This document shows, piece by piece, positions 1-64,000 of a stretch of DNA of 64,000 nucleotides. Both the position numbers and the translations under genes were made by a program. Location: contig MTMD02000014.1 of assembly GCA_002010065.2 (NCBI GenBank), positions 1 to 64,000 of the forward strand. The letters are read 5' to 3'. Each line of letters begins with the position of its first letter. Within the stretch, counting starts at the first letter, position 1. The stretch is from Candidatus Pyrohabitans jungbluthii (GTDB taxonomy: Archaea > Hydrothermarchaeota > Hydrothermarchaeia > Hydrothermarchaeales > BMS3B). The notes below the pieces were generated by a model that was not told the origin of the DNA, searched no databases, and worked only from the letters and a program-made list of their open reading frames with translations.

Positions 1-92
1 GCTAGCTTTTTCATATCATCAAGTTTGAAACTCCTAAAAGCGTCATGGTCTGTAATCAAGACTATGCAATCTGCATCCCTAAAAATCTCCAT
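1..92 (-). CDS. Partial: C-terminal-domain fragment of a nucleotide-sugar dehydrogenase
   Basis: About 30 codons are visible before the gene leaves the window. The segment DADCIVLITDHDAF matches the second half of the UDP-glucose/GDP-mannose dehydrogenase C-terminal domain, where the usual pattern is 'a-DA-vi-TdH-eF'. It starts at an ATG with a good GGAGGTG ribosome site, and an in-frame TAA lies four codons upstream, so the catalytic NAD-binding domain cannot precede it in this frame. It follows the sugar-phosphate transferase by only 17 bases, which suggests a surface-glycan operon. Either a stand-alone half domain or the remnant of a broken dehydrogenase; the family call is moderate, the function weak. 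Confidence 0.5.
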   Translation of the reverse strand, partial: MEIFRDADCIVLITDHDAFRSFKLDDMKKL

Positions 93-109
93 AGGCTCTT
101 ACGCACCTC

Positions 110-1075
110 CTAGATTATAACCATTACGACTATCACCATCTCTATAAATAATATTCCTGCAACAACTTTTACTTCGTTGTTTAAACCTGCCTTTATGAGT
201 AGGTGGGGCAGAGAATTAACATAGGGCGGCTTTACAAAATTGTTATTTTTGTCAGGCGTTGCAAAGCTCTCGCCTTTAAACTTAGTTCTTGCCTTTAACA
301 CAAATTCAAAAAAGTATGGAAGAAAGATAAGAAGTGCAATTTTTTCCATATTGCCAAGAATAGCTACACCTGCTATAAGCGAACCAACAGAGTAGGTCAA
401 CGAATCCCCCGGGAAAATTTTCGCTGGAAACCAGTTGTATCGAAGGAAGGCGAGCAGAGATAAAACCATACACCCCGCTATAATTGCAACCCACCCTAAG
501 TCAGACTGCCAGGCCACAAATCCCAGAGTGCCGAGTATAATCACCCCCATTCCTGCTTCTAACCCATTGTAGCCAGCGAGCATATTAAAGCCATTGGCAG
601 CGCCGGTGATGCCGAGAGGAATAATCATGAGAGGGTAAAGTATGCCAAAGTCGACGTTTCCAACAATAGGTAATACCATGGACGATTCGCCAGCGTTTAC
701 CACCATCATTGGCAGCGCCGCCACAAGGGTGAGCAACGGCTTCTGCCACTGCTTCAGCCCGATCTTCCATCCCAGCAGGTCGTCCAGCATGCCTATAATT
801 GTAATTATGAGCACCGTGGTAAGGGCGGCGAGGATATAGATGAGGTTTGCGCTTTGGTGAAAGTAGAAGGTGCTTAACCCGATGTAGTACAGCACTCCAG
901 CGACGAAGCCGCTCACCACGGCGATACCCCCCATTTCAGCAACCTCTGGTTTTGAGTACTTATTCATATCTCTGCCCACCAAACCAATGCGGCGGGCTGC
1001 CCTGATCCATGGAGGTATTAACACGTAGGTTACTGCGAAGCTTACCACAAAGGAAACCAAAAGGAGAGGCTCCAT
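110..1075 (-). CDS. Alg7/MraY-like UDP-HexNAc:polyprenyl-phosphate transferase
   Basis: A 321-residue polytopic membrane protein of glycosyltransferase family 4 (MraY/WecA/Alg7). It should transfer a HexNAc-1-phosphate from UDP-sugar to dolichyl or polyprenyl phosphate, the first step of N-glycan or S-layer glycan assembly at the inner face of the membrane. Visible family motifs are IGMLDDLLGW (the Mg-binding DD pair), NGFNMLAGYNGLEAG and FPGDSLTY, in the usual order, with about ten hydrophobic segments. On the minus strand an ATTTATAT element lies about 27 bases upstream of the ATG, so the mRNA is probably leaderless. The fragmentary sugar dehydrogenase follows in the same direction. Sugar specificity cannot be read from sequence. 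Confidence 0.85.
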   Translation of the reverse strand: MEPLLLVSFVVSFAVTYVLIPPWIRAARRIGLVGRDMNKYSKPEVAEMGGIAVVSGFVAGVLYYIGLSTFYFHQSANLIYILAALTTVLIITIIGMLDDLLGWKIGLKQWQKPLLTLVAALPMMVVNAGESSMVLPIVGNVDFGILYPLMIIPLGITGAANGFNMLAGYNGLEAGMGVIILGTLGFVAWQSDLGWVAIIAGCMVLSLLAFLRYNWFPAKIFPGDSLTYSVGSLIAGVAILGNMEKIALLIFLPYFFEFVLKARTKFKGESFATPDKNNNFVKPPYVNSLPHLLIKAGLNNEVKVVAGILFIEMVIVVMVII

Positions 1076-1460
1076 AGCGTATAATAGAAGATAAGAGGAT
1101 ATAAATAGTTGTTGCAGACAGAGAGATGCTCAGTCGATGTTGCTCCGTGTCTTAATCGGAGACAATATTCTCAAATCAGGCGGATACAATGGGGTTATCG
1201 TAGAGAAAAACCATGCATCGGTGTTCGCAGCGGCACCTGGGATACTGGAAGTGGGAATTTTTTCTCTGCTTTTTCCATTTACAATTTAAATTAAGAAATA
1301 TGTAACAAATTTAAAGTGATTGCTGTGAGCAGTGTAACTATTAGAATATCAAAAAAAGGACAAAATTAAACTTGAAGCCCTCTCAAGAGCCATCAATAGC
1401 TGGAGCTTGGGCAATACTTTAGCGAGGTTATGAAGTTTATAGATCAGCGCCTTCAATGAG
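1076..1460. other. Intergenic stretch without a convincing gene
   Basis: It contains the promoter of the minus-strand sugar transferase (about 1096-1107) and a plus-strand reading frame of 50 codons at 1137-1289. That frame has no family I recognise and no clear ribosome site. The rest is AT-rich with many stops. It runs into a decayed PIN toxin. Confidence 0.5.
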
Positions 1461-1744
1461 AATGACAGATATCACTCTGATGCTTTTTTGATTTATTTTT
1501 CCGCCTTCTCCGGTAAATAGGGGGCTGTGAGTTGCCAGATTTTTGAGAAATATTATGAAAAAGTAGACATCAGTTTCACTGACGCAACAACCATCGCAAC
1601 GTAGGCCTGCTAGAAATTGGATATTTAACCAGCTTTGACGGCAAGAGTTTTGATCTAGTCAAAAATCAGATAGGAGAAGGATTCTGGGAGGGTCTGAGTA
1701 AAAGTAAGAGAGAAGAAATCTTGAAGAAAGAATCTTTACAGTAA
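1461..1744 (+). pseudogene. Decayed PIN-domain (VapC-like) toxin
   Basis: Reading across frames recovers a PIN-domain C-terminal half: ISFTDATTIAT, then after a stop and frameshift near 1600, LLEIGYLTSFDGKSFDLV, followed by an open frame to TAA at 1742. The 'D-A-T-I-A-T ... L-T-S-F-D-F' pattern carries the conserved acidic residues of VapC ribonucleases. Upstream pieces (SDAFLIYFSAFSG) resemble the N-terminal Asp strand in yet another frame. At least two frame changes and several stops make it non-functional. No intact VapB partner is seen. Confidence 0.6.
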
Positions 1745-1783
1745 AACTGTAAGGAATAATAAAAGTTATTAACTCCCTCTGAG

Positions 1784-3025
1784 CTATTTCTTCTTCCGCC
1801 ACAGGGCTGCCAGTAAAATTACAGCCATGGCCGCAATTCCAAGATAAGCCTTTTCTTTGTAGCCAGAAGCGGCAGAGGCTTCGGAGGCAGTCACTGTGAC
1901 TGGCACTGTAACCTCCTGAACGTAAACGCTGTCATCTCCAGCCTCGCTGTCTCCTGTGCACCTTATGCTCAGCCTGAGCCTGTACTCCTTGGGTATGGCG
2001 TCACTCTTTACAGTAAACTTCAGAGCAGCTTCGCCCTCATCTCCAGGCTCAAGTGTGCCTATGTAGTCGCTTCTCACGTCAAACTCAAAGGGCTGAGAAG
2101 CTTCGCGTATCACCCTTATATCTGTGTTCTCGGCTTTCTCCCCACCACTATTCTTCACACTTATTTTCAAGAGCACACTGTCACCTGGGGAGGGACTTTC
2201 CGGCTCCACGCTTACCCTCTGAACCTCAAAGTAGGGCTTTGGCTTCACAAGAATCTCAATCTCCTTCCTTTCAGTGTGCTCTTCCCCGGCGGAGTCCACA
2301 TAGCTCAGCTCAAGAGGCAGAGAGTAACGCCTTGCTTCAGCTTTTTCAGCCACATCAATCTGAAATTCAGCATTTACCATTGAGCTGGTCTGAACTGTGC
2401 CCAGGAAGGCTTCAGTGCTGCCAGAGGAGCTGGGCGAGAAGGCCTCAGGGAGGAGAAGTTTTGCCCTGAGGTTTCTTGCCTCACTCTCCCCAGTGTTGGT
2501 TATGCTCACCACAAGCTTCACATCCTTACCCCCGCTCCTTATTTCCGCAGGAACAGTGATAACATTGGCAACCCCCAAGTCGATGTTTCCCTTAACAAGC
2601 ACAGCCAGGTTTACTGTCTGAGACTTGGGATTGAGATACTCGTCCTTCCATTCTATGAGAAGGGGAACGTAATACACTCCTTCTTTTGTGCCGGGCTTCA
2701 CGTAAACCTTATAGCTCACATCCACCTCTTCATTCTGAAGTATGACACCAAAGTACTGCTCCGATGGGGTACCTTCCCTTACCTTACCCACATACTTCTT
2801 TGATGTTACAACGGGGTCTATGGGTGAGACATCGTCGGGATCAAGGCTTACTCTGGTGTAAGCTGCATAGTTGGGTGCCAGATTTTTGAGTGTAAAATTC
2901 AGCTCAGCCATGCTGTCGGGCTGTAAAACTGTAGGAGACACCTTGGTAACATAGAAGTCCGCATCCACTGCAAAGGCAACACCAAAGCTCAGTGCTATTA
3001 CCAGAATCCACAACATTCTCCTCAT
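1784..3025 (-). CDS. Secreted S-layer/CARDB-type (COG1361) membrane-anchored protein
   Basis: 413 residues: an N-terminal signal peptide (about 1-20), three or so repeated beta-sandwich modules of the CARDB/NEW3 kind (VVSITNTGESEA near 170 and LLKISVKNSGGEKAEN near 280 are the typical strands), and one C-terminal membrane helix followed by RKKK. COG1361 proteins of this layout are displayed outside the membrane. It is the last gene of a three-gene operon and overlaps the RND subunit upstream by four bases (ATGA), so it is translationally coupled to an exporter. I infer an extracytoplasmic partner of that exporter. Confidence 0.8.
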   Translation of the reverse strand: MRRMLWILVIALSFGVAFAVDADFYVTKVSPTVLQPDSMAELNFTLKNLAPNYAAYTRVSLDPDDVSPIDPVVTSKKYVGKVREGTPSEQYFGVILQNEEVDVSYKVYVKPGTKEGVYYVPLLIEWKDEYLNPKSQTVNLAVLVKGNIDLGVANVITVPAEIRSGGKDVKLVVSITNTGESEARNLRAKLLLPEAFSPSSSGSTEAFLGTVQTSSMVNAEFQIDVAEKAEARRYSLPLELSYVDSAGEEHTERKEIEILVKPKPYFEVQRVSVEPESPSPGDSVLLKISVKNSGGEKAENTDIRVIREASQPFEFDVRSDYIGTLEPGDEGEAALKFTVKSDAIPKEYRLRLSIRCTGDSEAGDDSVYVQEVTVPVTVTASEASAASGYKEKAYLGIAAMAVILLAALWRKKK

Positions 3026-4152
3026 ATTTTTACCTCCTTTATTCTGTTAAGGATGAGAATGAGAGAGGGCACAAGAGTTAAAGCGGAGACCATGCAGGCT
3101 AAAACGCCGATGCTCATCACATTCGCCAGGTCCTTCATAAAACTGAGCTCGCCCATGCTCATAGCTCTGAAGCCGATAAGCGCAGCTAAGGTGGTCACCG
3201 CCATAGGCTGCATCACATTCTCTAGGGTAACTCTGAGAGCCTCCTCAGGCGTTGCCCTTGCGCTGCCGAAGTAGCCCTGCATCTCCTGGAGGTAGCGCCC
3301 TATTATCTGAATGGCAAAGTCTATGCCTATACCCATAATCATGCTCGCCACACCAGCCATGGTGGAGGAAATCTTTATTCCCATAAAGCCCATAAAACCG
3401 AAAGCCCAGAAGGTTCCCACGCTTACACTCAGTAGTGGGAGAAGGCTGAACCTAATTGAGTAGAGCACAACTGCTGTGAGGAAGAGAATTCCCACTAAGG
3501 AGAACTTCGTGGTATTCTGCATGTCCAGGGAGGTGTGCTCAAGGAAAACCTTTCTCATAGCCGGGTCGCCCGTGGCTACTGCCCTAACTCCTGGAGGAGG
3601 GGAAATGGAGGATATGGTGCTTTCCAAATCTTCCATGAACTCCTTTTCTCTGCCTTCAATATCGCTCATTCTCAGATTTATGAGCGCCATCTCTGCATCT
3701 GAGCTGACAAATCTACCACCCAATGGAGAGGCTTTTAGAATATCCTTTATCTCTTCAAGAGTGGTGGGAATTCTGCCGCTGCTCTCCAGAAGTAGGTCAA
3801 CATAGCTTGTGCTGCCTGTGATGCTCTCCAGAGATTCAGTCTTTTTCTGAAGTGCATAGATGTACTTGGCAACCTCAGGTTCGCGAATGTCCTTCACAGA
3901 GTGGGGCGAAGCCTGCTCGCCATCTATGAAAACCACAATGTACATGTTCTGTGAGCCAAAGAACTGGTCTTCGGCGATTTTAAAAGCCTTTATCACCTCT
4001 AAATCTTCTGGAAACATGTTAACAAAGGAAGATGCCTCAAGTTCAAGCTTTGAAACCTCATGGTATGCAGCAAAGCTCAGTAAAACTGCAATAAAGAGGA
4101 GAAGGAAGGGATGAGAGGTGGCGAAGGCTGCATATCTTTTAACGAGGCTCAC
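3022..4152 (-). CDS. RND-superfamily (MMPL/HAE3-type) exporter, half-size subunit 2
   Basis: 376 residues with one N-terminal helix, an extracytoplasmic loop of about 170 residues and a cluster of five helices. The segment MIMGIGIDFAIQIIGRYLQE is the RND helix-4 signature with the intramembrane Asp used for proton coupling. It is half the usual two-fold-repeated RND protein. It starts at GTG overlapping the stop of the preceding half by four bases (GTGA). Bacterial HAE3/MmpL relatives export lipids or hopanoids; the archaeal substrate is unknown. With its partner it would rebuild a 12-helix transporter. Confidence 0.85.
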   Translation of the reverse strand: MSLVKRYAAFATSHPFLLLFIAVLLSFAAYHEVSKLELEASSFVNMFPEDLEVIKAFKIAEDQFFGSQNMYIVVFIDGEQASPHSVKDIREPEVAKYIYALQKKTESLESITGSTSYVDLLLESSGRIPTTLEEIKDILKASPLGGRFVSSDAEMALINLRMSDIEGREKEFMEDLESTISSISPPPGVRAVATGDPAMRKVFLEHTSLDMQNTTKFSLVGILFLTAVVLYSIRFSLLPLLSVSVGTFWAFGFMGFMGIKISSTMAGVASMIMGIGIDFAIQIIGRYLQEMQGYFGSARATPEEALRVTLENVMQPMAVTTLAALIGFRAMSMGELSFMKDLANVMSIGVLACMVSALTLVPSLILILNRIKEVKI

Positions 4153-5264
4153 AGGCTACCCCTCCTGTCAAAGAAGGTGATAATCGCTGGGTTTACCACC
4201 ACAGCAGCTATGTAGCTGTAGAAGATTCCAAGGGCTAAAGTGGCACCCATCTTCTGAATCATGGGCATTGTGGCGAGAAGAAGGGCAAGGAAGCCGGCAA
4301 TGGTGGTGGAGGCTGAGCCAGTTATATTAAGCCCCACCCCAGGAACAATAACGCTTAAAATCTCCTCAGGTGTCCTGCCCTTCCTTTTCTCTTCCTCATA
4401 CCTCTTCATAACAAAAACTCCATACTCAACCCCAAGGCCAAGAATCATGGCGCCCACGCCGACGGTACCTATGCTCAGAGGTATGTCCAGCCAGCCCATG
4501 GTGCCCAGAGTCCAGACCACGGATAGGCTGAGAGGGAGGAATACCACGAAGCCCTTAAGTAAAGACCCCTGGGTTAAAATGAGGAGTATAAGGATAATTA
4601 TAGCGGCAATGCTGAGGGTGAAGGCGGCATCGCGAATGAGAAGTTCAAAGAGGGTGACTCTCATGAGTGGATTCCCTGTTAGGAGAATTTTTACCCCAGC
4701 GGGTTTCTCAAGGTTTTCAATATCTTCCCTTACCGCATCCACCAGGGCTCTGTTCCGCTTTTCATCACTCCCTATGTCAGAGTAGGCGTAGAGCACCGTC
4801 GCGGTGTAGTCTCTGCTGTAGAAGTCTTTAAGCTGAGGGATAAGCTCTAAAAATTTCCTGCTCTCCTCCAGGGTCTCAGGGATTCCGATTCTTGAGTAGA
4901 TGATATAGTGGGAGAAAACAGAGCTTATCTCGCGCTCCTCCTCCAGAGTTTTATGAAGCTCCGCCACCATTGAGAGAACCCTGGGGTCTCTTATGTCAGT
5001 CACCCTGTTAGGAGAATCGCTGTCTCTATCCAGCTGGACAATGATTACTATGCTGTCGGAGCTTCCAAACTTTTCACCCACCTCCTTCATCTTCTCAATT
5101 ACCTCAATGCCTGAGGGCAGCTCCTTGTTCAAGTCGGTCTGAAGCCTCATCTGGGGCACGCCCAGAAGCATTATTGCAGTGAAGATTAAGGCGGCTATGG
5201 TGAGGGCACTGTAGTGCTTTGCCTGAAATCTTCCAAGCCTGAGGAGAACAGCTCTCAGAAACAT
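4149..5264 (-). CDS. RND-superfamily (MMPL/HAE3-type) exporter, half-size subunit 1
   Basis: 371 residues with the same one-helix, large-loop, five-helix layout as the next gene. The helix-4 signature VGVGAMILGLGVEYGVFVMK has Glu-Tyr where the partner has Asp-Phe, so the two halves are not interchangeable copies. Half-length archaeal RND proteins are known, so the split is probably genuine rather than a sequencing frameshift, and the four-base overlap supports coupled synthesis of a heterodimer. It is the first gene of the operon, read divergently from a TrmB regulator whose intergenic region carries a palindrome next to this start codon. Confidence 0.85.
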   Translation of the reverse strand: MFLRAVLLRLGRFQAKHYSALTIAALIFTAIMLLGVPQMRLQTDLNKELPSGIEVIEKMKEVGEKFGSSDSIVIIVQLDRDSDSPNRVTDIRDPRVLSMVAELHKTLEEEREISSVFSHYIIYSRIGIPETLEESRKFLELIPQLKDFYSRDYTATVLYAYSDIGSDEKRNRALVDAVREDIENLEKPAGVKILLTGNPLMRVTLFELLIRDAAFTLSIAAIIILILLILTQGSLLKGFVVFLPLSLSVVWTLGTMGWLDIPLSIGTVGVGAMILGLGVEYGVFVMKRYEEEKRKGRTPEEILSVIVPGVGLNITGSASTTIAGFLALLLATMPMIQKMGATLALGIFYSYIAAVVVNPAIITFFDRRGSL

Positions 5265-5267
5265 ATT

Positions 5268-5282
5268 ACCACTGCCAGTGGT
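5268..5282. promoter_or_regulatory. Palindromic operator candidate between the RND operon and trmB-like gene
   Basis: ACCACTGCCAGTGGT is a perfect inverted repeat with 7-bp arms around one central base. Flanks continue the symmetry loosely (ATT...TAAT). It sits 3 bases upstream of the RND start codon and downstream of the minus-strand TATA element (near 5311-5319). A protein bound here would block transcription of the operon. The adjacent TrmB-family gene is the natural candidate regulator; that link is inference. Confidence 0.55.
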
Positions 5283-5326
5283 TAATAGGGAAAAATAAAT
5301 AAAGCTTCGCGTATATAAATTTTTTT

Positions 5327-6061
5327 ATGAACACTGTGCAAAATCTGAAGCTCTTTGGGCTTAACAAATATGAAGCCCTCGCCTATATTCAGATCGTTAA
5401 ATCCGGCGTTGCCACAGCCAAGGAGGTGAGCAGAGGCTCGGGGGTGCCCTACTCTAGGGTTTATGATGTTCTTGATTCTCTTGAGAAAAAGGGCTGGGTT
5501 CTTGTGGAGACCTCAAAACCCCAGCGCTACAGAGCCAAAAAGATCGACACCATTCTTGAAGAGAAAAAAAGGGAGGTTATGGAGGAGCTTGAAGAGGCGA
5601 GAGAGGAGCTTATCAAGGAGCTTCTTCCCTACTTCAGTGAGGATATAAGAAAGGTGGGTGTGTGGACAATAAGGGGCGTGAAGTCAATTCACTCTAAGGT
5701 TTTGGAGATTATTAGCTCCTGCAGAGAGAGGCTTGACATTGTAGTTCCTTTCCTTCCTGAGGGCTTGGAAGATGAGATAAGTGAGATAGTGGAAATTATC
5801 AGGGAAAAGGTGAAGGCTGGGGTGAGGCTAAGAGTTGTAGCCGGGGAGAAGATAGTGGAAAGGCTGGACCCAAAGCTCTGCGAGGTTAGGGTTTCCGGGG
5901 AGCGCATGGGCTGGGTAATTCTAGCAGACTCGAGGGAGGTGCTCTATGCTGTGCCCTCTTCACCTGGAGATGAAGTTGGCATCTGGAGCAATGAGCCTGA
6001 AATGGTGCGCATCAGCGGAATTATGTTCAACTACCTATGGGAGGGCTCAAAGGAGGTTTAA
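5327..6061 (+). CDS. TrmB-family transcriptional regulator
   Basis: 244 residues. Residues 5-75 form a TrmB winged helix (LNKYEALAYIQIVKSG; GVPYSRVYDVLDSLEKKGWV), followed by a helical linker (about 75-105) and a C-terminal effector domain of the phospholipase-D-like fold used by TrmB proteins (HSKVLEIISSCRERLDIVVP). Family members sense sugars or other small ligands and act as repressors or activators. It is transcribed away from the RND/S-layer operon across a 62-base gap with a palindrome, so it probably controls that operon and perhaps itself. The ligand is unknown. Confidence 0.88.
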   Translation: MNTVQNLKLFGLNKYEALAYIQIVKSGVATAKEVSRGSGVPYSRVYDVLDSLEKKGWVLVETSKPQRYRAKKIDTILEEKKREVMEELEEAREELIKELLPYFSEDIRKVGVWTIRGVKSIHSKVLEIISSCRERLDIVVPFLPEGLEDEISEIVEIIREKVKAGVRLRVVAGEKIVERLDPKLCEVRVSGERMGWVILADSREVLYAVPSSPGDEVGIWSNEPEMVRISGIMFNYLWEGSKEV

Positions 6062-6107
6062 CAATCACCTCAGGGTTGCATGGGCTTTTTCCGAAGGGTT
6101 CATAAGA

Positions 6108-6117
6108 TTTATATATT
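6108..6117 (+). promoter_or_regulatory. TATA element of the octaheme cytochrome gene
   Basis: The sequence TTTATATATT lies about 60 bases before the ATG chosen for the octaheme cytochrome. A start of transcription 25 bases downstream would leave a leader of about 35 bases that includes the strong GGGAGGA ribosome site. Confidence 0.5.
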
Positions 6118-6171
6118 AGGAAAGTCTTTACAATAATATTGGGGGGAAATAATATTAGAGGGAGGAATTTC

Positions 6172-7638
6172 ATGAAAAAAGGATTAGTAGCGCTATCTTC
6201 GCTGCTGTTAGGTATTTTATTTATGGCGAATGCCGGTGCGACTGAGGCATGCATATCATGCCACAAGTCAGTCACTCCTGGCATAGTTGCCGACTACCAG
6301 CAGTCGAAGATGGCGGAGGAAGGAGTAACTTGCCTTGACTGTCACCAGGGCGACCCTGCTAAAGATCCCAGCGTAAGGGACCATAACGGCTACAAGATAA
6401 CTCCAGTGGTATCTCCGAAATACTGCGAGAGGTGCCACGAAGAGCAGGTAGAGCAGTTTTTAAAGAGTAAACACGCTTGGACGGCATTCATAGGTCCCCT
6501 GAAGCCCTGGTACAATGAGATGGTCAGCCAAGGCAAAGACCCGCTCAAGCTTGAGACAGCCTTGGCGAACAACCCCAGAGACTTCATAAGGGACAAGCTC
6601 ACACCGCTCTATCCAGACAGCGGTGCATTGAAGCGCGCTGGTTTGCTTGACCTGGAGAGCTACAACCACGAGAACCAGGTGCTGGGCTGTCTTGAGTGCC
6701 ACGGCAGCTACGTCATAGCCAAAGACGGCGAGATCCTTGACGGCTGGCCCAATGTTGGCGTGGGCAGGGTAAACCCAGATGGTAGCCTCGGCTCCTGCTC
6801 CGCATGCCACACTAGGCACAGTTTCAGCAGGGCAGAGGCAAGGAAGCCTGAAACCTGCGGTCAGTGCCACCTCGGCCCTGATCACCCGCAGATGGAGATA
6901 TACGAAGAGAGCAAGCACGGCAACATCTTCTTCTCCATGGAAGACCACAGCTTCCTTGAGGAAGAGGAGCTGACGCCGGAGAATACCCGTGCGCCTACCT
7001 GTGCAGTCTGTCACATGAGCGGCTTCAACGGAGCAAAGACCACCCACGATGTTGGGGCAAGACTCTACTGGGAGCTTCAGCCCAAGAAATCAGTGCCCCA
7101 GTGGGACGATCCCAAGCTTGTGCCTCTGGGCAAGCAGAAACCTGATGAGGAGCAGGCTAAGCGCGGAAGGGCAGAGATGAAGAGGGTGTGCAGAGGTTGC
7201 CACTCCCCAGCATGGGTGGACGGCTACTTTGAAAGCTTCGACAAGGTGGTTAATGACTACAACAAGGTCTACGAGTACACTGAGAAGCTCCTTAACACTG
7301 CGTACGAGGAAGGCCTAATAAGCAAAGATAACCCCATCGATGAGATTCCAGAGGTAATGTACTACTACATCTGGCACCATGACGGCAGGCGCTGGAGAAT
7401 GGGCGCCAGCATGATGGGACCAGACTGGACCCACTGGAACGGTGCAGTGGATGCGCTGATGGACAAGCTCAACATGATGGAAGAATGGATCAAGATGCAG
7501 CGAGAGAATAAGCAGCTTGAGGAGCGCGTTGCTGCACTTGAGCAGCAGAAGGGAGTGTGCGGTCCAACAGCGGTTGCAGCTTTAGCTCTGCTGCCACTCG
7601 CTGGCTATGCTACACTGAGAAGAAGAAGGAAGCTTTAA
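6172..7638 (+). CDS. Octaheme HAO-family multiheme cytochrome c with CGP-type C-terminal anchor
   Basis: 488 residues from the ATG preceded by GGGAGGA; an in-frame ATG 33 bases upstream lacks a good ribosome site. After a signal peptide (1-23) there are eight CxxCH heme sites: CISCH, CLDCH, CERCH, CLECH, CSACH, CGQCH, CAVCH, CRGCH. The block CGQCHLGPDHPQMEIYEESK and the C-terminal WHHDGRRWRMGASMMGPDW are typical of hydroxylamine oxidoreductase-like octahemes. Where, from memory, oxidative HAOs have the tyrosine that cross-links heme P460, this protein has Trp (about residue 419), as expected for the reductive class. A coiled coil (about 435-460) leads to VCGPT (Cys about 463), a hydrophobic helix and RRRRK, matching CGP-CTERM sorting signals. 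Extracytoplasmic electron transfer or nitrogen-oxide reduction is likely. Confidence 0.85.
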   Translation: MKKGLVALSSLLLGILFMANAGATEACISCHKSVTPGIVADYQQSKMAEEGVTCLDCHQGDPAKDPSVRDHNGYKITPVVSPKYCERCHEEQVEQFLKSKHAWTAFIGPLKPWYNEMVSQGKDPLKLETALANNPRDFIRDKLTPLYPDSGALKRAGLLDLESYNHENQVLGCLECHGSYVIAKDGEILDGWPNVGVGRVNPDGSLGSCSACHTRHSFSRAEARKPETCGQCHLGPDHPQMEIYEESKHGNIFFSMEDHSFLEEEELTPENTRAPTCAVCHMSGFNGAKTTHDVGARLYWELQPKKSVPQWDDPKLVPLGKQKPDEEQAKRGRAEMKRVCRGCHSPAWVDGYFESFDKVVNDYNKVYEYTEKLLNTAYEEGLISKDNPIDEIPEVMYYYIWHHDGRRWRMGASMMGPDWTHWNGAVDALMDKLNMMEEWIKMQRENKQLEERVAALEQQKGVCGPTAVAALALLPLAGYATLRRRRKL

Positions 7639-7654
7639 GCTTCCTACCTATTTT

Positions 7655-7670
7655 ATTTTTTAAAAATCTG
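7655..7670 (+). terminator. T-rich terminator after the octaheme gene
   Basis: A run of T-rich sequence (ATTTTATTTTTTAA) lies about 20 bases after the stop codon, as in typical archaeal poly-T termination. There is no strong hairpin. Confidence 0.35.
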
Positions 7671-7787
7671 CTTCCATTTTAATCATACACAGTGTGCTTA
7701 CCAGCTTCTAATGCTTTATCCCGAGTTCATTTAAAAAGAGTGTTATGGGTTGATTGACAAAACGGAAATTCATTGAGAGATGGAAAT

Positions 7788-8435
7788 TTAATCCTCACCC
7801 TTAACCTCCCTCTCCAGCTCCTCAAAGAAGAGCTTCATAAATCTGCTCCTGCGCTCTGCTATCCTTCTACCAGAGGCGGTGAACATCCTATCCTTCAGTT
7901 TTGATAACTTCAGCTCATACTCTGTGCGCGGTGAGTACTCTTCAGCGTTCATCCCGGGATAAAAGCGCTCTTTTTTGGGTTCTTCCTCCCACAGGCGCTG
8001 ACCATACCTGCCCCCGAAGAGGTACGCTCTGGCGATGCCAACCGCACCAGTGGCGTCGAGCTTGTCAGCGTCGCTTAACACCTTAGCCTCGAGGCTTTTG
8101 GGTTCTTCATTCTTCCTGAAGCGGTGGCTTCTAATACATTCGGCAACTCTCCGAGCGAACTCCTCGCTTAAACCACGCTCCAGGAGAAGTTGCCTTGCTC
8201 GCTCCGCAGACGCTACAGCGTGGCAGTCCACCTCTCCTTTATCCTCCCTCGCGCGTTCAATGTCATGCAGAAGCGCAGCGAAGCGCACCACCTCGAGGTC
8301 AGCGCCCTCCTCCAAAGCCAAGCGCACCGCAAGTTTAAGCACTCTCTCCACGTGGTCAAAGGCATGGGCACCGCCAGCCTCCATCTCTCTTCTTACGTAC
8401 TCGTACAGCTCCTGAAAAATTTCGTCAAAGCCCAT
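7788..8435 (-). CDS. HD-domain metal-dependent phosphohydrolase
   Basis: 215 residues. The HD motif is complete: H (HAFDHVERV, about 24-28), HD in AALLHDIERA (about 55), a mid-chain His (CIRSHRF) and Asp (LSDADKLD). This matches the YedJ-like group of small HD hydrolases acting on nucleotides or phosphoesters in the cytoplasm. It follows methionine aminopeptidase by 8 bases on the same strand and is probably cotranscribed. The substrate is not known. Confidence 0.85.
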   Translation of the reverse strand: MGFDEIFQELYEYVRREMEAGGAHAFDHVERVLKLAVRLALEEGADLEVVRFAALLHDIERAREDKGEVDCHAVASAERARQLLLERGLSEEFARRVAECIRSHRFRKNEEPKSLEAKVLSDADKLDATGAVGIARAYLFGGRYGQRLWEEEPKKERFYPGMNAEEYSPRTEYELKLSKLKDRMFTASGRRIAERRSRFMKLFFEELEREVKGED

Positions 8436-8443
8436 AGTCTCGC

Positions 8444-9337
8444 CTAGAGAGTGGTAACCTCACACCCATCGCTGGTCACTATTACAGTATGCTCCGCCTG
8501 CGAAACTGCGCAGCGCTGCTTCTCCCTCAGGATTTTGTAGGCATATATTGCACCCGAGTATGCAAGCTCTCGGAGGGCGAAGTGAAGCTTGTGCTTGGGT
8601 GCGAGGTGAGCAATCCAGCGCTCCGCGAAGGGCAACGCACCAAAGTTTTCCTTCACGTAGGCGAGAATAAGCCTGGATTCTTTAAGCCTTAGAGGTCTGT
8701 CCTTCAGGTAGCGGAAGATTATCGCCTCGCTTTCGTCCACAACCCTGCCGAAGCCAGAGGTGGCGAAGGGTTCAATCGCGAAGACGTCGCCTTCGCGCAA
8801 AACGTCGCCGTGACGCGTTTTGATATTGGGGATGGTGATACCTCCATGTAATGAGTAGCGTCCCAGCTTGTGCCCCGTCAGGTTCTCCACAGGCTTAAAG
8901 CCGTAGCTTTTTATGGTCTCCTCAACCACAGCGCCTATTTCGTTGGTCTTTATCCCTGGCTTAATCACCTCTATTGCGCGCTGAAGTGCCTCTTCACTCG
9001 CCCTTATTAGCTCATTCTTATCTCCACCTACGACTATGCTTTTTGCAATATCTGCGATGTAGCCGTCGATATGCACGCCTATGTCAAGCTTTACCAAGTC
9101 ACCCTCTGCAAAGGTGGAGTCGTCCCAGGCGGTGGGTGAGTAGTGCGCTGCAATGTCGTTGACAGAGATGTTCACAGGAAAAGCCGGCTCCGCCCCTCTC
9201 TCCTTAATCTCTGTTTCCACAAAATTAGCCAGGTCGAGGAGCTTCTCACCAGCTTTAATCCTCTTCAGCGCTTCGCGCATAACTCGCTTTGCAATCTCTC
9301 CTGCTTTGACGTAGTTTTCATACGCTTCCTCTTCCAT
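8444..9337 (-). CDS. map: Methionine aminopeptidase, type II
   Basis: 297 residues from the second in-frame ATG. It removes the N-terminal Met of new proteins in the cytoplasm. The metal ligands of the pita-bread fold are visible: LVKLDIGVHIDGYIADIA (two Asp), GHKLGRYSLHGG (His) and FAIEPFATSG (Glu), plus a terminal Glu in QAEHTVIV. The insertion before the last ligand marks the archaeal/eukaryotic type II. An ATG three codons further upstream (9346) is in frame, but the minus-strand TATA (9361-9366) is centred 27 bases from 9337, which fits a leaderless start there. Confidence 0.93.
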   Translation of the reverse strand: MEEEAYENYVKAGEIAKRVMREALKRIKAGEKLLDLANFVETEIKERGAEPAFPVNISVNDIAAHYSPTAWDDSTFAEGDLVKLDIGVHIDGYIADIAKSIVVGGDKNELIRASEEALQRAIEVIKPGIKTNEIGAVVEETIKSYGFKPVENLTGHKLGRYSLHGGITIPNIKTRHGDVLREGDVFAIEPFATSGFGRVVDESEAIIFRYLKDRPLRLKESRLILAYVKENFGALPFAERWIAHLAPKHKLHFALRELAYSGAIYAYKILREKQRCAVSQAEHTVIVTSDGCEVTTL

Positions 9338-9360
9338 GCACACCATCTCTGCGCCTCAAT

Positions 9361-9368
9361 TATATAAA
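9361..9368. promoter_or_regulatory. Symmetric TATA box serving two divergent leaderless genes
   Basis: TATATAAA is near-symmetrical. Its TATATA core (centre about 9364) is 26 bases from the ATG of the plus-strand lipoprotein gene (9390) and 27 bases from the second ATG of map (9337). This is the archaeal TATA-to-start distance in both directions, so one TBP site could launch two leaderless mRNAs. Plus-strand purine-rich flanks may act as the BRE. Confidence 0.5.
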
Positions 9369-9389
9369 GGTTGAAGCTAACCTAGTAAT

Positions 9390-10448
9390 ATGCGCCCGGC
9401 TTTGCTTGTGCTCATCCTATTCCTGGGGTGCATTTCAACGCCAGATGAGACTGAAAGCAACGCTACCATGCAGGAGCCTGTAGCAGTGGCTGGGGTGGGG
9501 GATTACGTGGTGGGAGAGTACTCCCTACACGATTACGACCTATTCCTCATGAAGGAGAGATTTGAAGAGGTGCTGGGCGATGGAGAGGTTCTCCCTGGAA
9601 TAGAGGAAGCGTTGATAGGGATGAAGGTGGGTGAGTCCAAGGAAGTAGAACTCCCACCCGAGAAAGCCTTTGGTTTGAGGAACGCCAGCTTACTTCACTG
9701 GGAGCCTAGGGCATTCACGCTCCCAAAAAAAATTAACCTCTCCTGGGAGGAGTTTCGCGAAGCTTTTGGCTCAGCGCCTGAGGAGGGGGCAGCCTTTGAA
9801 AGGGGCTGGCTCAGAATGCGTGTTATTAAGGTGGGGCAGAGCCACGTGCTTCTGGAGCGTGAGCCCCTTTATAGCAAAGTCAATATCACCGGCGGGGTGA
9901 TACAGATTACCCAGAACGCAACCCACATAAACTACTTCTTCACTCCCAAGCTCAACCTCACAGTAATCGACGCCAAGGGCGAGTTTGTGACTTACCGCGA
10001 CGCCAACGCTACGCATGTGCTCGTGGATAGGAACCATCCCCTCGCAGGAAGGAGTTTAAGTGCAGAGGTTAAGCTTCTGAAGCTTGTTAAGAAGGAAGAG
10101 CTTGAAAAGATGCGCATCTCCTGGCGGGAGGATATTAGCGAAGCAATACGCGAGGCTGTGGGCACAGATAGGGTGGTTTTGGTATACTTCTACTCGCGAG
10201 ACTGCGAAGGGTGCGCAGCTATGGAGGAGGCTTTCCAGGATGCGAGGCTTCGCCTTCTCGCGGATGATTTAATCTTCGTAAGGCTCGACCTGGAGAGAGA
10301 GGCAAACCTGGCGGCAAGGTATGGTGTAGCGAGGGCACCCGCCATCGTAATCCTGAACAGCAGTGGCGAAACTCTTGCCAAACTTGAGGACGAACTTTCG
10401 GCTCAGGAGATTAAGCAGACCCTGCGAGAGCTGGGAGTTATTTTCTGA
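9390..10448 (+). CDS. Lipoprotein with FKBP-type prolyl isomerase and thioredoxin-like domains
   Basis: 352 residues. The start is a lipoprotein signal with lipobox LFLGC (Cys14). Residues about 40-235 match an archaeal long FKBP with inserted flap (GEVLPGIEEALIGMKVGE; LPPEKAFGLRN). Residues about 245-350 are thioredoxin-like (VVLVYFYSRDCEGCAAMEEA with C272-E-G-C275, and RYGVARAPAIVIL with the cis-Pro loop). A single outside-facing protein thus joins proline isomerisation with disulfide exchange, suited to folding exported proteins such as the window's cytochromes. It ends 11 bases inside the convergent Sua5 gene. Confidence 0.82.
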   Translation: MRPALLVLILFLGCISTPDETESNATMQEPVAVAGVGDYVVGEYSLHDYDLFLMKERFEEVLGDGEVLPGIEEALIGMKVGESKEVELPPEKAFGLRNASLLHWEPRAFTLPKKINLSWEEFREAFGSAPEEGAAFERGWLRMRVIKVGQSHVLLEREPLYSKVNITGGVIQITQNATHINYFFTPKLNLTVIDAKGEFVTYRDANATHVLVDRNHPLAGRSLSAEVKLLKLVKKEELEKMRISWREDISEAIREAVGTDRVVLVYFYSRDCEGCAAMEEAFQDARLRLLADDLIFVRLDLEREANLAARYGVARAPAIVILNSSGETLAKLEDELSAQEIKQTLRELGVIF

Positions 10449-11049
10449 GCACAGCCTCTATCTCCTTTTTGCTTATCTTCCCCTCCCTTAGTACTTCCCC
10501 GGTTTCAGGGTCGTAGATGGTTGATGGGACCCTCTCGGCGAGCTTTCCTGCGTCTATTACTAGGTCTACATCGCTTAGCTGAGCCATCGCCTCCTCTGCA
10601 GAAATTGGTGGAGCTTTTCCAGAGATGTTTGCGCTTGTAGCTACGACTGGCTTGCCTAGCGCCGCAATAATCTTCAGCGCAAGCTCATTCGCCGGGATGC
10701 GTACCGCCACCTTTGCCGAGCCAGAGGTTACAATGTCGGGAAGATTTTTCTTTTTTAGGAGCAGGGTAAGGGCACCTGGTAGCATGGCTCTGGCGAGCTT
10801 CTCCGCCTTTTCGTCGAGCTCGCAGTATTCCTGCATCATTTCAAGGCTGGCGACGGCTATTGGGAGAGGCTTTGAGAGAGAGCGGCGCTTTATCTCAAAC
10901 ACCCGCTTCACAGCCTCTGGATTGGTTGCATCGCAGCCAAGGGCGTAGAGCGTGTCGGTGGGGTATACCACAATCCCGCCTTTGCTAAGGATGCGCGCAG
11001 CCCTCTCAATCACGCCCTCTTCCTCTGCACTAATCACAAGCATGCTCAT
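10438..11049 (-). CDS. tsaC: L-threonylcarbamoyladenylate synthase (TsaC/Sua5/YrdC family)
   Basis: 203 residues. It makes threonylcarbamoyl-AMP from Thr, bicarbonate and ATP for t6A37 of ANN-decoding tRNAs. The YrdC core is visible in order: GGIVVYPTDTLYALGCDA, EIKRRSLSKPLPIAVAS (basic nucleotide-binding patch), VAVRIPAN and PVVATSANISGK. It lacks the extra C-terminal Sua5 domain, so it is the short TsaC-like form. It is convergent with, and overlaps the end of, the FKBP-thioredoxin gene. The window also carries TrmO, which methylates t6A. Confidence 0.92.
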   Translation of the reverse strand: MSMLVISAEEEGVIERAARILSKGGIVVYPTDTLYALGCDATNPEAVKRVFEIKRRSLSKPLPIAVASLEMMQEYCELDEKAEKLARAMLPGALTLLLKKKNLPDIVTSGSAKVAVRIPANELALKIIAALGKPVVATSANISGKAPPISAEEAMAQLSDVDLVIDAGKLAERVPSTIYDPETGEVLREGKISKKEIEAVLRK

Positions 11050-11114
11050 TCATACCTCTTGCTATTGTTAACCGGAAAAAAGATAAATACGAGAGGTGTA
11101 ATTATCCTTCGCAA

Positions 11115-11187
11115 GGGCCGGTGGTCTAGTTGGTTATGACGCCAGTCTCACACACTGGAGGTCGGCGGTTCGAATCCGCCCCGGCCC
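11115..11187 (+). tRNA. tRNA-Val(CAC)
   Basis: A full cloverleaf can be folded: acceptor GGGCCGG/CCGGCCC, D arm GTC/GAC, anticodon stem CCAGT/ACTGG with loop CTCACAC (anticodon CAC), T arm GGCGG-TTCGAAT-CCGCC, discriminator A at 11188. There is no intron, and CCA is not encoded. Confidence 0.95.
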
Positions 11188-11334
11188 ATCGCTTACAGTT
11201 CTGGAAAGTTTGATAAGTGGCTCATAACATGCCTTCCCTACTTCTGCCAACTTCTTACTAAATTTACTAAGGTGCTCGGGATTAGCCAAAGCTGCACCGG
11301 CAAACCTTAATATCAGTGAGGGAGATTTAGACCC

Positions 11335-12006
11335 ATGGAGCTAGTGGACCTAACATGGAAGGAGGTGGAAGAATATCTTAAGAAGAGGCAGGACATACTT
11401 CTTCCCGTTGGTGCGGTGGAGGAGCATGGGTATCACCTTCCTCTTTCTACGGACGGAGACATAGCAAGAGCGGTGTGCGCTGAGCTGAGCAGGAGAACCG
11501 GCGTCCTCGTCGCTCCAATAATCTGGTACGGATATTCCAAGTCGACGCGTGGGTATAGCGGCACAGTTATGGTGGGGAAGGATGAGTTAAAGAATTATAT
11601 TCGCAGCATACTCGAAGGCTTCGCGGAGAGCGGCTTCAGGGTAGTTTACATTGTATCTGGTCACTTCAGCAATGACCACCTGCGTGCCATTGAGGATGCT
11701 GCAGAGGAAGTTAGAGAGATTAAAGCCAAGCTCCTCGATTTTTCAAATCTTGATTTCTCAGACATCCTGGAGAGTGAGCCCCTACACGCTTGCGAGGCAG
11801 AAACCTCTTTAATGCTCTTCCTGCATCCTGATAAGGTGCAAATGGACAAGGCGAAAGACGAAGAGATTGCTTACGAAGGAGACATGCTCAGAAAAACTCA
11901 AAGCGGGGTTTTTGGGACCCCCTCTTTAGCCACGAGGGAAAAAGGTAGACTGCTTTTTGAGCGAATAATTTCGGAGCTTGGAAAACAGGTGCAATTTTAT
12001 TACTAG
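11335..12006 (+). CDS. Creatininase-family amidohydrolase (ArfB-like)
   Basis: 223 residues of the creatininase fold. Metal-ligand motifs are seen: GAVEEHGYHLPLSTDGDIA (Glu, His, Asp), IVSGHFSNDH (second His block) and ACEAETSLML (Glu). In archaea one member, ArfB, deformylates the FAPy intermediate of riboflavin and F420 synthesis; others act on different amides. Methanopterin use in this organism makes an F420/flavin role plausible, but the specific substrate is inference. A TATA-like CTTAATATC centred about 26 bases before the ATG suggests a leaderless mRNA. Its stop lies 7 bases before a copy of the tRNA-Arg 3' end, the left edge of the adjoining island. Confidence 0.8.
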   Translation: MELVDLTWKEVEEYLKKRQDILLPVGAVEEHGYHLPLSTDGDIARAVCAELSRRTGVLVAPIIWYGYSKSTRGYSGTVMVGKDELKNYIRSILEGFAESGFRVVYIVSGHFSNDHLRAIEDAAEEVREIKAKLLDFSNLDFSDILESEPLHACEAETSLMLFLHPDKVQMDKAKDEEIAYEGDMLRKTQSGVFGTPSLATREKGRLLFERIISELGKQVQFYY

Positions 12007-12012
12007 AGTATC

Positions 12013-12030
12013 ACGGGCCTGCCGGGATTT
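12013..12030. repeat. Distal att-like copy of the tRNA-Arg 3' end
   Basis: An exact 18-base direct repeat of 15554-15571. The bases on either side differ between the copies, so the match ends sharply. It is not part of any gene here. Confidence 0.75.
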
Positions 12031-12057
12031 ATACCAGTTTGGGTATAGGTCCACGAC

Positions 12058-12180
12058 TTAAAGCCCCACAATGCAAACGATTTTGTTTAACTTACTCACA
12101 TTTGATTGGGTAAATTCTCCGTATCTCTCTTTTTTAATTTCAAACATGTGGATATATAACTTTCGTTCGTTTGCGCTCAT
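12058..12180 (-). CDS. Possible 40-residue remnant peptide
   Basis: An open frame from ATG at 12180 to TAA at 12058 encodes MSANERKLYIHMFEIKKERY and then about 20 more residues. I recognise no family. It lies just inside the left island edge, where integrase or antitoxin debris is common. It may be noise. Confidence 0.2.
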   Translation of the reverse strand: MSANERKLYIHMFEIKKERYGEFTQSNVSKLNKIVCIVGL

Positions 12181-12249
12181 TTTAATCTCCTCGGGAACTC
12201 TTGAGCAGATTAAGAGCACAGATTGGACCTTGCATTAATCAAGAATAAA

Positions 12250-12680
12250 CTAAACCCCTCTCCTCTCCATGTACTCTTCTATTCTAACCATAAACTCCTC
12301 CACATCTCCAAGGCTGTCCTCCACAATATTCATGATATACCTCATATCAGCCTCCCAATACCTGTGGATAAGAAGATTCCTGAACCTTGCCATCTTTGCA
12401 AGCTTCTCTGCCAGCTCTTTGGGGATAACCTCATGCTTTCCCAGCGTTATGAACATCTCTGCATACTCCTCAGCCCTCTCAAACCTCTCCGCTGAGATTA
12501 TGTGGTTGGCGATGTCTATGCAGGTTCCACTATCTCAAAAAGAGAGAATTTCAAAGCCTGAGAATCCTTATAACTTGCCTCTATCTCCTCCGGAGGCATG
12601 CCCGAATAGTTTTCCTGAATAAATTTGAGATTTCTCTCAATAATGTCAAACTTCGCCTCTATTATGTCTCTGTCTATCAT
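12250..12680 (-). pseudogene. hepT: HepT-like HEPN ribonuclease toxin, frameshifted
   Basis: The gene starts at ATG 12680, which overlaps the MntA stop (ATGA). It reads about 50 codons (MIDRDIIEAKFDIIERN...) to FEIVE, then hits a stop. Near 12521-12527 one missing base puts the rest in another frame, which continues with CIDIANHIISAERFERAEEY and RFRNLLIHRYWEAD. The catalytic HEPN motif (RNxxxH) is intact in the second frame. Rejoined, the protein would be about 143 residues, normal for HepT. Frame loss of the toxin while its antitoxin stays intact is biologically reasonable; a sequencing error is the alternative. Confidence 0.75.
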
Positions 12681-13063
12681 GCTCTGAGCCTCATTCTGTC
12701 GTACTCCCTGTAGTGAGGAAGGAAGTCAATATAAGCTTTGGTAACATGGGTTTCAAAAGCAACCCTGGCTCTCTCATCCCTGGAAAAGATAAGCTGTCCG
12801 TACCTCAAAACCTGGTTGAGAAACCTCAGGGGTTTTTTATTTAGAACCACCACCTCCACTCTTCTTAAATTGCACCCCCTCTCAATCTCCATGGCAATTT
12901 CTATCTCATAAAACGCTCCGGGTTTGAAATCTTCCAGTAGAAAAATTCCTATATCTATATCGCTTTCTATTCCAGCCTCGCCTCTGGCTACAGAGCCGTA
13001 GAGGTAGGCAAAGAGTATCTCGCTGTGCTTTTCCAGCACCCTGGCGATTCTGTCCAACTCCAT
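12677..13063 (-). CDS. mntA: MntA-like nucleotidyltransferase antitoxin
   Basis: 128 residues from MELDRIARVL; the frame stays open upstream but shows no family match there. The nucleotidyltransferase signature GSVARGEAGIESDIDIGIF (residues 23-41) contains the GS and paired Asp residues that bind nucleotide and metal. In MNT-HEPN modules this enzyme AMPylates a tyrosine of HepT and neutralises it. The stop codon overlaps the start of the HepT gene, the usual gene order. All key residues look intact although the toxin is frameshifted. Confidence 0.85.
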   Translation of the reverse strand: MELDRIARVLEKHSEILFAYLYGSVARGEAGIESDIDIGIFLLEDFKPGAFYEIEIAMEIERGCNLRRVEVVVLNKKPLRFLNQVLRYGQLIFSRDERARVAFETHVTKAYIDFLPHYREYDRMRLRA

Positions 13064-13133
13064 ATTTACGTTCTTGTATAGAAGAAATAAAAAGATTGCC
13101 TTCTTCCAGTTTTTTTCGAGGTACTTTGGTCTG

Positions 13134-13430
13134 ATGAAGGGCGCTGAGTGGACTCTGCATGAAAGGGCAGGGAATGATTTCGACCAAGCTAATGTGTTGG
13201 TTGAGCTGTTAAGGGCTTCTGGCATACCTGCCTACTTTGTCTACGGCACGGTGGAGATGCCTGTGGAGAGGGCGAGGGCTTGGCTTGATGTTAAAGATGC
13301 AAACGAGGTAATAGAAGCTTTTCAGAGGAATGGTATTCCAGCCAGGCTGGAAGGGGATAATATAATCTTTGAGCACGTATGGGTGGAGGCGTACATTCCC
13401 TTTGTGGAAAGGGAATTCTTCAGGTTCTAA
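13134..13430 (+). pseudogene. Transglutaminase-like gene fragment
   Basis: About 98 codons recognisable as the core of a bacterial-type transglutaminase-like domain: AGNDFDQANVLVELLRASGI, PAYFVYGTVEMP, then FEHVWVEAYIP. These segments normally sit in much longer secreted proteins. Here there is no signal peptide, the N-terminal part is absent, the catalytic Cys position is not present and the frame ends in EREFFRF right after the VEAYIP strand. It lies head to head with mntA inside the tRNA-Arg island, so I read it as a relic of a larger gene brought in by transfer. Confidence 0.65.
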
Positions 13431-13542
13431 ACAAACCATAGAGCAGCTCGCTCATGGGGACTCCTCTTTTACACGATACAGCATATATTTAAGTGGTGAA
13501 AGAACCGATAATTAACATGCTAGGATAGAAGAGGGGAAAGTT

Positions 13543-13731
13543 ATGCAGGAGAATATTCATGCGGAGATGGAAGAAATCAAAAAAGAGATCCAGAACCTTA
13601 AGATTCTGCTCATGAAGGCCGAACGGAAACCAAAGCGGGTTATAAAGTTAAAGGGGATGTTAAAGGGCATAGAAGTAAGCGAGGGTGATATCCAGAAGGC
13701 TAAAAAGTCCCTCTTTAAATTCGGTGCTTAG
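13543..13731 (+). CDS. vapB: VapB-like antitoxin
   Basis: 62 residues, starting with a helical, probably coiled-coil part (1-30) and ending in a basic stretch (KPKRVIKLKGMLKGIEVSE) typical of small archaeal antitoxins that wrap the PIN toxin. The TAG stop is directly followed by the VapC ATG. A TATA-like GCATATATTTAAG lies near 13482, about 60 bases upstream. The fold family cannot be assigned from sequence alone; the call rests on size and position. Confidence 0.7.
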   Translation: MQENIHAEMEEIKKEIQNLKILLMKAERKPKRVIKLKGMLKGIEVSEGDIQKAKKSLFKFGA

Positions 13732-14118
13732 ATGTACGTAACCGATACCCACGGGTTGATATGGTTTTTGACAGAGGACAGGAAGTTGGGTAAAAAGGCG
13801 GAGGAGATATTCTTATCTGCCGATAGAGGCGATGCTACTGTTGTAATTCCTTCTATTGTTCTATTAGAAATTTTGCACATCTGCGAGAAACAAAATGCAA
13901 AGCTCAAATTTAAGCAAATTTTCGATATGGTTCAAAACTCATTAAATTATCCTGTATATCCATTAGATATGGATGTTGTTGAAGTTTGCCAGAATATAAA
14001 AGAGACCCTCAGCCTGCACGACAGGGTAATAGTTGCAACCGCCAAGCTCTTAAACGCCAAGCTCATAACAAAGGATAAAGAAATCATAAAGTCCGGGTTA
14101 GTGGAGGTTGTGTGGTAA
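13732..14118 (+). CDS. vapC: VapC PIN-domain ribonuclease toxin
   Basis: 128 residues of PIN fold. The N-terminal Asp strand is MYVTDTHGLIWFL (Asp5), the mid Glu is in IVLLEILHI, and the C-terminal pair is LHDRVIVATAKLLNAKLITK with Asp in HDR and in KDKEI. These are the four acidic metal-binding positions of PIN ribonucleases, which cleave tRNA or rRNA. It abuts its antitoxin with no gap and is the only complete toxin-antitoxin pair in the island. Confidence 0.88.
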   Translation: MYVTDTHGLIWFLTEDRKLGKKAEEIFLSADRGDATVVIPSIVLLEILHICEKQNAKLKFKQIFDMVQNSLNYPVYPLDMDVVEVCQNIKETLSLHDRVIVATAKLLNAKLITKDKEIIKSGLVEVVW

Positions 14119-14226
14119 TTCAATGCAAAAAATAATTGCTTGTGTCCCTATCGAGCTCTACGGAAGGATGCCTACCTGACAATGATGCACAATGGTATAG
14201 TTGCGAGCTAGGGATAGGTGGAAGGG

Positions 14227-14430
14227 ATGTTAACAGAGAATGCCATACGTGAGATTGTAAGGGAAGAGGTGAGGTCTGCCTTAAATGATGCCATGGAAAA
14301 GTTATTCGTTAGACTGAAATTTGAAATGCTACCCTACGTTTCTGATGAAGAGCAGAGAGAAATTGAAGAAGCTTTTGGAGAAGAACCACCAGAAATAGAC
14401 GAGAAGGATTTTATAACAAGGGAATTGTGA
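14227..14430 (+). CDS. RelB-like antitoxin
   Basis: 67 residues from the ATG preceded by AGGTGG. The sequence is helical and acidic (EEQREIEEAFGEEPPEIDEK), like many archaeal RelB/ParD-type antitoxins that precede a RelE. It ends 4 bases before the ATG of a RelE-like reading frame. The call is mainly from context. Confidence 0.6.
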   Translation: MLTENAIREIVREEVRSALNDAMEKLFVRLKFEMLPYVSDEEQREIEEAFGEEPPEIDEKDFITREL

Positions 14431-14434
14431 CCAC

Positions 14435-14692
14435 ATGACGGGATGGAAGGTAAAGTATCACAGGGATGCCTAGAAGTTTTTACATAAAGAGAATTTCTTA
14501 GAGGCGTTTGAGGAAGTATTGAAGGATTTTATTTATAAATCCAGAAAAGTAGAAATAAAAAAGCTAAAAGGTAGATGGAAAGGGAAATATAGGCTAAGAA
14601 TAGGGAATATTAGAGTCGTTTTTGATATAAATTATGATGAGAGGACAATTTATATCGTTAGAGCAGGATACAGAGGAGATGTGTATAAATAA
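14435..14692 (+). pseudogene. RelE/ParE-type toxin with an in-frame TAG
   Basis: The frame ATG-14435 to TAA-14692 would encode 85 residues of a RelE fold: KVKYHRDA, then TAG at codon 13, then KFLHKENFLEAF, KKLKGRWKGKYRLRIGN and IRVVFDINYDERTIYIVRAG. The RelE core after the stop is fully open and well preserved, so the mutation looks recent. Pyrrolysine read-through is unlikely because many genes in this window end with TAG. An inactivated toxin beside an intact antitoxin is the likely reading. Confidence 0.75.
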
Positions 14693-14846
14693 TAGCCATC
14701 ACTTGGTTGGGATGTCGTGAAGACAGCAAAAGTTTGGCCGGACGAAAACACCAGTGAGGCATAAAAAGCTGAGGTTCCGGAGAAGTATGTGCACGCGGTC
14801 TCTGTTGAGCTGTATGGAAGTGATTCTCTGGTGTGGGTCTAAAAAT
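14693..14846 (+). other. Broken gene debris inside the island
   Basis: Short open pieces such as VKTAKVWPDENTSEA and VPEKYVHAVSVELYG, separated by stops, occur between the RelE relic and the membrane protein. They suggest another lost antitoxin-sized gene, but no family can be named. Confidence 0.3.
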
Positions 14847-15323
14847 TTATGACAGGCGTTCTTTCAAAACGCCTATCAAAATAATCGCTAAAATTATGCC
14901 AAACGCTATTGCAGTATCAGTGAATCCGTAATAGGCGATATCCCGTATTATTATAGATACGAAAAACAGTACAACGTCAACTATAAGCCATGCTAGCAGT
15001 ACCTTCCAAAATAATTTACTCCATTTATCATAGAACCCAGTAAAATACTCATATACAGATACCATCCACAACGCGATAGGTAGTAAAAATATCATTATCC
15101 AAGTAATAAATGGCCATTGTGCAGGGGTCCAGCCGGTAGGTGGGGGCTGCGTTATTATATACCATATAAATTCTAGTGGGTCTTTCCAGGGAGCAGGAGC
15201 ATCTTCAATAATAATATTCATACCTACAAGAACCGCAATTAATATGGACATAAGCATAGCCACAAATGTTAACTGAATAACTTCCTTCCGCTTTTTTCTT
15301 TTAACTTCCTCCTTACTTTCCAT
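14847..15323 (-). CDS. Four-helix membrane protein of unknown function (tRNA-adjacent family)
   Basis: 158 residues: a basic start (MESKEEVKRKKRKEVIQLTF) and four hydrophobic helices at about 18-38, 70-90, 105-125 and 133-153, with a Pro/Trp-rich loop between the first two. The start resembles that of the 96-residue protein at 61213-61503 (KEAKRKKRNQVLQMFIAA), and both lie on the minus strand downstream of a tRNA gene. I recognise no known family. It is AT-rich compared with the flanking core genes, in keeping with transfer within the tRNA-Arg island. Confidence 0.7.
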   Translation of the reverse strand: MESKEEVKRKKRKEVIQLTFVAMLMSILIAVLVGMNIIIEDAPAPWKDPLEFIWYIITQPPPTGWTPAQWPFITWIMIFLLPIALWMVSVYEYFTGFYDKWSKLFWKVLLAWLIVDVVLFFVSIIIRDIAYYGFTDTAIAFGIILAIILIGVLKERLS

Positions 15324-15553
15324 TTTACATCCCCAATGATTTGCTTCTATTTCTCCACCACTCCTCTACCAAATTATTTTTGCGACCAAACTTTTTAAAT
15401 ATTTTCTTCTATAGGTTAGCTAAATTTCAATTTGTTGCATAGGCATACTTGAGTCTAATTATTAAACTAAAAAGTTATAAATTACCAAAAAATATAGCAA
15501 AAATGCAATAAATAGATTAAAAGGTTGAAAAAGGCTGTTTACAATGACCAATT

Positions 15554-15571
15554 ACGGGCCTGCCGGGATTT
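15554..15571. repeat. tRNA-side att-like repeat
   Basis: The 18-base 3' end of tRNA-Arg, identical to 12013-12030. On the minus strand it covers the end of the T loop, the 3' T stem, the 3' acceptor strand and the discriminator plus one base. Confidence 0.75.
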
Positions 15572-15628
15572 GAACCCGGGTTTAGAGCTCCGGAGGCTCC
15601 CGTCCTATCCTGGCTAGACTACAGGCCC
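15556..15628 (-). tRNA. tRNA-Arg(CCG)
   Basis: The cloverleaf on the minus strand has acceptor GGGCCTG/CAGGCCC, D stem GTCT/GGAC, anticodon stem GGAGC/GCTCT with loop CTCCGGA (anticodon CCG) and T arm CCGGG-TTCAAAT-CCCGG. The discriminator is G. There is no intron. Its 3' end doubles as an integration site. Confidence 0.93.
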
Positions 15629-15644
15629 AGGAAATAAGCGCAGG

Positions 15645-16412
15645 CTAACCTTGTTCAAACCAGCTAAAAAGCTCAGGGTGGGCATCTTCAAGCACTGGAA
15701 AGCTGCTCCTCACCCTGGCGACTTCCTCTATGCTGAACTCCACCTCGAGCAAAGTTTCGTCGCTACCCGCCCTGGCGAGAACCTCGCCCCACGGTGATAT
15801 AACGGCGCTTCCGCCCGCGTAGGAGTTGTGCTCGTCCTTACCCACGCGGTTGCATGCAAGCATAAAGCATTGATTCTCTATCGCTCTGGCTCTAACAAGG
15901 ACATCGAAGTGCTCTTGGCGCGGTGCTGGAAATTCGGCGCTCAGGAGAAACACCTCACTTCCAAGCAAAGTCAAACGCCGGAAAAGCTCAGGGAAGCGCA
16001 CGTCGTAGCACGTTGCTAGGCCAAAGGTTGTGTCTCTCGCTCTCGCTACCACCGCCTTCTCACCTGAGGTGAAGTAGCGCTTCTCCTCGCCAAAGAGGTG
16101 GAGCTTGCGGTATGTGGCGATTACTCCGCTTCCGCTCAAAAGAACAAAGGTGTTGTAAAGCTTACCGCCATCGTTTTCCAGAAGCGTTCCGGCGATAAGC
16201 CTCTTGCCTGCGAGTTCGCAAAGCTTATGCACTGTTTCGCCGTTCAGCGGTTCAGCGAGCTTTTTGAGCCTGGGAAAGTCAAAGCCGGTGGTGAAAAGCT
16301 CCGGGAAGAGCACCAGCTCTGCTCTTGTGCGGGAGAGTGCCTCCTCCACCTTGGTGAGGTTTGCCTCCTTATCGCCCAGGGCTATATCCAGCTGTGCAAC
16401 TGCAATGCGCAT
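15645..16412 (-). CDS. Carbon-nitrogen hydrolase (nitrilase superfamily, omega-amidase-like)
   Basis: 255 residues with the Glu-Lys-Cys catalytic triad of the nitrilase superfamily: LVLFPELFTTGF (Glu38), YRKLHLF (Lys) and GLATCYDVRFPE (Cys). The RFPE motif after the Cys and the length fit the small amidase group that includes omega-amidase and deaminated-glutathione amidase. It would be cytoplasmic. It follows ftr by one base on the same strand and is probably cotranscribed, though no biochemical link to methanopterin chemistry is evident. The exact amide substrate is unknown. Confidence 0.85.
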   Translation of the reverse strand: MRIAVAQLDIALGDKEANLTKVEEALSRTRAELVLFPELFTTGFDFPRLKKLAEPLNGETVHKLCELAGKRLIAGTLLENDGGKLYNTFVLLSGSGVIATYRKLHLFGEEKRYFTSGEKAVVARARDTTFGLATCYDVRFPELFRRLTLLGSEVFLLSAEFPAPRQEHFDVLVRARAIENQCFMLACNRVGKDEHNSYAGGSAVISPWGEVLARAGSDETLLEVEFSIEEVARVRSSFPVLEDAHPELFSWFEQG

Positions 16413-16413
16413 C

Positions 16414-17298
16414 TCAGAAAAGCTCTCTCAGGTAAATCTTGTGCTTTCCAAGATTGCCGCCATAGTTGCCAGCTGTAATTCTGCGCACGCCTTCCACCTG
16501 CGTAGCTGCCTCTATACCTAAGCGCATCGCCTCAGCCACGGCGTCGACGCTAACTCCGTCGATTACCACCTCAATCACAGCATTCACGCTGGCATCTAAG
16601 GCTGAGTCTTCAACCTTATCCTTGAGCGTGGGGCAAAAGCGCTCATTGGTAGTGGCGTGCATAAATTTATACTTCTTGGAGCCCACCTTTGAGCCGCTGG
16701 CTACGACGCCACCCGGGAATGGAGTTATAGTTCCCTCCTGCTCTGCAATTGCCTCCACGGCACGTTCAGCCGCGGCTAAGGCGCTCTCTGCACTTGAGGC
16801 GAGGATTATGAAGTTTCCGCCGGCGACGCCCTTGGCGATGGTCAAATTCCTCTCTATCATAAACTCCCCCATCATTATGGGCACCGCCACCATCTCCCTC
16901 TCAAAGGCGCTTCGAACCTCCTCGTAGCCGTCGCCGAAGTATTTGAGCTTGTAGCCCACGTCCACAGGCTCGCCCTCGCCCAGGCTGAACACCCTCGTTG
17001 TGGGAGCGGTAAGCACACACTGCCCTATGCGTTTAATCAGCTCCATGGGTAACTTCTTTTTTGGTGCGAATACCTGCACTGCGCAGCCAGGACGGGAGTC
17101 GGGTGTCTCGCTGGGCGAAAGAATGCGCTCTATCCCCGCCTCTGCGGTGCACGCTATAAGTGAGGTTCCAAACCCGGTAGCCTCAGTAGCGGCGATGTGC
17201 GCCCACTTCTCGTTCACGGCGGTTATTATAAACCTGGAATACCAGCTGTCAAATGCCTCCGCGAAGGTATCCTCCACCTCAACGCCGTTAACCTTCAT
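16414..17298 (-). CDS. ftr: Formylmethanofuran:tetrahydromethanopterin formyltransferase
   Basis: 294 residues, nearly the usual length (about 297). It moves the formyl group between methanofuran and tetrahydromethanopterin in the C1 pathway (methanogenesis, its reversal, or the methyl branch of the archaeal Wood-Ljungdahl route). The N-terminus (MKVNGVEVEDTFAEAF), EATGFGTSLIACTAEAGIE, RIGQCVLTAPTTRVF, GVAGGNFIILA and PFPGGVVASGSKVGSKKY are family hallmarks, and the chain ends GNYGGNLGKHKIYLRELF. It is cytoplasmic. Other pathway genes are not in this window. Confidence 0.96.
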   Translation of the reverse strand: MKVNGVEVEDTFAEAFDSWYSRFIITAVNEKWAHIAATEATGFGTSLIACTAEAGIERILSPSETPDSRPGCAVQVFAPKKKLPMELIKRIGQCVLTAPTTRVFSLGEGEPVDVGYKLKYFGDGYEEVRSAFEREMVAVPIMMGEFMIERNLTIAKGVAGGNFIILASSAESALAAAERAVEAIAEQEGTITPFPGGVVASGSKVGSKKYKFMHATTNERFCPTLKDKVEDSALDASVNAVIEVVIDGVSVDAVAEAMRLGIEAATQVEGVRRITAGNYGGNLGKHKIYLRELF

Positions 17299-17423
17299 GT
17301 CCTCACCGTTTTATCATTTTTAATCATGATTTATATGGTTTGTGTTAAGGTTATGGGTATAATATTTAGGCATAATTTTGCCCGAATCCATGAAAATAAA
17401 AAAAGAAAATTTAAGCTGCGCGC

Positions 17424-18710
<1,287 letters not shown>

Positions 18711-18713
18711 CTA

Positions 18714-19502
18714 CTATAAAAGGCTATTCCTGTAGTTTTCTGTGGCGTCGATTAGGCCGTTTTCCAGGAAGTAATCCCTCAGGCTTACGACTTTTTTCAG
18801 GGAGGTCATCTTATCCAGCTCCCGCTTCGCCTCCTCAGGCGAAGCTTCGACGTAGCGCATCTTCTCTATAAAGATGTCCCTCAGCTTCGCCGCATCCCCC
18901 TCGCTCTCAAGCAGCGATGCTAGGGTCAGGTAGTGCTCTCTAATAACCCCTGCCAGTCTCAGCCCTTCTTTTCCCAGCTTGAAAAACTCGCTGTCAGCCT
19001 CGCCTTTTAAGCCAGGGCACTCATCGCTGTGGTGCCTGAAGTCTATCCTCTTCGCTGGTATGTCTATGTTGGCGTAGTAGGGGTAGAGTCGGCATGTGGC
19101 TGGCTTCACCTCATGAATAAAGCACTCCCTGCTCAGAGGGTTGAAGAAGATGCACCTGCCGGAGTCCTGGAAAGTTTTCAGGATGTAATACTCTACAAAG
19201 TAATTCTGGGAGTCGAAGCTCCTTCCCACAGAGAAGAAGAAGTCGCTGAGCAGGTGCCTGAACTCATCGGCAAACTCAGCCTCGCCTATAAGCTCGGGCA
19301 TCCCAGCAAAGGTCAGGTAGTCCCACGCAAATTCTTCAAACTTTTGCTTTTCTATACCCTCAAGGAAGCGCTGGATTGCTGAGACCTCCTGAAAAAACAG
19401 CCTTATACCTATTTTCCTGCTGCTACCAAAGCAGCATCTGCCGCACCGCTGGCATTCAAAGCCACTATCTATTGCTGTAAAGTCGAGATTTATCTCCTTC
19501 AC
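18714..19502 (-). CDS. YkgJ-family cysteine-cluster protein
   Basis: About 262 residues when started at GTG 19502, which has GGAGG just upstream; in-frame ATGs at 19574 and 19592 would add an unconserved leader. The cysteine cluster of the YkgJ/CxxCxxCC family is clear: FECQRCGRCC near the start, then CIFFNP, CFIHEVKPATCRLYPY and DECPGL. These Cys are thought to bind zinc or an Fe-S cluster. The biochemical role of the family is unknown. It is divergent from a CBS-domain gene. Confidence 0.8.
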   Translation of the reverse strand: MKEINLDFTAIDSGFECQRCGRCCFGSSRKIGIRLFFQEVSAIQRFLEGIEKQKFEEFAWDYLTFAGMPELIGEAEFADEFRHLLSDFFFSVGRSFDSQNYFVEYYILKTFQDSGRCIFFNPLSRECFIHEVKPATCRLYPYYANIDIPAKRIDFRHHSDECPGLKGEADSEFFKLGKEGLRLAGVIREHYLTLASLLESEGDAAKLRDIFIEKMRYVEASPEEAKRELDKMTSLKKVVSLRDYFLENGLIDATENYRNSLL

Positions 19503-19747
19503 ACTCTGCCTCCACAGGAGAGGGATAGAGCAGGCGAATGCTCTAACAAGAGGAGATAATATGGTATTGCGCATTTGTGCACTCGCGCACAATTTCGTCA
19601 GGTTTATATGTTATAATCTTTTTGCACATAATCAGCCTATGGGTAGCCAGCCCTTTCTTATGCTCCCATAGGCACCTCCTCTATATCCCCCTCTCTATCC
19701 CCCTAAATTATTTATTTGCGTTTTGTGGTATTTATTCCGGTGGTTTA

Positions 19748-20167
19748 ATGCAGAGGGTACTTAGGGATACCAAGGTTAGGGATGTCATGACGCGGGGTGT
19801 AATAACCGTAAAGTTCAATGAGCCGATAAAAAATGTGCTCGCAACCATGGTGGAGAATGATGTTTCAGCTGTGGTTGTGGTGGATGACCAGAACGAAGCC
19901 ATGGGGGTAATTTCCACTGTGGATGTGCTGAAAGAGCTCAAGAATAGAAGCGAAAAGGAAATTGAGGAGATGGAGGCAGAGGAGCTTATGACCCCCTTCA
20001 CAGTCTCAATAAGCCCAGAAAGCTCTCTGCAGGAGGCGGCTGAGCTGATGATAGAGAAAAGGATACACCGCCTGGTGGTGCTCCACGGCGGGCATATCGC
20101 AGGCGAGATGCCTGTGGGTATACTCTCGGCGACAGATGTGCTGAGGGTGCTCCACAAAAATTTATAA
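19748..20167 (+). CDS. CBS-domain pair protein
   Basis: 139 residues from the ATG after GGTGG. Two CBS motifs form a Bateman module: VRDVMTRGVITVKFNEPIKN...VVVVDDQNEAMGVISTVDVL and AEELMTPFTVSISPESSLQ...HRLVVLHGGH...VGILSATDVLRVL. Such stand-alone modules bind adenosine nucleotides or SAM and regulate partners. A paralog lies at 58493-58930 and shares the VMTR/IMTR, MTPYTIS and STDVLRVL features. The partner is unknown. Confidence 0.88.
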   Translation: MQRVLRDTKVRDVMTRGVITVKFNEPIKNVLATMVENDVSAVVVVDDQNEAMGVISTVDVLKELKNRSEKEIEEMEAEELMTPFTVSISPESSLQEAAELMIEKRIHRLVVLHGGHIAGEMPVGILSATDVLRVLHKNL

Positions 20168-20205
20168 AAGGTTATAAGACGGTATATTTGCGTGTTGCTT
20201 TACCC

Positions 20206-20277
20206 GGGCCGGTGGTCTAGGGGTTATGACGTCACGCTTACAACGTGAAGGTCGGCGGTTCGAATCCGCCCCGGCCC
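20206..20277 (+). tRNA. tRNA-Val(TAC)
   Basis: Acceptor GGGCCGG/CCGGCCC, D stem GTC/GAC, anticodon stem TCACG/CGTGA with loop CTTACAA (anticodon TAC) and T arm GGCGG-TTCGAAT-CCGCC, with discriminator A at 20278. The acceptor and T arm equal those of tRNA-Val(CAC) at 11115. Its 3' end is repeated 188 bases downstream. Confidence 0.95.
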
Positions 20278-20467
20278 ATCCAGGGGAGGGAATACCCCTC
20301 CCTTCGTCACGCCGGAAGCTTTGCTTCCGGGTAACTTAGGTTAACCCCACCCCGACAGGGATACAATGGTAAATGCGGTGGAAACATAGCGGTATTGAGT
20401 GCAGCGAAATACCGCAATATGTTGATGCAACTGACTGCAGTTGCGTTCTGAATCCGCCCCGGCCCAT
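20262..20467. mobile_element. 188-bp hairpin-rich insert flanked by the tRNA-Val 3' end
   Basis: The 18-base GAATCCGCCCCGGCCCAT at 20262-20279 (tRNA tail) recurs exactly at 20450-20467 with no tRNA body attached. Between the copies lie four perfect inverted repeats: 7-bp arms 20284-20290/20296-20302, 8-bp arms 20312-20319/20323-20330, 8-bp arms 20389-20396/20408-20415 and 7-bp arms 20427-20433/20438-20444. No open frame of note is present. It may be a mini-element integrated at the tRNA, or a structured RNA cotranscribed with tRNA-Val. Confidence 0.6.
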
Positions 20468-20519
20468 TGCCTGCGAAAATTAATTAAGAGGTTATCATAT
20501 ATTATTATCCTCAGAACAC

Positions 20520-20592
20520 GCGGCCGTAGTATAGCCTGGCTAGTACACGAGCCTGCCACGCTTGTAGCCCGGGTTCAAATCCCGGCGGCCGC
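20520..20592 (+). tRNA. tRNA-Gly(GCC)
   Basis: Acceptor GCGGCCG/CGGCCGC, D stem GTAT/GTAC, anticodon stem CGAGC/GCTTG with loop CTGCCAC (anticodon GCC), T arm CCGGG-TTCAAAT-CCCGG and discriminator A. There is no intron. It is convergent with the histidine kinase gene 26 bases away. Confidence 0.94.
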
Positions 20593-20618
20593 ATACTATT
20601 CAAATACTTCTACTAGTT

Positions 20619-23084
20619 CTACTTTCTCAGGGGCAGTGTGAAGTAGAAGGTGGAGCCTTTTCCGACCTCGCTTTTCACCCAGATTTTACCCCCGTGTGCT
20701 TCTATTATCTGCTTCGTGAGTGCCAGGCCTGTACCCGTGCCACCATATCGCCTGGTAGAGCTCGAATCCAGCTGCGTTAGCGGCTCAAATATCTCTTCAT
20801 ATCTATCCTCCGGTATGCCTATACCGGTATCGCTCACCCTCACCACCACGGCGTCGTCCTCTTTCTCTGTCTCAATCTTAACCTCACCCCCTTCGCGGTT
20901 GAACTTTATGGCGTTGTCTATGAGATGGGCTACAGCACGCTGGATATAACGGAAGTCTGCATACACCTCCCCGGTGTAATTAAGGTTAACCTTTATCTCA
21001 ATCTTCCTGCTGTGTGCATACTCTTCTTTCGCCTCAACTGCCGCTGAAATTATCTCCTCTATTTTTGCATTTTCAAATTTCAGGTGAAAATCTCCCCCAT
21101 GGATATTCGCAAATGTGATGAAGTCGCCAACAATGCAATCAAGGCGGAGAAGTGCATTAAGAACAGAATTAAGCTCATACCTGCGCACATCCTCGTCCTC
21201 CTCTTCAAGGGCGAGTTCCACAAAGCCCTTGGCAATGGTTATAGGCGTGCGAAGCTCGTGGCTCACGTTGGCTATAATGTTGTTTTTGAGCTCGTTAATG
21301 CTTTTCAGCTCCTCGTAGGCTTGCTTTAGTTCGTCATGAGCCCTCTCAAGCTTCTGGTAGAGTTCAGCCCTTTCCACGGTGCTTCCAATCTGCCTAGCAA
21401 ACCTCATAAGGCGCTCGGCATCCTGCAACGTTAGCTCGCGCCGGGCGCCAATCCAGACAACTCCGATAACCGCCTCTCCACTCTCCAGAGGCACTGCCAG
21501 TACCTTTTTAATACCAGAAAGCGTAGCTATGCGCGCAATCAGCTTCTCCAGTTCACCCCCGCTTTTGTGCTCCCTTACAAGCCTCTCAACATCTGCGGTT
21601 ATTATGTATCTCCTCCTGGCGACTATGTCCTCGAAGAGACCACCTTTAGTTATGGGGAGCCTGTACCCCACTGGCGAGTGTCTCGCAAGCTTCAGTTCCT
21701 CCACAATCTCCGGAGGTGCACTGTAAGCTGCAACCTTGAGGGAGTCCTTGCTATCGCTAAGTCGGTACCCCACTGCAATATCGTAACCAAAGGTGTCCCG
21801 CAGCCTGTCAACTATCATCTGAAATATCCTCTCAGGCGTTGCCCCTGCTGCAAGCATGCCTCCTGCTTCCCTCAAAATCCTCTCTTCCTCCTCCCACTCA
21901 ACCCGCTCTGTGACATCTCGCGATATGTGCACAATGCTGACCACCTCCCCGCCCTCGTTGATAAGTGGAGAGGCAACTATTTCTACATACCGCTTCCTGC
22001 CGGAATTATCTTGGTGAGCGTGCAGAGCACTTACAGTTTTACCTGTAGAAAGAACCTCCTCAAGGGGGCAGAGTTCTCTAAGGGTGGAGCATGGCTGACC
22101 TCTGCGATAGATAACCTCATAACATTTTTTCCCAACCACCTCTTCACGTCTCAGGCCTTCTGCTTTCAGGAAATAACGGTTCACCTCTAGGATATTGAAG
22201 TCCCTGTCTATAACAAGGAGGGAATCCATCATGCTGTCTATAACTGCACGGATGTGATGCTCGCGCTCTTTAACCTCATCGAAAAGCTGTGCGTTCATAA
22301 CAGCAACCCCTATAGCCTCGCCTATTGCTGTGAGGAGCCTCAAATCATCCTCTGTAACCAGCCTTTTAGACCTGAAGGCGACAGTTATCACGCCTAGCCT
22401 TCGTAGCCCCGTCTCTATTGGAACACTCACCGCCGTGCTTAACCCCTCCTCTTTTGCAAACTCCATGAAAACACGCTCAGCATCTCCTGTGCTTGAGGGC
22501 ATGCTATTTGAGGGCAGCACTCTGATGTGTTCCAGCAGCTTCCCGCTCAGCCCGTAGTGGGCTGCGAGCTGAAGCTTATCTCCATTCCCAAGATGCACAG
22601 TCCCTGCGTCTGCCTTCATAACTCTGAGAATCTCTCTCAAGGCTGAGTTCAGGATCTCATCCAGCTTCAGCGAGGACGACGCCGCTCTGGTGGTGCTGTA
22701 TAAAGCTTCTAGCTCTTCGCTGCGTTTTCTTATCGCCTCCTCTGCGCGCCTTCGCAGCGCAATATCTCTGTAAATCTTCTCCAGATTCTGATACATCAGC
22801 GCAAATATGCCTACGGCGATAAAAGTAAGCGTATTAACCGCTCCGGACACAGGAGAGATAGCATTCCATAACTCCTCTTTCCCCAAAAAAAGAAGCATCC
22901 TCTGAACCATGTGCCCGAAGTAGCGCGACACAGCAAAAATAGCAAAAACCACTGCCTGCCCGTATAGGTAGAGCCACAGGGATTCCCCTCTTTCCCTCTG
23001 ATAGAGCCTCCGGGCATGCCTCACGGCAAGAAGGCTGAGGGGGATGATAAGAATGCTGCCCACGATGTCAAATGCCAGGTTCAT
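20619..23084 (-). CDS. Membrane hybrid-sensor histidine kinase (GAF-PAS-GAF-HisKA-HATPase)
   Basis: 821 residues from the ATG 1 base after the upstream stop. Three hydrophobic helices (about 1-100) are followed by a linker coiled coil, GAF (about 125-260, [13 protein letters not shown]), PAS (about 265-380, [18 protein letters not shown]), a second GAF (about 400-555), a coiled coil, HisKA with the phospho-His in [15 protein letters not shown] (His609) and HATPase with N, G1 and G2 boxes ([28 protein letters not shown]). It is an orphan: no response regulator is encoded nearby. The preceding gene, a small membrane protein, may be its sensing partner. Confidence 0.9.
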
Positions 23085-23085
23085 A

Positions 23086-23574
23086 CTAATTAGAAGCTCT
23101 GCGTTCAAGGGTATCACCCCTCGCGGCGCCCTGGGCAAGGGCTCTAACTCCCGAAAGGAAGAATAACATCCCGCTCACTGCAAGCACGTGGTCAAGGAGG
23201 CAGCCTACATAGTACACCTTTGCGGGGAGCGTCTCAATAAACTCATCTCCAGAGAGTGTCTCGCTGGTGAGATACTCCCCTGCTATGTGTGTGAAAATAG
23301 TGTCGACATTCCACAGGGCAAATATCATAGCGCTTATTCCTATGTCACGCCATCCACCTCCATAGCCAGAAGTTCTTATCCTGATAAAAAGAACAACCAT
23401 AGAAAAAAGAAAGAAGATGTGGGCAATGAGATGTGCCACCATACCTTCTGGTTGTTTATGAACCTGTACAGCGAAGGCGGATGGCAGAATGATTGAGAAT
23501 ATGATTATCTGAAAAAATACCCTGATTAAAAGCCGTCTCAGGGAGGGGAGTCCATTCCTACCAGTAAGAGCCAT
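23086..23574 (-). CDS. Small four-helix membrane protein coupled to the histidine kinase
   Basis: 162 residues from [10 protein letters not shown]; a TATA-like TTTATATAC lies about 30 bases upstream of this ATG, so longer starts are unlikely. Hydrophobic helices are at about 12-32, 48-68, 80-100 and 130-152. It ends one base before the kinase start, so the two are almost surely cotranscribed and may form a sensory unit. I know no family for it. Helices with internal Asn, Asp and His ([14 protein letters not shown]) could bind a ligand or heme. Confidence 0.7.
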
Positions 23575-23688
23575 TGAAAATTTTTGATACCTGCGAGTAT
23601 ATAAATTTTTCTGTAATATATTAAAATATATTTTAACATGTTTCATTTGGCGCACCCTTTATATACCTGTAGAATTGAGTGGAAGAGC

Positions 23689-24483
23689 ATGAAGCAGAGC
23701 ACAAAGCTCATCGTAGCACTCTTTGTTGTAGCGGTTGTTGCCGCTGGCTTTATTCCGCTTGAGAAGGAAGATATAAAAAAACCTGGGCCAAAGGAGAAGC
23801 TTGAAAAGGAGCTTCTAAAACACGGAGTGGTGCTGGAGGACTACTACACCACCACAGTGGCAGAGCTGGAGAAGGCGCTGGGTGTCAACATTTCAGTCAA
23901 GGGAAGCGAGAGGGTTGGCTTTGTGATGCTCCGCTCACCCCTCAAGGATGAGGCTTCTGTTTTTGAGCAAACCCTTGAAGCTGTTGTATCTGCCTTTCCC
24001 GAGGTGGAGGCGGTGGCGATGCTCCGCCTCGACAGTGAACCTAAGAAGCTGGTGTACGCTCCGGTAGAGGTGCGGAGCTATGCGAATATGCAGAAGCTTC
24101 CGCTGGAGATGAGCAGGCTGCTCGACAGGGATTCGAGGGCACAGCTTATAGCCAAAGCCTTGGCTGAGAATGGCGTAAATGCACAGAAGGTTTACATACT
24201 CACCCCCGAGGAGGCTGCCAACCTCAACGCAAGCCTGAGCGATACGGGCGAGGTCGCCCTTCTCGCGCTGGTAATCCCGAGAGAGGAGTTTCCGGGCAAG
24301 CTGTTCGAAGCCTTCGGCATAGCCTTTGAGGTGGATAAGGAAATAAATACTGTGGTGGCGGGCAACCTGCTCGCGAAGAAGGCGAAGGCTATCACCTTCT
24401 ACTACATTACGAGAGAGGAGTACGAGAAGAGAGAGGCTCTGAAGCTTGAGGAGCTTCCGACGATAGAGATACCGGTGGAATAG
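23689..24483 (+). CDS. Signal-anchored extracytoplasmic protein of unknown function
   Basis: 264 residues starting at MKQSTKLIVALF; a TATATACC element lies about 26 bases upstream, which fits a leaderless start. One N-terminal helix (6-24) is followed by a mixed alpha/beta soluble domain with two similar halves (LEKALGVNISVKGSERVGFV and KLFEAFGIAFEVDKEIN). No cysteines or catalytic motifs stand out. It is divergent from the sensor-kinase operon and upstream of the octaheme cytochrome, so a sensing or electron-transfer accessory role is possible but unsupported. Confidence 0.65.
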   Translation: MKQSTKLIVALFVVAVVAAGFIPLEKEDIKKPGPKEKLEKELLKHGVVLEDYYTTTVAELEKALGVNISVKGSERVGFVMLRSPLKDEASVFEQTLEAVVSAFPEVEAVAMLRLDSEPKKLVYAPVEVRSYANMQKLPLEMSRLLDRDSRAQLIAKALAENGVNAQKVYILTPEEAANLNASLSDTGEVALLALVIPREEFPGKLFEAFGIAFEVDKEINTVVAGNLLAKKAKAITFYYITREEYEKREALKLEELPTIEIPVE

Positions 24484-24745
24484 ATTGATTATTCCACCCA
24501 TCAGTGATGATAAATATAGAGACTACAAAGAGAACGAGAAAAAAAGGATTGGCCAACAGAAATGTCAGCCATATCCCCTCCACTATATCAAGTGGATATA
24601 TAGCTTCATTGCATAAAAAAATTTCGAAATAATACTATAAATTTGGGACTTACTTACATTTAACTTTCACAGTGCCAAACATAAAATTTTTATAGAGACT
24701 TTGACTAACTAATAATGATAATCGTAGTTGTGCGAGGTGTTGGTT

Positions 24746-26326
24746 ATGGGGAAGATTGCAACTTTTTTACTTGGTGTCTTGCTTTTTGCCCTAGGCAGTG
24801 TGAGTGCCTTCGACCATAGTACGGTTATAGATAAGTATGAGGGTTCGAAAACCTGCATTGGCTGCCATGAAGATGAAGTAAAGGATGTTTTCAACTCCTT
24901 CCACTACCAGTGGGCGGGTGAGATCACTGACATAGCTGGTAAAGGTAGCGTAGTACATGGAAAGAGGTATGCCTACAACGACTTCTGCGGTGCGGTCTTC
25001 TACAACGGAGAAGTTCCAATAAACTGGATAGGAAATGCAACTTTGAAAAAACCTCCTGAAGGTAAAGAAGAGTTAAAGGGGAAGGTTGTTGGTCAGGGAT
25101 GTTCAACATGTCATATAGGCCTAGGCCTTGTTCCAAGTAAGGAACCAACTCAAGAACAGCTTGAAAATATAGACTGCTTCATATGCCACGTCCCCGGTTA
25201 TGATAAAAAGAGCAGAATCCTTGTAAAGGAAGGAGATAAGTTTAAGAGGATACCAAATCCCAACCTAGACTACAAGGAGCTTGCCAAGAAGATTCAGAAA
25301 AAACCGGCTAAGGAGAACTGCCTAACATGTCATGCCTTCTCTGGAGGCGGTCCAGGATTTAAGAGACCAAATTTAGAGCCAGCTTTAATCGGCAATGTGT
25401 CTGAAAGCATAGATGTTCACATGGCTAGAGGATTGAACTGCGTGGATTGCCATCCAGTAAAGGAGCATAAATTTGGTGTAAAGGCTATGGACACATGGGT
25501 AAGGGAGCTAGAGGAGAGACCAAGCTGTGAAAACTGTCATACAGATGCTCCGCATGGAAACGATATATTGAACAAGCATACAAAAACAGTTGCCTGTCAG
25601 ACATGCCATATACCAAAGTTTGCCAAGAAGTTTAAGATAGATGTAAAGAGGGACTGGAGCGGCAAGGCTGAGTTCAACGAAAAGCTTGGTAGATGGGAGC
25701 CTGAAATTGAGCTTGGAGGCAATGTAACGCCTGTATATTCATGGTGGAACAGCAAGGATAGGGAAGCCTATCTGTATCCTGAGCCTTTAAAGCTTGAAAA
25801 CGGTAAGTTCTACTTCTTCAAACCAGTTGGTTCTATAGATGACCCAGGATCAAAGATATACCCATTCAAGTACCATGAAACAGTTGTTCCAATAGACAAG
25901 GAAAAAAACATACCAGTACCTGTTAAGGTGGGAGTTGTTTTTGCAACAGGAAACACTACCCTTGGTATAATGAAGGCAGCACAACAAAGTGGGCTTAAGT
26001 TTACAGGAGACTTTGTAACAGAAGTGAGATATATGGCTATAAATCATGGAGTGGAGCCTAAGGAAAACGCACTACAGTGCAACGATTGCCATGGCGGCAA
26101 CAGACTTGACTGGACAGCCCTAGGATATAAGGGAGATCCAATGCAGGTTGGTGGAAGATTCAAGGCTGAAGAAGTGCCAAAGGAAGTTGAAAAACCCAAA
26201 GACGTGGAAAAGCCCGAGGAAGAAGTTCCACCAGAGAAAAAGGGAATCTGTGGACCAAGCATGCTTATAGGGATTGCACTTATTCCGCTAGCGATCTATG
26301 CATCTATTAGAAGATCTCCCAAATAA
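24746..26326 (+). CDS. Octaheme cytochrome c, tetrathionate-reductase family, with CGP-type anchor
   Basis: 526 residues from MGKIATFLLG (a start 6 codons upstream is weaker). A signal peptide (1-21) precedes eight CxxCH sites: CIGCH, CSTCH, CFICH, CLTCH, CVDCH, CENCH, CQTCH, CNDCH. The N-terminus (FDHSTVIDKYEGSKTCIGCH) and VACQTCHIPKFAKK match the octaheme tetrathionate reductase (OTR) family, whose members reduce tetrathionate, nitrite or hydroxylamine in vitro; the natural substrate is uncertain. A Pro/Glu/Lys tether (470-498) leads to ICGPS (Cys about 502), a helix and RRSPK, the same CGP-CTERM ending as the HAO-like octaheme. Codon use is more AT-rich than in that gene. Confidence 0.87.
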   Translation: MGKIATFLLGVLLFALGSVSAFDHSTVIDKYEGSKTCIGCHEDEVKDVFNSFHYQWAGEITDIAGKGSVVHGKRYAYNDFCGAVFYNGEVPINWIGNATLKKPPEGKEELKGKVVGQGCSTCHIGLGLVPSKEPTQEQLENIDCFICHVPGYDKKSRILVKEGDKFKRIPNPNLDYKELAKKIQKKPAKENCLTCHAFSGGGPGFKRPNLEPALIGNVSESIDVHMARGLNCVDCHPVKEHKFGVKAMDTWVRELEERPSCENCHTDAPHGNDILNKHTKTVACQTCHIPKFAKKFKIDVKRDWSGKAEFNEKLGRWEPEIELGGNVTPVYSWWNSKDREAYLYPEPLKLENGKFYFFKPVGSIDDPGSKIYPFKYHETVVPIDKEKNIPVPVKVGVVFATGNTTLGIMKAAQQSGLKFTGDFVTEVRYMAINHGVEPKENALQCNDCHGGNRLDWTALGYKGDPMQVGGRFKAEEVPKEVEKPKDVEKPEEEVPPEKKGICGPSMLIGIALIPLAIYASIRRSPK

Positions 26327-26574
26327 TTTTTGATTTTTTAATTTCTGTTTTATTTTGATCAAAACATATATCTGAAGTTTCTATAAGCGGCGTTGAAATT
26401 CCTCACAAACATGAGTGTTGACATTCTTGAGTAATAAGGGAGTTGGGGATGTGGTAGTTCTTTAACAAGTTTCAGGAAAAACTTGAAGAAAGAAGATCCA
26501 AAAAAGTGGTGGAAGAGAGCAGCCCAACTCGCTATCTTATTCGTTATGTCATTTGAGATCCATATTGAGCAAAA

Positions 26575-27876
26575 TCACCTAAGCACAAGACTCTTAAGCC
26601 TCTCGCATATTACCCCCATAACGGTGCAGGTTTCCAGGGGTATGCCGTGGCCAGTGAGTTCAACATGCTTTTCAGCCATTTTCAGAAACCTCTTAGGCAA
26701 GCCCTTCCTTCCCAGCCCCATGACTAGGCACGCTCTGCTCCCTTGCTCAACAATCTTTTCGATATCCACCTTTTTCTTTTCACCAGGCTTTGAGGTCGTG
26801 GCGATAAGCTCACCCACTTCAGGAAGGATGTTGTTATCTGGGTAGGGGAGGACAATGAGGCGGCCCTCCTCCTTTAGAAGTTTGAGATAGGCCCCTCCTT
26901 TACCTATATTTGTTTCGGCAGATACCCTATCAACAGCCTCCTCTTCATTTTCAAAGGGAAATCCGAAGAGCACAAGCTTCATGCCGTACGCATAGCACAG
27001 CGGCGCAGCCCTGGCAACTGTTCTAGTGTGCACCGCATGCAGAGAGCCATGGTAGGTATTGTAGAGTCCCAGGGAGAACCTCTCCATGCCCTTAAGCTCA
27101 GGCGCCCTCGGCACAGCCTCCTGCGCTGGGCGCGTTTCCGCTACTCTCGCTTTGATGCGCTCTCTTCTCGGTCTAACATTGGCTGCGCCTTTTTCTGGGG
27201 GCAATTCCACTCCCAGCTCCTTTAAAGTCTCATCCACGTCGCTTTTATCCGCCGGCTTAAGTTCCAGACCGCGCAGGTAAAGAAGGATTTTAGCGGCATC
27301 TTCGGTGCGCGCTATGCGGGATATTACCTCCCTAACACCCATGCCGTGCTCAATCCCAAGCTTCGAAGCAATTTTAAGTGCCTTTATTCTCCTATTCCCC
27401 TCCAGCTTTTTAATCTTCTCAAAGGCTTCGTCTCCCTTTTCAGCTGAGAAGTGGGCTTTTATAGTCTGCTTCATTGGGGCATAGTAGTGCCTTGGGCTTT
27501 CAATTTCTGCAACAAGGTCAAAAAGCCTGCCCAGGTTTTTTTCACCTGCCCTCCTCATCCTCTTTGCAATCACCTCCAGAATCTCTGCCCTCCTCCATTC
27601 CTGGGGAACTTCGCCAGCCTTCTTCAGGGCAAGGCGGAAGTACTTTCTATATTCTTTCTTACCTTCCAGGGTGCCCCTTGCTGCGATGTAGCTTATAACC
27701 TCGGCGCTGTAGTAGCTGTCTGGGATTTTTATCGCTGCATCCAGAACAGGATTCAGGTTATCGACTTTTCCGAAGGATTCCCTGAATATCCTCTTTAGAC
27801 CACGGCTATATGATGGAATGTGGCTTGCTTTAAGCCTTTTAATCTTCCTCTTAAGTTTATTCTTTGAATCTGCCAT
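26575..27876 (-). CDS. DUF531-domain archaeal protein with long helical N-terminus
   Basis: 433 residues. The first ~210 are helical repeats (HEAT-like in look: AEVISYIAARGTLEGKKEYRK, RAEILEVIAKRMRRAG, IKALKIASKLGIEHG), then a basic linker, then from about 275 an archaeal DUF531 domain (SLGLYNTYHGSLHAVHTRTV; YAYGMKLVLFGFPF) ending in VMGLGRKGLPKR and GHGIPLETCTVMGVI. That last segment looks like a SPOUT-type knot, so an RNA methyltransferase role is possible; this is my inference. It is cytoplasmic and lies upstream of, and divergent from, the Nep1 operon. Confidence 0.75.
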   Translation of the reverse strand: MADSKNKLKRKIKRLKASHIPSYSRGLKRIFRESFGKVDNLNPVLDAAIKIPDSYYSAEVISYIAARGTLEGKKEYRKYFRLALKKAGEVPQEWRRAEILEVIAKRMRRAGEKNLGRLFDLVAEIESPRHYYAPMKQTIKAHFSAEKGDEAFEKIKKLEGNRRIKALKIASKLGIEHGMGVREVISRIARTEDAAKILLYLRGLELKPADKSDVDETLKELGVELPPEKGAANVRPRRERIKARVAETRPAQEAVPRAPELKGMERFSLGLYNTYHGSLHAVHTRTVARAAPLCYAYGMKLVLFGFPFENEEEAVDRVSAETNIGKGGAYLKLLKEEGRLIVLPYPDNNILPEVGELIATTSKPGEKKKVDIEKIVEQGSRACLVMGLGRKGLPKRFLKMAEKHVELTGHGIPLETCTVMGVICERLKSLVLR

Positions 27877-28098
27877 GATTACACGTTTTCAATTTTAAAT
27901 AAATGTCTCTGTTCCAAGAGCTGCAAGCTTATTAATACATTCTGAGCCTCTGTTATACCCATGATTTCACAAAAGCTTTTTAGTTCGATTGCCGTAGTTG
28001 ACCACCTCTCCTTTCTGAAGATTCATGCCTTTAACGATAAAAAATGGCATAAAAATTAATAGTCTATCCCCTGAAGTGAATGGAGGTTTAAATAAAAG

Positions 28099-28785
28099 AT
28101 GCTCCACGTGGTCATAGCCGAGGCAGAGGTTGAGCTTGTACCCGCGAAGATAGCCAGGCACCCTGTGATAAAGAAGGAAGCTGCGCGAAGGCGGAAGAAA
28201 CCTGAGGCGATGCTTCTCGACTCCTCGGTGCACCACGCAGCGATGCGCAGCCTCACCGATGGCAAAAGGCGGGGGCGACCGGACATAGCTCACTACACTC
28301 TGCTTGCTCTGCTTGAATCGCCCCTCAACAAGCAGGGCATGCTGAGATGCTACCTGCACACCCGTAACGACGAGGTGATCTTCATAAACCCGGAGACCCG
28401 CCTCCCTCGCGCCTGTCAGCGCTTCCGCGGGCTGATGGAGAAGCTTTTTGCAGAGGGTAAGATAACCTCCGGCGAGGTTATGCTGCTGGAGATGAAGCGC
28501 ATGGGCATAGCTCAGCTTGTGCGCAACATTGGCTCAGAGCACGTGGTGCTTCTCAGCGAAGACGGACGCGAAGCCGAGCCCTGGGAGCTTGCTGCTAAGC
28601 TCGTGAGCAAACGCAACCCCTGCGTTATAATAGGCGGCTTTCCCAGTGGTGGCTTTAGGGGCGACTACAGCTTCGCCCACGAGCGCATATCAATATTCCC
28701 CTCCCCCTTAGCGGCGTGGAGCGTTGCCGCCGAGGTTGTGAGCAGCTACAGAAGGTGTATTGCAGATGCGAAAACGCAACCTTAA
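28099..28785 (+). CDS. nep1: Nep1/Emg1 rRNA pseudouridine N1-methyltransferase
   Basis: 228 residues. This SPOUT enzyme methylates a pseudouridine in the small-subunit rRNA during ribosome assembly. The family blocks are clear: MLLDSSVHHAAM, DGKRRGRPDIAHYTLLALLE, SPLNKQGMLRCYLHTRND, RLPRACQRFRGLMEKL and the SAM-binding knot NPCVIIGGFPSGGFRG...ISIFPSPLAAWSV. It opens a run of thirteen closely spaced translation and folding genes that ends with ftsY. Confidence 0.95.
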   Translation: MLHVVIAEAEVELVPAKIARHPVIKKEAARRRKKPEAMLLDSSVHHAAMRSLTDGKRRGRPDIAHYTLLALLESPLNKQGMLRCYLHTRNDEVIFINPETRLPRACQRFRGLMEKLFAEGKITSGEVMLLEMKRMGIAQLVRNIGSEHVVLLSEDGREAEPWELAAKLVSKRNPCVIIGGFPSGGFRGDYSFAHERISIFPSPLAAWSVAAEVVSSYRRCIADAKTQP

Positions 28786-29122
28786 GCTGGAGCGTCGCAT
28801 AGCGAGAGAGCGTATAGAGATACTCATGCAGCTTGCGAGAGAGGTCTTTCGCAACGACCCAGCGCTGGCGAAGCGCTATGTGGAGCTTGCAAGAAAGATT
28901 GCAATGCGTTACAACGTTAGGTTTCCCAGGAAGTGGAAGAGATTCTTCTGCAAAGCTTGCGGGAGTTTTCTTGTGCCAGGCGTAAACATGCGGGTGCGCT
29001 GCACAAAGCAGCGTGTCGTCATCACCTGTCTGGAATGTGGGCATGTGAAGCGCATACCCTACATAAGGGAAAAGAAGGCGATGAAAAATGAAGCTAAGCT
29101 CAAAGGAGAGGAAAAAGTTTAA
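28766..29122 (+). CDS. rnp4: Ribonuclease P protein component 4 (Rpp21)
   Basis: 118 residues from MRKRNLKLERR; a TTG two codons earlier is an alternative start. The N-terminal helices (IARERIEILMQLAREVF) and a four-Cys zinc ribbon (FFCKACGSFLVPG ... VVITCLECGHVKRIPY) are the Rpp21 hallmarks. It helps the RNase P RNA cut 5' leaders from pre-tRNA. It overlaps the end of nep1 by 20 bases and the next gene by 35. Confidence 0.92.
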   Translation: MRKRNLKLERRIARERIEILMQLAREVFRNDPALAKRYVELARKIAMRYNVRFPRKWKRFFCKACGSFLVPGVNMRVRCTKQRVVITCLECGHVKRIPYIREKKAMKNEAKLKGEEKV

Positions 29123-29378
29123 AAGGGAGTTGCACCATAGCAGGGCAAGCGTAATAATTGGCAAGGGTGGAGCAGCCTCGGCTATGGCTGAGGTTGATCG
29201 CCAGCTTGAGGATAAGGAGCTAATAAAGGTAAAGGTGCTTAAGAGCGCCGCCGCTGAGAAAAGCACAGCCGAGATTGCAAAAGAGATTGCAGATGCTACT
29301 AACGCCGAGGTAGTTGAGGTTATAGGCAAAACCTTCGGCTTATTCAGACCAAGAAGGAAAAAACGCAAGGAGGTTTAG
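29088..29378 (+). CDS. CRM/YhbY-domain RNA-binding protein
   Basis: 96 residues with the CRM/YhbY fold: a basic start, VIIGKGGAASAMAEVDRQLE (GxxG loop before a helix), ELIKVKVLK and the terminal VVEVIGKTFGLFRPRRKKRK. Relatives associate with pre-ribosomal subunits. It starts inside the end of rnp4 and ends 1 base before rps19e. Confidence 0.9.
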   Translation: MKLSSKERKKFKRELHHSRASVIIGKGGAASAMAEVDRQLEDKELIKVKVLKSAAAEKSTAEIAKEIADATNAEVVEVIGKTFGLFRPRRKKRKEV

Positions 29379-29379
29379 C

Positions 29380-29820
29380 ATGGCAACAGTTTATGATGTT
29401 CCAGCTTCTGAGCTTATCCGCGAACTGTCAGCGGAACTGAAGAAAATTAAGACAATAAAGCCTCCTGAATGGGCCGCCTTCGTGAAGACGGGCGCAAATC
29501 GGGAGCGCGCTCCAACGCAGAAGGACTGGTGGTATACCCGCGCGGCGTCGGTGCTGAGAAAGATTCATATTCATGGTCCTGTAGGCATTCAAACCCTGCG
29601 CCGCTGGTATGGTGGAAGGAAGAACTGCGGCTGTGCTCCAGACGCCGTGCGAAGGGGAAGTGGCTCTGTAATTAGGAATATTCTGAAGCAGCTTGAGGCC
29701 GCTGGTCTGGTTGAGAAGACTGAGCAGGGGCGCAAAACCACACCAAAGGCGATGAGCCTTCTCGATAAGACGGCAGCGAAAATAATCCGCCGCAGACCAG
29801 AGCTTCAGAGGTACAGGTGA
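29380..29820 (+). CDS. rps19e: Ribosomal protein S19e
   Basis: 146 residues, the usual archaeal length. Characteristic segments are TVYDVPASELIRELSAELK, PPEWAAFVKTGANRERAP, WWYTRAASVLRKIHIHGPVG, RRWYGGRKNCG and RKTTPKAMSLLDK. It is a small-subunit protein required for 3' end maturation of the small rRNA in eukaryotes. Four bases separate it from the PDCD5 homolog, a pairing conserved across archaea. Confidence 0.97.
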   Translation: MATVYDVPASELIRELSAELKKIKTIKPPEWAAFVKTGANRERAPTQKDWWYTRAASVLRKIHIHGPVGIQTLRRWYGGRKNCGCAPDAVRRGSGSVIRNILKQLEAAGLVEKTEQGRKTTPKAMSLLDKTAAKIIRRRPELQRYR

Positions 29821-29824
29821 TTTT

Positions 29825-30148
29825 ATGGACGACCTGGAGGAGCTGAAGCGCAGGAAGCTTCTTGAACTTCAGCGTCAGCTTCAGGAAGAAGCACTGCGCC
29901 AGGAACAGCTCCGCCAGGTTGAGGAGCAGAAGCGCATTGTGCTCAAGAGCATACTCACGCCTGAGGCGAGGAGCAGGCTGAGCAACATAAAGATGGCACG
30001 CCCTGAGTTCGCTGCCCAGATTGAAGCCTTGCTGATTCAGCTCGCCCAAGCGGGGCAGGTGAAGCAGCGCATCACCGATGAGCAGCTGAAGGAAATCCTC
30101 CGACGCCTGAGCGCCAAAAAGCGGGATATAAAGATAAGAAGGATCTGA
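29825..30148 (+). CDS. PDCD5-family DNA-binding protein
   Basis: 107 residues: a long N-terminal helix rich in Arg, Gln and Glu, then a three-helix bundle (ILTPEARSRLSNIKMARPEF; VKQRITDEQLKEILRRLS) and a basic tail (KKRDIKIRRI). The archaeal homologs bind nucleic acid and may assist chaperonin substrates, as human PDCD5 does. It overlaps the next gene by one base (TGATG). Confidence 0.93.
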   Translation: MDDLEELKRRKLLELQRQLQEEALRQEQLRQVEEQKRIVLKSILTPEARSRLSNIKMARPEFAAQIEALLIQLAQAGQVKQRITDEQLKEILRRLSAKKRDIKIRRI

Positions 30149-30747
30149 TGAAAGTTAGCCTGCTTTACAGCGGGGGCAAGGATAGCTCCCTCGCAGCTTG
30201 GATGCTCAGAAGGCTTGGCTACGAGGTTAAGCTGGTAACGGTGAGCTTTGGTTACGCTGATTTCGCCCACTACGCAAGGGAGAGCGCCCTTGCTTTGGGC
30301 TTTGAGCATGAGATAAAAAAGCTGAGCCAAGAGGTGCTAAGCCAAGCGTGCGAGCTCATCGCTGGCGATGGCTTTCCCAGGCGGGGGCTGCACCAGCTCC
30401 ACATCGCCGCGCTTGAAGCACTGGCAAAAGAGAGCGAAGCCATCGCAGACGGTACGCGCAGAGATGACCGCGTGCCAATGCCGACTCTGAGTGAGGTGCA
30501 GAGCATTGAGCAGCGCTATCGCGTTGCCTATATTGCGCCGCTGCGCGGATTTGGTGCGGCGAGCATAAAAAATTTAACCTCTCGCATATTCAATATTGAA
30601 TATGCACCCAGCGAAGCTTCGAAAAGCGCCGATTATGAGAAAGAGGTTAGAGCGTACCTCAAAGACAAGGGTTATGACGTTAACAAAATATTCCCCTCGC
30701 ATGTGCAGAGCAGGGTGATAGGTTATAAGGGTGAGAACGATGAGTAA
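30148..30747 (+). CDS. PP-loop ATP pyrophosphatase, putative nucleotide-modifying enzyme
   Basis: 199 residues. The PP-loop [17 protein letters not shown] (residues 4-20) activates a substrate by adenylation. Downstream motifs [18 protein letters not shown] and [16 protein letters not shown] are typical of a conserved archaeal group located in ribosomal operons. The family includes tRNA thiolases and 7-cyano-7-deazaguanine synthase; this group lacks the Cys pairs of thiolases, so the reaction is unknown. It overlaps L39e by 8 bases, pointing to translational coupling. Confidence 0.8.
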
Positions 30748-30892
30748 AGTTTCACTGGCGAAAAAGCTGAGGCTGGCTAAAGCGATGAAGCAGAACCGCC
30801 CTGTCCCCGTGTGGGTTGTGGCGAAGACCATGGGCAGAGTGCGCACCCATCCCAAGCGCAGAAACTGGAGGAGAAGTAAGCTGAAGGTGTAG
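30740..30892 (+). CDS. rpl39e: Ribosomal protein L39e
   Basis: 50 residues, the normal tiny size, reading [20 protein letters not shown] and ending in [15 protein letters not shown]. It lines the peptide exit tunnel. It starts 8 bases inside the PP-loop gene and ends 9 bases before the L31e start. Confidence 0.97.
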
Positions 30893-30901
30893 GTGTTGAA
30901 A

Positions 30902-31150
30902 ATGGAGAGAGTGTACACTGTGCGATTCCACAAAATAAAACGCACGCCGCGAACAAAGCGCACAGTTAAGGCGGTGCGCTACCTTCGCAAATTTATCGGA
31001 AAGCACATGAAGAGCGAGCGCGTGCTCATAGCAGAGGAACTCAATGAGAAGCTCTGGAAGCGGGGAATCCAGAAGCCCCCTGCGAAGCTCAGAGTTAAGG
31101 CAGAGAAGCAGGACGATGGTAGCGTGGTTGTAACCCTCGCGGAGTCGTAG
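30902..31150 (+). CDS. rpl31e: Ribosomal protein L31e
   Basis: 82 residues from MERVYTVRFHKIKRTPRTKR; a GTG three codons upstream is less likely. Family features include AVRYLRKFIGKHMKSERVL and LNEKLWKRGIQKPP. A large-subunit protein near the tunnel exit, where the signal recognition particle docks. ftsY, the SRP receptor gene, lies further along the same operon. Confidence 0.97.
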   Translation: MERVYTVRFHKIKRTPRTKRTVKAVRYLRKFIGKHMKSERVLIAEELNEKLWKRGIQKPPAKLRVKAEKQDDGSVVVTLAES

Positions 31151-31152
31151 CA

Positions 31153-31818
31153 ATGCTCCTCCGCGTAGACTACAACAGCAATCCGAACATTGGAATACTG
31201 GCTGCAGCTAACGATAGCGTGGCGATTGTGCCGAGAGACGCCCCTGAGAGCTTCGCCGAAGCAGCGAGAAAGGCGCTGGAGGTAGAGGTTATTCGAACCA
31301 ACCTGTGCAGAACCTCACTGATTGGCGCGATGCTTGCGATAAACAACCACGGCGCTGTGGTGAGCGACCACGTGGAGCGGAGTGAGGTTGAAGCATTAAA
31401 AAGCGCAGGTTTAAGCGTGGCGGTTGTGAGCGAGAAGCACAACGCCCTGGGCAATTTAATACTCGCCAGCGATGAGGGTGCGCTTGTGTTCAAAGGGCTG
31501 AGGAAAAGCACTAAGCGGGCGGTTGAAGAGATCATGGAGTGCGAGGTTACAGAGGTTACTTCCCTTGGCAGGTTCCGCACCATCGGTAGCATTGGTGTTG
31601 CCACCAGTAAGGGAGTGCTGCTACACCCCTCGCTGGGTGAGGCGGAGCTTGAGCTCGTGGAGGAGGCGCTAGGTGTTAAAGCAGAGATAGGTACTGTGAA
31701 CATGGGTGTTGGCTTTGTTAAAACGGGTATTGTGGTGAATACAAAGGGCGCTCTGCTGGGAAGCGCCACCACAGGTCCTGAAATAATGCGGATTCAGGAG
31801 ACTTTTGACCTGCTGTGA
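31153..31818 (+). CDS. eif6: Translation initiation factor aIF6
   Basis: 221 residues with five repeats of the pentein-like propeller, e.g. NIGILAAANDSVAIVP, AVVSDHVERSEVEAL, GNLILASDEGALVF and NMGVGFVKTGIVVNTKGALLG. It binds the large subunit and blocks early joining of the subunits. Two bases separate it from L31e. Confidence 0.96.
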   Translation: MLLRVDYNSNPNIGILAAANDSVAIVPRDAPESFAEAARKALEVEVIRTNLCRTSLIGAMLAINNHGAVVSDHVERSEVEALKSAGLSVAVVSEKHNALGNLILASDEGALVFKGLRKSTKRAVEEIMECEVTEVTSLGRFRTIGSIGVATSKGVLLHPSLGEAELELVEEALGVKAEIGTVNMGVGFVKTGIVVNTKGALLGSATTGPEIMRIQETFDLL

Positions 31819-31827
31819 GGTGATAGC

Positions 31828-32070
31828 ATGGAGGTTAAGACTTTCAGAATAAAGGGCAAGTTCCTAATGGGCAAGAGTATGCAGCCCTTCGTGTGGGAGT
31901 GCCGTGCCGTGGACGTGACCAAAGCGTATGAGAAGGTTTACTCCGAGTTTGGGAGCAAGCACCGCACAAAGCGCCGGAATATAATAATTGAGGAAGTTGA
32001 GGAGATTTCGCCTGAGCAGGCGGAGGATCCAATGATCAGGATTTTTGCTGGAGTAGAGGAGCATGGCTGA
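31828..32070 (+). CDS. rpl18a: Ribosomal protein LX (L18a/L20a)
   Basis: 80 residues. The block FRIKGKFLMGKSMQPFVWEC and SEFGSKHRTKRRNIIIEEVE identify the archaeal LX protein, the half-length homolog of eukaryotic L18a. It overlaps the prefoldin gene by 8 bases. Confidence 0.95.
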   Translation: MEVKTFRIKGKFLMGKSMQPFVWECRAVDVTKAYEKVYSEFGSKHRTKRRNIIIEEVEEISPEQAEDPMIRIFAGVEEHG

Positions 32071-32536
32071 GGAAAAGCGCATACCCGTTGAGAAGGTTCT
32101 CGCAGACTATGAGATGCTGCGCACTCAGGCAGAAGCGTTGGGGCAGAACCTGGAGCTTGTAAATCAGCACATCTCCGAGTTCAAGCGCACCTTGGAGAGT
32201 CTGTCTGAGATTGAGAAGCTGGGCGAGGGGAATGAGATTCTCGTGCCCGTTGGAGTGGGCTCCTTTGTTAAGGCGGAGATTAAGGATACGAGCAGTGTTA
32301 TTTTGAGCTTGGGCGCAGATGTGGCAGCGCGCAAGAGCATCAGCGATGCGAAGGCCGACCTTGAGGCGCGGGTGAAGGAGCTTGAGAAGGTGCGAGAGGA
32401 GCACAGCTCCCGTTTGGCGGAGGTTATGAAGAACCTCGAGGCTATTGCGCCGATGGTGGAGCAGATCATATCGGCGATGCAGCAGGCACAGCTCCAGAGG
32501 GGCGGAGCAGAGGATGTTCGCAAGCCTCAGGGCTAA
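32063..32536 (+). CDS. pfdA: Prefoldin alpha subunit
   Basis: 157 residues: an N-terminal coiled-coil helix (about 10-55), two beta hairpins (NEILVPVGVGSFVKAEIKD; SVILSLGADVAARKS) and a C-terminal coiled-coil helix. This is the alpha type, which carries the extra hairpin. It captures unfolded proteins for the thermosome. It overlaps the ftsY start by 23 bases. Confidence 0.94.
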   Translation: MAEEKRIPVEKVLADYEMLRTQAEALGQNLELVNQHISEFKRTLESLSEIEKLGEGNEILVPVGVGSFVKAEIKDTSSVILSLGADVAARKSISDAKADLEARVKELEKVREEHSSRLAEVMKNLEAIAPMVEQIISAMQQAQLQRGGAEDVRKPQG

Positions 32537-33476
32537 GATAGGAGAGCTAACAAAGAAGCTTTCTGGGGGAGAGGAGGAAAAGCAGCAGCCCAAGCTGGGA
32601 GTAGCTGAGAAAACCCTTGCTCTGCTCCGCGGCGAAGTTGTGCTGGACGAGCGTAAGCTTGAGGAGCTTCTGAGCGAGTTTGAGATAGCTTTACTGGAGA
32701 GCGACATCGCCTTCGATGTGGCGGAGAAGATAATCTCTGACCTTAAGCAGAACCTTTACGGAAAGAAGTTCAAGCGCTCTGAGCTTGAGGCTGCAATAAA
32801 GGCCTCGCTTGAGCAGAGCCTGAGAGAAATTCTCGACCTGCCCAGCGTAAGCCTCGAGGAGATGATTCGCAGGAAGAAGGAGAAGCCCTTTGTTATACTC
32901 TTCGTAGGGATAAACGGCACTGGCAAGACGACAACGATAGCCAAGGTGGCAAAGCGCCTTATGGGCAGGGGTTTTACCTGCGTTTTCGCAGCCAGCGATA
33001 CCTATCGCGCTGGCGCGATAGAGCAGCTTGAGAGGCATGCGGAGAAGCTGGGGGTCAAGCTGATTAAGCATGCTCGTGGTGCTGATCCAGCAGCCGTAGC
33101 GTATGATGCGATTGAGCATGCGCGCGCAAAGGGCAAGGATGTGGTGCTCATAGACACTGCGGGCAGGATGGAAACAAATGTTAACCTGCTGGAAGAGATG
33201 AAGAAGATCGCACGAGTGGCAAAGCCTGACCTGGTCATCTTCGTTGGTGATGCGCTCACGGGCAACGCAGCCGTAGAACAGGCGGAGCGCTTCAACAGCG
33301 CCGTTAGCATAGACGGGATAATTTTAACCAAGGCGGATGCCGATGCAAAAGGCGGCGCGGCGATAAGCATCGCTCACACGATTCGCAAGCCGGTGCTCTT
33401 CCTGGGCACAGGGCAGAGCTACGACGACCTGGTTGAGTTCAGCGCAGACTGGCTTATAAGGGAGATTCTGGGGTAG
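32514..33476 (+). CDS. ftsY: Signal recognition particle receptor FtsY
   Basis: 320 residues from MFASLRAKIGEL, with GGAGCAGAGG just upstream. A short acidic A region is followed by the NG domain: P loop GINGTGKTTTIAKVAKRL, DTYRAGAIEQLERHA, VVLIDTAGRMETN (DTAGR) and LTKADADAKGG (TKxD). It docks SRP-ribosome complexes at the membrane. It closes the translation operon. Confidence 0.97.
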   Translation: MFASLRAKIGELTKKLSGGEEEKQQPKLGVAEKTLALLRGEVVLDERKLEELLSEFEIALLESDIAFDVAEKIISDLKQNLYGKKFKRSELEAAIKASLEQSLREILDLPSVSLEEMIRRKKEKPFVILFVGINGTGKTTTIAKVAKRLMGRGFTCVFAASDTYRAGAIEQLERHAEKLGVKLIKHARGADPAAVAYDAIEHARAKGKDVVLIDTAGRMETNVNLLEEMKKIARVAKPDLVIFVGDALTGNAAVEQAERFNSAVSIDGIILTKADADAKGGAAISIAHTIRKPVLFLGTGQSYDDLVEFSADWLIREILG

Positions 33477-33541
33477 GGTTATTAAAAACCACTATTAACG
33501 CTGACTTTGGGGGAGGTGGATTTCCTCAAAGTGTGGAAGCC

Positions 33542-33820
33542 TCAGCGGGGCGACCTCGAAATTAAACCTGCGACAACAAGTGCGATGCTTGCAGCGCCCG
33601 CCAGGCAGGCGAAGAGAAGCAGAAGCACGGCTGCTATCATCGGCGTGGCAACCTCGCCAGGGTTCTGAAGCGCGACTATGCTCTGAGGCGAGGGGTGAAG
33701 GATGCTTCCGTAGAGGGGAAATACGTCCCTGTTGTTGCTGATAATCTCCAGCGCCTTTTTCAGAGCTGCAAACGAGAAGATAATGAGCACGCCGCCCACC
33801 AGGATAAAGCGGCTCCTCAT
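33542..33820 (-). CDS. Two-helix membrane protein of unknown function
   Basis: 92 residues from MRSRFILVGG. Hydrophobic helices at about 4-22 and 60-85 bracket an external loop with Asn and Pro. The start lies one base past the stop of the upstream gene, so the three genes 33542-34600 form a coupled operon. I recognise no family. Confidence 0.6.
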   Translation of the reverse strand: MRSRFILVGGVLIIFSFAALKKALEIISNNRDVFPLYGSILHPSPQSIVALQNPGEVATPMIAAVLLLLFACLAGAASIALVVAGLISRSPR

Positions 33821-33821
33821 C

Positions 33822-34181
33822 TCAGAATACCGGTGCCACATCGCTGTCCTCGAGCACTTCAATCATCTTGGCGATGTGCTCCGCGAAGCTGTACTCAGGC
33901 TCAAAGTCATAGCCAGAAATGAGCAGCTTTTCTATTGCTCTGGCGAACCTCTCCGACTCCTGCTCAAGCTGTTCGCGACTCTTGCTCGCGATTATCCTCT
34001 CCACCTCGCTAGCCGGAGTTGAGCTGTTATACCCGAAGATCTCAAGTTTGAGTTTCTCGATAATCTCCTTCACGCGAGGATTTGTAACTTTACGATACTG
34101 AAAGCTCCAGTGGTTCTTCAGCTTAACCAGGCGGCGGAAAGTGGTCTCGTCAAGCTCAATCACCCTGCGCATGGCAACCAC
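33822..34181 (-). CDS. Small helical protein of unknown function
   Basis: 119 residues, starting at a GTG that overlaps the upstream stop (TAGTG); an ATG three codons on is possible. It is entirely helical and charged, with RRLVKLKNHWSFQYRKVTN and KEIIEKLKLEIFG as the most distinctive parts. No transmembrane segment or metal motif is visible. It is tightly coupled to its neighbours. Confidence 0.6.
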   Translation of the reverse strand: MVAMRRVIELDETTFRRLVKLKNHWSFQYRKVTNPRVKEIIEKLKLEIFGYNSSTPASEVERIIASKSREQLEQESERFARAIEKLLISGYDFEPEYSFAEHIAKMIEVLEDSDVAPVF

Positions 34182-34600
34182 TACTCCTGCAGAAGCTCGA
34201 GAGAAGAATAGGGGATGCTAACTTCCACAGCTGCTCTAAAAATTACGGGTACAAGCTCAAATTCCTGCGCCTTTCGCAGAGCACGCCTGCGCAAGCCGAA
34301 GAGGGCAGCATCGTTGAGCACTAAGCTAACGGCGTAGATTACCTTATCTTTCTCTGCCAGCAGGTCAGGTGAGGCTTGGACTCCCCCCTCTTCCTGCAGG
34401 CTTGCTATATACTCGAGCAGCGCAGAGAAGCGCTCTTCTCCAAGCGCGGTGCGCATTTCCTCTGCCTCTTTTTGCGAACCAGGGAAGTTCCACACCTTGA
34501 AGCCTGCTCTGCCAAGCACATCGAATGCGACTTTCTTCCCAATCCCGTGAAGCTCAGCCTCGAGATTGAGGCTTTTCTCGTATTCCTCGATACCTACCAC
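34181..34600 (-). CDS. Uncharacterised protein, first gene of a three-gene operon
   Basis: 139 residues, mixed alpha/beta (VAFDVLGRAGFKVWNFPGS; ASPDLLAEKDKVIYAVSLVL). The arrangement recalls a PD-(D/E)xK nuclease core (PDLLA followed by a strand), but the Glu-x-Lys is not evident, so I do not assign it. It is divergent from the Tat genes and shares an 84-base promoter region with them. Confidence 0.55.
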   Translation of the reverse strand: MVGIEEYEKSLNLEAELHGIGKKVAFDVLGRAGFKVWNFPGSQKEAEEMRTALGEERFSALLEYIASLQEEGGVQASPDLLAEKDKVIYAVSLVLNDAALFGLRRRALRKAQEFELVPVIFRAAVEVSIPYSSLELLQE

Positions 34601-34642
34601 CCTAATTTAATTGTACTCACGAGTATTTCTACTTACCGTCGG

Positions 34643-34652
34643 ATTTATATAA
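34643..34652 (+). promoter_or_regulatory. TATA element of the tat gene pair
   Basis: ATTTATATAA lies about 35 bases before the first tatA ATG, so the mRNA should begin about 10 bases upstream of the start codon, with GAGGTG as the ribosome site. Confidence 0.5.
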
Positions 34653-34684
34653 AACCTCAGCTATAAGTAATTTGAGGTGTCAGA

Positions 34685-34867
34685 ATGCCGATGCTTGGTG
34701 GTCAGGAACTTCTCATAATCCTCCTCATAATCCTGCTTCTCTTCGGTGGGAGCAAGCTGCCAGAGTTAGCGCGCTCTCTGGGTAAGGCGAAGAAGGAGTT
34801 CAAGAAGGGAATGGAAGAGGAGGAGAAGGAGGAGAGCAAAGAAGAGAAGGAGGAGAAAAAAGAGTAG
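34685..34867 (+). CDS. tatA: Tat translocase TatA-type protein 1
   Basis: 60 residues: one N-terminal helix (LLIILLIILLLFGGSKLPE), the FGxxKLPEL hinge, an amphipathic helix (ARSLGKAKKEFKKGM) and a very acidic/lysine tail. TatA forms the pore for folded, cofactor-loaded proteins. It is placed beside a Tat-dependent molybdoenzyme and its maturation genes. TatC is not in the window. Confidence 0.93.
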   Translation: MPMLGGQELLIILLIILLLFGGSKLPELARSLGKAKKEFKKGMEEEEKEESKEEKEEKKE

Positions 34868-34876
34868 GCGAGGCGA

Positions 34877-35170
34877 ATGTTGGGCAACACCGAAATCCTG
34901 GTAATACTAATTTTTGCCCTTTTGCTCTTCGGTCCGCAGAAGCTGCCAGAGCTGGCGCGTTCCCTGGGCAAGGCGGTGGCGGAGTACAAACGCGCAGCCC
35001 GCGAGATTGAAGAGGAGGTTAACCGCGAACTTGCAGGCGTGGAGAAGGAAATTAAAGAGGCAAAGGATGACATCAACCAGCTTAGGGCGATTGCTAAGGA
35101 TATGAACATTGACCCCATGGATAAAAGCAAAGAGGAGTTGCTAAAAGAGATAAAAAAGCGCACCTCGTAG
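34877..35170 (+). CDS. tatA: Tat translocase TatA/B-type protein 2
   Basis: 97 residues with the same plan (ILVILIFALLLFGPQKLPEL, ARSLGKAVAEYKRAAREIEE) but a longer helical tail ending in KEELLKEIKKRTS, closer to TatB in length. It may divide labour with the upstream copy as TatA and TatB do. It is convergent with fdhD, stop to stop. Confidence 0.9.
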   Translation: MLGNTEILVILIFALLLFGPQKLPELARSLGKAVAEYKRAAREIEEEVNRELAGVEKEIKEAKDDINQLRAIAKDMNIDPMDKSKEELLKEIKKRTS

Positions 35171-35911
35171 CTACCGCACTACCCGCCACGCATGGGTGTA
35201 GATGTTCATCCTCTTTCCACGCACAAAGCCTATGAGGGTTAAGCCGGTGCGCTCCGCCGCTAGGATGCCCGAGAATATTGGCGCTGTACGCGAGGCTATC
35301 AACGGCACGCCAACGCGTGCAGCCTTAATCACCATATCGCCGGGCATTCTTCCAGAGGTCAGGATGTAGCTGTGCTCGAAGTCTATACCGCGCTCTGCGG
35401 CTAAGCCTATTATCTTATCTATCGCCACGTGCCTGCTCACGTCCTCGACGAGGAGAAACGCATCGCCGCTCACCAGCGCTGCGCTGTGCACCCCGCCTGT
35501 GCGTCGCCACACTTCGCTCTGCTCCTGCATCCTGCGCATGTTCTCAAAAATCTCACCCGCGCTGAACTTTGCCTCTGAGGCGACCTTTATCCCCTCCTCC
35601 TTAATTCTGCTGCGCCAGCCGGTTAAGCACTCGCTGGAGATGTAGCGCTCATAAGCCTCGAGGAAGCTTTCATCCGCGAGTACGCGAATCTCGGCATAGT
35701 CAACCTCTATGCTTCTTATCGCTGAGACGCTCTTAACAAACCCCTCGCCCAGACAGTAGCCTAGGGCGAACTCATGCTCGTGCCCTGGCGATAGCTTTAC
35801 ACTGGCTATAACCTTGCCGTTAATCACCAGGCGAAGGTCACGCTCCAGCGCAACCTCATCCCATGCCTCTTCGCCGTCCTTCAGCGCCCTGACTTTGATT
35901 GATTTTTCCAT
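35171..35911 (-). CDS. fdhD: FdhD sulfurtransferase for formate dehydrogenase
   Basis: 246 residues. FdhD passes sulfur to the molybdenum cofactor and is needed for FDH activity. The family features are GHEHEFALGYCLGEGFV, SSECLTGW (its Cys stands where FdhD usually has a CxxC-type loop), RTGGVHSAAL, EDVSRHVAIDKIIG and ILTSGRMPGDMVIKA. It lies 40 bases downstream of the nrfD-like gene on the same strand, which supports the formate-dehydrogenase reading of that operon. Confidence 0.94.
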   Translation of the reverse strand: MEKSIKVRALKDGEEAWDEVALERDLRLVINGKVIASVKLSPGHEHEFALGYCLGEGFVKSVSAIRSIEVDYAEIRVLADESFLEAYERYISSECLTGWRSRIKEEGIKVASEAKFSAGEIFENMRRMQEQSEVWRRTGGVHSAALVSGDAFLLVEDVSRHVAIDKIIGLAAERGIDFEHSYILTSGRMPGDMVIKAARVGVPLIASRTAPIFSGILAAERTGLTLIGFVRGKRMNIYTHAWRVVR

Positions 35912-35951
35912 GCTTTATAATTAAGAGCACCGCAGGATTTATTTTTACTGC

Positions 35952-36839
35952 TCAGATGAGAGGCACGACAAACGCTTTTATGGCGCCGTGAACAAAGAGG
36001 AACCTGAGTGTAAGCCCACCCAGCAGCACCAGAGCAAAGAACGCCGGTAAGGCTGCGGCTTTTCTGGTTATCAGCACATAGCCCAATCCCAGTATGGGGA
36101 TGATAATCCCAAGAAACATGAGCACTAGCCAGAACGCTATTGAGTAGGCGCCGGAGAGTATAGCCGATGCAGACTTCACAGCGATGTCGCCCTGCTCCCC
36201 TATTATGAAGAAGTACAGGGGTACCTCTATAGCCTCGATGAGCAGCAGCACGAGTAGGGCGGCGAGGAAGCCTCTGAGCTTACTGTATTCCTTAACAGAG
36301 GCGAGCAGCAGTGTGGCGGCTATGCCTGTGGTTAGAGCAGATGTAAGGAAGAGTAAAGGAAGTTCGCCGCTATTCCACAGGGGCACGAACCTAGCGCCCT
36401 TAAGGAGGAGCCCGGTGTAAAGCGCCGTGGCGATGCCAAGGGGCAGCGCTAGCAGCGCAAGCGTCCTTGAGTACCTCTTATCCGTAGCAAGGGAATAGGC
36501 AAAGGCGATGGCGACAAGAAGCGTGACCAACAGAATCCACGCCCCCCTCGCCATCCAGGAGGTGGTAATATTGGTGAAGGTCAGGGGCACAAGCATAGCG
36601 CGCAGCATCGCCTTTATTCCAGCGAGGTCGAGTAGGAGAAGCACAGAGCCGACGATGAGCAGCGGTGGAGCGAGATATGCACCTGCCCTGGCAATCTTAG
36701 TCTCTTTGCCCAATAGCAAGGTAACAGCCGCTGTGATAAGTGCTCCCGAGCCGACGCCGCCAAGGAAGATGTACAGCGCTATCTCCCAGCCCCAGCGCTG
36801 GTACCCGGGGAACACCATCACATAGTACGGGAACTCCAT
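35952..36839 (-). CDS. NrfD/PsrC-family membrane quinone-interacting subunit
   Basis: 295 residues, about nine hydrophobic helices. The start (WGWEIALYIFLGGVGSGALI) is the NrfD signature. Members pass electrons between a membrane quinone and the attached four-cluster ferredoxin; they carry no heme. Its presence instead of a cytochrome b subunit distinguishes this complex from bacterial FDH-N. It is third in the operon behind the catalytic and Fe-S subunits. Confidence 0.92.
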   Translation of the reverse strand: MEFPYYVMVFPGYQRWGWEIALYIFLGGVGSGALITAAVTLLLGKETKIARAGAYLAPPLLIVGSVLLLLDLAGIKAMLRAMLVPLTFTNITTSWMARGAWILLVTLLVAIAFAYSLATDKRYSRTLALLALPLGIATALYTGLLLKGARFVPLWNSGELPLLFLTSALTTGIAATLLLASVKEYSKLRGFLAALLVLLLIEAIEVPLYFFIIGEQGDIAVKSASAILSGAYSIAFWLVLMFLGIIIPILGLGYVLITRKAAALPAFFALVLLGGLTLRFLFVHGAIKAFVVPLI

Positions 36840-36854
36840 GCTTCACGCCTCAAG

Positions 36855-37412
36855 CTAGAAGGTCAGGAAGGTCTTCTCCACACCTCTGCTCATCCTGTAC
36901 CCAACTCTCTCTCGAAGCTTGGCAGAGATTTCGTCGGCATCGCCCGCTAACAGGTGCCCTGTGGCGCACACCATGGCACACCTTGGCTTGGGCTCGCGCT
37001 GAATCAGCCTGCCCTGCTCATCCTTCTGCTCATATGGCTCAACGCAGAAGGTGCACTTGTCCATCTTGCCCCTGTTTCCAAAGGTGCCCTTCTCGAACTG
37101 AGGTGCGCCGAAGGGGCACGCCATTAAGCAGTAGCCGCACCCTATGCAGGTGTCCTTGTTTACCAGCACTATGCCATCTTCCTTGCGCTTGTATATCGCC
37201 TTGGTGGGGCATACGTACATGCACGGGGGCTCATTACAGTGCAGACAGGGCATGGGCATGTTTGTCTCCGTGGGCTCGCCCTCGTCGAAGGTTATAACCC
37301 TGATCCTGTGCACGCCCTCGGGAGTGCGGTTGTGCGTCTTGCACACCGCCATGCAACCGCCGCATCTGAGGCAGCGGTTCACATACATATCAAGCAGGAA
37401 CTTCTTGGGCAT
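36855..37412 (-). CDS. Four-cluster ferredoxin subunit (FdhB/NrfC-like)
   Basis: 185 residues with four [4Fe-4S] Cys sets: CLRCGGCMAVCKTHN, CLHCNEPPCMYVCPTKAI, CIGCGYCLMACPFGAP and the later CTFC...CAMVC. It carries electrons between the molybdoenzyme and the membrane subunit. It lacks its own Tat signal, so it would be exported with the catalytic subunit as a folded complex. It is 15 bases after that gene. Confidence 0.94.
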   Translation of the reverse strand: MPKKFLLDMYVNRCLRCGGCMAVCKTHNRTPEGVHRIRVITFDEGEPTETNMPMPCLHCNEPPCMYVCPTKAIYKRKEDGIVLVNKDTCIGCGYCLMACPFGAPQFEKGTFGNRGKMDKCTFCVEPYEQKDEQGRLIQREPKPRCAMVCATGHLLAGDADEISAKLRERVGYRMSRGVEKTFLTF

Positions 37413-37427
37413 CTTTCTACCTCCTCA

Positions 37428-40217
37428 CTATGCCTTCGCAAGCCTTTCAATCGCCTCAGGGATAACTCCCGCTTTGGTGACTTCGCACAGCCCTGACTTT
37501 GTGGTCTGCATCTGTGTCTCTGGTGCCCAGCCGGGTGGTGAGATCGTGTTGGCGCACTCACCTATGACGATAGGCTTTGTACCCTCCGGGAAGCGTTGCG
37601 TATACTCTACAGTCTCAAACATACCCGCCCAGTGGAAGGGCAGGAACACTACGCCGGGAGGTACGCGTCGCGTAACCTTCGCCTTGACCTGAATGCGCGA
37701 GCGGTAGTGCCCAAGCTCATAGCCGCGGTAGGTGTGCACCCACACCACGTCGCCATCCTTTATTCCGCGGTCGTTGGCATCCTTGGGGTTTATCTCCACG
37801 TACATATCAGGCTGAAGCTCAACCAGTATCGGGTTGGCGCGTGTCATCGCTCCGCCACCCTGGTGCTCCACCTGCCTGCCAGAGGTGAACACCAGTGGAT
37901 ACGCTTTGTGAATCTCCTTCTCGAAGATGTCCTGCTCCTGTATGCTCCTTCCCTTCGTCTCTATCCTGAAGTGGGTTTCCCCGTAAACCTTGTCCTCGAA
38001 GGTCGGGTACTTCCTGGCAAGCTCTGGGCGAGGTGTCCAAACTGGCTCGCGGTGCACCGGCACAGGGTCTGGGAGATTCCACGCCCAGAATCGCGCTCTG
38101 CCCCTGCCGTAGGGCACTTTGTTTGCGGCGATTAGCTTCTTGTAGTCGGTGGTGAGGTCGAGCTTCCATCCCGGGCCAGGGGTGCCGTCCGGGTTGAGCT
38201 CAGCATGACCGTTGATGCCAGAGAGAAGTGTCTTTCCGTCTGGCGCTTTTGTTCCCCACTTTGCGCGGAAGTCGTGCCCACCCTCTGCGACGGGTATCTC
38301 GTTGCGGTAGAGTATAGGCGTACCCGGGTGCTCGTCGTTCCAGCATGGCCAGGGCAGACCCCAGTACTCGCCGTCGCATGGACCGCCTTCAGCGCGCAGC
38401 GTCTCAATATTAAACACGTAGTCGTACTCCTGCTGCCTCTTCAGCCGCCAGGTGGACTGCCTCATGGCTATCACACGAGCACCAACGCGGATCTCCTTGT
38501 CGTAGATATCCTCAGGAAGCTTCTTGAAGTTCTTTGTAAACTCCTCCCCGAAGCCCAGCTTATGCGCAAGGGCGATGAGAATTTCCACATCTGGCTTTGA
38601 GTCGTAAAGCGGGTCAATCACCTTGTTGCGCCACTGCACCTGCCTGGAGGAGTTGGTTACAGTACCGGGGTACTCCCAGTTGGTGCAGGCTGGGAGAAGT
38701 ATTATGCCGTCGTCGCGCTCAGGAAGCGCGGCTGCGCTTTCAACGTAGGGGTCGACGATTACCAGCATCTCCAGCTTCTCCAGTGCCTTTTTCACCAAGT
38801 ACGTACCCGCCTGCGAGGGCGTGCTGTGCCCCCAGAATATGGCCATCTTTATTGGCGTGGGCTGTCCTATCTTATCGCCCGTCTCTTCAGCAAGCACAAG
38901 GTCGCGCCAGCGCGACATCGTCGCACCCTTGGCCTGCATTAACTCCTTGCTGGCAAACCTGCCCTGAAGCCACTCATAGTCCACTCCCCACACTTTTGCC
39001 CAGTGCTTCCACGCACCCTCGCTCAGGCCATAGTAGCTCGGAAGCGTGTTTGAGAGCACGCCCAAGTCGGTTGCGCCCTGCACATTGTCGTGTCCCCTGA
39101 AGGCGTTTACACCGCCTCCGCTCTTGGCGGCGTTACCTAGGAGAAGCTGAAGTATCGCGAAGGCGCGGATGTTGTGGGTTCCAACCTCGTGCTGCGTCGC
39201 CCCCATGGCATACTGGAGCGTTCCCGGCCTATTCTCGGCAAGGAGTTTTGCCGCCAGTTTTATCTTCTCAGCGGGTACGCCTGTGATTTCCTCAGCCACC
39301 TCGGGTGGGTATTGGAGTATAACCTCCTTCACATACTCGTAGCCGTGGGTGCGCAGCCGTATAAACTCCTCGTCAACCCAGCCGTTGGTTATCAGCTCAT
39401 AGCAGATGCCCCACACGAGGGGTATGTCAGTGCCCGGCCTGAACTGCAGATGCAGGTCGCTCTGCGCCGCGGTACGCGAGAAGCGCGGGTCGGCGCAGAT
39501 CAGCACTGCTCCGCGCTGCTTCGCCTTGTATATGTGGTAGAAGGACACGGGGTGCGCCTCCGCCGGGTTTGAAAAGAAGATTATACTCTTCGCGTGCCTC
39601 ATGTCATTGAAGTTGTTGGTCTGCGCCCCATAGCCCCAGGTGTTTCCCAGCCCCGCGACGGTCGTGGAGTGACAAATCCTCGCCTGGTGGTCTATGTTGT
39701 TTGAGCCCCAGAAGGCCATGAATTTGCGTTGCAAGTAGGCAGCTTCGTTGGAGACATGAGCCGAGCCCGCAAAGAAGATAGCGTCGGGGCCATACTTCTC
39801 CCGAATCTCCAGCATCTTGTTTGCTATCTCAGTAAGCGCCTCCTCCCAGGAAATCTTCCTCCATTTCCCGCCTTCCTTTTTCATCGGGTACTTCAAACGT
39901 CGATCGTTGTTTATGCTCGCGGGGATGCTCGCTCCCTTTGAGCACAGCCTTCCCCGGTTTATCGGGTGGTTCTCCCAGGGTTCAATATCCACAAGCTGAC
40001 CGTTCGCAACCTTCGCCAGAATTCCACAGCCCACAGAACAGTGGATGCAAATTGTTTTAATCAGTTCAACCTTCTCTCCACCCTCCTGCGCTGCCACAGG
40101 CTCAAAAAGCTCTACACCGCTGTATTTGAAGTATTTACCCAGCGTCGCCGCCCCTCCCGCCGCAGCAGCAAGTTTCAAAAAAGAACGTCTTTTCATTTTC
40201 ATAGCAGACAATGCCAT
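37428..40217 (-). CDS. Tat-exported formate-dehydrogenase-type molybdopterin oxidoreductase, catalytic subunit
   Basis: 929 residues. A Tat signal (KRRSFLKLAAAAGG, 9-22) precedes the [4Fe-4S] site C57-x2-C60-SVG-C64...C92. The active-site block HQARICHSTTVAGLGNTWG has Cys182-His183 where FDH-N has selenocysteine-His, and is followed by TNNFNDMRHAKSIIFFSNPAEAHPVSF, all FDH-N-like. So a Cys-type, Mo- or W-dependent formate dehydrogenase facing outside is the best call; a related CISM substrate is possible. The start is backed by GAGGAGG. FdhD, TorD and Tat genes beside it support the need for cofactor loading and folded export. Confidence 0.9.
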   Translation of the reverse strand: MALSAMKMKRRSFLKLAAAAGGAATLGKYFKYSGVELFEPVAAQEGGEKVELIKTICIHCSVGCGILAKVANGQLVDIEPWENHPINRGRLCSKGASIPASINNDRRLKYPMKKEGGKWRKISWEEALTEIANKMLEIREKYGPDAIFFAGSAHVSNEAAYLQRKFMAFWGSNNIDHQARICHSTTVAGLGNTWGYGAQTNNFNDMRHAKSIIFFSNPAEAHPVSFYHIYKAKQRGAVLICADPRFSRTAAQSDLHLQFRPGTDIPLVWGICYELITNGWVDEEFIRLRTHGYEYVKEVILQYPPEVAEEITGVPAEKIKLAAKLLAENRPGTLQYAMGATQHEVGTHNIRAFAILQLLLGNAAKSGGGVNAFRGHDNVQGATDLGVLSNTLPSYYGLSEGAWKHWAKVWGVDYEWLQGRFASKELMQAKGATMSRWRDLVLAEETGDKIGQPTPIKMAIFWGHSTPSQAGTYLVKKALEKLEMLVIVDPYVESAAALPERDDGIILLPACTNWEYPGTVTNSSRQVQWRNKVIDPLYDSKPDVEILIALAHKLGFGEEFTKNFKKLPEDIYDKEIRVGARVIAMRQSTWRLKRQQEYDYVFNIETLRAEGGPCDGEYWGLPWPCWNDEHPGTPILYRNEIPVAEGGHDFRAKWGTKAPDGKTLLSGINGHAELNPDGTPGPGWKLDLTTDYKKLIAANKVPYGRGRARFWAWNLPDPVPVHREPVWTPRPELARKYPTFEDKVYGETHFRIETKGRSIQEQDIFEKEIHKAYPLVFTSGRQVEHQGGGAMTRANPILVELQPDMYVEINPKDANDRGIKDGDVVWVHTYRGYELGHYRSRIQVKAKVTRRVPPGVVFLPFHWAGMFETVEYTQRFPEGTKPIVIGECANTISPPGWAPETQMQTTKSGLCEVTKAGVIPEAIERLAKA

Positions 40218-40388
40218 AGCCCATCCTCCTCTATTTCTCCCGTAGTATTAACTTGCCGTTATTTTCTATAAAAAATTTTCTGTTTTATTTAAAAATCTCC
40301 TCACCCATATATTAAAATTTTAGAAATAGTCCCAACCGATTTCAGGAAAACCAAAATTTTATTTAATGTGAAATTTAATTACCACTAA

Positions 40389-42392
40389 ATGATGCGGGGA
40401 ATTTTCCTGTGCACCTGCGGGAGGCAGAACAAATTAAATTTTAAAAAACTTAAGAATAGGCTTTCAAACCAGGGAAAAACCGAGATTTACGACTATTTTT
40501 GCTCGCCGAAGGGCATGGAGTACATCGCCCACCTTGCTGAGCGCTGGGGATTGAGCAGTATATACATGGCTGCGTGCAGCGATAAAGCAGAGAGCTTCGA
40601 AAAGCTGGGCGAGGAAATAGATGTGCCCATATATACCATAAATATCCGCGAAACCTGTGGGTGGGTTCATGACAGAGAGGAGGCCACAGAAAAAGCGGCG
40701 CTTCTTGTTAAAAGCGCGATCGCGAGCGTTGAAGTCCAGCACGACGCCGCCCCTGTGGTGGTTGGTGGTAGAGAAGATGTGATTCTTGCCGGTGACTTTG
40801 AGAAGGCAAGAGAATTCGCCAACCTTCTTCCTGAGGATGTTAAGGTAAGAATGATTGCGAGAAGTGCTTCTCCGGAAGGGGTAGTGCAAGAGTTTCTTGC
40901 CGGTGAGATAAAGAGCATTTCTGGCGAATTTGGTGATTTTAAGGTAGGCTACGAGGTAGCGCCTATAGATTCGCGCACTTGCATAGGGTGCGGTAAATGC
41001 GAAGCTTCCTGCCCTGAGGGTGCAATCTCCCTGCTCACCTACTCCATCTCAGACTCCTGTACCCGCTGCGGCAAGTGCATTAAAGTGTGCCCGGTTGGTG
41101 CAATAAGCTTCGAGAACAGGGAGGCAATCGCAGAGGCGGGGCAGGTGGTAATCTTTGGCAACTGGATGGGCCCAAACAGGCATGGAATATTTCAGGTGAA
41201 GGGCGAGGGAGATTATGCGGAGGTGCTCTCCAAGCTCATCCCCGGGTTTTACAAGAGGGCTAAACCAAGGTACATCGAGGCGCGCCTTGAGCACTGCGCC
41301 AGTGGAAAGAGCACAATAGTGGGCTGTCAGTTTTGTGAAGCTTCCTGCCCGGAGGGTGCGGTGATAAGAGAGGGGGAGAGAATAAGATTTTCTGAAGTCT
41401 CGTGCGTCGGCTGCGGCGCCTGTGTAGCTGCATGTCCCCTCTCTGTGCCCGAGCTGGTAACTCTCCCACAGGCAGCCATCGATTCCCAGCTAACCCAGCT
41501 TCTCAGCAGCGATAAGATGAGAAAGAAGGTCATAGCCTTCACTTGCGAAAACCAGTGGGAGAAGCTGCTCGCTATGGGGAAGAAAGGGTTAAGCTACCCT
41601 CCTGTGCTTCCGCTACTCGTGCCGTGCATCGGCGCTTTGTCTATACCCAACCTGCTCTTACCCTTCGCAATGGGCGCTGACGGGGTTATTCTTCTGGGCT
41701 GCGGGGAGTGTCGCCACTCTTCCAGCACTCCCGCCGTGGGGTTCGTAACCAAGCTGCTTGAAGGTTACGGGATGCAAAACGCCCTGCTTGAGATCAGAGG
41801 CAGAACCCCTGAGGAAACAGCAGAAGCTATAAAGAGCTTTTATGGCAACCTCTCACCCTCGCCATTCGCTTCTGCCGGGAAAATTGACGGCAATCAGGTG
41901 CAGCGTGTGCTAAAAATACTCAAAGCTTTTTCCTCCTTTGATTTGCCAGAAATAAGAATACTCGACGAAAGGCTGCCCTTCGGCTATGCTGAAATTGCCC
42001 GAGAGAAATGCACCTTCTGCAACGCCTGCATCTCCATGTGTCCTACTTCTGCTCTTACTAAAGCAGACTCCAAGCTCGAGTTTTCCCATTCGAAGTGCAT
42101 AAACTGCAGGCTTTGTGAAAGGGCATGTCCTGAAGGTGCGATAAGGGTGGAGAGTGTATTTGACCTGAGGGAATACGTGGGTGGGGAGAAGAAGATGCTT
42201 GTGGAGGAGGAGATGCTCCCCTGCGAGGGCTGCGGCAGACGCGTAATTCCCAGAGGCATGCTTAGGAAGTCTGCTGAAAAGCTGGTTGATGCCGGCATAC
42301 CTGGGGATTCTCTTCAGATAAGGCTTCTTGAGTACTGCGAGCGCTGCCGGGGGAAGAAGGTGTTAGAGCTTTTGATGGAGGGTAGAATTTGA
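40389..42392 (+). CDS. HdrA-N / polyferredoxin / MvhD fusion electron-transfer protein
   Basis: 667 residues. The first ~125 match the N-terminal domain of heterodisulfide reductase HdrA (IFLCTCGRQN; YFCSPKGMEY; NIRETCGWVHDREEATEKA), but the FAD-binding part of HdrA is missing. Two [4Fe-4S] sets follow (CIGCGKCEASCP, CTRCGKCIKVCP), then two more (CQFCEASCP, CVGCGACVAACP), an MvhD/FlpD domain (about 380-470: VIAFTCENQW, LLVPCIGALS, ILLGCGECRH), two further [4Fe-4S] sets (CTFCNACISMCP, CINCRLCERACP) and a C-terminal Cys pair region. It has no signal peptide, so it is cytoplasmic. It is divergent from the exported FDH and coupled to torD. Confidence 0.85.
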   Translation: MMRGIFLCTCGRQNKLNFKKLKNRLSNQGKTEIYDYFCSPKGMEYIAHLAERWGLSSIYMAACSDKAESFEKLGEEIDVPIYTINIRETCGWVHDREEATEKAALLVKSAIASVEVQHDAAPVVVGGREDVILAGDFEKAREFANLLPEDVKVRMIARSASPEGVVQEFLAGEIKSISGEFGDFKVGYEVAPIDSRTCIGCGKCEASCPEGAISLLTYSISDSCTRCGKCIKVCPVGAISFENREAIAEAGQVVIFGNWMGPNRHGIFQVKGEGDYAEVLSKLIPGFYKRAKPRYIEARLEHCASGKSTIVGCQFCEASCPEGAVIREGERIRFSEVSCVGCGACVAACPLSVPELVTLPQAAIDSQLTQLLSSDKMRKKVIAFTCENQWEKLLAMGKKGLSYPPVLPLLVPCIGALSIPNLLLPFAMGADGVILLGCGECRHSSSTPAVGFVTKLLEGYGMQNALLEIRGRTPEETAEAIKSFYGNLSPSPFASAGKIDGNQVQRVLKILKAFSSFDLPEIRILDERLPFGYAEIAREKCTFCNACISMCPTSALTKADSKLEFSHSKCINCRLCERACPEGAIRVESVFDLREYVGGEKKMLVEEEMLPCEGCGRRVIPRGMLRKSAEKLVDAGIPGDSLQIRLLEYCERCRGKKVLELLMEGRI

Positions 42393-43030
42393 GAGAAATC
42401 ATGGAGTCGAGAAGGGACTTTTACTACTTTCTTTCGTGGCTATACCTGGAAGGACCTCCTCAGGAGCTTGTGGAAGACCTGATTAATGGAAAGTTTCAGC
42501 TTGAGCACAGAAACAAGGATATGCAGGAGGGGATTAGGATTTTAGAGGAATGGGCCACGAGCGTGGAGGATGTAAGGGAGGGCTATCTTAACGCTCAAGA
42601 CGAGTTTGCAAGGCTCTTTATTGGACCAGGGAAGCCGCTGGTATCGCCGTATCAGTCGGTTTACGAGGAGGGCGCACCCTACGGCAAAGCCACGCTGAGG
42701 ATGAAGGAGATATACGAAGAAGCTGAGGTGAGCAAGGGTACTGGGGTAAAAGAGCCTGAGGACCACGTGGGCATGGAGCTGGCGTTTATGGGCCTCCTCT
42801 GCAATAGAATTTCCTCGCTTGTGGATAGAAGCGAGATTCTGAGGAATTTGCACACTCAAAAGCAGTTCCTCAATGAGCAACTGCTTAGATGGGTGCCGAA
42901 GTTCTGTGAAGACCTCCTCAAGAGCGAGAGGGCCTTCTTCTATCGCGGTGTGGCGATGCTCACCCTTGGCTTCCTCGAAGAGGAGAAGCGCAACATAGAA
43001 CAACTAATCGCGAGCTATGAGCTTGAGTAG
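42389..43030 (+). CDS. torD: TorD-family molybdoenzyme chaperone
   Basis: 213 residues, all helical. Features are DFYYFLSWLYLEGPP, ARLFIGPGKPLVSPYQSVYEEG (the TorD/DmsD motif) and PEDHVGMELAFMGLL. It binds the Tat signal of a molybdoenzyme and holds it until the cofactor is inserted. The TTG at 42389 overlaps the upstream stop by four bases and has GGAGGG six bases before it; an ATG at 42401 is the alternative but has a worse ribosome site. Its client should be the Tat-signal FDH subunit next door. Confidence 0.92.
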   Translation: MREIMESRRDFYYFLSWLYLEGPPQELVEDLINGKFQLEHRNKDMQEGIRILEEWATSVEDVREGYLNAQDEFARLFIGPGKPLVSPYQSVYEEGAPYGKATLRMKEIYEEAEVSKGTGVKEPEDHVGMELAFMGLLCNRISSLVDRSEILRNLHTQKQFLNEQLLRWVPKFCEDLLKSERAFFYRGVAMLTLGFLEEEKRNIEQLIASYELE

Positions 43031-43031
43031 G

Positions 43032-43445
43032 CTATTCCACAAGCTTCCTATCGGTGCGGTAAACCAGCGCACTGCAGCTCGCCACAAGCCTAGCGTCCTG
43101 GTTTCTCACCTTTATCTCGTAGAGCCCTGTTTTGCGCGTGGTGTTTATCTCCCTCGCCTCGGCGCGCAACACATCCCCCTGCTTGGCTGGCGAGGTGTAG
43201 GTTACATTCATGCTCAGCGCCACGCTTACTATGCCCCGAGAGTTGCTCGCCAGCTCGAAGGCGGCGTCGATGAGGGCGAAGATGGCGCCGCCATGAGCGT
43301 AGCCGAAGATGTTCTCGTGCTCCTCACTCACCTTCATCTCCACCAGAGCGTAGCCCTCTTTCAGCTCCAGCAACCTTATTCCCAGCTTCTTTGCAAAGGG
43401 CTCCGCCTCGAACCTCTCCTTAAGAATCTCAATGACGTTGCTCAA
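43032..43445 (-). CDS. Hotdog-fold thioesterase (PaaI family)
   Basis: 137 residues. The hotdog helix begins HGGAIFALIDAAFELASN, with the HGG and Asp of PaaI-type acyl-CoA thioesterases; ENIFGYAHGG and VTYTSPAKQGDVLRAEA agree. It likely hydrolyses aryl- or acyl-CoA. It is convergent with torD, one base apart. Confidence 0.9.
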   Translation of the reverse strand: MSNVIEILKERFEAEPFAKKLGIRLLELKEGYALVEMKVSEEHENIFGYAHGGAIFALIDAAFELASNSRGIVSVALSMNVTYTSPAKQGDVLRAEAREINTTRKTGLYEIKVRNQDARLVASCSALVYRTDRKLVE

Positions 43446-43466
43446 GGCTGAACACCTCTTATAAGA

Positions 43467-43566
43467 CTATACCCTCTCTATTTTTATGTTTAAGCCAGAA
43501 AAATCCGAATCTTCTCCTGAGAGTAGAGTTGCATCCATGCTTCTCCCACATCCTCTCTTAGCAGGG
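43467..43566 (-). pseudogene. C-terminal scrap of a VapC-like PIN toxin
   Basis: Minus-strand reading gives AKRGCGRSMDATLLSGEDSD followed by FSGLNIKIERV and a stop, the usual end of a small archaeal PIN protein (MDATLLTGD-x-DF). Nothing upstream continues the domain. It marks the left border of the accessory block 43.5-52 kb. Confidence 0.4.
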
Positions 43567-43697
43567 TAACCTGTACCTTACCGGTAATGCTGACAACTGT
43601 TCAAAGAATTAAAGAAGTAATAAATATTATCAAAAGAACTTAAAATTTATTAAGGGATTGCTGACTACTGATGCCCAATATTTGGAGAAGTGGAAAA

Positions 43698-44033
43698 ATG
43701 GCGGACAGACTAAAAGCCTACAGACAGAAAGAGGGGCACGAAAAAATAAGAGAAATTGGACATATCGACCTCTCCGATGCGGTATTAGCCGTAAGACAGT
43801 TGAAAATCTCCCCGGCAAATGTGGAAATTCCAGAGATGGTGGGAGTCCAGAGGGATAGAAGCTTTATTGAGTTCACAAAACTTGCGGATGGTGAGTATCA
43901 GGTAAGATACGAAAACCCCGGTGAAAAAGTATACCTGATAGGCAGTTTGCCGGAGCAAAAAGCCATTGATTGCCTCACAGATTTCTTCAAAGGCGAGCGG
44001 CCAAGGTGGTGTGATGAGCTCGAGGAATATTAA
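43698..44033 (+). CDS. Small cytoplasmic protein of unknown function
   Basis: 111 residues from MADRLKAYRQ; GGAGAAGTGG precedes this ATG, while an ATG nine codons earlier lacks such a site. A basic N-terminal helix precedes a beta-rich part (SFIEFTKLADGEYQVRYEN; KVYLIGSLPEQKAIDCL). No known family. It overlaps the start of the cohesin-like gene by 20 bases, so the two are coupled. Confidence 0.55.
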   Translation: MADRLKAYRQKEGHEKIREIGHIDLSDAVLAVRQLKISPANVEIPEMVGVQRDRSFIEFTKLADGEYQVRYENPGEKVYLIGSLPEQKAIDCLTDFFKGERPRWCDELEEY

Positions 44034-44571
44034 AATAGTGCTGCTTCTCCTGATTTTACTTTCGGTGATTTCAGGCACGCTGCTTTATATTAAGTTTCAG
44101 AACCGGAAGTCTGATGCTTTGCTGCCAGAGAATGCGACAGTCTCCAATGGCCCATCCTATTTTCCCGAGCTGTACCTTAAGCCGGAACAGGTTAAAATTG
44201 AGCCAAATGAGACAGCGGTTGTCAATGTGGTTCTCGTAAATGGCTCAGCCGTAGCGGCTCTTGATATTGGTATTGAATACGACGGAAATGTGATCGAGGT
44301 GCTAAACGTCACCTCAAACTACAGCATTAATTATTCCACCGGCTATATACTCGACCACTTTCTTAAGAATGTCCTGGAGCTGGAAATATATCCTGAGAGA
44401 CCCATCGAAAATGGCAGCATAGTGGCAAGCATCGCCATACGAGGGGTGCGTGAGGGTAAGAGCGTTCTGAGCTTCTCTATCTTTTCCGAGCTGTACGATG
44501 AAAAAGGAAAGCCGATAAACAGGGGGCTTTTCGACATCGCGGAGGTTGTGGTGGGAAATGAGCAACTATGA
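44014..44571 (+). CDS. Membrane-anchored cohesin-like protein
   Basis: 185 residues: an N-terminal helix (about 8-27), then a beta-sandwich that resembles cohesin domains (LYLKPEQVKIEPNETAVVNV; AALDIGIEYDGNVIEVLNV; GSIVASIAIRGVREGKSVLS). Archaeal cohesin-like domains occur on surface proteins and mediate protein-protein contacts with dockerin-like partners; no dockerin is visible here. Several N-x-S/T sites would allow N-glycosylation. It is convergent with a large secreted protein gene. Confidence 0.72.
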   Translation: MSSRNIKIVLLLLILLSVISGTLLYIKFQNRKSDALLPENATVSNGPSYFPELYLKPEQVKIEPNETAVVNVVLVNGSAVAALDIGIEYDGNVIEVLNVTSNYSINYSTGYILDHFLKNVLELEIYPERPIENGSIVASIAIRGVREGKSVLSFSIFSELYDEKGKPINRGLFDIAEVVVGNEQL

Positions 44572-44589
44572 AGCCTCATCCAGTAACTC

Positions 44590-46263
44590 TTAGAGATAAT
44601 GCCCCTGGACAGTTGACTCGGCGCAAACATATCTTTCCATCTCCCTCACCTCCCCATTTTTAAGCACCATGTACTTCGCGTATATTAGCCTGTCCTTCCC
44701 CAGGCTCTTTCTGTAGAGCCTTTCAACGATGAAGCCTCCGGCTTCTTCTCTCGCAACGGTGTGGGATATCGGCGGCTCCCTCAGGATTTTGAGCTCTCCT
44801 CCCATCTTCTGAGCCTCTTCCCTCATATCCTGCAGGACCTTCTGAAGCTCTCCCTCATTTACCTCCCGGTGCTCCCTTCCGTACCAGGAATTTGAAGTTT
44901 CATGAACCACAAAGCGCACATAGTCTGCCGCCTCTTCCGGTGTATCTATGGGCGCAAACAGGAAGGATGCCTGCTCCCAGCCTTCCACGGCGAAGCCCAC
45001 GTTGTTGTATTCGGCGATGAGATAGCTGAGCTCATCCGCTCCGATGCGCTGGTAGATGGGTCTGATAAGCCTGAAGCCCTCTCTGAGCTTTAGGCTGGGG
45101 TAGCGCCTTTTAACACCCTCTTCCGTTGAAATTACCCCGAGACCCTCGGATATTTCAAACTCCTCGTCGAGGATTGGAACCTCCTCGCCGTTGATGATGA
45201 GGCGCTCCCTGAGACCGTCGTAGGTGACGTTGTGGGGTGGGAAGAACGCAGGAGCCCTCGCGTAGAAGCGGGACCAGACCTCAATGTTCACCAGATAGTT
45301 GCCCCTGACCTGCACAATGTCAAGAAGCGCCTCGCACCTGCTTTTAATCAGAGGCTCCAACCCTCTGCTCACTCTGAACAGGTCCTCAAAGGTGTAGAAG
45401 TTGCAGTGGTCTAAGGAATTATACGACTTGAAGTAGTATGCATTTGCCCCCCGGAGGGACATGCTACCCCTGTCCATCCACTCAAGCTCATAGAGGAGGC
45501 TGAACAGGGTAGAGGAGTATTTCTTCGGCAGGTATCCCTTCGCCAGCCTATTCCCATCTTCACCCGGCCTGAGCTTTCTGATGTAGACCCTCACCGCCTC
45601 TGCGACCTCTCCGTCCTCCTCACGCCAGTAGGTCACAAACCTCTCCCCTCTCTTGCCGCCGAAAAAGCTCTCCAACCCCTCTGTTGAATTTGGCGGCGCC
45701 TCAACGACGCCCTCTTCACCCTTTATCCAGCCTTCCGGCAAGTAAGAGAAGCGTATATCCCCGCCTTCAATGGTCACCCCTCTGGCTACCTCCATAGCCT
45801 CGGTTTCCAGTATGTCACCCTTTTTATCCTGAGAAATGTAGGGATCGAGGTTTACGGTGAGATTCCCGAACACTCCTTTATCTATGGCGATAAAAGGCGG
45901 TGAATAGATTATGAGCAGATTCTCCGGATATGTGAGCGAAATAACCCTTCTGTCACCCTCCTTCATGGGCATGATGTACTCACCTTCATCTTTTTGATTC
46001 ATAAGAATGAGACTGCGATAGCCGGTATCTGCCACAAAATCGCCCCAGTATATGTTCCTAAGCTTTGGTTCTATTTTCTCAACCTCAATTACCACGTCGT
46101 AGTATCCTGTGGCAGGGTTCTCCCGCACCTCAACAAGTTTGAATGTCACCTCGACAGGAGAGGGCGGCACCGGCGGGGATAAAACAATATACAAGAGCAG
46201 GGCAGAAATGACGACCACGAATACGCCAGCTACGCCAAGAACTATTTTTAGAGACTTTCTCAT
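44590..46263 (-). CDS. Large membrane-anchored extracytoplasmic protein of unknown function
   Basis: 557 residues: MRKSLKIVLG and one helix (8-28) followed by a long soluble part with few cysteines. Segments such as EVTFKLVEVRENPATGYYDV, FSYLPEGWIKGEEGV and ADYVRFVVHETSNSWYGREH suggest beta-rich domains, but I know no family. Being anchored outside and next to the cohesin-like protein and the giant lipoprotein, it probably belongs to one surface system. Confidence 0.6.
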   Translation of the reverse strand: MRKSLKIVLGVAGVFVVVISALLLYIVLSPPVPPSPVEVTFKLVEVRENPATGYYDVVIEVEKIEPKLRNIYWGDFVADTGYRSLILMNQKDEGEYIMPMKEGDRRVISLTYPENLLIIYSPPFIAIDKGVFGNLTVNLDPYISQDKKGDILETEAMEVARGVTIEGGDIRFSYLPEGWIKGEEGVVEAPPNSTEGLESFFGGKRGERFVTYWREEDGEVAEAVRVYIRKLRPGEDGNRLAKGYLPKKYSSTLFSLLYELEWMDRGSMSLRGANAYYFKSYNSLDHCNFYTFEDLFRVSRGLEPLIKSRCEALLDIVQVRGNYLVNIEVWSRFYARAPAFFPPHNVTYDGLRERLIINGEEVPILDEEFEISEGLGVISTEEGVKRRYPSLKLREGFRLIRPIYQRIGADELSYLIAEYNNVGFAVEGWEQASFLFAPIDTPEEAADYVRFVVHETSNSWYGREHREVNEGELQKVLQDMREEAQKMGGELKILREPPISHTVAREEAGGFIVERLYRKSLGKDRLIYAKYMVLKNGEVREMERYVCAESTVQGHYL

Positions 46264-46316
46264 TATCTTATTCTCTCCTTCGGTTACAGCCTAAAGGAAG
46301 CGTAGAATTGGGCAAA

Positions 46317-46352
46317 CTACCATCCTCCGTCATCGCCGCCATCGCCCCAGTC
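46317..46352. repeat. 36-bp inverted repeat, copy 1
   Basis: The last 36 bases of the short zinc-ribbon gene, including its stop codon, are identical in inverted orientation to 48230-48265. Identity stops exactly after the TAG on one side and at a single change (GGT/GGA) on the other. It encodes DWGDGGDDGGW and the stop. Confidence 0.85.
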
Positions 46353-46985
46353 ACCATCATCGCCATCATCAGAGCCGCCGTAGCCGAAGGAGTCATCAAA
46401 GGCGGCGTCATCCGAATTTACATCCTCAAGTATTGAGCTGTAGTCCTCCTCCGGAATTGCGACAACCTCTGCAACCTCCGATTGAGAAACACCCTGCGGA
46501 AGGTCGTTGAGGTAGGACATAACAAATATTGGTGCTGCATACCGCATTGCATCGTCCTCATCTTCCCTGATGATTCTCCCTATTTTCTTCCTGTCCTCCT
46601 CAACAATTTTTTCTGCTTTGGGTGTCAGCTCATAGTACTTTTTCTTTCTAAAAAATCCCTTCTTCTTAACCCTGAGCAGGTCTCTTTTTATCAGCTTGTC
46701 GACAGTATTCCTGATGTAGGAGTGGGACTTTCGGACCATCTTTGCGATTATTTCCGTGTTGCTAATCCCGTGCTTCACCGCCATTAATACAGAAAGCTGT
46801 ACCGGGGGAAGCGAGCATTTGATTTTCTTTTTCTTCGTCTTCTTTGTAGATTTTTTAGATTTTGCCTTGACTTTCCTGTTAGCCTTGCTTAAAATTGATT
46901 GTCTGTACTTCCTTAAATCTTTGCCACAGTTAGAACAGAAATTGTGCTTCTCACCCACCTCTGCCCCGCATTCAGGGCAAAACAT
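46317..46985 (-). CDS. Zinc-ribbon, winged-helix protein with acidic Gly/Trp tail (short paralog)
   Basis: 222 residues from MFCPECGAEVGEKHNFCSNC; the upstream open frame is not conserved. Residues 1-25 are a zinc ribbon (CPECG...CSNCG). A Lys-rich linker (27-60) leads to a winged helix (about 60-135: VQLSVLMAVKHGISNTEIIA; KKGFFRKKKYYELTPKAEK). After a helical region come Asp/Gly repeats ending DGDWGDGGDDGGW. It looks like a DNA-binding regulator. It is divergent from, and homologous to, the gene at 47180, sharing an exact 36-bp sequence at the 3' end. Confidence 0.7.
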   Translation of the reverse strand: MFCPECGAEVGEKHNFCSNCGKDLRKYRQSILSKANRKVKAKSKKSTKKTKKKKIKCSLPPVQLSVLMAVKHGISNTEIIAKMVRKSHSYIRNTVDKLIKRDLLRVKKKGFFRKKKYYELTPKAEKIVEEDRKKIGRIIREDEDDAMRYAAPIFVMSYLNDLPQGVSQSEVAEVVAIPEEDYSSILEDVNSDDAAFDDSFGYGGSDDGDDGDWGDGGDDGGW

Positions 46986-47179
46986 ATTATCCCCTCTGGT
47001 TATGTTGGTATTTATATTTTTCGCAAACTGTGGCGGCTGAGGGCGAATCGCATAAATTTGCGGCAAAAATCGAAGATATTGTGATTTTGCTGTAAAACTG
47101 CGCCAGTTGGATATTATTACTTGCACACATAAACCACAAACTATTTATATGACTAAAATTTTATAAGGATAAATTGAAC

Positions 47180-48265
47180 ATGTTCTGCTCTAATTGCGGA
47201 GTAGAAGTGGAGGAAACTGACAAATTTTGTTATAATTGCGGGCATAAACTAAAGGTTAGAGGCAGGGTTTCTAAGAGTGCTGGCGGGGAGGTGGAGAAGC
47301 AGGTCAGCAAGGCTAAATCTGCTAAATCTCCAGCTAGGGGTAAAGCTAAAAGTAAAATAAAGCTGAAGTGCTCAATTCAGGGGATGAACAAAAAATTCAA
47401 ACCCAACGGCTCCTACAGGCTTTACAGTCTCGGGAGGGTTTCCCTCGAGGAGGCTCTGGAGTATCTGAGAATGATGCCTGAAAAGGAGGACTTTCCGCCA
47501 AAACTTCTGAAGAGAATTAAGAATATGGAAGACGTGTGTGTGCCCCACTTAATCTTCTCAAACACCTACACCCTCACCTTTTTCACCTCAGACGGAGAGT
47601 CAATAGAGGTGATAACAGAAGACTTCACCGAACTTGCAGGATTTAAATTTAAAAGTAGCTCTGCCGAGCTAATAGCGGTTGACGTCAGCAGAGAGGAGGC
47701 AGAGGAGATATTGAAGGATTTCTTCTGGAGAGTTGAGAGGATAAAGGAACTGAAGCTGAGGCTCTCCCCGCTTCAGCTGTCGATAATGACAGCCATAGAC
47801 AATGGTGTAAGCAACTCGCACGCCATGGCTGCGGTTACTGGTGTGGGGCAGAGTGAGGTGAAGGATGAGATTAAGGAGCTGCTGGATAAGGATTACATTA
47901 AGCTCAGGAAGAAGGGCTTTATAAGGAAGAAGTACTGGTATGAGCTTACTCCGAAGGGTGAGAGCATACTTGCGAGGGACAGGAGGAAGGTTGAGAAGGC
48001 GGTGGCAGATGATGACAAGATGCTGAATAATTTTGCTGCCCTCTTCTGGATGATGTATGCCCTGCATGTCGTTCCTGATACCATCACCGGAGACCAGATC
48101 GTAGATGTCATAGGCGAACCCCCCGGAGAGGTGGAGGAAGTGGTCGCCGTGCCGGAGGACATGGCATACGACATCGACGTAGATGCAGGTGGAGATGGCG
48201 ACGATGGAGGCGATTATGGAGACGACGGAGACTGGGGCGATGGCGGCGATGACGGAGGATGGTAG
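47180..48265 (+). CDS. Zinc-ribbon, winged-helix protein with acidic Gly/Trp tail (long paralog)
   Basis: 361 residues from MFCSNCGVEVEETDKFCYNC; a TTG two codons earlier is an alternative. The zinc ribbon (1-25) and basic linker are followed by an extra domain missing from the paralog (about 65-195, with RLYSLGRVSLEEALEYLRMM), then the shared winged helix (about 200-275: LQLSIMTAIDNGVSNSHAMA; KKGFIRKKYWYELTPKGE) and the tail DGDWGDGGDDGGW. TATTTATATG lies about 30 bases upstream, giving a very short leader. It precedes the giant lipoprotein gene by 10 bases and is probably cotranscribed with it. Confidence 0.7.
   Translation: MFCSNCGVEVEETDKFCYNCGHKLKVRGRVSKSAGGEVEKQVSKAKSAKSPARGKAKSKIKLKCSIQGMNKKFKPNGSYRLYSLGRVSLEEALEYLRMMPEKEDFPPKLLKRIKNMEDVCVPHLIFSNTYTLTFFTSDGESIEVITEDFTELAGFKFKSSSAELIAVDVSREEAEEILKDFFWRVERIKELKLRLSPLQLSIMTAIDNGVSNSHAMAAVTGVGQSEVKDEIKELLDKDYIKLRKKGFIRKKYWYELTPKGESILARDRRKVEKAVADDDKMLNNFAALFWMMYALHVVPDTITGDQIVDVIGEPPGEVEEVVAVPEDMAYDIDVDAGGDGDDGGDYGDDGDWGDGGDDGGW
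48230..48265. repeat. 36-bp inverted repeat, copy 2
   Basis: The 3' end of the long zinc-ribbon gene, identical to the reverse complement of 46317-46352. Such perfect identity over the tail, against diverged sequence elsewhere, points to recent gene conversion or strong selection on both DNA and peptide. Confidence 0.85.
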
Positions 48266-48275
48266 AGAAGCAGGG

Positions 48276-51023
48276 ATGAAAGACCGGCTTATTTTACTTT
48301 TGATTTTCACGGTTTTACCCGCTATTCTCCTGAGCGGCTGTTTTGGCGGTGGGGAGGAGTTTGTGGAGGAGGTGATACTCGAAAAAACCATAAATCCAGA
48401 TGAGACCCAGACTGTGGAATTTGACGGCGGGAGTGTTACAATACCTTTTGGAACAATCGACGAGAATGATACCTTAAGAGTGGCAGTGGTGAAAAAAGCA
48501 CCAAAACCAGAAGGTGCTGAAATATTAAGAGCCTACAATATAGATTTGGCCAAGACGGAAAATCTCAACGGATATATTGAGATAAAGCTGAGGCACACCG
48601 GGCCAGCCAAAAACATTGTGGCTCTGACCTACGACGAATCCTCCAAGAGATGGGTGGGTGTGTTGTACAGAATAGTCGATGATGGCGTTATTATATACAC
48701 CCCGCACCTGTCCTATTTTGCCACAGCTGTGGTGACTCACGAGTCAGGACCAATGGCAAAGATAAACTTAGATTACGTATCCGCAGCCGGCGTCTCAATG
48801 GATGAGGATAGAGCGTTAGCTGTGCTGCGGGAATACGTAAACAACAACTACGAGCCTGGTCCCAATGCCTACAGGGTTGGCTGGGACGCCGCGATGGAGT
48901 ATTTTGGAATTGGGGGTGCAGCATCAACCTTCGCCCAGCATGGGCTTGACGTGCAGACGCTTGATAAGTTCAACACATGGGCAACGCACTTAGGGGTTGT
49001 GTTTGCAGTAATACAGCTTGGCTGGGATCTGTATGATGGAAATGCCGATGAAGGAACTGTTAACTTTCTGAAGAACATGATGTACTCGGCGGTGGGTGAG
49101 TTTGGCACCCCAGCAATGCAACTCAGCTTTGTTGGTGTATTTGCAATAGACTACTCTCTAACAAAGTTCATGGTAACCGCTATAAGCGACAGGGAGAAGA
49201 TATGGGAGGAAGCCTACAAGCTGTACTATAAGAAAGATGATAGGGTAAAGCAGAAGAAAAAGATGAAATACTGGTATGATGAATTTTTAAAACTTTACAA
49301 GGAGAGCAGAACTCCTGCGGAATTAAAAGCAAAAATTGATAAAGCTATAAACGACTACGTTTACGATTTCTGGGAGGATGAAACCACAGTTGCTTTCTAT
49401 CAGGAAGAGGTCATGAAACACGCCTGGACCGGCGGCGGTGGGCTGAACGAGGAGCTTAAAAAGAAAATCTCAGAAAATCATAAGGCGGAGCTTATGAATG
49501 CCCTAAAGCCAGTATTTTGGAGGCTTGAAGAGCAGATTTTACTTGAAATGCAGGCAAAAGCCACCAGACAATTGAAGAAAATGGCTGAGGAACTGAACAA
49601 AGTGTATACCCTGAATGTCAGGGTAAACGGTCCAAAAGATTTTGTTTCGGGGCTTGAAGTTTATATTCCAGTGAAGGCGGGTAATCAGGAGCAGTGGAGC
49701 TGGGAGACGGACGAGAGCGGCGAGTGCTTCATCAGGTTTACCCTCTACGGACTCCTGAAATCACAGGCAAAGAACAAGGTTGTGCTTATAACAAAGACTG
49801 GAGAAAAAATTGAGCAGGAGTTCAAGCTCACTTCTAGGTCAACGAGCGTTGTTTTTAATATAGAGGGCAAGGGTAGCATTCAGGTCAGCGTAACACCGAA
49901 GAGGGTTGCTCCCGGGGACAAGATTAAGGTGAGCGTTCAGGTAAATCCGCCTGTTGAAACAGAGCTGGAGATTAAGATAGAGAATATTGAGACGGGGTAT
50001 GGAAAGAAATCAGAGCCGTGGAAGGTTAAGACAGGCAAGGACGGCAGATACGAGAGCAACTTTGTTATCCAGCCCAAAGATGTTTATAAGAAGGCGGGTA
50101 AGAATGTGTTAATTGTCACCGCCCCAGAGCTCGGAGCTGAAGGCAAAGCAACCTTCGAGATTATCAAGCCGGAGATCAGCGTTACAGTCTCACCCTCAAC
50201 AGTTAGACCGGGTGAGGCTGTGGTGATAAAGGCGAGGGTTGAGCCGCCCGGGAGGTATAAAGCCAAGCTTTCCGTTTTGAACGCGCAGAGCGGTGCGAGC
50301 TACAGCGACATAAAATACACGGACAGCAGCGGAAACTTCAGATATCAGCTGAGGATATACGCGAAAAACATCGAGCAAAAGCTGGGAACAAACATCGTCA
50401 GCGTTGAGATACCAAAACTCGGGGTTATGGGCACCGCAAGCTTTGTTGTTGAGGCAGAGGTGATGCCGACACCGAAGCCAACGCAGACGCCGGCACCCAC
50501 ATCTGAGCCTACAGGGACACCACTTCCAGGAGAGCCCACAACTACACCACAGGCTGAAAGTCCCTTCAATTTAAATAAGGAATATAAGGCAGGTTTTGTG
50601 GTAGATGTAGAACTCCAAGATGGAAAGCGCGATTGGTTTAATTTAAATACCTATGGATATGGCAGTAAAGTAACTAACAATATATATCATGTTAAGTATG
50701 ACTATCGTGGAGACCCAAGGACTATAGGAGAGTTCAAAGCAACTTTCGACCAAAATTACAGGCTCATGACAATAAATGCTTGGCAAAAGATATTAAATAA
50801 AAAAGGAGATGTCGAACTTGAAAAAGGATTAATCTGCAACAATCTTGGATTAGATGTTTATGGCAGATCTTGGAATGGGGATAGGGTGAGATATTGGAGT
50901 GGAGATGAAAAATTGCTATCTTCTTCCTGTACTGCGTATCATCGACATTTGGGCACTGAAATGAAAATAAAGCGGGTCGTTGAACTGGATATTAAGTTTA
51001 GAATGATTGAAGATGAAAAATGA
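48276..51023 (+). CDS. Giant lipoprotein with Ig-like repeats and Pro/Thr tether
   Basis: 915 residues from MKDRLILLLIF; the frame upstream only overlaps the zinc-ribbon gene. Lipobox ILLSGC (Cys21). A beta-rich module (about 30-140, possibly ZU5-like: VTIPFGTIDENDTLRVAVV), a helical region with a hydrophobic patch (about 165-440), a carboxypeptidase-regulatory-like module (about 445-525), two Ig-like repeats (SVTPKRVAPGDKIKVSVQVN; TVSPSTVRPGEAVVIKARVE), a PTPKPTQTPAPTSEPTGTP tether and a C-terminal domain of about 150 residues with three Cys. I know no full-length homolog. It would sit on the outer membrane face, encoded 10 bases after a putative regulator. Confidence 0.7.
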   Translation: MKDRLILLLIFTVLPAILLSGCFGGGEEFVEEVILEKTINPDETQTVEFDGGSVTIPFGTIDENDTLRVAVVKKAPKPEGAEILRAYNIDLAKTENLNGYIEIKLRHTGPAKNIVALTYDESSKRWVGVLYRIVDDGVIIYTPHLSYFATAVVTHESGPMAKINLDYVSAAGVSMDEDRALAVLREYVNNNYEPGPNAYRVGWDAAMEYFGIGGAASTFAQHGLDVQTLDKFNTWATHLGVVFAVIQLGWDLYDGNADEGTVNFLKNMMYSAVGEFGTPAMQLSFVGVFAIDYSLTKFMVTAISDREKIWEEAYKLYYKKDDRVKQKKKMKYWYDEFLKLYKESRTPAELKAKIDKAINDYVYDFWEDETTVAFYQEEVMKHAWTGGGGLNEELKKKISENHKAELMNALKPVFWRLEEQILLEMQAKATRQLKKMAEELNKVYTLNVRVNGPKDFVSGLEVYIPVKAGNQEQWSWETDESGECFIRFTLYGLLKSQAKNKVVLITKTGEKIEQEFKLTSRSTSVVFNIEGKGSIQVSVTPKRVAPGDKIKVSVQVNPPVETELEIKIENIETGYGKKSEPWKVKTGKDGRYESNFVIQPKDVYKKAGKNVLIVTAPELGAEGKATFEIIKPEISVTVSPSTVRPGEAVVIKARVEPPGRYKAKLSVLNAQSGASYSDIKYTDSSGNFRYQLRIYAKNIEQKLGTNIVSVEIPKLGVMGTASFVVEAEVMPTPKPTQTPAPTSEPTGTPLPGEPTTTPQAESPFNLNKEYKAGFVVDVELQDGKRDWFNLNTYGYGSKVTNNIYHVKYDYRGDPRTIGEFKATFDQNYRLMTINAWQKILNKKGDVELEKGLICNNLGLDVYGRSWNGDRVRYWSGDEKLLSSSCTAYHRHLGTEMKIKRVVELDIKFRMIEDEK

Positions 51024-51108
51024 ATCCAAGGTTGCCTTGAGTGACACAATTGATGAAACGCTATCCCGTAGCGTTTGCAATTTATTTACACCTGACAGGT
51101 GATAAAAG

Positions 51109-52086
51109 GTGTTTGGTTTGGAGTGGGAGTACGACGTGATGTACTGGGTTAATGCGATAACTATTTCATCAGACAGCTCTTTCATCGTTGCCGGTTCTGC
51201 TGATGGAGGGATACATTCACTCGCCAGAAACGGCGAGCTTCTGTGGGATTATGAAGCAGAGGGCAGCATCCGTGCGATGGCTGTGGTGGAAGATGCCTCA
51301 TGCATCGCCGCGGGCATAGACGGCGGGGAGGTGCTCCTACTCAGCAGGAGCGGTGAGCTTATCTGGAGCCATGGGCTTGAAAGCAGGGTTAGCTCTGTCT
51401 CCGTCCCGTCGGATGGGTCTTTTGTAGCCGCAGGTGCAGGTGGCTGGCTCTATGTCTTCAGCAGACGCGGAAAACTCCTGTGGAGCAGTAAGGTTGCCCG
51501 GAGCGTTGATTCGGTATCTGCATCGGCAAACGGCTCATGCATAGCTGTGGGAGCCAGAGACCTGAGCAGCGGTAAGGTTTGCCTTTTCGACAGGCATGGA
51601 GATGTGCTCTGGGAGCAGAAGACCGGCTGGAGCTTAGCCGGGAGCGTGAAGGTTGCAGCCTCTCAGAGAGGGACGCTGATTGCCGCGGGCTCGTTGCACG
51701 GTGTAAGGATGTTCGACGCGGGTGGTGAGTGTCTGTGGTACTACGAAACCGGAGGTGGCGTTGAGGATTTAGCCTTCTCTCCGGACGGCAACTACGTGGT
51801 TGCCGGCACCCTCGATGGGGCGGTTTATTTATTTAGCAAAGATGGAATGGTGTGGAGCAGAAAACTTAAAAGCTCAATCCGGGCGGTTGGGATTTCAGAA
51901 GCAGGCTGCAGCGTGGCGGCTCTGGACAACGGTTTCATTTACCTGTTTGATAGGGAGGGTGAGATTCTCTGGGAGAAGGAGACATACGAGGGCATTTGCA
52001 GTATAGACATTTCCCGCGACGGCTTGTGCATTGCCGCTGGCTCTGAGGACGGCGTTGTGTACATGTTTTCAAGGAGAAGAACCTGA
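51109..52086 (+). CDS. PQQ/WD-like beta-propeller protein
   Basis: 325 residues starting at GTG with AGGTGA before it. About eight blades repeat the pattern 'S-DGS-IVAGSADG-I-L-ar-GELLW' (e.g. LLSRSGELIWSHGLESRVSS; LFDRHGDVLWEQKTGWS; LFDREGEILWEKETYEGICS). No signal peptide or membrane helix is visible, so it should be cytoplasmic and act as a scaffold or sensor. It follows the giant lipoprotein gene by 85 bases on the same strand and may belong to the same module. Confidence 0.85.
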   Translation: MFGLEWEYDVMYWVNAITISSDSSFIVAGSADGGIHSLARNGELLWDYEAEGSIRAMAVVEDASCIAAGIDGGEVLLLSRSGELIWSHGLESRVSSVSVPSDGSFVAAGAGGWLYVFSRRGKLLWSSKVARSVDSVSASANGSCIAVGARDLSSGKVCLFDRHGDVLWEQKTGWSLAGSVKVAASQRGTLIAAGSLHGVRMFDAGGECLWYYETGGGVEDLAFSPDGNYVVAGTLDGAVYLFSKDGMVWSRKLKSSIRAVGISEAGCSVAALDNGFIYLFDREGEILWEKETYEGICSIDISRDGLCIAAGSEDGVVYMFSRRRT

Positions 52087-52135
52087 GAAATCACTGAGTA
52101 TTGATGCAGACGGAGCGTGTAGATGTTATATAATT

Positions 52136-52444
52136 TCAGCGCAGCAGCCACTTCTCACCCCATCTTCGCAGCGCATTCTCAAGCTCACGCAGGTCTTTGC
52201 CCTTCTCGGTGAGGGAATACTCCACTCTTATAGGTGAGTTGTAAACTTTTCTTTTCACAATCCCCTGCTCTTCCAGCTCTTTTAGGCACTTGGAGAGGGT
52301 TTTTGAAGAAATCGCCCCGAGGCTACGCTTGAGTTCATTAAAGCCCTTTGGTCCATCAAAAAGGAAGTGGACTATTGCTAGGTGCCACTTTCTGCCCAGT
52401 AGATTTATCGCCTCCACCACCGGGCAAACTTCCCTCTGCCTCAT
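52136..52444 (-). CDS. HxlR-family transcriptional regulator
   Basis: 102 residues of winged-helix fold: CPVVEAINLLGRKWHLAIVH, GFNELKRSLGAISSKTLSKC, LKELEEQGIVKRKVYN and RVEYSLTEKG. The N-terminal Cys (residue 7) is the conserved redox- or electrophile-sensing Cys of the family, and a second Cys is present in the recognition region. It is divergent from CDGSH and DsbA-like genes, its likely targets. Confidence 0.93.
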   Translation of the reverse strand: MRQREVCPVVEAINLLGRKWHLAIVHFLFDGPKGFNELKRSLGAISSKTLSKCLKELEEQGIVKRKVYNSPIRVEYSLTEKGKDLRELENALRRWGEKWLLR

Positions 52445-52466
52445 CTAAATCACCACCGGGAAATCT

Positions 52467-52524
52467 GGTTACATCTAGGTTACGTTAAGTATAAATACTT
52501 TTCTATGGAAACTAGGTATAAAAA
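52467..52524. promoter_or_regulatory. HxlR/CDGSH divergent promoter with repeated operator half-sites
   Basis: GGTTAC occurs at 52467-52472 and 52478-52483, one helical turn apart; both copies sit in similar flanks (CTGGTTAC and TAGGTTAC). The inverted repeat AAGTAT-AA-ATACTT follows. TATAAAAA at 52517-52524 is about 26 bases before the GTG start of the CDGSH gene. The layout suits autoregulation by HxlR with repression or activation of the redox genes. Confidence 0.45.
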
Positions 52525-52544
52525 GGAAATTGGAGGTGAAAGAT

Positions 52545-52742
52545 GTGGCAAGGCTGGTGAAGTTGGAAGGAAAGGAGCCGAAGGTAATAACCGAGGAGGA
52601 GGCGAAGTTTCCCATAGGTATATGTACCTGCGGCTTAAGTGCAAACTTCCCATTCTGTGACGGCTCCCACAAGCGCTGCGCAGACGAGGAGGAAGGCTCG
52701 CTCTACGTCTACGATGCAAACTCCAGGGTGAGGGTAAAGTAA
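52545..52742 (+). CDS. CDGSH iron-sulfur protein
   Basis: 65 residues from the GTG that follows GGAGGTG by about six bases. The motif CTCGLSANFPFCDGSH (C-x-C...C-x3-H) binds a [2Fe-2S] cluster with three Cys and one His, as in mitoNEET. It is cytoplasmic and likely senses or shuttles electrons or clusters. The frame remains open five codons upstream, so the start may vary. Confidence 0.9.
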   Translation: MARLVKLEGKEPKVITEEEAKFPIGICTCGLSANFPFCDGSHKRCADEEEGSLYVYDANSRVRVK

Positions 52743-52773
52743 CCCTCCCTCTTTCTTTTTCAGTGGAGTAAAA

Positions 52774-53673
52774 ATGCCAAAAATTGAAATCCTGTACTTT
52801 ACAGACCCCTACTGCACCTGGTGCTGGGGGAGCGAGCCCATCCTCAGGAAAATAAAGGAGGTATACGGCGAGCAGGTGAAAATCACCTACATCATGGGGG
52901 GCTTGGTTGAGGACATGGAAAGCTTTTACGACCCTCTCAACGACATCTCACGCGCCGAGCAGGTTGCTCCGCATTGGTTGAGTGCTTCAGAAAGGCATGG
53001 GATGCCGGTTAGTGGTAAGCTCTGGCTCAGCGACCCACCCCGCTCAACCTTTCCCGCGAACATCGCCTACCATGCGGCGAAGCTTCAGAGCGAGGAAAAG
53101 GCAGAGAAGTTTCTTCGAAGGATGCGTGAAGCTGCTGCAGCCGAGGACAAAAACATCTCAAGGTTGGAAGTTCTTGTTGAGCTTGCGGAAGAGGTGGGCT
53201 TGGACGCTGAGAGGTTTGTGCGTGACTTCACAGGAAGAGAAGCTAAGGATGCGTTTCTTAAGGATTTAGCAGTTATGGGCGAAGCCCTTGGTTTAAAGGC
53301 GCCTGAAAAATTCACCTCTGAGGCTGAGAAGGCTTTCTACAGAGACCTGAAGTATGCAAGAAATCTCGGTGTAACTGGCTTCCCCACCTTTCTGGTAAGG
53401 AACGAAAAGGGCGAAGGTATATGGGTCACCGGATACCACCCCTTCAGCACCTTCGAGATGGTTTTCGAGAAGCTGTCTCCAGGGTTAAAGAAGAGAAAGC
53501 CGCAGAGTATTCTTGCATTTATTGAAAAGTACGGCAGAGTAGCGACGCGGGAAGTGGCAGAGGTTTTCGACCTAACTGACGAAGAGGCTCTTGCAAAACT
53601 TGAAGCGCTGGAAAAAGAGGGGAAAATAAGAAAGCTACGCGCAGGAAACGGCTATTTCTGGGAAATAGTCTAA
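52774..53673 (+). CDS. DsbA-family thioredoxin-fold protein with C-terminal winged helix
   Basis: 299 residues. A thioredoxin fold begins at once with LYFTDPYCTWCWGSEP (C14-T-W-C17), has a long helical insert and closes with GVTGFPTFLVRNEKG (cis-Pro). This matches the cytoplasmic FrnE/SpxH-like DsbA group, not the exported type: there is no signal peptide. Residues about 240-299 form a small helix-turn-helix (YGRVATREVAEVFDLTDEEA), an unusual attachment that could bring redox activity to DNA. It is downstream of the CDGSH gene and ends 4 bases inside trmO. Confidence 0.85.
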   Translation: MPKIEILYFTDPYCTWCWGSEPILRKIKEVYGEQVKITYIMGGLVEDMESFYDPLNDISRAEQVAPHWLSASERHGMPVSGKLWLSDPPRSTFPANIAYHAAKLQSEEKAEKFLRRMREAAAAEDKNISRLEVLVELAEEVGLDAERFVRDFTGREAKDAFLKDLAVMGEALGLKAPEKFTSEAEKAFYRDLKYARNLGVTGFPTFLVRNEKGEGIWVTGYHPFSTFEMVFEKLSPGLKKRKPQSILAFIEKYGRVATREVAEVFDLTDEEALAKLEALEKEGKIRKLRAGNGYFWEIV

Positions 53674-54125
53674 TCCTTTGTCTTCCTCTTGTGATGCCTG
53701 TCCTCCCATGCACCGTACTTCGGGTTGGTTATGGTGTAGTGCTGCGGCGAGTATGGCTTAATGTCCAGCACCGGCGAGCCGTCCATCGCATCTAAGCCCT
53801 TAAGATAGAGCTTATTTCCCTCGATTTTTATAATCCTGCAGGGGGTTATACCTATGGGGTTCGGTCTGAATGGACCACCGCTGGCAAAGACGCCTATCTC
53901 CTCATCGCCATGAGGTGGCTTAACCCGGAGTCCGCGAAACTCTGCGCGGTGCATGTGGTATATGATAAACACGTGGGAAAAGTGCTCGGCCAGGTTGTAA
54001 AGCCCGTCCTTGTACTCCTCGAAGACCTCCACAACGCCTTCGCCAGAGTCCTCGAACTCTTCGTGCTGCTCTGGTGACTTAAACTCCGACCTCACTATAC
54101 CAATGGGCTTGTAGCAGATTTCCAT
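53670..54125 (-). CDS. trmO: TrmO-like tRNA (t6A37) N6-methyltransferase
   Basis: 151 residues. It uses SAM to methylate t6A37 to m6t6A in some tRNAs. The family blocks are YKPIGIVRSEFKSPE, HVFIIYHMHRA, FASGGPFRPNPIGITPC and LKGLDAMDGSPVLDIKPY. It fits with TsaC, also in this window, which makes the t6A precursor. It is convergent with the DsbA-like gene. Confidence 0.92.
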   Translation of the reverse strand: MEICYKPIGIVRSEFKSPEQHEEFEDSGEGVVEVFEEYKDGLYNLAEHFSHVFIIYHMHRAEFRGLRVKPPHGDEEIGVFASGGPFRPNPIGITPCRIIKIEGNKLYLKGLDAMDGSPVLDIKPYSPQHYTITNPKYGAWEDRHHKRKTKD

Positions 54126-54143
54126 GCCTTCACCTCACCTAAG

Positions 54144-55334
54144 CTACACAAACCACACAAGAATAACCACGCCCAGAAGTACCATAACTATGCCTGAAGC
54201 GAGTCTCATACTCCTAGCCTTGGACTCTTCCCAGTCCTTCAGCCGCTTTGTAACCTTCTCATTGGAAGCCAGGGCGAGGATGACTATGAGGGGCACGACG
54301 AACATGAAGTTGTACAGCAGCAGGTAGGCCAAGCCCTGAAAATATGTGGTCTTCGCCGAGAGCAATGCAAGAATCGCCACGTATATTCCGCCAGAGCATG
54401 GGAAGGTGCACAGACCAACGAGAAAGCCCAGGACGGCAGCGGAAGGGAAAGTGCCCTTGTACGCCCACCTTCTCAGTGTGGCATGGCTGAAGCTTGGAAT
54501 GCGGAGGTGGATGGGCAGGATGAAGGGGTTGATGTAGTCTTTAATGTTTATCAGCCCCAGGATTATTATAAGATAGGCGCCCAGTTTTGCCATGAAGTGG
54601 GGTCTGCCCGTAAATATCAGCGCCTTCATTATACCAATGCCTATGAGGAAGTAGGCCAGGTAGATGGCTGAGATGTACACAACGCCCATCTTAAGCACGC
54701 CGGCGCGGGTCTTCTTGATAGTGAATAGGAAGGCGATGAAGAAGAGCAGTACTGCAAATGCGCAGGGGTTTATCCCATCGAGCAGACCTGTAACAATAAC
54801 CAAGGGAAGTAAGCCGGAGGAGGCGTAGATCCCCTCAAGGTTGCTGGGCTTCATGTCTTTTAGCTCATTAAAGTAAGTTGAGAGGGGCTCGTCTATTGGA
54901 TACTCCCGTATCTCTCCGCCAGGCACCCACACGCGGTAGCTCTTTGCATTCGCCTTCATGGAATCCTGGTATACTACCAGCTTGCCATCCCACTTCAGCG
55001 CTTCCCTCACAGCATGCTCCGGCACGTGTCCCTCGAGAAATATCCTCCCGTCTATGACAGCGGTAAGGTGCCCCTGCAGCCTTGGCGGAATCCCCTCTTT
55101 CTCATTGAGGGAGATTAGCTCTTTCCTGTAGTCTGGGTTATTTATATAGTCCTTGAGCACAATCTTGGTAACACCTTCCTCCTTAAGCAGCGGTATGAGC
55201 CTCTCTTTAATGTAAATAGTACAGTCTGTGCAAGCTTCGTTGTAGTATATCACAGCCTCGCGCTGCTCAGCGGCATAGCTGAGGGGCAGCGATGAAAAGA
55301 TTAGCAGGAGCAGAAAAATATACCTAAGCCTCAT
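54144..55334 (-). CDS. DsbD-like membrane thiol reductase (glutaredoxin-like + CcdA domain)
   Basis: 396 residues. A signal peptide (1-22) precedes an external glutaredoxin-like domain with C35-T-D-C38 (YYNEACTDCTIYIKE), a linker, then a six-helix CcdA domain with the intramembrane Cys in GLLDGINPCAFAVLL and LVGLCTFPCSGGIYVA. It moves electrons from the cytosolic thioredoxin pool outwards to keep heme-attachment Cys reduced. It is the last gene of a four-gene operon after ccdA and two DUF1573 genes, overlapping by four bases, and so matches the needs of the multiheme cytochromes. Confidence 0.88.
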   Translation of the reverse strand: MRLRYIFLLLLIFSSLPLSYAAEQREAVIYYNEACTDCTIYIKERLIPLLKEEGVTKIVLKDYINNPDYRKELISLNEKEGIPPRLQGHLTAVIDGRIFLEGHVPEHAVREALKWDGKLVVYQDSMKANAKSYRVWVPGGEIREYPIDEPLSTYFNELKDMKPSNLEGIYASSGLLPLVIVTGLLDGINPCAFAVLLFFIAFLFTIKKTRAGVLKMGVVYISAIYLAYFLIGIGIMKALIFTGRPHFMAKLGAYLIIILGLINIKDYINPFILPIHLRIPSFSHATLRRWAYKGTFPSAAVLGFLVGLCTFPCSGGIYVAILALLSAKTTYFQGLAYLLLYNFMFVVPLIVILALASNEKVTKRLKDWEESKARSMRLASGIVMVLLGVVILVWFV

Positions 55335-55750
55335 TTCTCTTCCTCCTTAACAACCACTGCAGTTAAAGGTATAACAACCTCCGGCTCAGCCGGGTCGTTT
55401 GTTAGAATGTACACTTCTCTGTAGACCTCGCCAAGTACCTCTACCTCCATTAGGTTGGGGTCGAAGGTTACAAGAAGCTCCGCCTCCTCACCGGGGGCGA
55501 TCAAAGTCTTGTTTATGTACGCGCGCGTGCATCCGCAGGATGTACTCACCGCCTTTATCTCAAGAGGGGCGTCGCCGACGTTTCTTACAGTGAACACCTT
55601 CCTTACCTCCACGTAGGGAACCTCGCCGAAGTCGTAGCTCGCTGGCGTAACCTCTATCTTCGGCTCACCCTCTACAGAGAGGTACTTCACAGCGCTGACG
55701 GCGACAATAACTCCTGCTACAAACAGGAAGTAGAGGTAGAGGCTCTTCAT
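55331..55750 (-). CDS. DUF1573 membrane-anchored protein 2
   Basis: 139 residues with one N-terminal helix and an Ig-like DUF1573 domain: PASYDFGEVPYVEVRKVFTV, VRNVGDAPLEIKAVSTSCGC and YILTNDPAEPEVVIPL. The conserved SCGC pair is typical of the family and could take part in disulfide relay. The family's role is not established. It overlaps the DsbD-like gene by 4 bases. Confidence 0.85.
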   Translation of the reverse strand: MKSLYLYFLFVAGVIVAVSAVKYLSVEGEPKIEVTPASYDFGEVPYVEVRKVFTVRNVGDAPLEIKAVSTSCGCTRAYINKTLIAPGEEAELLVTFDPNLMEVEVLGEVYREVYILTNDPAEPEVVIPLTAVVVKEEEK

Positions 55751-56308
55751 TCAATCCACCTGAATAACCCTTATATACACCCTAGCCACTGGCTTCTGCG
55801 GGTCGTTGGTGTAGAGGTTTACATACCTCACGACCTCACCTCTGAGATCGGGGTGAACCTTGGGATCGTAGTAAACCTTGAGGTAGGCTTTCTCTCCGGG
55901 ATGGATTCTCTGACTCCACCACTTTGGATTTGTGCCGTGCTCCCGCATATTGAATTTTGGACCTTCCTTTCCATTGTATATGATAGAGGCGGAGGTGCAC
56001 CCACAGGAGGTGTCCATATCGTCGATTACCAAATCGCCATCACCTCGATTCTCAATAACAAAGGTGGTGGTTACCACACCGCCCCTGACGCTCACCGTGC
56101 CAAAGTCGTATGCCTCAGGGGTAATCACCATTTTCGGCGTTCCCTCGATTATCTCTTCGGATTTTGAGAATTTTAAAGAATAGATTCCTATCGCCAGAAG
56201 CAAGAGGGCTGCAGCTATGATATATATCCCTCTGTTATTTTTTCTTTTTGCATTTTTTGCCTTCACTTTTTCTTTATTTTTTCGATATTTTTTCTTTTTC
56301 TTAGCCAT
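55751..56308 (-). CDS. DUF1573 membrane-anchored protein 1
   Basis: 185 residues from MAKKKKKYRKNKEK with AGGAGGTGAAG before it. A very basic cytoplasmic start and one helix (about 29-45) precede the DUF1573 domain: PEAYDFGTVSVRGGVVTTTF, MDTSCGCTSASI and YTNDPQKPVARVYI. The SCGC pair is kept as in the next gene. It has an insert before the last strands (KFNMREHGTNPKWWSQRIHP). It is the second gene of the ccdA operon. Confidence 0.85.
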   Translation of the reverse strand: MAKKKKKYRKNKEKVKAKNAKRKNNRGIYIIAAALLLLAIGIYSLKFSKSEEIIEGTPKMVITPEAYDFGTVSVRGGVVTTTFVIENRGDGDLVIDDMDTSCGCTSASIIYNGKEGPKFNMREHGTNPKWWSQRIHPGEKAYLKVYYDPKVHPDLRGEVVRYVNLYTNDPQKPVARVYIRVIQVD

Positions 56309-56319
56309 ATCTTCACCTC

Positions 56320-57021
56320 CTAAAGCAGGGCGGGGAAGTAAGGCAGAAGCTTTGCCTGTATATATCTGTCTACGCCAAAGAGGATGCCAATGCCTGTGAG
56401 TATTATCACCCACCCGGCGAACTTTCTCATCCTGAGTGAGTTCCTCCTTACCCACTCAAGTCTTGCTCCGTAGCGCTTGCTCCCATACGCCACGGCGAGC
56501 ATGGGTATGCCGAGGCCTATGGAGTACACAAAGAGCATGAAGGAGCCCCTAAGTATGTCTCCACCCATGGCGACGTAGGATAGCACCGCTCCGAGCACCG
56601 GGCCGACGCAGGGTATCCAGACTATGCCCAGGGAGAGCCCCAGGAGGAACGCTCCGCCGAGAGAGTCTTCGCCGGTTTTTAAAGGTAAAAACTTTGAAAG
56701 CCTCCCGACGAGGGAAGAAGAGTGCTTTACATAAGCCTGGTTTAGTTCATCGTCCACCATTATGGCACCAAAGCCTATCATAAAGGCAATCGCAAGGTAG
56801 CGCATCACCTCGCCAGCGGCGCTCGCGGCGATGCCAAGAGCGGAGAACACTCCGCCCATAAGTGTGAAGGTGATGGACATGCCCAGGACTATAGCCAGCG
56901 GCCTGAGCTTGCTTCCAACGCTGCCCGCAAGGAGTGGTGGAAGTATTGGTATTATGCAGGGCGTCACCACTGTTAGTACGCCAGCGAGAAATACCAGAAC
57001 TATTGAAGGCTCGGCTACCAT
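56320..57021 (-). CDS. ccdA: CcdA cytochrome c biogenesis membrane protein
   Basis: 233 residues, six helices. The redox Cys are seen in VLTVVTPCIIPILPPLLAGS and SLGIVWIPCVGPVLGAVLSY. CcdA carries reducing power across the membrane for c-type cytochrome maturation. It is the first gene of the operon, with CTTATAAAC about 29 bases upstream of the ATG. The cytochrome gene upstream and the two octahemes elsewhere in the window are likely beneficiaries. Confidence 0.94.
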   Translation of the reverse strand: MVAEPSIVLVFLAGVLTVVTPCIIPILPPLLAGSVGSKLRPLAIVLGMSITFTLMGGVFSALGIAASAAGEVMRYLAIAFMIGFGAIMVDDELNQAYVKHSSSLVGRLSKFLPLKTGEDSLGGAFLLGLSLGIVWIPCVGPVLGAVLSYVAMGGDILRGSFMLFVYSIGLGIPMLAVAYGSKRYGARLEWVRRNSLRMRKFAGWVIILTGIGILFGVDRYIQAKLLPYFPALL

Positions 57022-57321
57022 GTTAATATACCTCGCTTCTTGACAGTCTGTTTATAAGCATAGGCAACAAAAAACACTCCCCACAGATTAATGTGAGGGA
57101 TTATATCCCCCATATTCCCTTGGCCTTGTGAACGCAGCATCCGCCGCGAAGGGACTTATCAAATTTTTGTACAGCATTTGCAGCCACCCTTCAAATTTTT
57201 TTAAATAGATTGATGGTTTTAATCACTAATAACCTTTATTATTTACAAAATAGAAATAGAAGGTGTGTGTCATTTTCCACTTCGTACTATGGTCTGCTCA
57301 GCGTACCCCTCTCAGGACAGT
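57022..57321. other. Intergenic region between ccdA and the cytochrome c gene
   Basis: It holds the ccdA promoter at its left end (TATA near 57048-57056, minus strand) and AT-rich sequence elsewhere. I see no RNA gene, repeat or coding frame worth calling. Confidence 0.4.
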
Positions 57322-57693
57322 CTACAGAGACTTCAGATAAGCCTCCAGTGCTGTGAGACGCTCGTCGTTCTCTGGCAGAGGCTTGCCCTTCATGGGCACC
57401 TCTATGCAGAAGTTTATTACCTCCTTCAGTGTCATCTCCCTCTTTGCCATCTTGAAGTATCCCTTGGGGTTGTACTTATCGCCCACTCCGGAGAGCGTCG
57501 ATGGCTCGGGATGGCAGGTCAGGCAGCTCTTCCCATTCGTGCCAAGGCTGGCATCCGCGAAAAGCGCCCTGCCGTACTCCACTAAGTTATCCGGCTTCTC
57601 TGTCTCTAGAGCCTCTTCAGCCTGAGGCCTCTGTGCACATCCTGCAAAAATCGCTGCAAGTAACACCACCAGGATTAATCTTTTCACACCCAT
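57322..57693 (-). CDS. Monoheme cytochrome c lipoprotein
   Basis: 123 residues. Lipobox IFAGC (Cys19) anchors it outside the membrane. One heme site, CLTCH, follows GKS near residue 56, and a Met in VPMKGKPLPENDERLTALEA could be the distal ligand, as in class I cytochromes; the C-terminal helix LTALEAYLKSL fits that class. It is a likely small electron carrier between the membrane and the large octahemes. It is close to ccdA and the DsbD-like gene. Confidence 0.88.
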   Translation of the reverse strand: MGVKRLILVVLLAAIFAGCAQRPQAEEALETEKPDNLVEYGRALFADASLGTNGKSCLTCHPEPSTLSGVGDKYNPKGYFKMAKREMTLKEVINFCIEVPMKGKPLPENDERLTALEAYLKSL

Positions 57694-57788
57694 CCCCTCA
57701 CACCATTTTATATTATAAACATCGAACTATAAAAAACTTGTCTTTTCTGCCTTTCCAATCTCTATTTTATTTATTATGTATATTCACT

Positions 57789-58475
57789 TCAAACATAGCC
57801 CCTGTCGCGCAGGCTGACGTAGCGCCCATCGCCTATGATTAAGTGGTCCAGCAGCTCTATGCCGAGAAGCTCACCCGCTCGCTTGAGCGCTTTTGTTATG
57901 GCGATGTCCTCGCTGCTTGGCTCAGGGTCGCCGCTCGGGTGGTTGTGGGCCACTATTACCCGGGTGGAAGCCTCTTCAAGGGCGATTCTGAACACCTCGC
58001 GAGGCTGAACCACGCTCGCCTCAAGTCCGCCCTGGGATATGTTCACAAGACGCAGCACCCTGTTTTTCGAGTTCAGGTAGATGCCTGCGAAAATCTCAAC
58101 CTTTCGCTGCGCCAGCCTAGGGTAGAGCACGCGAAATGCATCGCCGGAACTTTTAATCACCGGCTTCTCCTCTGCACGGTCCTCCGCTAACCTGCGTGCA
58201 AGTTCAAAGCACGCCGCTATCTGGCACGCTTTGGCGTCGCTTATACCGTGAATCTTCTTCAACTCGGCTACGCTTGCGCTGGCGAGGTCTTTGAGCGAGT
58301 ACTCGCTCAGAATCCTCGTAGCAAGGCTGAGGACGCTCTCCCGCTTAGTGCCCGTTCTGAGCAGGATAGCCAGAAGCTCAGCATTTGAAAGCGCCTCGCT
58401 ACCATGGCGAATAAGCCTCTCCCTTGGCCTCTCTGAAAGAGGCATGTCTTTGATTTTAACCACGTACTCGGCCAT
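57789..58475 (-). CDS. radC: RadC-family JAB/MPN-domain protein
   Basis: 228 residues. An N-terminal helix-hairpin-helix region (LRTGTKRESVLSLATRILSE; LKKIHGISDAKACQIAACFE) and a C-terminal JAMM domain with VIVAHNHPSGDPEPSSEDI (H-x-H...S...D zinc ligands). RadC was once linked to DNA repair, but its function is unclear; the domain resembles a metalloprotease. RadC is mainly bacterial, so its presence here may reflect transfer. Confidence 0.92.
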   Translation of the reverse strand: MAEYVVKIKDMPLSERPRERLIRHGSEALSNAELLAILLRTGTKRESVLSLATRILSEYSLKDLASASVAELKKIHGISDAKACQIAACFELARRLAEDRAEEKPVIKSSGDAFRVLYPRLAQRKVEIFAGIYLNSKNRVLRLVNISQGGLEASVVQPREVFRIALEEASTRVIVAHNHPSGDPEPSSEDIAITKALKRAGELLGIELLDHLIIGDGRYVSLRDRGYV

Positions 58476-58492
58476 TTCCCAAGTGCCAGAAG

Positions 58493-58930
58493 CTAGTTCT
58501 TTTGCTGCTGCTCCAGGAAGCGTTTTGCCTTCTCCCCAAGCACCCGTAGCACGTCTGTGGAAGTTACTATTCCCAGGGGCTTCTTCCGTGTGGGTGAAGC
58601 TGTAACCACAAGGCGATGAATTCCATTTTCAAGCATTACCCTCCCCGCCTCTTCTACGGTGGTTTCGGGGGTTACTGAGATGGTGTACGGCGTCATTATG
58701 TCCTCGGCGGTGTACTTGAAGTTAATCCCCGGGTTACCGTTGGCGAGCTTGAATATATCCAGCGCTGACACAACGCCCACCACATCACCGCCGCTGTCCA
58801 CCACGACGACGCCCGAGATGTTATTTGTGACCATCTTATCAAGAATCTCAGCCACAGTGGAGTCGAGCTTGACTGAGATAATATCCCGCGTCATTATCTC
58901 CCCCACTTTCTTGGTCTCCTGCATAACCAA
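58493..58930 (-). CDS. CBS-domain pair protein
   Basis: 145 residues with two CBS motifs: GEIMTRDIISVKLDSTVAEI...GVVVVDSGGDVVGVVSALDI and AEDIMTPYTISVTPETTVEE...HRLVVTAS...PLGIVTSTDVLRVL, then a short charged tail. It is a paralog of the protein at 19748. It probably senses a nucleotide. It precedes radC on the same strand by 17 bases. Confidence 0.88.
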   Translation of the reverse strand: MVMQETKKVGEIMTRDIISVKLDSTVAEILDKMVTNNISGVVVVDSGGDVVGVVSALDIFKLANGNPGINFKYTAEDIMTPYTISVTPETTVEEAGRVMLENGIHRLVVTASPTRKKPLGIVTSTDVLRVLGEKAKRFLEQQQKN

Positions 58931-58998
58931 CCACCTGTTTAATGCCTAAATTACTCTGTAATATAAAAAGGTTATTATTAAAAAGGTTATTATGCAGG

Positions 58999-59886
58999 TT
59001 ATACAGGAATCCTCTTCCGCAGCTCAGGAAGCTCTTCCAGCACCTTCTCTGGTGAGTAGCTCCTGAGCTCTTCCACCAGCCTGCGCTCATTCAGCATGTC
59101 CTCGCTGAGAGGCAGGGCGACGCCGTCGACATTTTTTGCATCGCTCATATGCAGCGAAAAGGGCGCCCTGGCGAGCTTGCCACTGGGCGTCTGCGAAGGA
59201 TCAAGGGTGAGCTGCTTTGCAAGCTTCTCGTGTCCGCCAGTGATGCGTATGCCCAGCGCAGACCTTATCTTCTCAGCCCATCTACCTGTGAAGCTTGCTA
59301 GCGGCGCCTCTTTTGAGAATCGCAGGTACCTGTTATAGAACTCCGGCGGAAGCTCCTTCTCCAGCAGGAGGTAAACGTGGAAGGAGGAGCCGGTGTACAT
59401 GGGAAAAAGCTTATACTCAGGCACAAGCGCGTTAAACTCCTCATCTTCACGTATTAGCTCCACTAGCGCCTTTGTGGCACGCTGTGCCTCCTCAGGCTTG
59501 ACCTCCTTAGCCCTGTCGATGTCGAAGAATATGCGCTCTATGGCTTTGCCCTCACCCTCGCCGTTGGTGGCATAGAAGAAGTCGCACAGCTTTCTCGGCA
59601 GGAAGTAGTTCCACACCCTAACCTGAGTCTCGGTAAGCTTCTCCCGAACCTCCCTGAGGGAGCGCAGTCTGAGTTTGAGAAACTCCTCATCAACACTCTC
59701 CACGAGCTGCTCAACATAAAGCGTGCCATGCCTTGAGCCCCGCTTTATTATCTTTGGCCCGCCCGGAATCCACACCCTGGAGGCAAGCTCCTTACCGCGC
59801 AGAAAGCCGAAAAGCGCCTTCCCCACCTCGCGGTAGTAGTAGAGCACGTCCAGCTTACCAAAAGGTGCAAGTACATCCCGAGGCAT
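58999..59886 (-). CDS. Stand-alone archaeo-eukaryotic primase-superfamily (PrimPol/LigD-pol-like) protein
   Basis: 295 residues from MPRDVLAPFGK. Motif I is RIFFDIDRAKEV with Asp122 and Asp124; motif II is YTGSSFHVYLLLEKELP (S-x-H); motif III is LTLDPSQTPSGKLARAPFSL followed by His. This order and the 'L-D...R-x-P-x-S-L-H' block match the archaeo-eukaryotic primase fold, as in the polymerase domain of LigD and in PriS. No zinc site, ligase or nuclease domain is attached. It may be a repair or tolerance polymerase. The gene sits near radC but is a separate unit. Confidence 0.72.
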   Translation of the reverse strand: MPRDVLAPFGKLDVLYYYREVGKALFGFLRGKELASRVWIPGGPKIIKRGSRHGTLYVEQLVESVDEEFLKLRLRSLREVREKLTETQVRVWNYFLPRKLCDFFYATNGEGEGKAIERIFFDIDRAKEVKPEEAQRATKALVELIREDEEFNALVPEYKLFPMYTGSSFHVYLLLEKELPPEFYNRYLRFSKEAPLASFTGRWAEKIRSALGIRITGGHEKLAKQLTLDPSQTPSGKLARAPFSLHMSDAKNVDGVALPLSEDMLNERRLVEELRSYSPEKVLEELPELRKRIPV

Positions 59887-60073
59887 GGTTTCCCCCTTAA
59901 GAAGGGTAAGTGATGGCGTTGGGAAGGATTGTTGGAAGCATCTTATTCGTATTTTCAAGAATTTTTATGGTATCCTCTGTCGTCCATAGTTTAGTAGATG
60001 ATAATGTTATTTTAATATTACACAACAAAAACAGTGGCATAATATTTATATATCGATGATCTGTATTATTTTT

Positions 60074-61150
60074 ATGCACAAGATAAAAATGGTGTATTTA
60101 TCTGGCTTTGTCTCTCTAATTGTGCTATATTCTTTATTTTTCACAACGTATACGTGTGCTTTAAGCGTTGAAAATCCGCTTCCGATGGAATACATGGACA
60201 GAATTTCTATAATCTCAGCCGAGACTCATAGTCCTACCGACTCAGGAGACGAAGCCCATCTGGAAGATATCAGAGAGCTTCTTTCAGCTATGGAGTCTAT
60301 GCTGGTCTCTTTAATGGCAATATATCTGGTTGGCACATTCATATTTTTAATACTCAGAATGTCAGGAAAATTAGAATTTTTAAAATTTCATAGTTATGTC
60401 TACATAAGTGCATTTCTCATAGCAGTCTTTGGTTTTGGTTATTTGGCTTATCTTATATGGGGAATTTTTTATGCTCTGGCTACTGTTGTGGTGCTTTTAT
60501 TTTTAGGTTATTTAGGTTATAGGAGTGTTTTCTCTCCTGACATCTCCATTGAGAAGTCTGAAAAAGAGCCTATATCGGTGTGGAAAGATGTTATTTATGT
60601 GGGGAAGAGGAGCTATGCTGGAGGGATATTCTTTGCTATATGGATGGTTTTAAGCCTATATGTTGCTTTTACAGCTTTTGGAGAAGATAACTGGGTTTCT
60701 ATTACAGGTCTGTCTTTCTCATTTATTTCCTATTGCGGTTTTGTAAGCTCCTTTTTTAGTAATCTAAAGTTATACAGGGAGGGAATATATCAGAGAGATA
60801 TTCTCCTCAGACCTGAGTTTGTGACATGGAACTGTGTTGCTGATGTAAAAAAAGTCGAGCATTTTAAAGGTGGAGTAACCATTTCTCTGGAGATGAATAA
60901 ATTCTGTCGAAAAGTTTATGGAGTGAAGGGTATCAGTATATCCCCTTGGGAAGTCGATGATATGGGAAGGGTGTACAACATTATAAAAGAAATTCTCAGA
61001 TACAGGAAGTCGGCCTCGAGTTTTGAAGAATGGGCGGAGGAGGAGAAGAGATTACTTCAGGATGCATTAAGCAAAAGACATATTAGTCAGGAACAATATA
61101 ATAAAAGGATGGAAAAGCTTATGGAATGGGTATCCATGATATGTGGTTGA
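60074..61150 (+). CDS. Membrane protein with C-terminal SHOCT-like segment
   Basis: 358 residues from MHKIKMVYLSG; an ATG 18 bases upstream is in frame, but TTTATATA near 60046-60053 is about 25 bases before the chosen start, pointing to a leaderless mRNA. A signal or anchor helix, an acidic external stretch, three helices (about 75-165), a pair of helices (about 180-225), a soluble PH-like part and a C-terminal SHOCT-like motif (EEEKRLLQDALSKRHISQEQ). Family unknown. It is clearly more AT-rich than the neighbouring core genes. Confidence 0.65.
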   Translation: MHKIKMVYLSGFVSLIVLYSLFFTTYTCALSVENPLPMEYMDRISIISAETHSPTDSGDEAHLEDIRELLSAMESMLVSLMAIYLVGTFIFLILRMSGKLEFLKFHSYVYISAFLIAVFGFGYLAYLIWGIFYALATVVVLLFLGYLGYRSVFSPDISIEKSEKEPISVWKDVIYVGKRSYAGGIFFAIWMVLSLYVAFTAFGEDNWVSITGLSFSFISYCGFVSSFFSNLKLYREGIYQRDILLRPEFVTWNCVADVKKVEHFKGGVTISLEMNKFCRKVYGVKGISISPWEVDDMGRVYNIIKEILRYRKSASSFEEWAEEEKRLLQDALSKRHISQEQYNKRMEKLMEWVSMICG

Positions 61151-61212
61151 AATTCAAGGCTTAATTCAGATCAAGTTTTATTTTATTGATACTCAAGCGA
61201 TTAGAAGTAAGA

Positions 61213-61503
61213 CTATTGCATCTCTTTCCCGGTTTTCCAAAGTTTGTAATTCCCTTGGAGATATTGTTTGAGTTCTACGAAGAATAAAATTGTGCAAATT
61301 ATTCCAATAATGATAATAATACCATGAGGTGCTTGCGGCCATCCATAACCCGGGGTAAAAAATACATGTTTCATCAGCCCAAAGATTGTTTCTTTGGGCG
61401 CTGTTTTAATAATATAGTAGGACCAAAGATCGAATACTAGTGCTGCAATAAACATTTGTAATACCTGATTTCTCTTCTTCCTCTTTGCCTCTTTAATGTC
61501 CAT
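61213..61503 (-). CDS. Two-helix membrane protein of the tRNA-adjacent family
   Basis: 96 residues: a basic start MDIKEAKRKKRNQVLQMFIA, a helix (about 14-32) and a second hydrophobic helix (about 58-80), separated by a loop ending in GYGWPQAPHG. The start and the Trp/Pro loop resemble the four-helix protein at 14847-15323, and both are minus-strand genes 150-240 bases downstream of a tRNA. AT-rich. No known function. Confidence 0.65.
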   Translation of the reverse strand: MDIKEAKRKKRNQVLQMFIAALVFDLWSYYIIKTAPKETIFGLMKHVFFTPGYGWPQAPHGIIIIIGIICTILFFVELKQYLQGNYKLWKTGKEMQ

Positions 61504-61656
61504 GTTGTATTTTATTTAATTGACAAATTATAAAACTTGCTTCATTGATGGTTTCTTTATCTGCTCGAAAGGATTGAGCCATCTTAATTTTAAGCTTAGT
61601 TAAATTTTAGCAGGTTTAAATTTAAGCATGTGATTAATCTACAAAGAAAGAGGTAT

Positions 61657-61730
61657 GGGCCCGCTGGGCTTCGAACCCAGGACCTTTCGCTTATCAGGCG
61701 AACGCGCTAACCAGGCTGCGCCACGGGCCC
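61657..61730 (-). tRNA. tRNA-Ile(GAT)
   Basis: On the minus strand: acceptor GGGCCCG/CGGGCCC, D stem GCGC/GCGC, anticodon stem TTCGC/GCGAA with loop CTGATAA (anticodon GAT) and T arm CTGGG-TTCGAAG-CCCAG. There is no intron and CCA is not encoded. Confidence 0.95.
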
Positions 61731-61854
61731 TCGTGATTCGCCTGTGAGTTCACCTCTTAAAATTTTAATGAAAGTGTACCCAAGGTTTATATTCCTCATT
61801 CACCAATATTACCTTCGTTAAGCTTTCCCCTCTTTTCAGGAAGGTGAATACAAG

Positions 61855-63750
61855 TTGGACCTGATGCAGTTCCGCACCACCGAGGAGATTGAGGTTCCCA
61901 AGAACCTCATCGACCAGGTGATTGGTCAGGAGAGGGCGGTTGAGATTATAAAGAAGGCTGCCCTCCAGAAGAGGCATGTTTTACTGATAGGCGACCCTGG
62001 CACAGGGAAGAGCATGCTGGGCCAGGCTATGGCAGAGCTTCTCCCCACGGAGGAGCTTGAAGATATTCTGGTCTACCCCAACCCTGAGGACAAGAACAAC
62101 CCTAAAATAGAGGCGGTAAAGGCAGGCGAGGGCGAGGCGATAATTCAGCGCTTCAAGGAGCAGAAGCGCCGTGTAGAGGCGCCCATAAACACCATGTTCA
62201 AGGTGCTCTTCATAAGCGTAATGTTTCTGGTGCTGTACTACATGCTGGTGCTCCAGCAGCCTTATGTGCTGTTTCTCGGGATAATCGCCTTCGTCTTCCT
62301 GCTGATGGGCAGGCAGTACATTAAGGTTAAAGACGATGTGCTCGTTCCGAAGCTGCTGGTTAACAACAAGGGCAGGACGAAGGCACCTTTTGTGGACGCC
62401 ACAGGCTCGCACGCTGGAGCGTTGCTTGGCGATGTGCGCCACGACCCCTTCCAGAGCGGCGGTTTGGAGACGCCTCCCCACGAGCTGGTTGAGGCGGGGG
62501 CAATCCACAAGGCGCACAAGGGCGTGCTCTTTATAGATGAGATTTCCACTCTCGGTATAGAGAGCCAGCAGGCTCTGCTCACCGCTATGCAGGAGAAGAG
62601 GTTCCCGATTACCGGGCAGAGTGAGCGTAGCTCAGGTGCAATGGTGCGCACAGAGCCAGTGCCCTGTGATTTTATTCTCATTGCGGCGGGCAACCTCGAC
62701 GTGGTCAACAAGATGCATCCCGCCCTGCGCTCCCGTATTAGAGGCTACGGCTATGAGATTTACATGAAGGATGTGATGGACGACACCCGAGAGAATCGCG
62801 ACAAGCTGGTGCAGTTCGTAGCGCAGGAAGTTGTGAAGGACGGCAAGATACCCCACTTCACCCGCGAAGCTGTGATTGAGATAATTGAAGAAGCCAGGAG
62901 GCGCGCTGGCAGAAGGGGTAAGCTTACGCTGAAGCTTCGCGGGCTCGGTGGCTTGGTGCGCGCTGCTGGAGATGTTGCAATAAGCGAGGGTGCGCCCTAC
63001 GTAGAGGCGAGGCACGTAAAGAAGGCAAAGAAGATCGCCCGTACCTTGGAGCAGCAGATTGCCGATAGGTACATCAGTCAGAAAAAGGATTATGAGGTTT
63101 ACAAGGTTGAGGGCGCAGAGGTGGGCAAGGTTAACGGTTTAGCTGTAATCGGCAGCGACAGCGGCGTAATTTTGCCCATTGTAGCCGAGGTGACGCCTGC
63201 ACAGAGCCGCGAGGAGGGCAAAATAATAGCCACGGGCAAGCTGCGCACAATAGCGAGGGAGGCGATTCAGAACGTTAGCGCGATTATCAAGAAGCACACG
63301 GGTAGAGACATCTCGAATTACGACGTTCATATTCAGTTTCTGCAAACATACGAGGGCGTCGAGGGGGACAGCGCCAGCATAAGCGTCGCCACGGCTGTGT
63401 TCTCCGCCCTCGAGAATATACCAGTTGATCAAAGCGTTGCCATGACGGGCTCGCTCAGCGTGCGCGGCGACGTCCTGCCGGTGGGCGGTGTAAACGCGAA
63501 GATAGAGGCTGCGCTCAACGCGGGCATAAAGAAGGTGATAATACCTCACGGAAACCTCAAAGATGTGATGCTTGACCCGGAGAAGCGCAGGAAGATAGAG
63601 ATTGTGCCTGTGAAGACGCTTTCGGAGGTGCTGGAAGAGGCGCTGTGCTGGAGCGAGGATCGCGAGGGCTTGCTCGACCGCGTGAAGAGCATGATTTCCC
63701 TGCCGAGGGTGGACAGGGCTCTGCCGAGTGTTGACAAGCAGGGAAGCTGA
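61855..63750 (+). CDS. lonB: Archaeal membrane-bound Lon protease (LonB)
   Basis: 631 residues; the frame opens at TTG and an ATG lies three codons later. The AAA+ part has Walker A LLIGDPGTGKSMLG, Walker B GVLFIDEIS and a sensor region AAGNLDVV. Between Walker A and B sit two membrane helices (about 117-160: MFKVLFISVMFLVLYYML and VLFLGIIAFVFLLMG), the LonB hallmark. The C-terminal protease has Ser in EGVEGDSASISVA and Lys in GGVNAKIEAALNAG. It degrades unfolded and membrane proteins. It is followed by tldD after nine bases. Confidence 0.97.
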   Translation: MDLMQFRTTEEIEVPKNLIDQVIGQERAVEIIKKAALQKRHVLLIGDPGTGKSMLGQAMAELLPTEELEDILVYPNPEDKNNPKIEAVKAGEGEAIIQRFKEQKRRVEAPINTMFKVLFISVMFLVLYYMLVLQQPYVLFLGIIAFVFLLMGRQYIKVKDDVLVPKLLVNNKGRTKAPFVDATGSHAGALLGDVRHDPFQSGGLETPPHELVEAGAIHKAHKGVLFIDEISTLGIESQQALLTAMQEKRFPITGQSERSSGAMVRTEPVPCDFILIAAGNLDVVNKMHPALRSRIRGYGYEIYMKDVMDDTRENRDKLVQFVAQEVVKDGKIPHFTREAVIEIIEEARRRAGRRGKLTLKLRGLGGLVRAAGDVAISEGAPYVEARHVKKAKKIARTLEQQIADRYISQKKDYEVYKVEGAEVGKVNGLAVIGSDSGVILPIVAEVTPAQSREEGKIIATGKLRTIAREAIQNVSAIIKKHTGRDISNYDVHIQFLQTYEGVEGDSASISVATAVFSALENIPVDQSVAMTGSLSVRGDVLPVGGVNAKIEAALNAGIKKVIIPHGNLKDVMLDPEKRRKIEIVPVKTLSEVLEEALCWSEDREGLLDRVKSMISLPRVDRALPSVDKQGS

Positions 63751-63759
63751 GGCTTGCGC

Positions 63760-64000
63760 ATGTTGCGAGAGGTTCGAGAGCTGTTAGAGCTGCCTGCGCG
63801 TTTTGTAGACGTCACCTTGCATGACGTTGAGAGCACGAGTATTTTGATGAAAGACGGCTCCGCAAAGGAGATTGCCACAGGCAGGAGTTCTGGAATTTCT
63901 GTGCGTGTGCTTGACCGCGGCTGGGGCTTCGCTTACGCGAGCAGTGTCCATGAACTAAAAGATGCGGCGGAGCGCGCCCTGCGTGGTGCCAAGCTTGCGA
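63760..64000 (+). CDS. tldD: Partial: TldD/PmbA-family metalloprotease, N-terminus
   Basis: About 80 codons before the window ends. MLREVRELLELPARFVDVTL, ILMKDGSAKEIATGRSSGIS and VRVLDRGWGFAYASSVHE are the standard start of TldD/PmbA proteins, which process peptides such as modified antibiotics or antitoxins in bacteria. The catalytic HEAVGH-type helix lies beyond the window. It is probably cotranscribed with lonB. Confidence 0.88.
   Translation, partial: MLREVRELLELPARFVDVTLHDVESTSILMKDGSAKEIATGRSSGISVRVLDRGWGFAYASSVHELKDAAERALRGAKLA

Follow-up and report, generated by a model that had tools for sequence, protein, structure and literature searches.

Back-to-back zinc-ribbon paralogs with a probable winged helix and acidic tails, each ahead of a gene for an exported protein, in Candidatus Pyrohabitans jungbluthii

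Background

Two paralogous genes, here called p1 and p2, stand back to back in the genome of the archaeon Candidatus Pyrohabitans jungbluthii, and each heads a gene for an exported product. This raises the question of what the pair does for its neighbours, and whether the arrangement is a recurrent system or a local one. A first-pass annotation had proposed a surface-sensing module of four genes: the two paralogs, a large lipoprotein and a beta-propeller.

The window is the whole stretch of 64,000 nucleotides that was analysed (contig MTMD02000014.1, positions 1 to 64,000), and all coordinates refer to it unless another contig is named. The genome itself (G000, 1.99 Mb) is part of a set of 23 genomes of Hydrothermarchaeota, 5 of them in the genus. 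Two others from this set, G006 and G009, recur below.

Layout of the locus

The gene for p1 (46317..46985, minus strand) encodes 222 residues. From the N-terminus, a zinc ribbon (CxxC...CxxC) is followed by a linker rich in Lys, a probable winged helix of the MarR-like kind and an acidic Asp/Gly/Trp tail. A 269-residue reading frame that opens with GTG begins too early, and the likely start is the zinc-ribbon ATG at 46985. Its paralog p2 (47180..48265, plus strand) is built of the same parts and has 361 residues. The difference in length is mainly due to a 129-residue insert between linker and winged helix.

On the same strand as p1, 53 nt downstream, lies the gene for a 557-residue protein of no family with an N-terminal membrane anchor (44590..46263, minus strand). 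On the other side a 915-residue lipoprotein (48276..51023, plus strand) follows p2 after 10 nt, as had been described. The two genes are also adjacent in G009. Given this same-strand spacing, p1 and p2 may each head a unit whose product is exported. The propeller gene (51109..52086, plus strand; 325 residues, WD40-type) comes 85 bases after the lipoprotein, and is a doubtful member of the locus. The four genes listed at first pass are thus present, but the 557-residue protein behind p1 had been omitted.

A further small unit is found upstream, at 43671-44571. It consists of a 120-residue protein of no family (43671-44033) overlapping the gene of an anchored protein, for which a cohesin-like match is marginal (20.7 bits, where the cut-off is 24.1). 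Both genes are kept in G006 and G009.

Domain structure and relatives of p1 and p2

Both paralogs match Pfam Zn_Ribbon_1 (PF13240) at 31.9 and 33.7 bits, where the curated cut-off is 25, and share the pattern MFCxxCG...FCxxCG. For the winged helix, matches to MarR-type profiles are weak but consistent, and all are below the curated cut-offs. A profile built on p1 and p2 matches MarR chains in the PDB with a best E of 0.0013, over residues 193-276. The predicted structure of p2 is poor (mean pLDDT 39.9), so the winged-helix call rests on sequence. This region is conserved between p1 and p2, and the motifs LxPxQLS and KKGFxRKKxxYELTP are invariant in both paralogs in all genomes that carry them. 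The domain order given at first pass therefore holds, with the ribbon above cut-off and the winged-helix profiles weak. The two genes are products of a duplication.

Charge segregates along the chain: the linkers carry a net +15 and +11 in p1 and p2, the tails -12 and -10. The p2 insert (47369..47755, plus strand; residues 64-192) is 87% identical to its counterpart in G009, and is predicted with low confidence to be mixed alpha/beta. A family match was searched for, and none was found. Its strand and helix order resembles that of the nearby 120-residue protein, which suggested homology; profile-profile comparison gave this a probability of 0.2%, and the idea was rejected.

None of the databases searched gave a family name to the proteins as wholes, which agrees with the earlier statement that no named system with this set of genes was known. 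The nearest comparison is with the MarR-superfamily regulators (AdcR, Tm0710, PDB 7dvn). These would share the winged-helix core, at about residues 193-287 of p2, while p1 and p2 add the N-terminal ribbon, the Lys-rich linker and an acidic tail ending in Trp, and p2 also the extra domain. There is no full-length match. The ribbon itself is like that of zinc_ribbon and DZR-type proteins (PF13240, PF12773), but such a ribbon is a very common adaptor.

Genome contigs were scanned further afield, with zinc-ribbon patterns as the sole queries. Two Hydrothermarchaeota records stood out, one from Candidatus Pyrohabitans sp. JdFR-17 (97% identity over the p2 query) and one from a Candidatus Hydrothermarchaeota archaeon (79%); all other matches were to the ribbon only. 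In 67 other loci the zinc-ribbon matches hardly reach beyond the first 20-80 residues. One Lokiarchaeota locus with a wider match turned out to hold two unrelated zinc-ribbon membrane proteins. A search of 227 Asgard genomes, run without a positive control, gave no match. Virus and plasmid collections gave ribbon-only matches or none, a defence-system search gave weak winged-helix matches only, and a fold search with the low-confidence models had no match at E below 0.001. Over their full length the tail proteins match no known unrelated family.

The acidic tails

The tails of p1 (SDDAAFDDSFGYGGSDDGDDGDWGDGGDDGGW; 46320..46415, minus strand) and p2 (AGGDGDDGGDYGDDGDWGDGGDDGGW; 48185..48262, plus strand) are rich in Asp, Gly and Trp, and both end in DGGW. 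Over the last 23 residues 18 are identical, whereas shuffles of the same composition agree at 8.0 positions on average, and none of 100,000 reaches 18. The final 12 codons, stop included, are the same in DNA (46317-46355 and 48230-48265), and in the four codons before these only silent differences are found. From the winged helix to the tail, in contrast, the paralogs are 32% identical. Identical codons right beside silent differences and a diverged region suggest either gene conversion between the inverted ends or strong constraint.

The two tail-coding ends form an inverted repeat with arms of 69 nt and 83% identity (46317..46385 at the end of p1, 48197..48265 at the end of p2). An invertible switch between these arms was considered and rejected, since the genes have the same orientation in G006; the repeat is simply two homologous tail-coding ends.

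In G009 the p2 tail has a different length and composition and only one Trp, but the DGGW end is kept. This pattern would suit a disordered arm whose tip is functional, such as a docking peptide, and would suit a plain charged arm or spacer equally well. A search for DGGW followed by a stop across the phylum gave three further matches with the stop codon, and none of these is an Asp/Gly-rich tail.

Acidic C-terminal tails of the SSB and T7 gp2.5 type carry a terminal aromatic residue. Unlike those proteins p1 and p2 have no OB fold, and their tails are composed of Gly, Asp and Trp. What is alike is an acidic tail on a protein that binds nucleic acid, as p1 and p2 probably do, and no homology is claimed; in single-stranded DNA-binding proteins such tails engage partner proteins or alter the binding of DNA (PMC5686142). 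By this analogy the tail would probably serve for docking or for autoinhibition.

The region between the genes

The 194 bp between p1 and p2 (46986..47179) form a putative divergent promoter region. There is a TATA-like box sequence towards p2 (47144-47150) and another towards p1 (47011-47017). Both are kept in G009, at a distance of 131 from each other compared with 133 here. In a search for an operator motif, the block conserved in this region did not recur in the window above chance, and no binding site was found.

G009 is informative in another way. Only 311 nt (L013:9774-10084) separate its 557-residue protein gene from p2. What is left of p1 is the TATA-like region and ATG-TAT-TGT-CCT, followed by broken sequence with an early stop; the remainder is gone. 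As both boxes are kept though p1 has decayed, the membrane protein seems to have come under the p1 promoter. Since the promoter pair, p2, the lipoprotein and the membrane protein all survived this loss, p1 is dispensable. The ancestral locus probably had two regulators.

The most economical reading, with about an even chance of being right, is one of twin autoregulated winged-helix regulators of their own surface-protein operons, arranged as two divergent units. Unit 1 would be p1 and then the 557-residue anchored protein, unit 2 would be p2 and then the lipoprotein. Each paralog would most likely control its own unit from sites within the 194-bp region, and the extra domain of p2 may receive a signal. 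The tail would most likely be a disordered arm, either folding back onto the basic linker or winged helix or docking a partner protein, by analogy to the SSB-type tails. There is precedent for the autoregulatory part: Stf76 is an archaeal winged-helix protein that binds its own promoter (PMC4027180). A regulator that sits beside a structural gene may nevertheless act elsewhere.

Conservation of the locus

The genes for p2, the lipoprotein and the 557-residue protein are found together in 3 of the 5 genomes of the genus, and in 0 of the 18 other genomes of the phylum. Identities to G006 and G009 are 98% and 79% for p2, and 96% and 79% for the 557-residue protein. For the lipoprotein they are 96% (over the 504 residues present) and 75%. 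The contig of G006 ends inside the lipoprotein gene, so that its propeller neighbourhood is not assessable. An ortholog of p1 is present in G006. Measured against G009, dN/dS is 0.12 for p2 (dN 0.108, dS 0.909), 0.14 for the 557-residue protein and 0.19 for the lipoprotein: these three genes are under purifying selection.

The remaining two genomes of the genus (completeness 96% and 93%) have none of the three. The restriction to one genus is firm among the 23 genomes of the phylum. Beyond it this is provisional, because the outside searches were weak, relying on zinc-ribbon patterns and on an Asgard set without a positive control. The check proposed at first pass has a split outcome: the genes do adjoin in other genomes, but in the same genus only.

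It is possible, though we would not bet on it, that the locus is a genus-specific block whose genes adjoin through descent alone. The two regulators and the surface proteins would then be orphans, the propeller a common one, and no shared function would tie them together. The formate dehydrogenase next door is common to the same three genomes and absent from the other two, which makes the difference one of a whole block. The three genomes are also fairly close, so gene order may have had no time to break. That p1 was lost in G009 while the remainder stayed fits this as well, and so does the separate history of the propeller described below. What descent leaves unexplained is the 10-nt spacing of p2 and lipoprotein, and the symmetric layout of regulator and exported protein in both directions.

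The exported proteins and the propeller

The lipoprotein has a signal peptide with lipobox LLSGC and its Cys (MKDRLILLLIFTVLPAILLSGC), read by eye and kept in G009. In order it consists of a beta-rich N-terminus, a helical middle, two related Ig-like repeats (28% identity, E 2e-13), a Pro/Thr stretch and a beta-rich C-terminal domain. The Ig-like repeats and Pro/Thr tether of the first-pass annotation are both there, but the repeats make up about one fifth of the protein, and its bulk is the N-terminus and the long helical region (by a low-confidence predicted model). Since about 155 residues come after it, the Pro/Thr stretch is an internal linker here. The C-terminal domain is absent in G009.

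The propeller is of the WD40/PQQ-like kind (WD40 68.4 bits, cut-off 27), and no signal peptide was seen. Its gene matches known WD40 proteins (PDB 2ymu, E 1.2e-41), from which nothing notable sets it apart, and 21 of the 23 genomes of the phylum have similar propellers. Near position 51250 identity to G009 climbs from some 80% to 92-97%, and it is still close to 90% across the HxlR and FrnE-like genes. This tract (51250-53750) covers the propeller, the HxlR regulator and the FrnE-like gene. Synonymous divergence is 0.20 for the propeller, compared to 0.83-0.91 for its upstream neighbours, and the tract looks like recent recombination. Its boundary falls at the C-terminal domain of the lipoprotein and the first blade of the propeller, which are missing or different in G009.

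An A/T-rich stretch and a perfect 8-bp hairpin (51056..51076) precede the propeller, in the spacer behind the lipoprotein. With a separately recombining tract behind this hairpin, the case for membership is weak: the propeller has a history of its own, may also have a separate promoter, and is not an established member of the locus.

Further downstream, the list of open reading frames holds a thiol/disulphide and haem-type cluster (54144-57693). It has a thioredoxin-like/CcdA fusion, two DUF1573-like proteins and a CcdA-like membrane protein, together with a small lipoprotein that carries a CxxCH haem motif. The same list has a RadC/JAB-type protein, in an archaeon, at 57789-58475.

Interpretation

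Besides the block by descent, the twin-regulator reading has to be weighed against two others. In one, p1 and p2 are general nucleic-acid-binding proteins, or accessory proteins of the transcription machinery, associated for instance with RNA polymerase or chromatin, and the tail would hold back the non-specific binding of their Lys-rich linker. The strong charge polarity along the chain would suit this. Archaeal TFE likewise pairs a winged helix with a zinc ribbon, but in the opposite domain order. General factors would also not be expected to be restricted to one genus of the phylum and absent from G007 and G008, and we consider this reading unlikely.

The other is the surface-sensing module itself, in which the lipoprotein senses the outside, the propeller relays and the zinc-ribbon/winged-helix pair responds; an exported protein does adjoin the regulators, but the lipoprotein shows no membrane-spanning relay to the cytoplasm, the link of the propeller to the locus is weak and p1 is dispensable, which leaves this very improbable.

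A recurrent four-gene system is likewise not what was found, with one genus only in the phylum, p1 lost in G009 and a propeller of separate history. Regulation of surface proteins was a fair inference, and gains strength from the exported-protein gene that follows p1 as well; the DNA-bound scaffold offered beside it is not supported. The locus looks like a small, lineage-specific, regulatory one, and not like a widespread new system.

A bolder version of the twin-regulator reading would make p1 and p2 an undescribed type of archaeal regulator, with the Trp-ended tail as DNA mimic or docking tip and the twin units choosing between surface proteins. This we hold to be a long shot.

If the tail does neither of the things proposed for it, the locus would be a lineage-specific pair of orphan regulators. 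If it does regulate DNA binding or recruit a partner, p1 and p2 would represent a simple design of archaeal regulator that has not yet been described. The locus would then also provide a handle on the control of surface proteins in an uncultured hydrothermal lineage, from a deep-sea hot vent.
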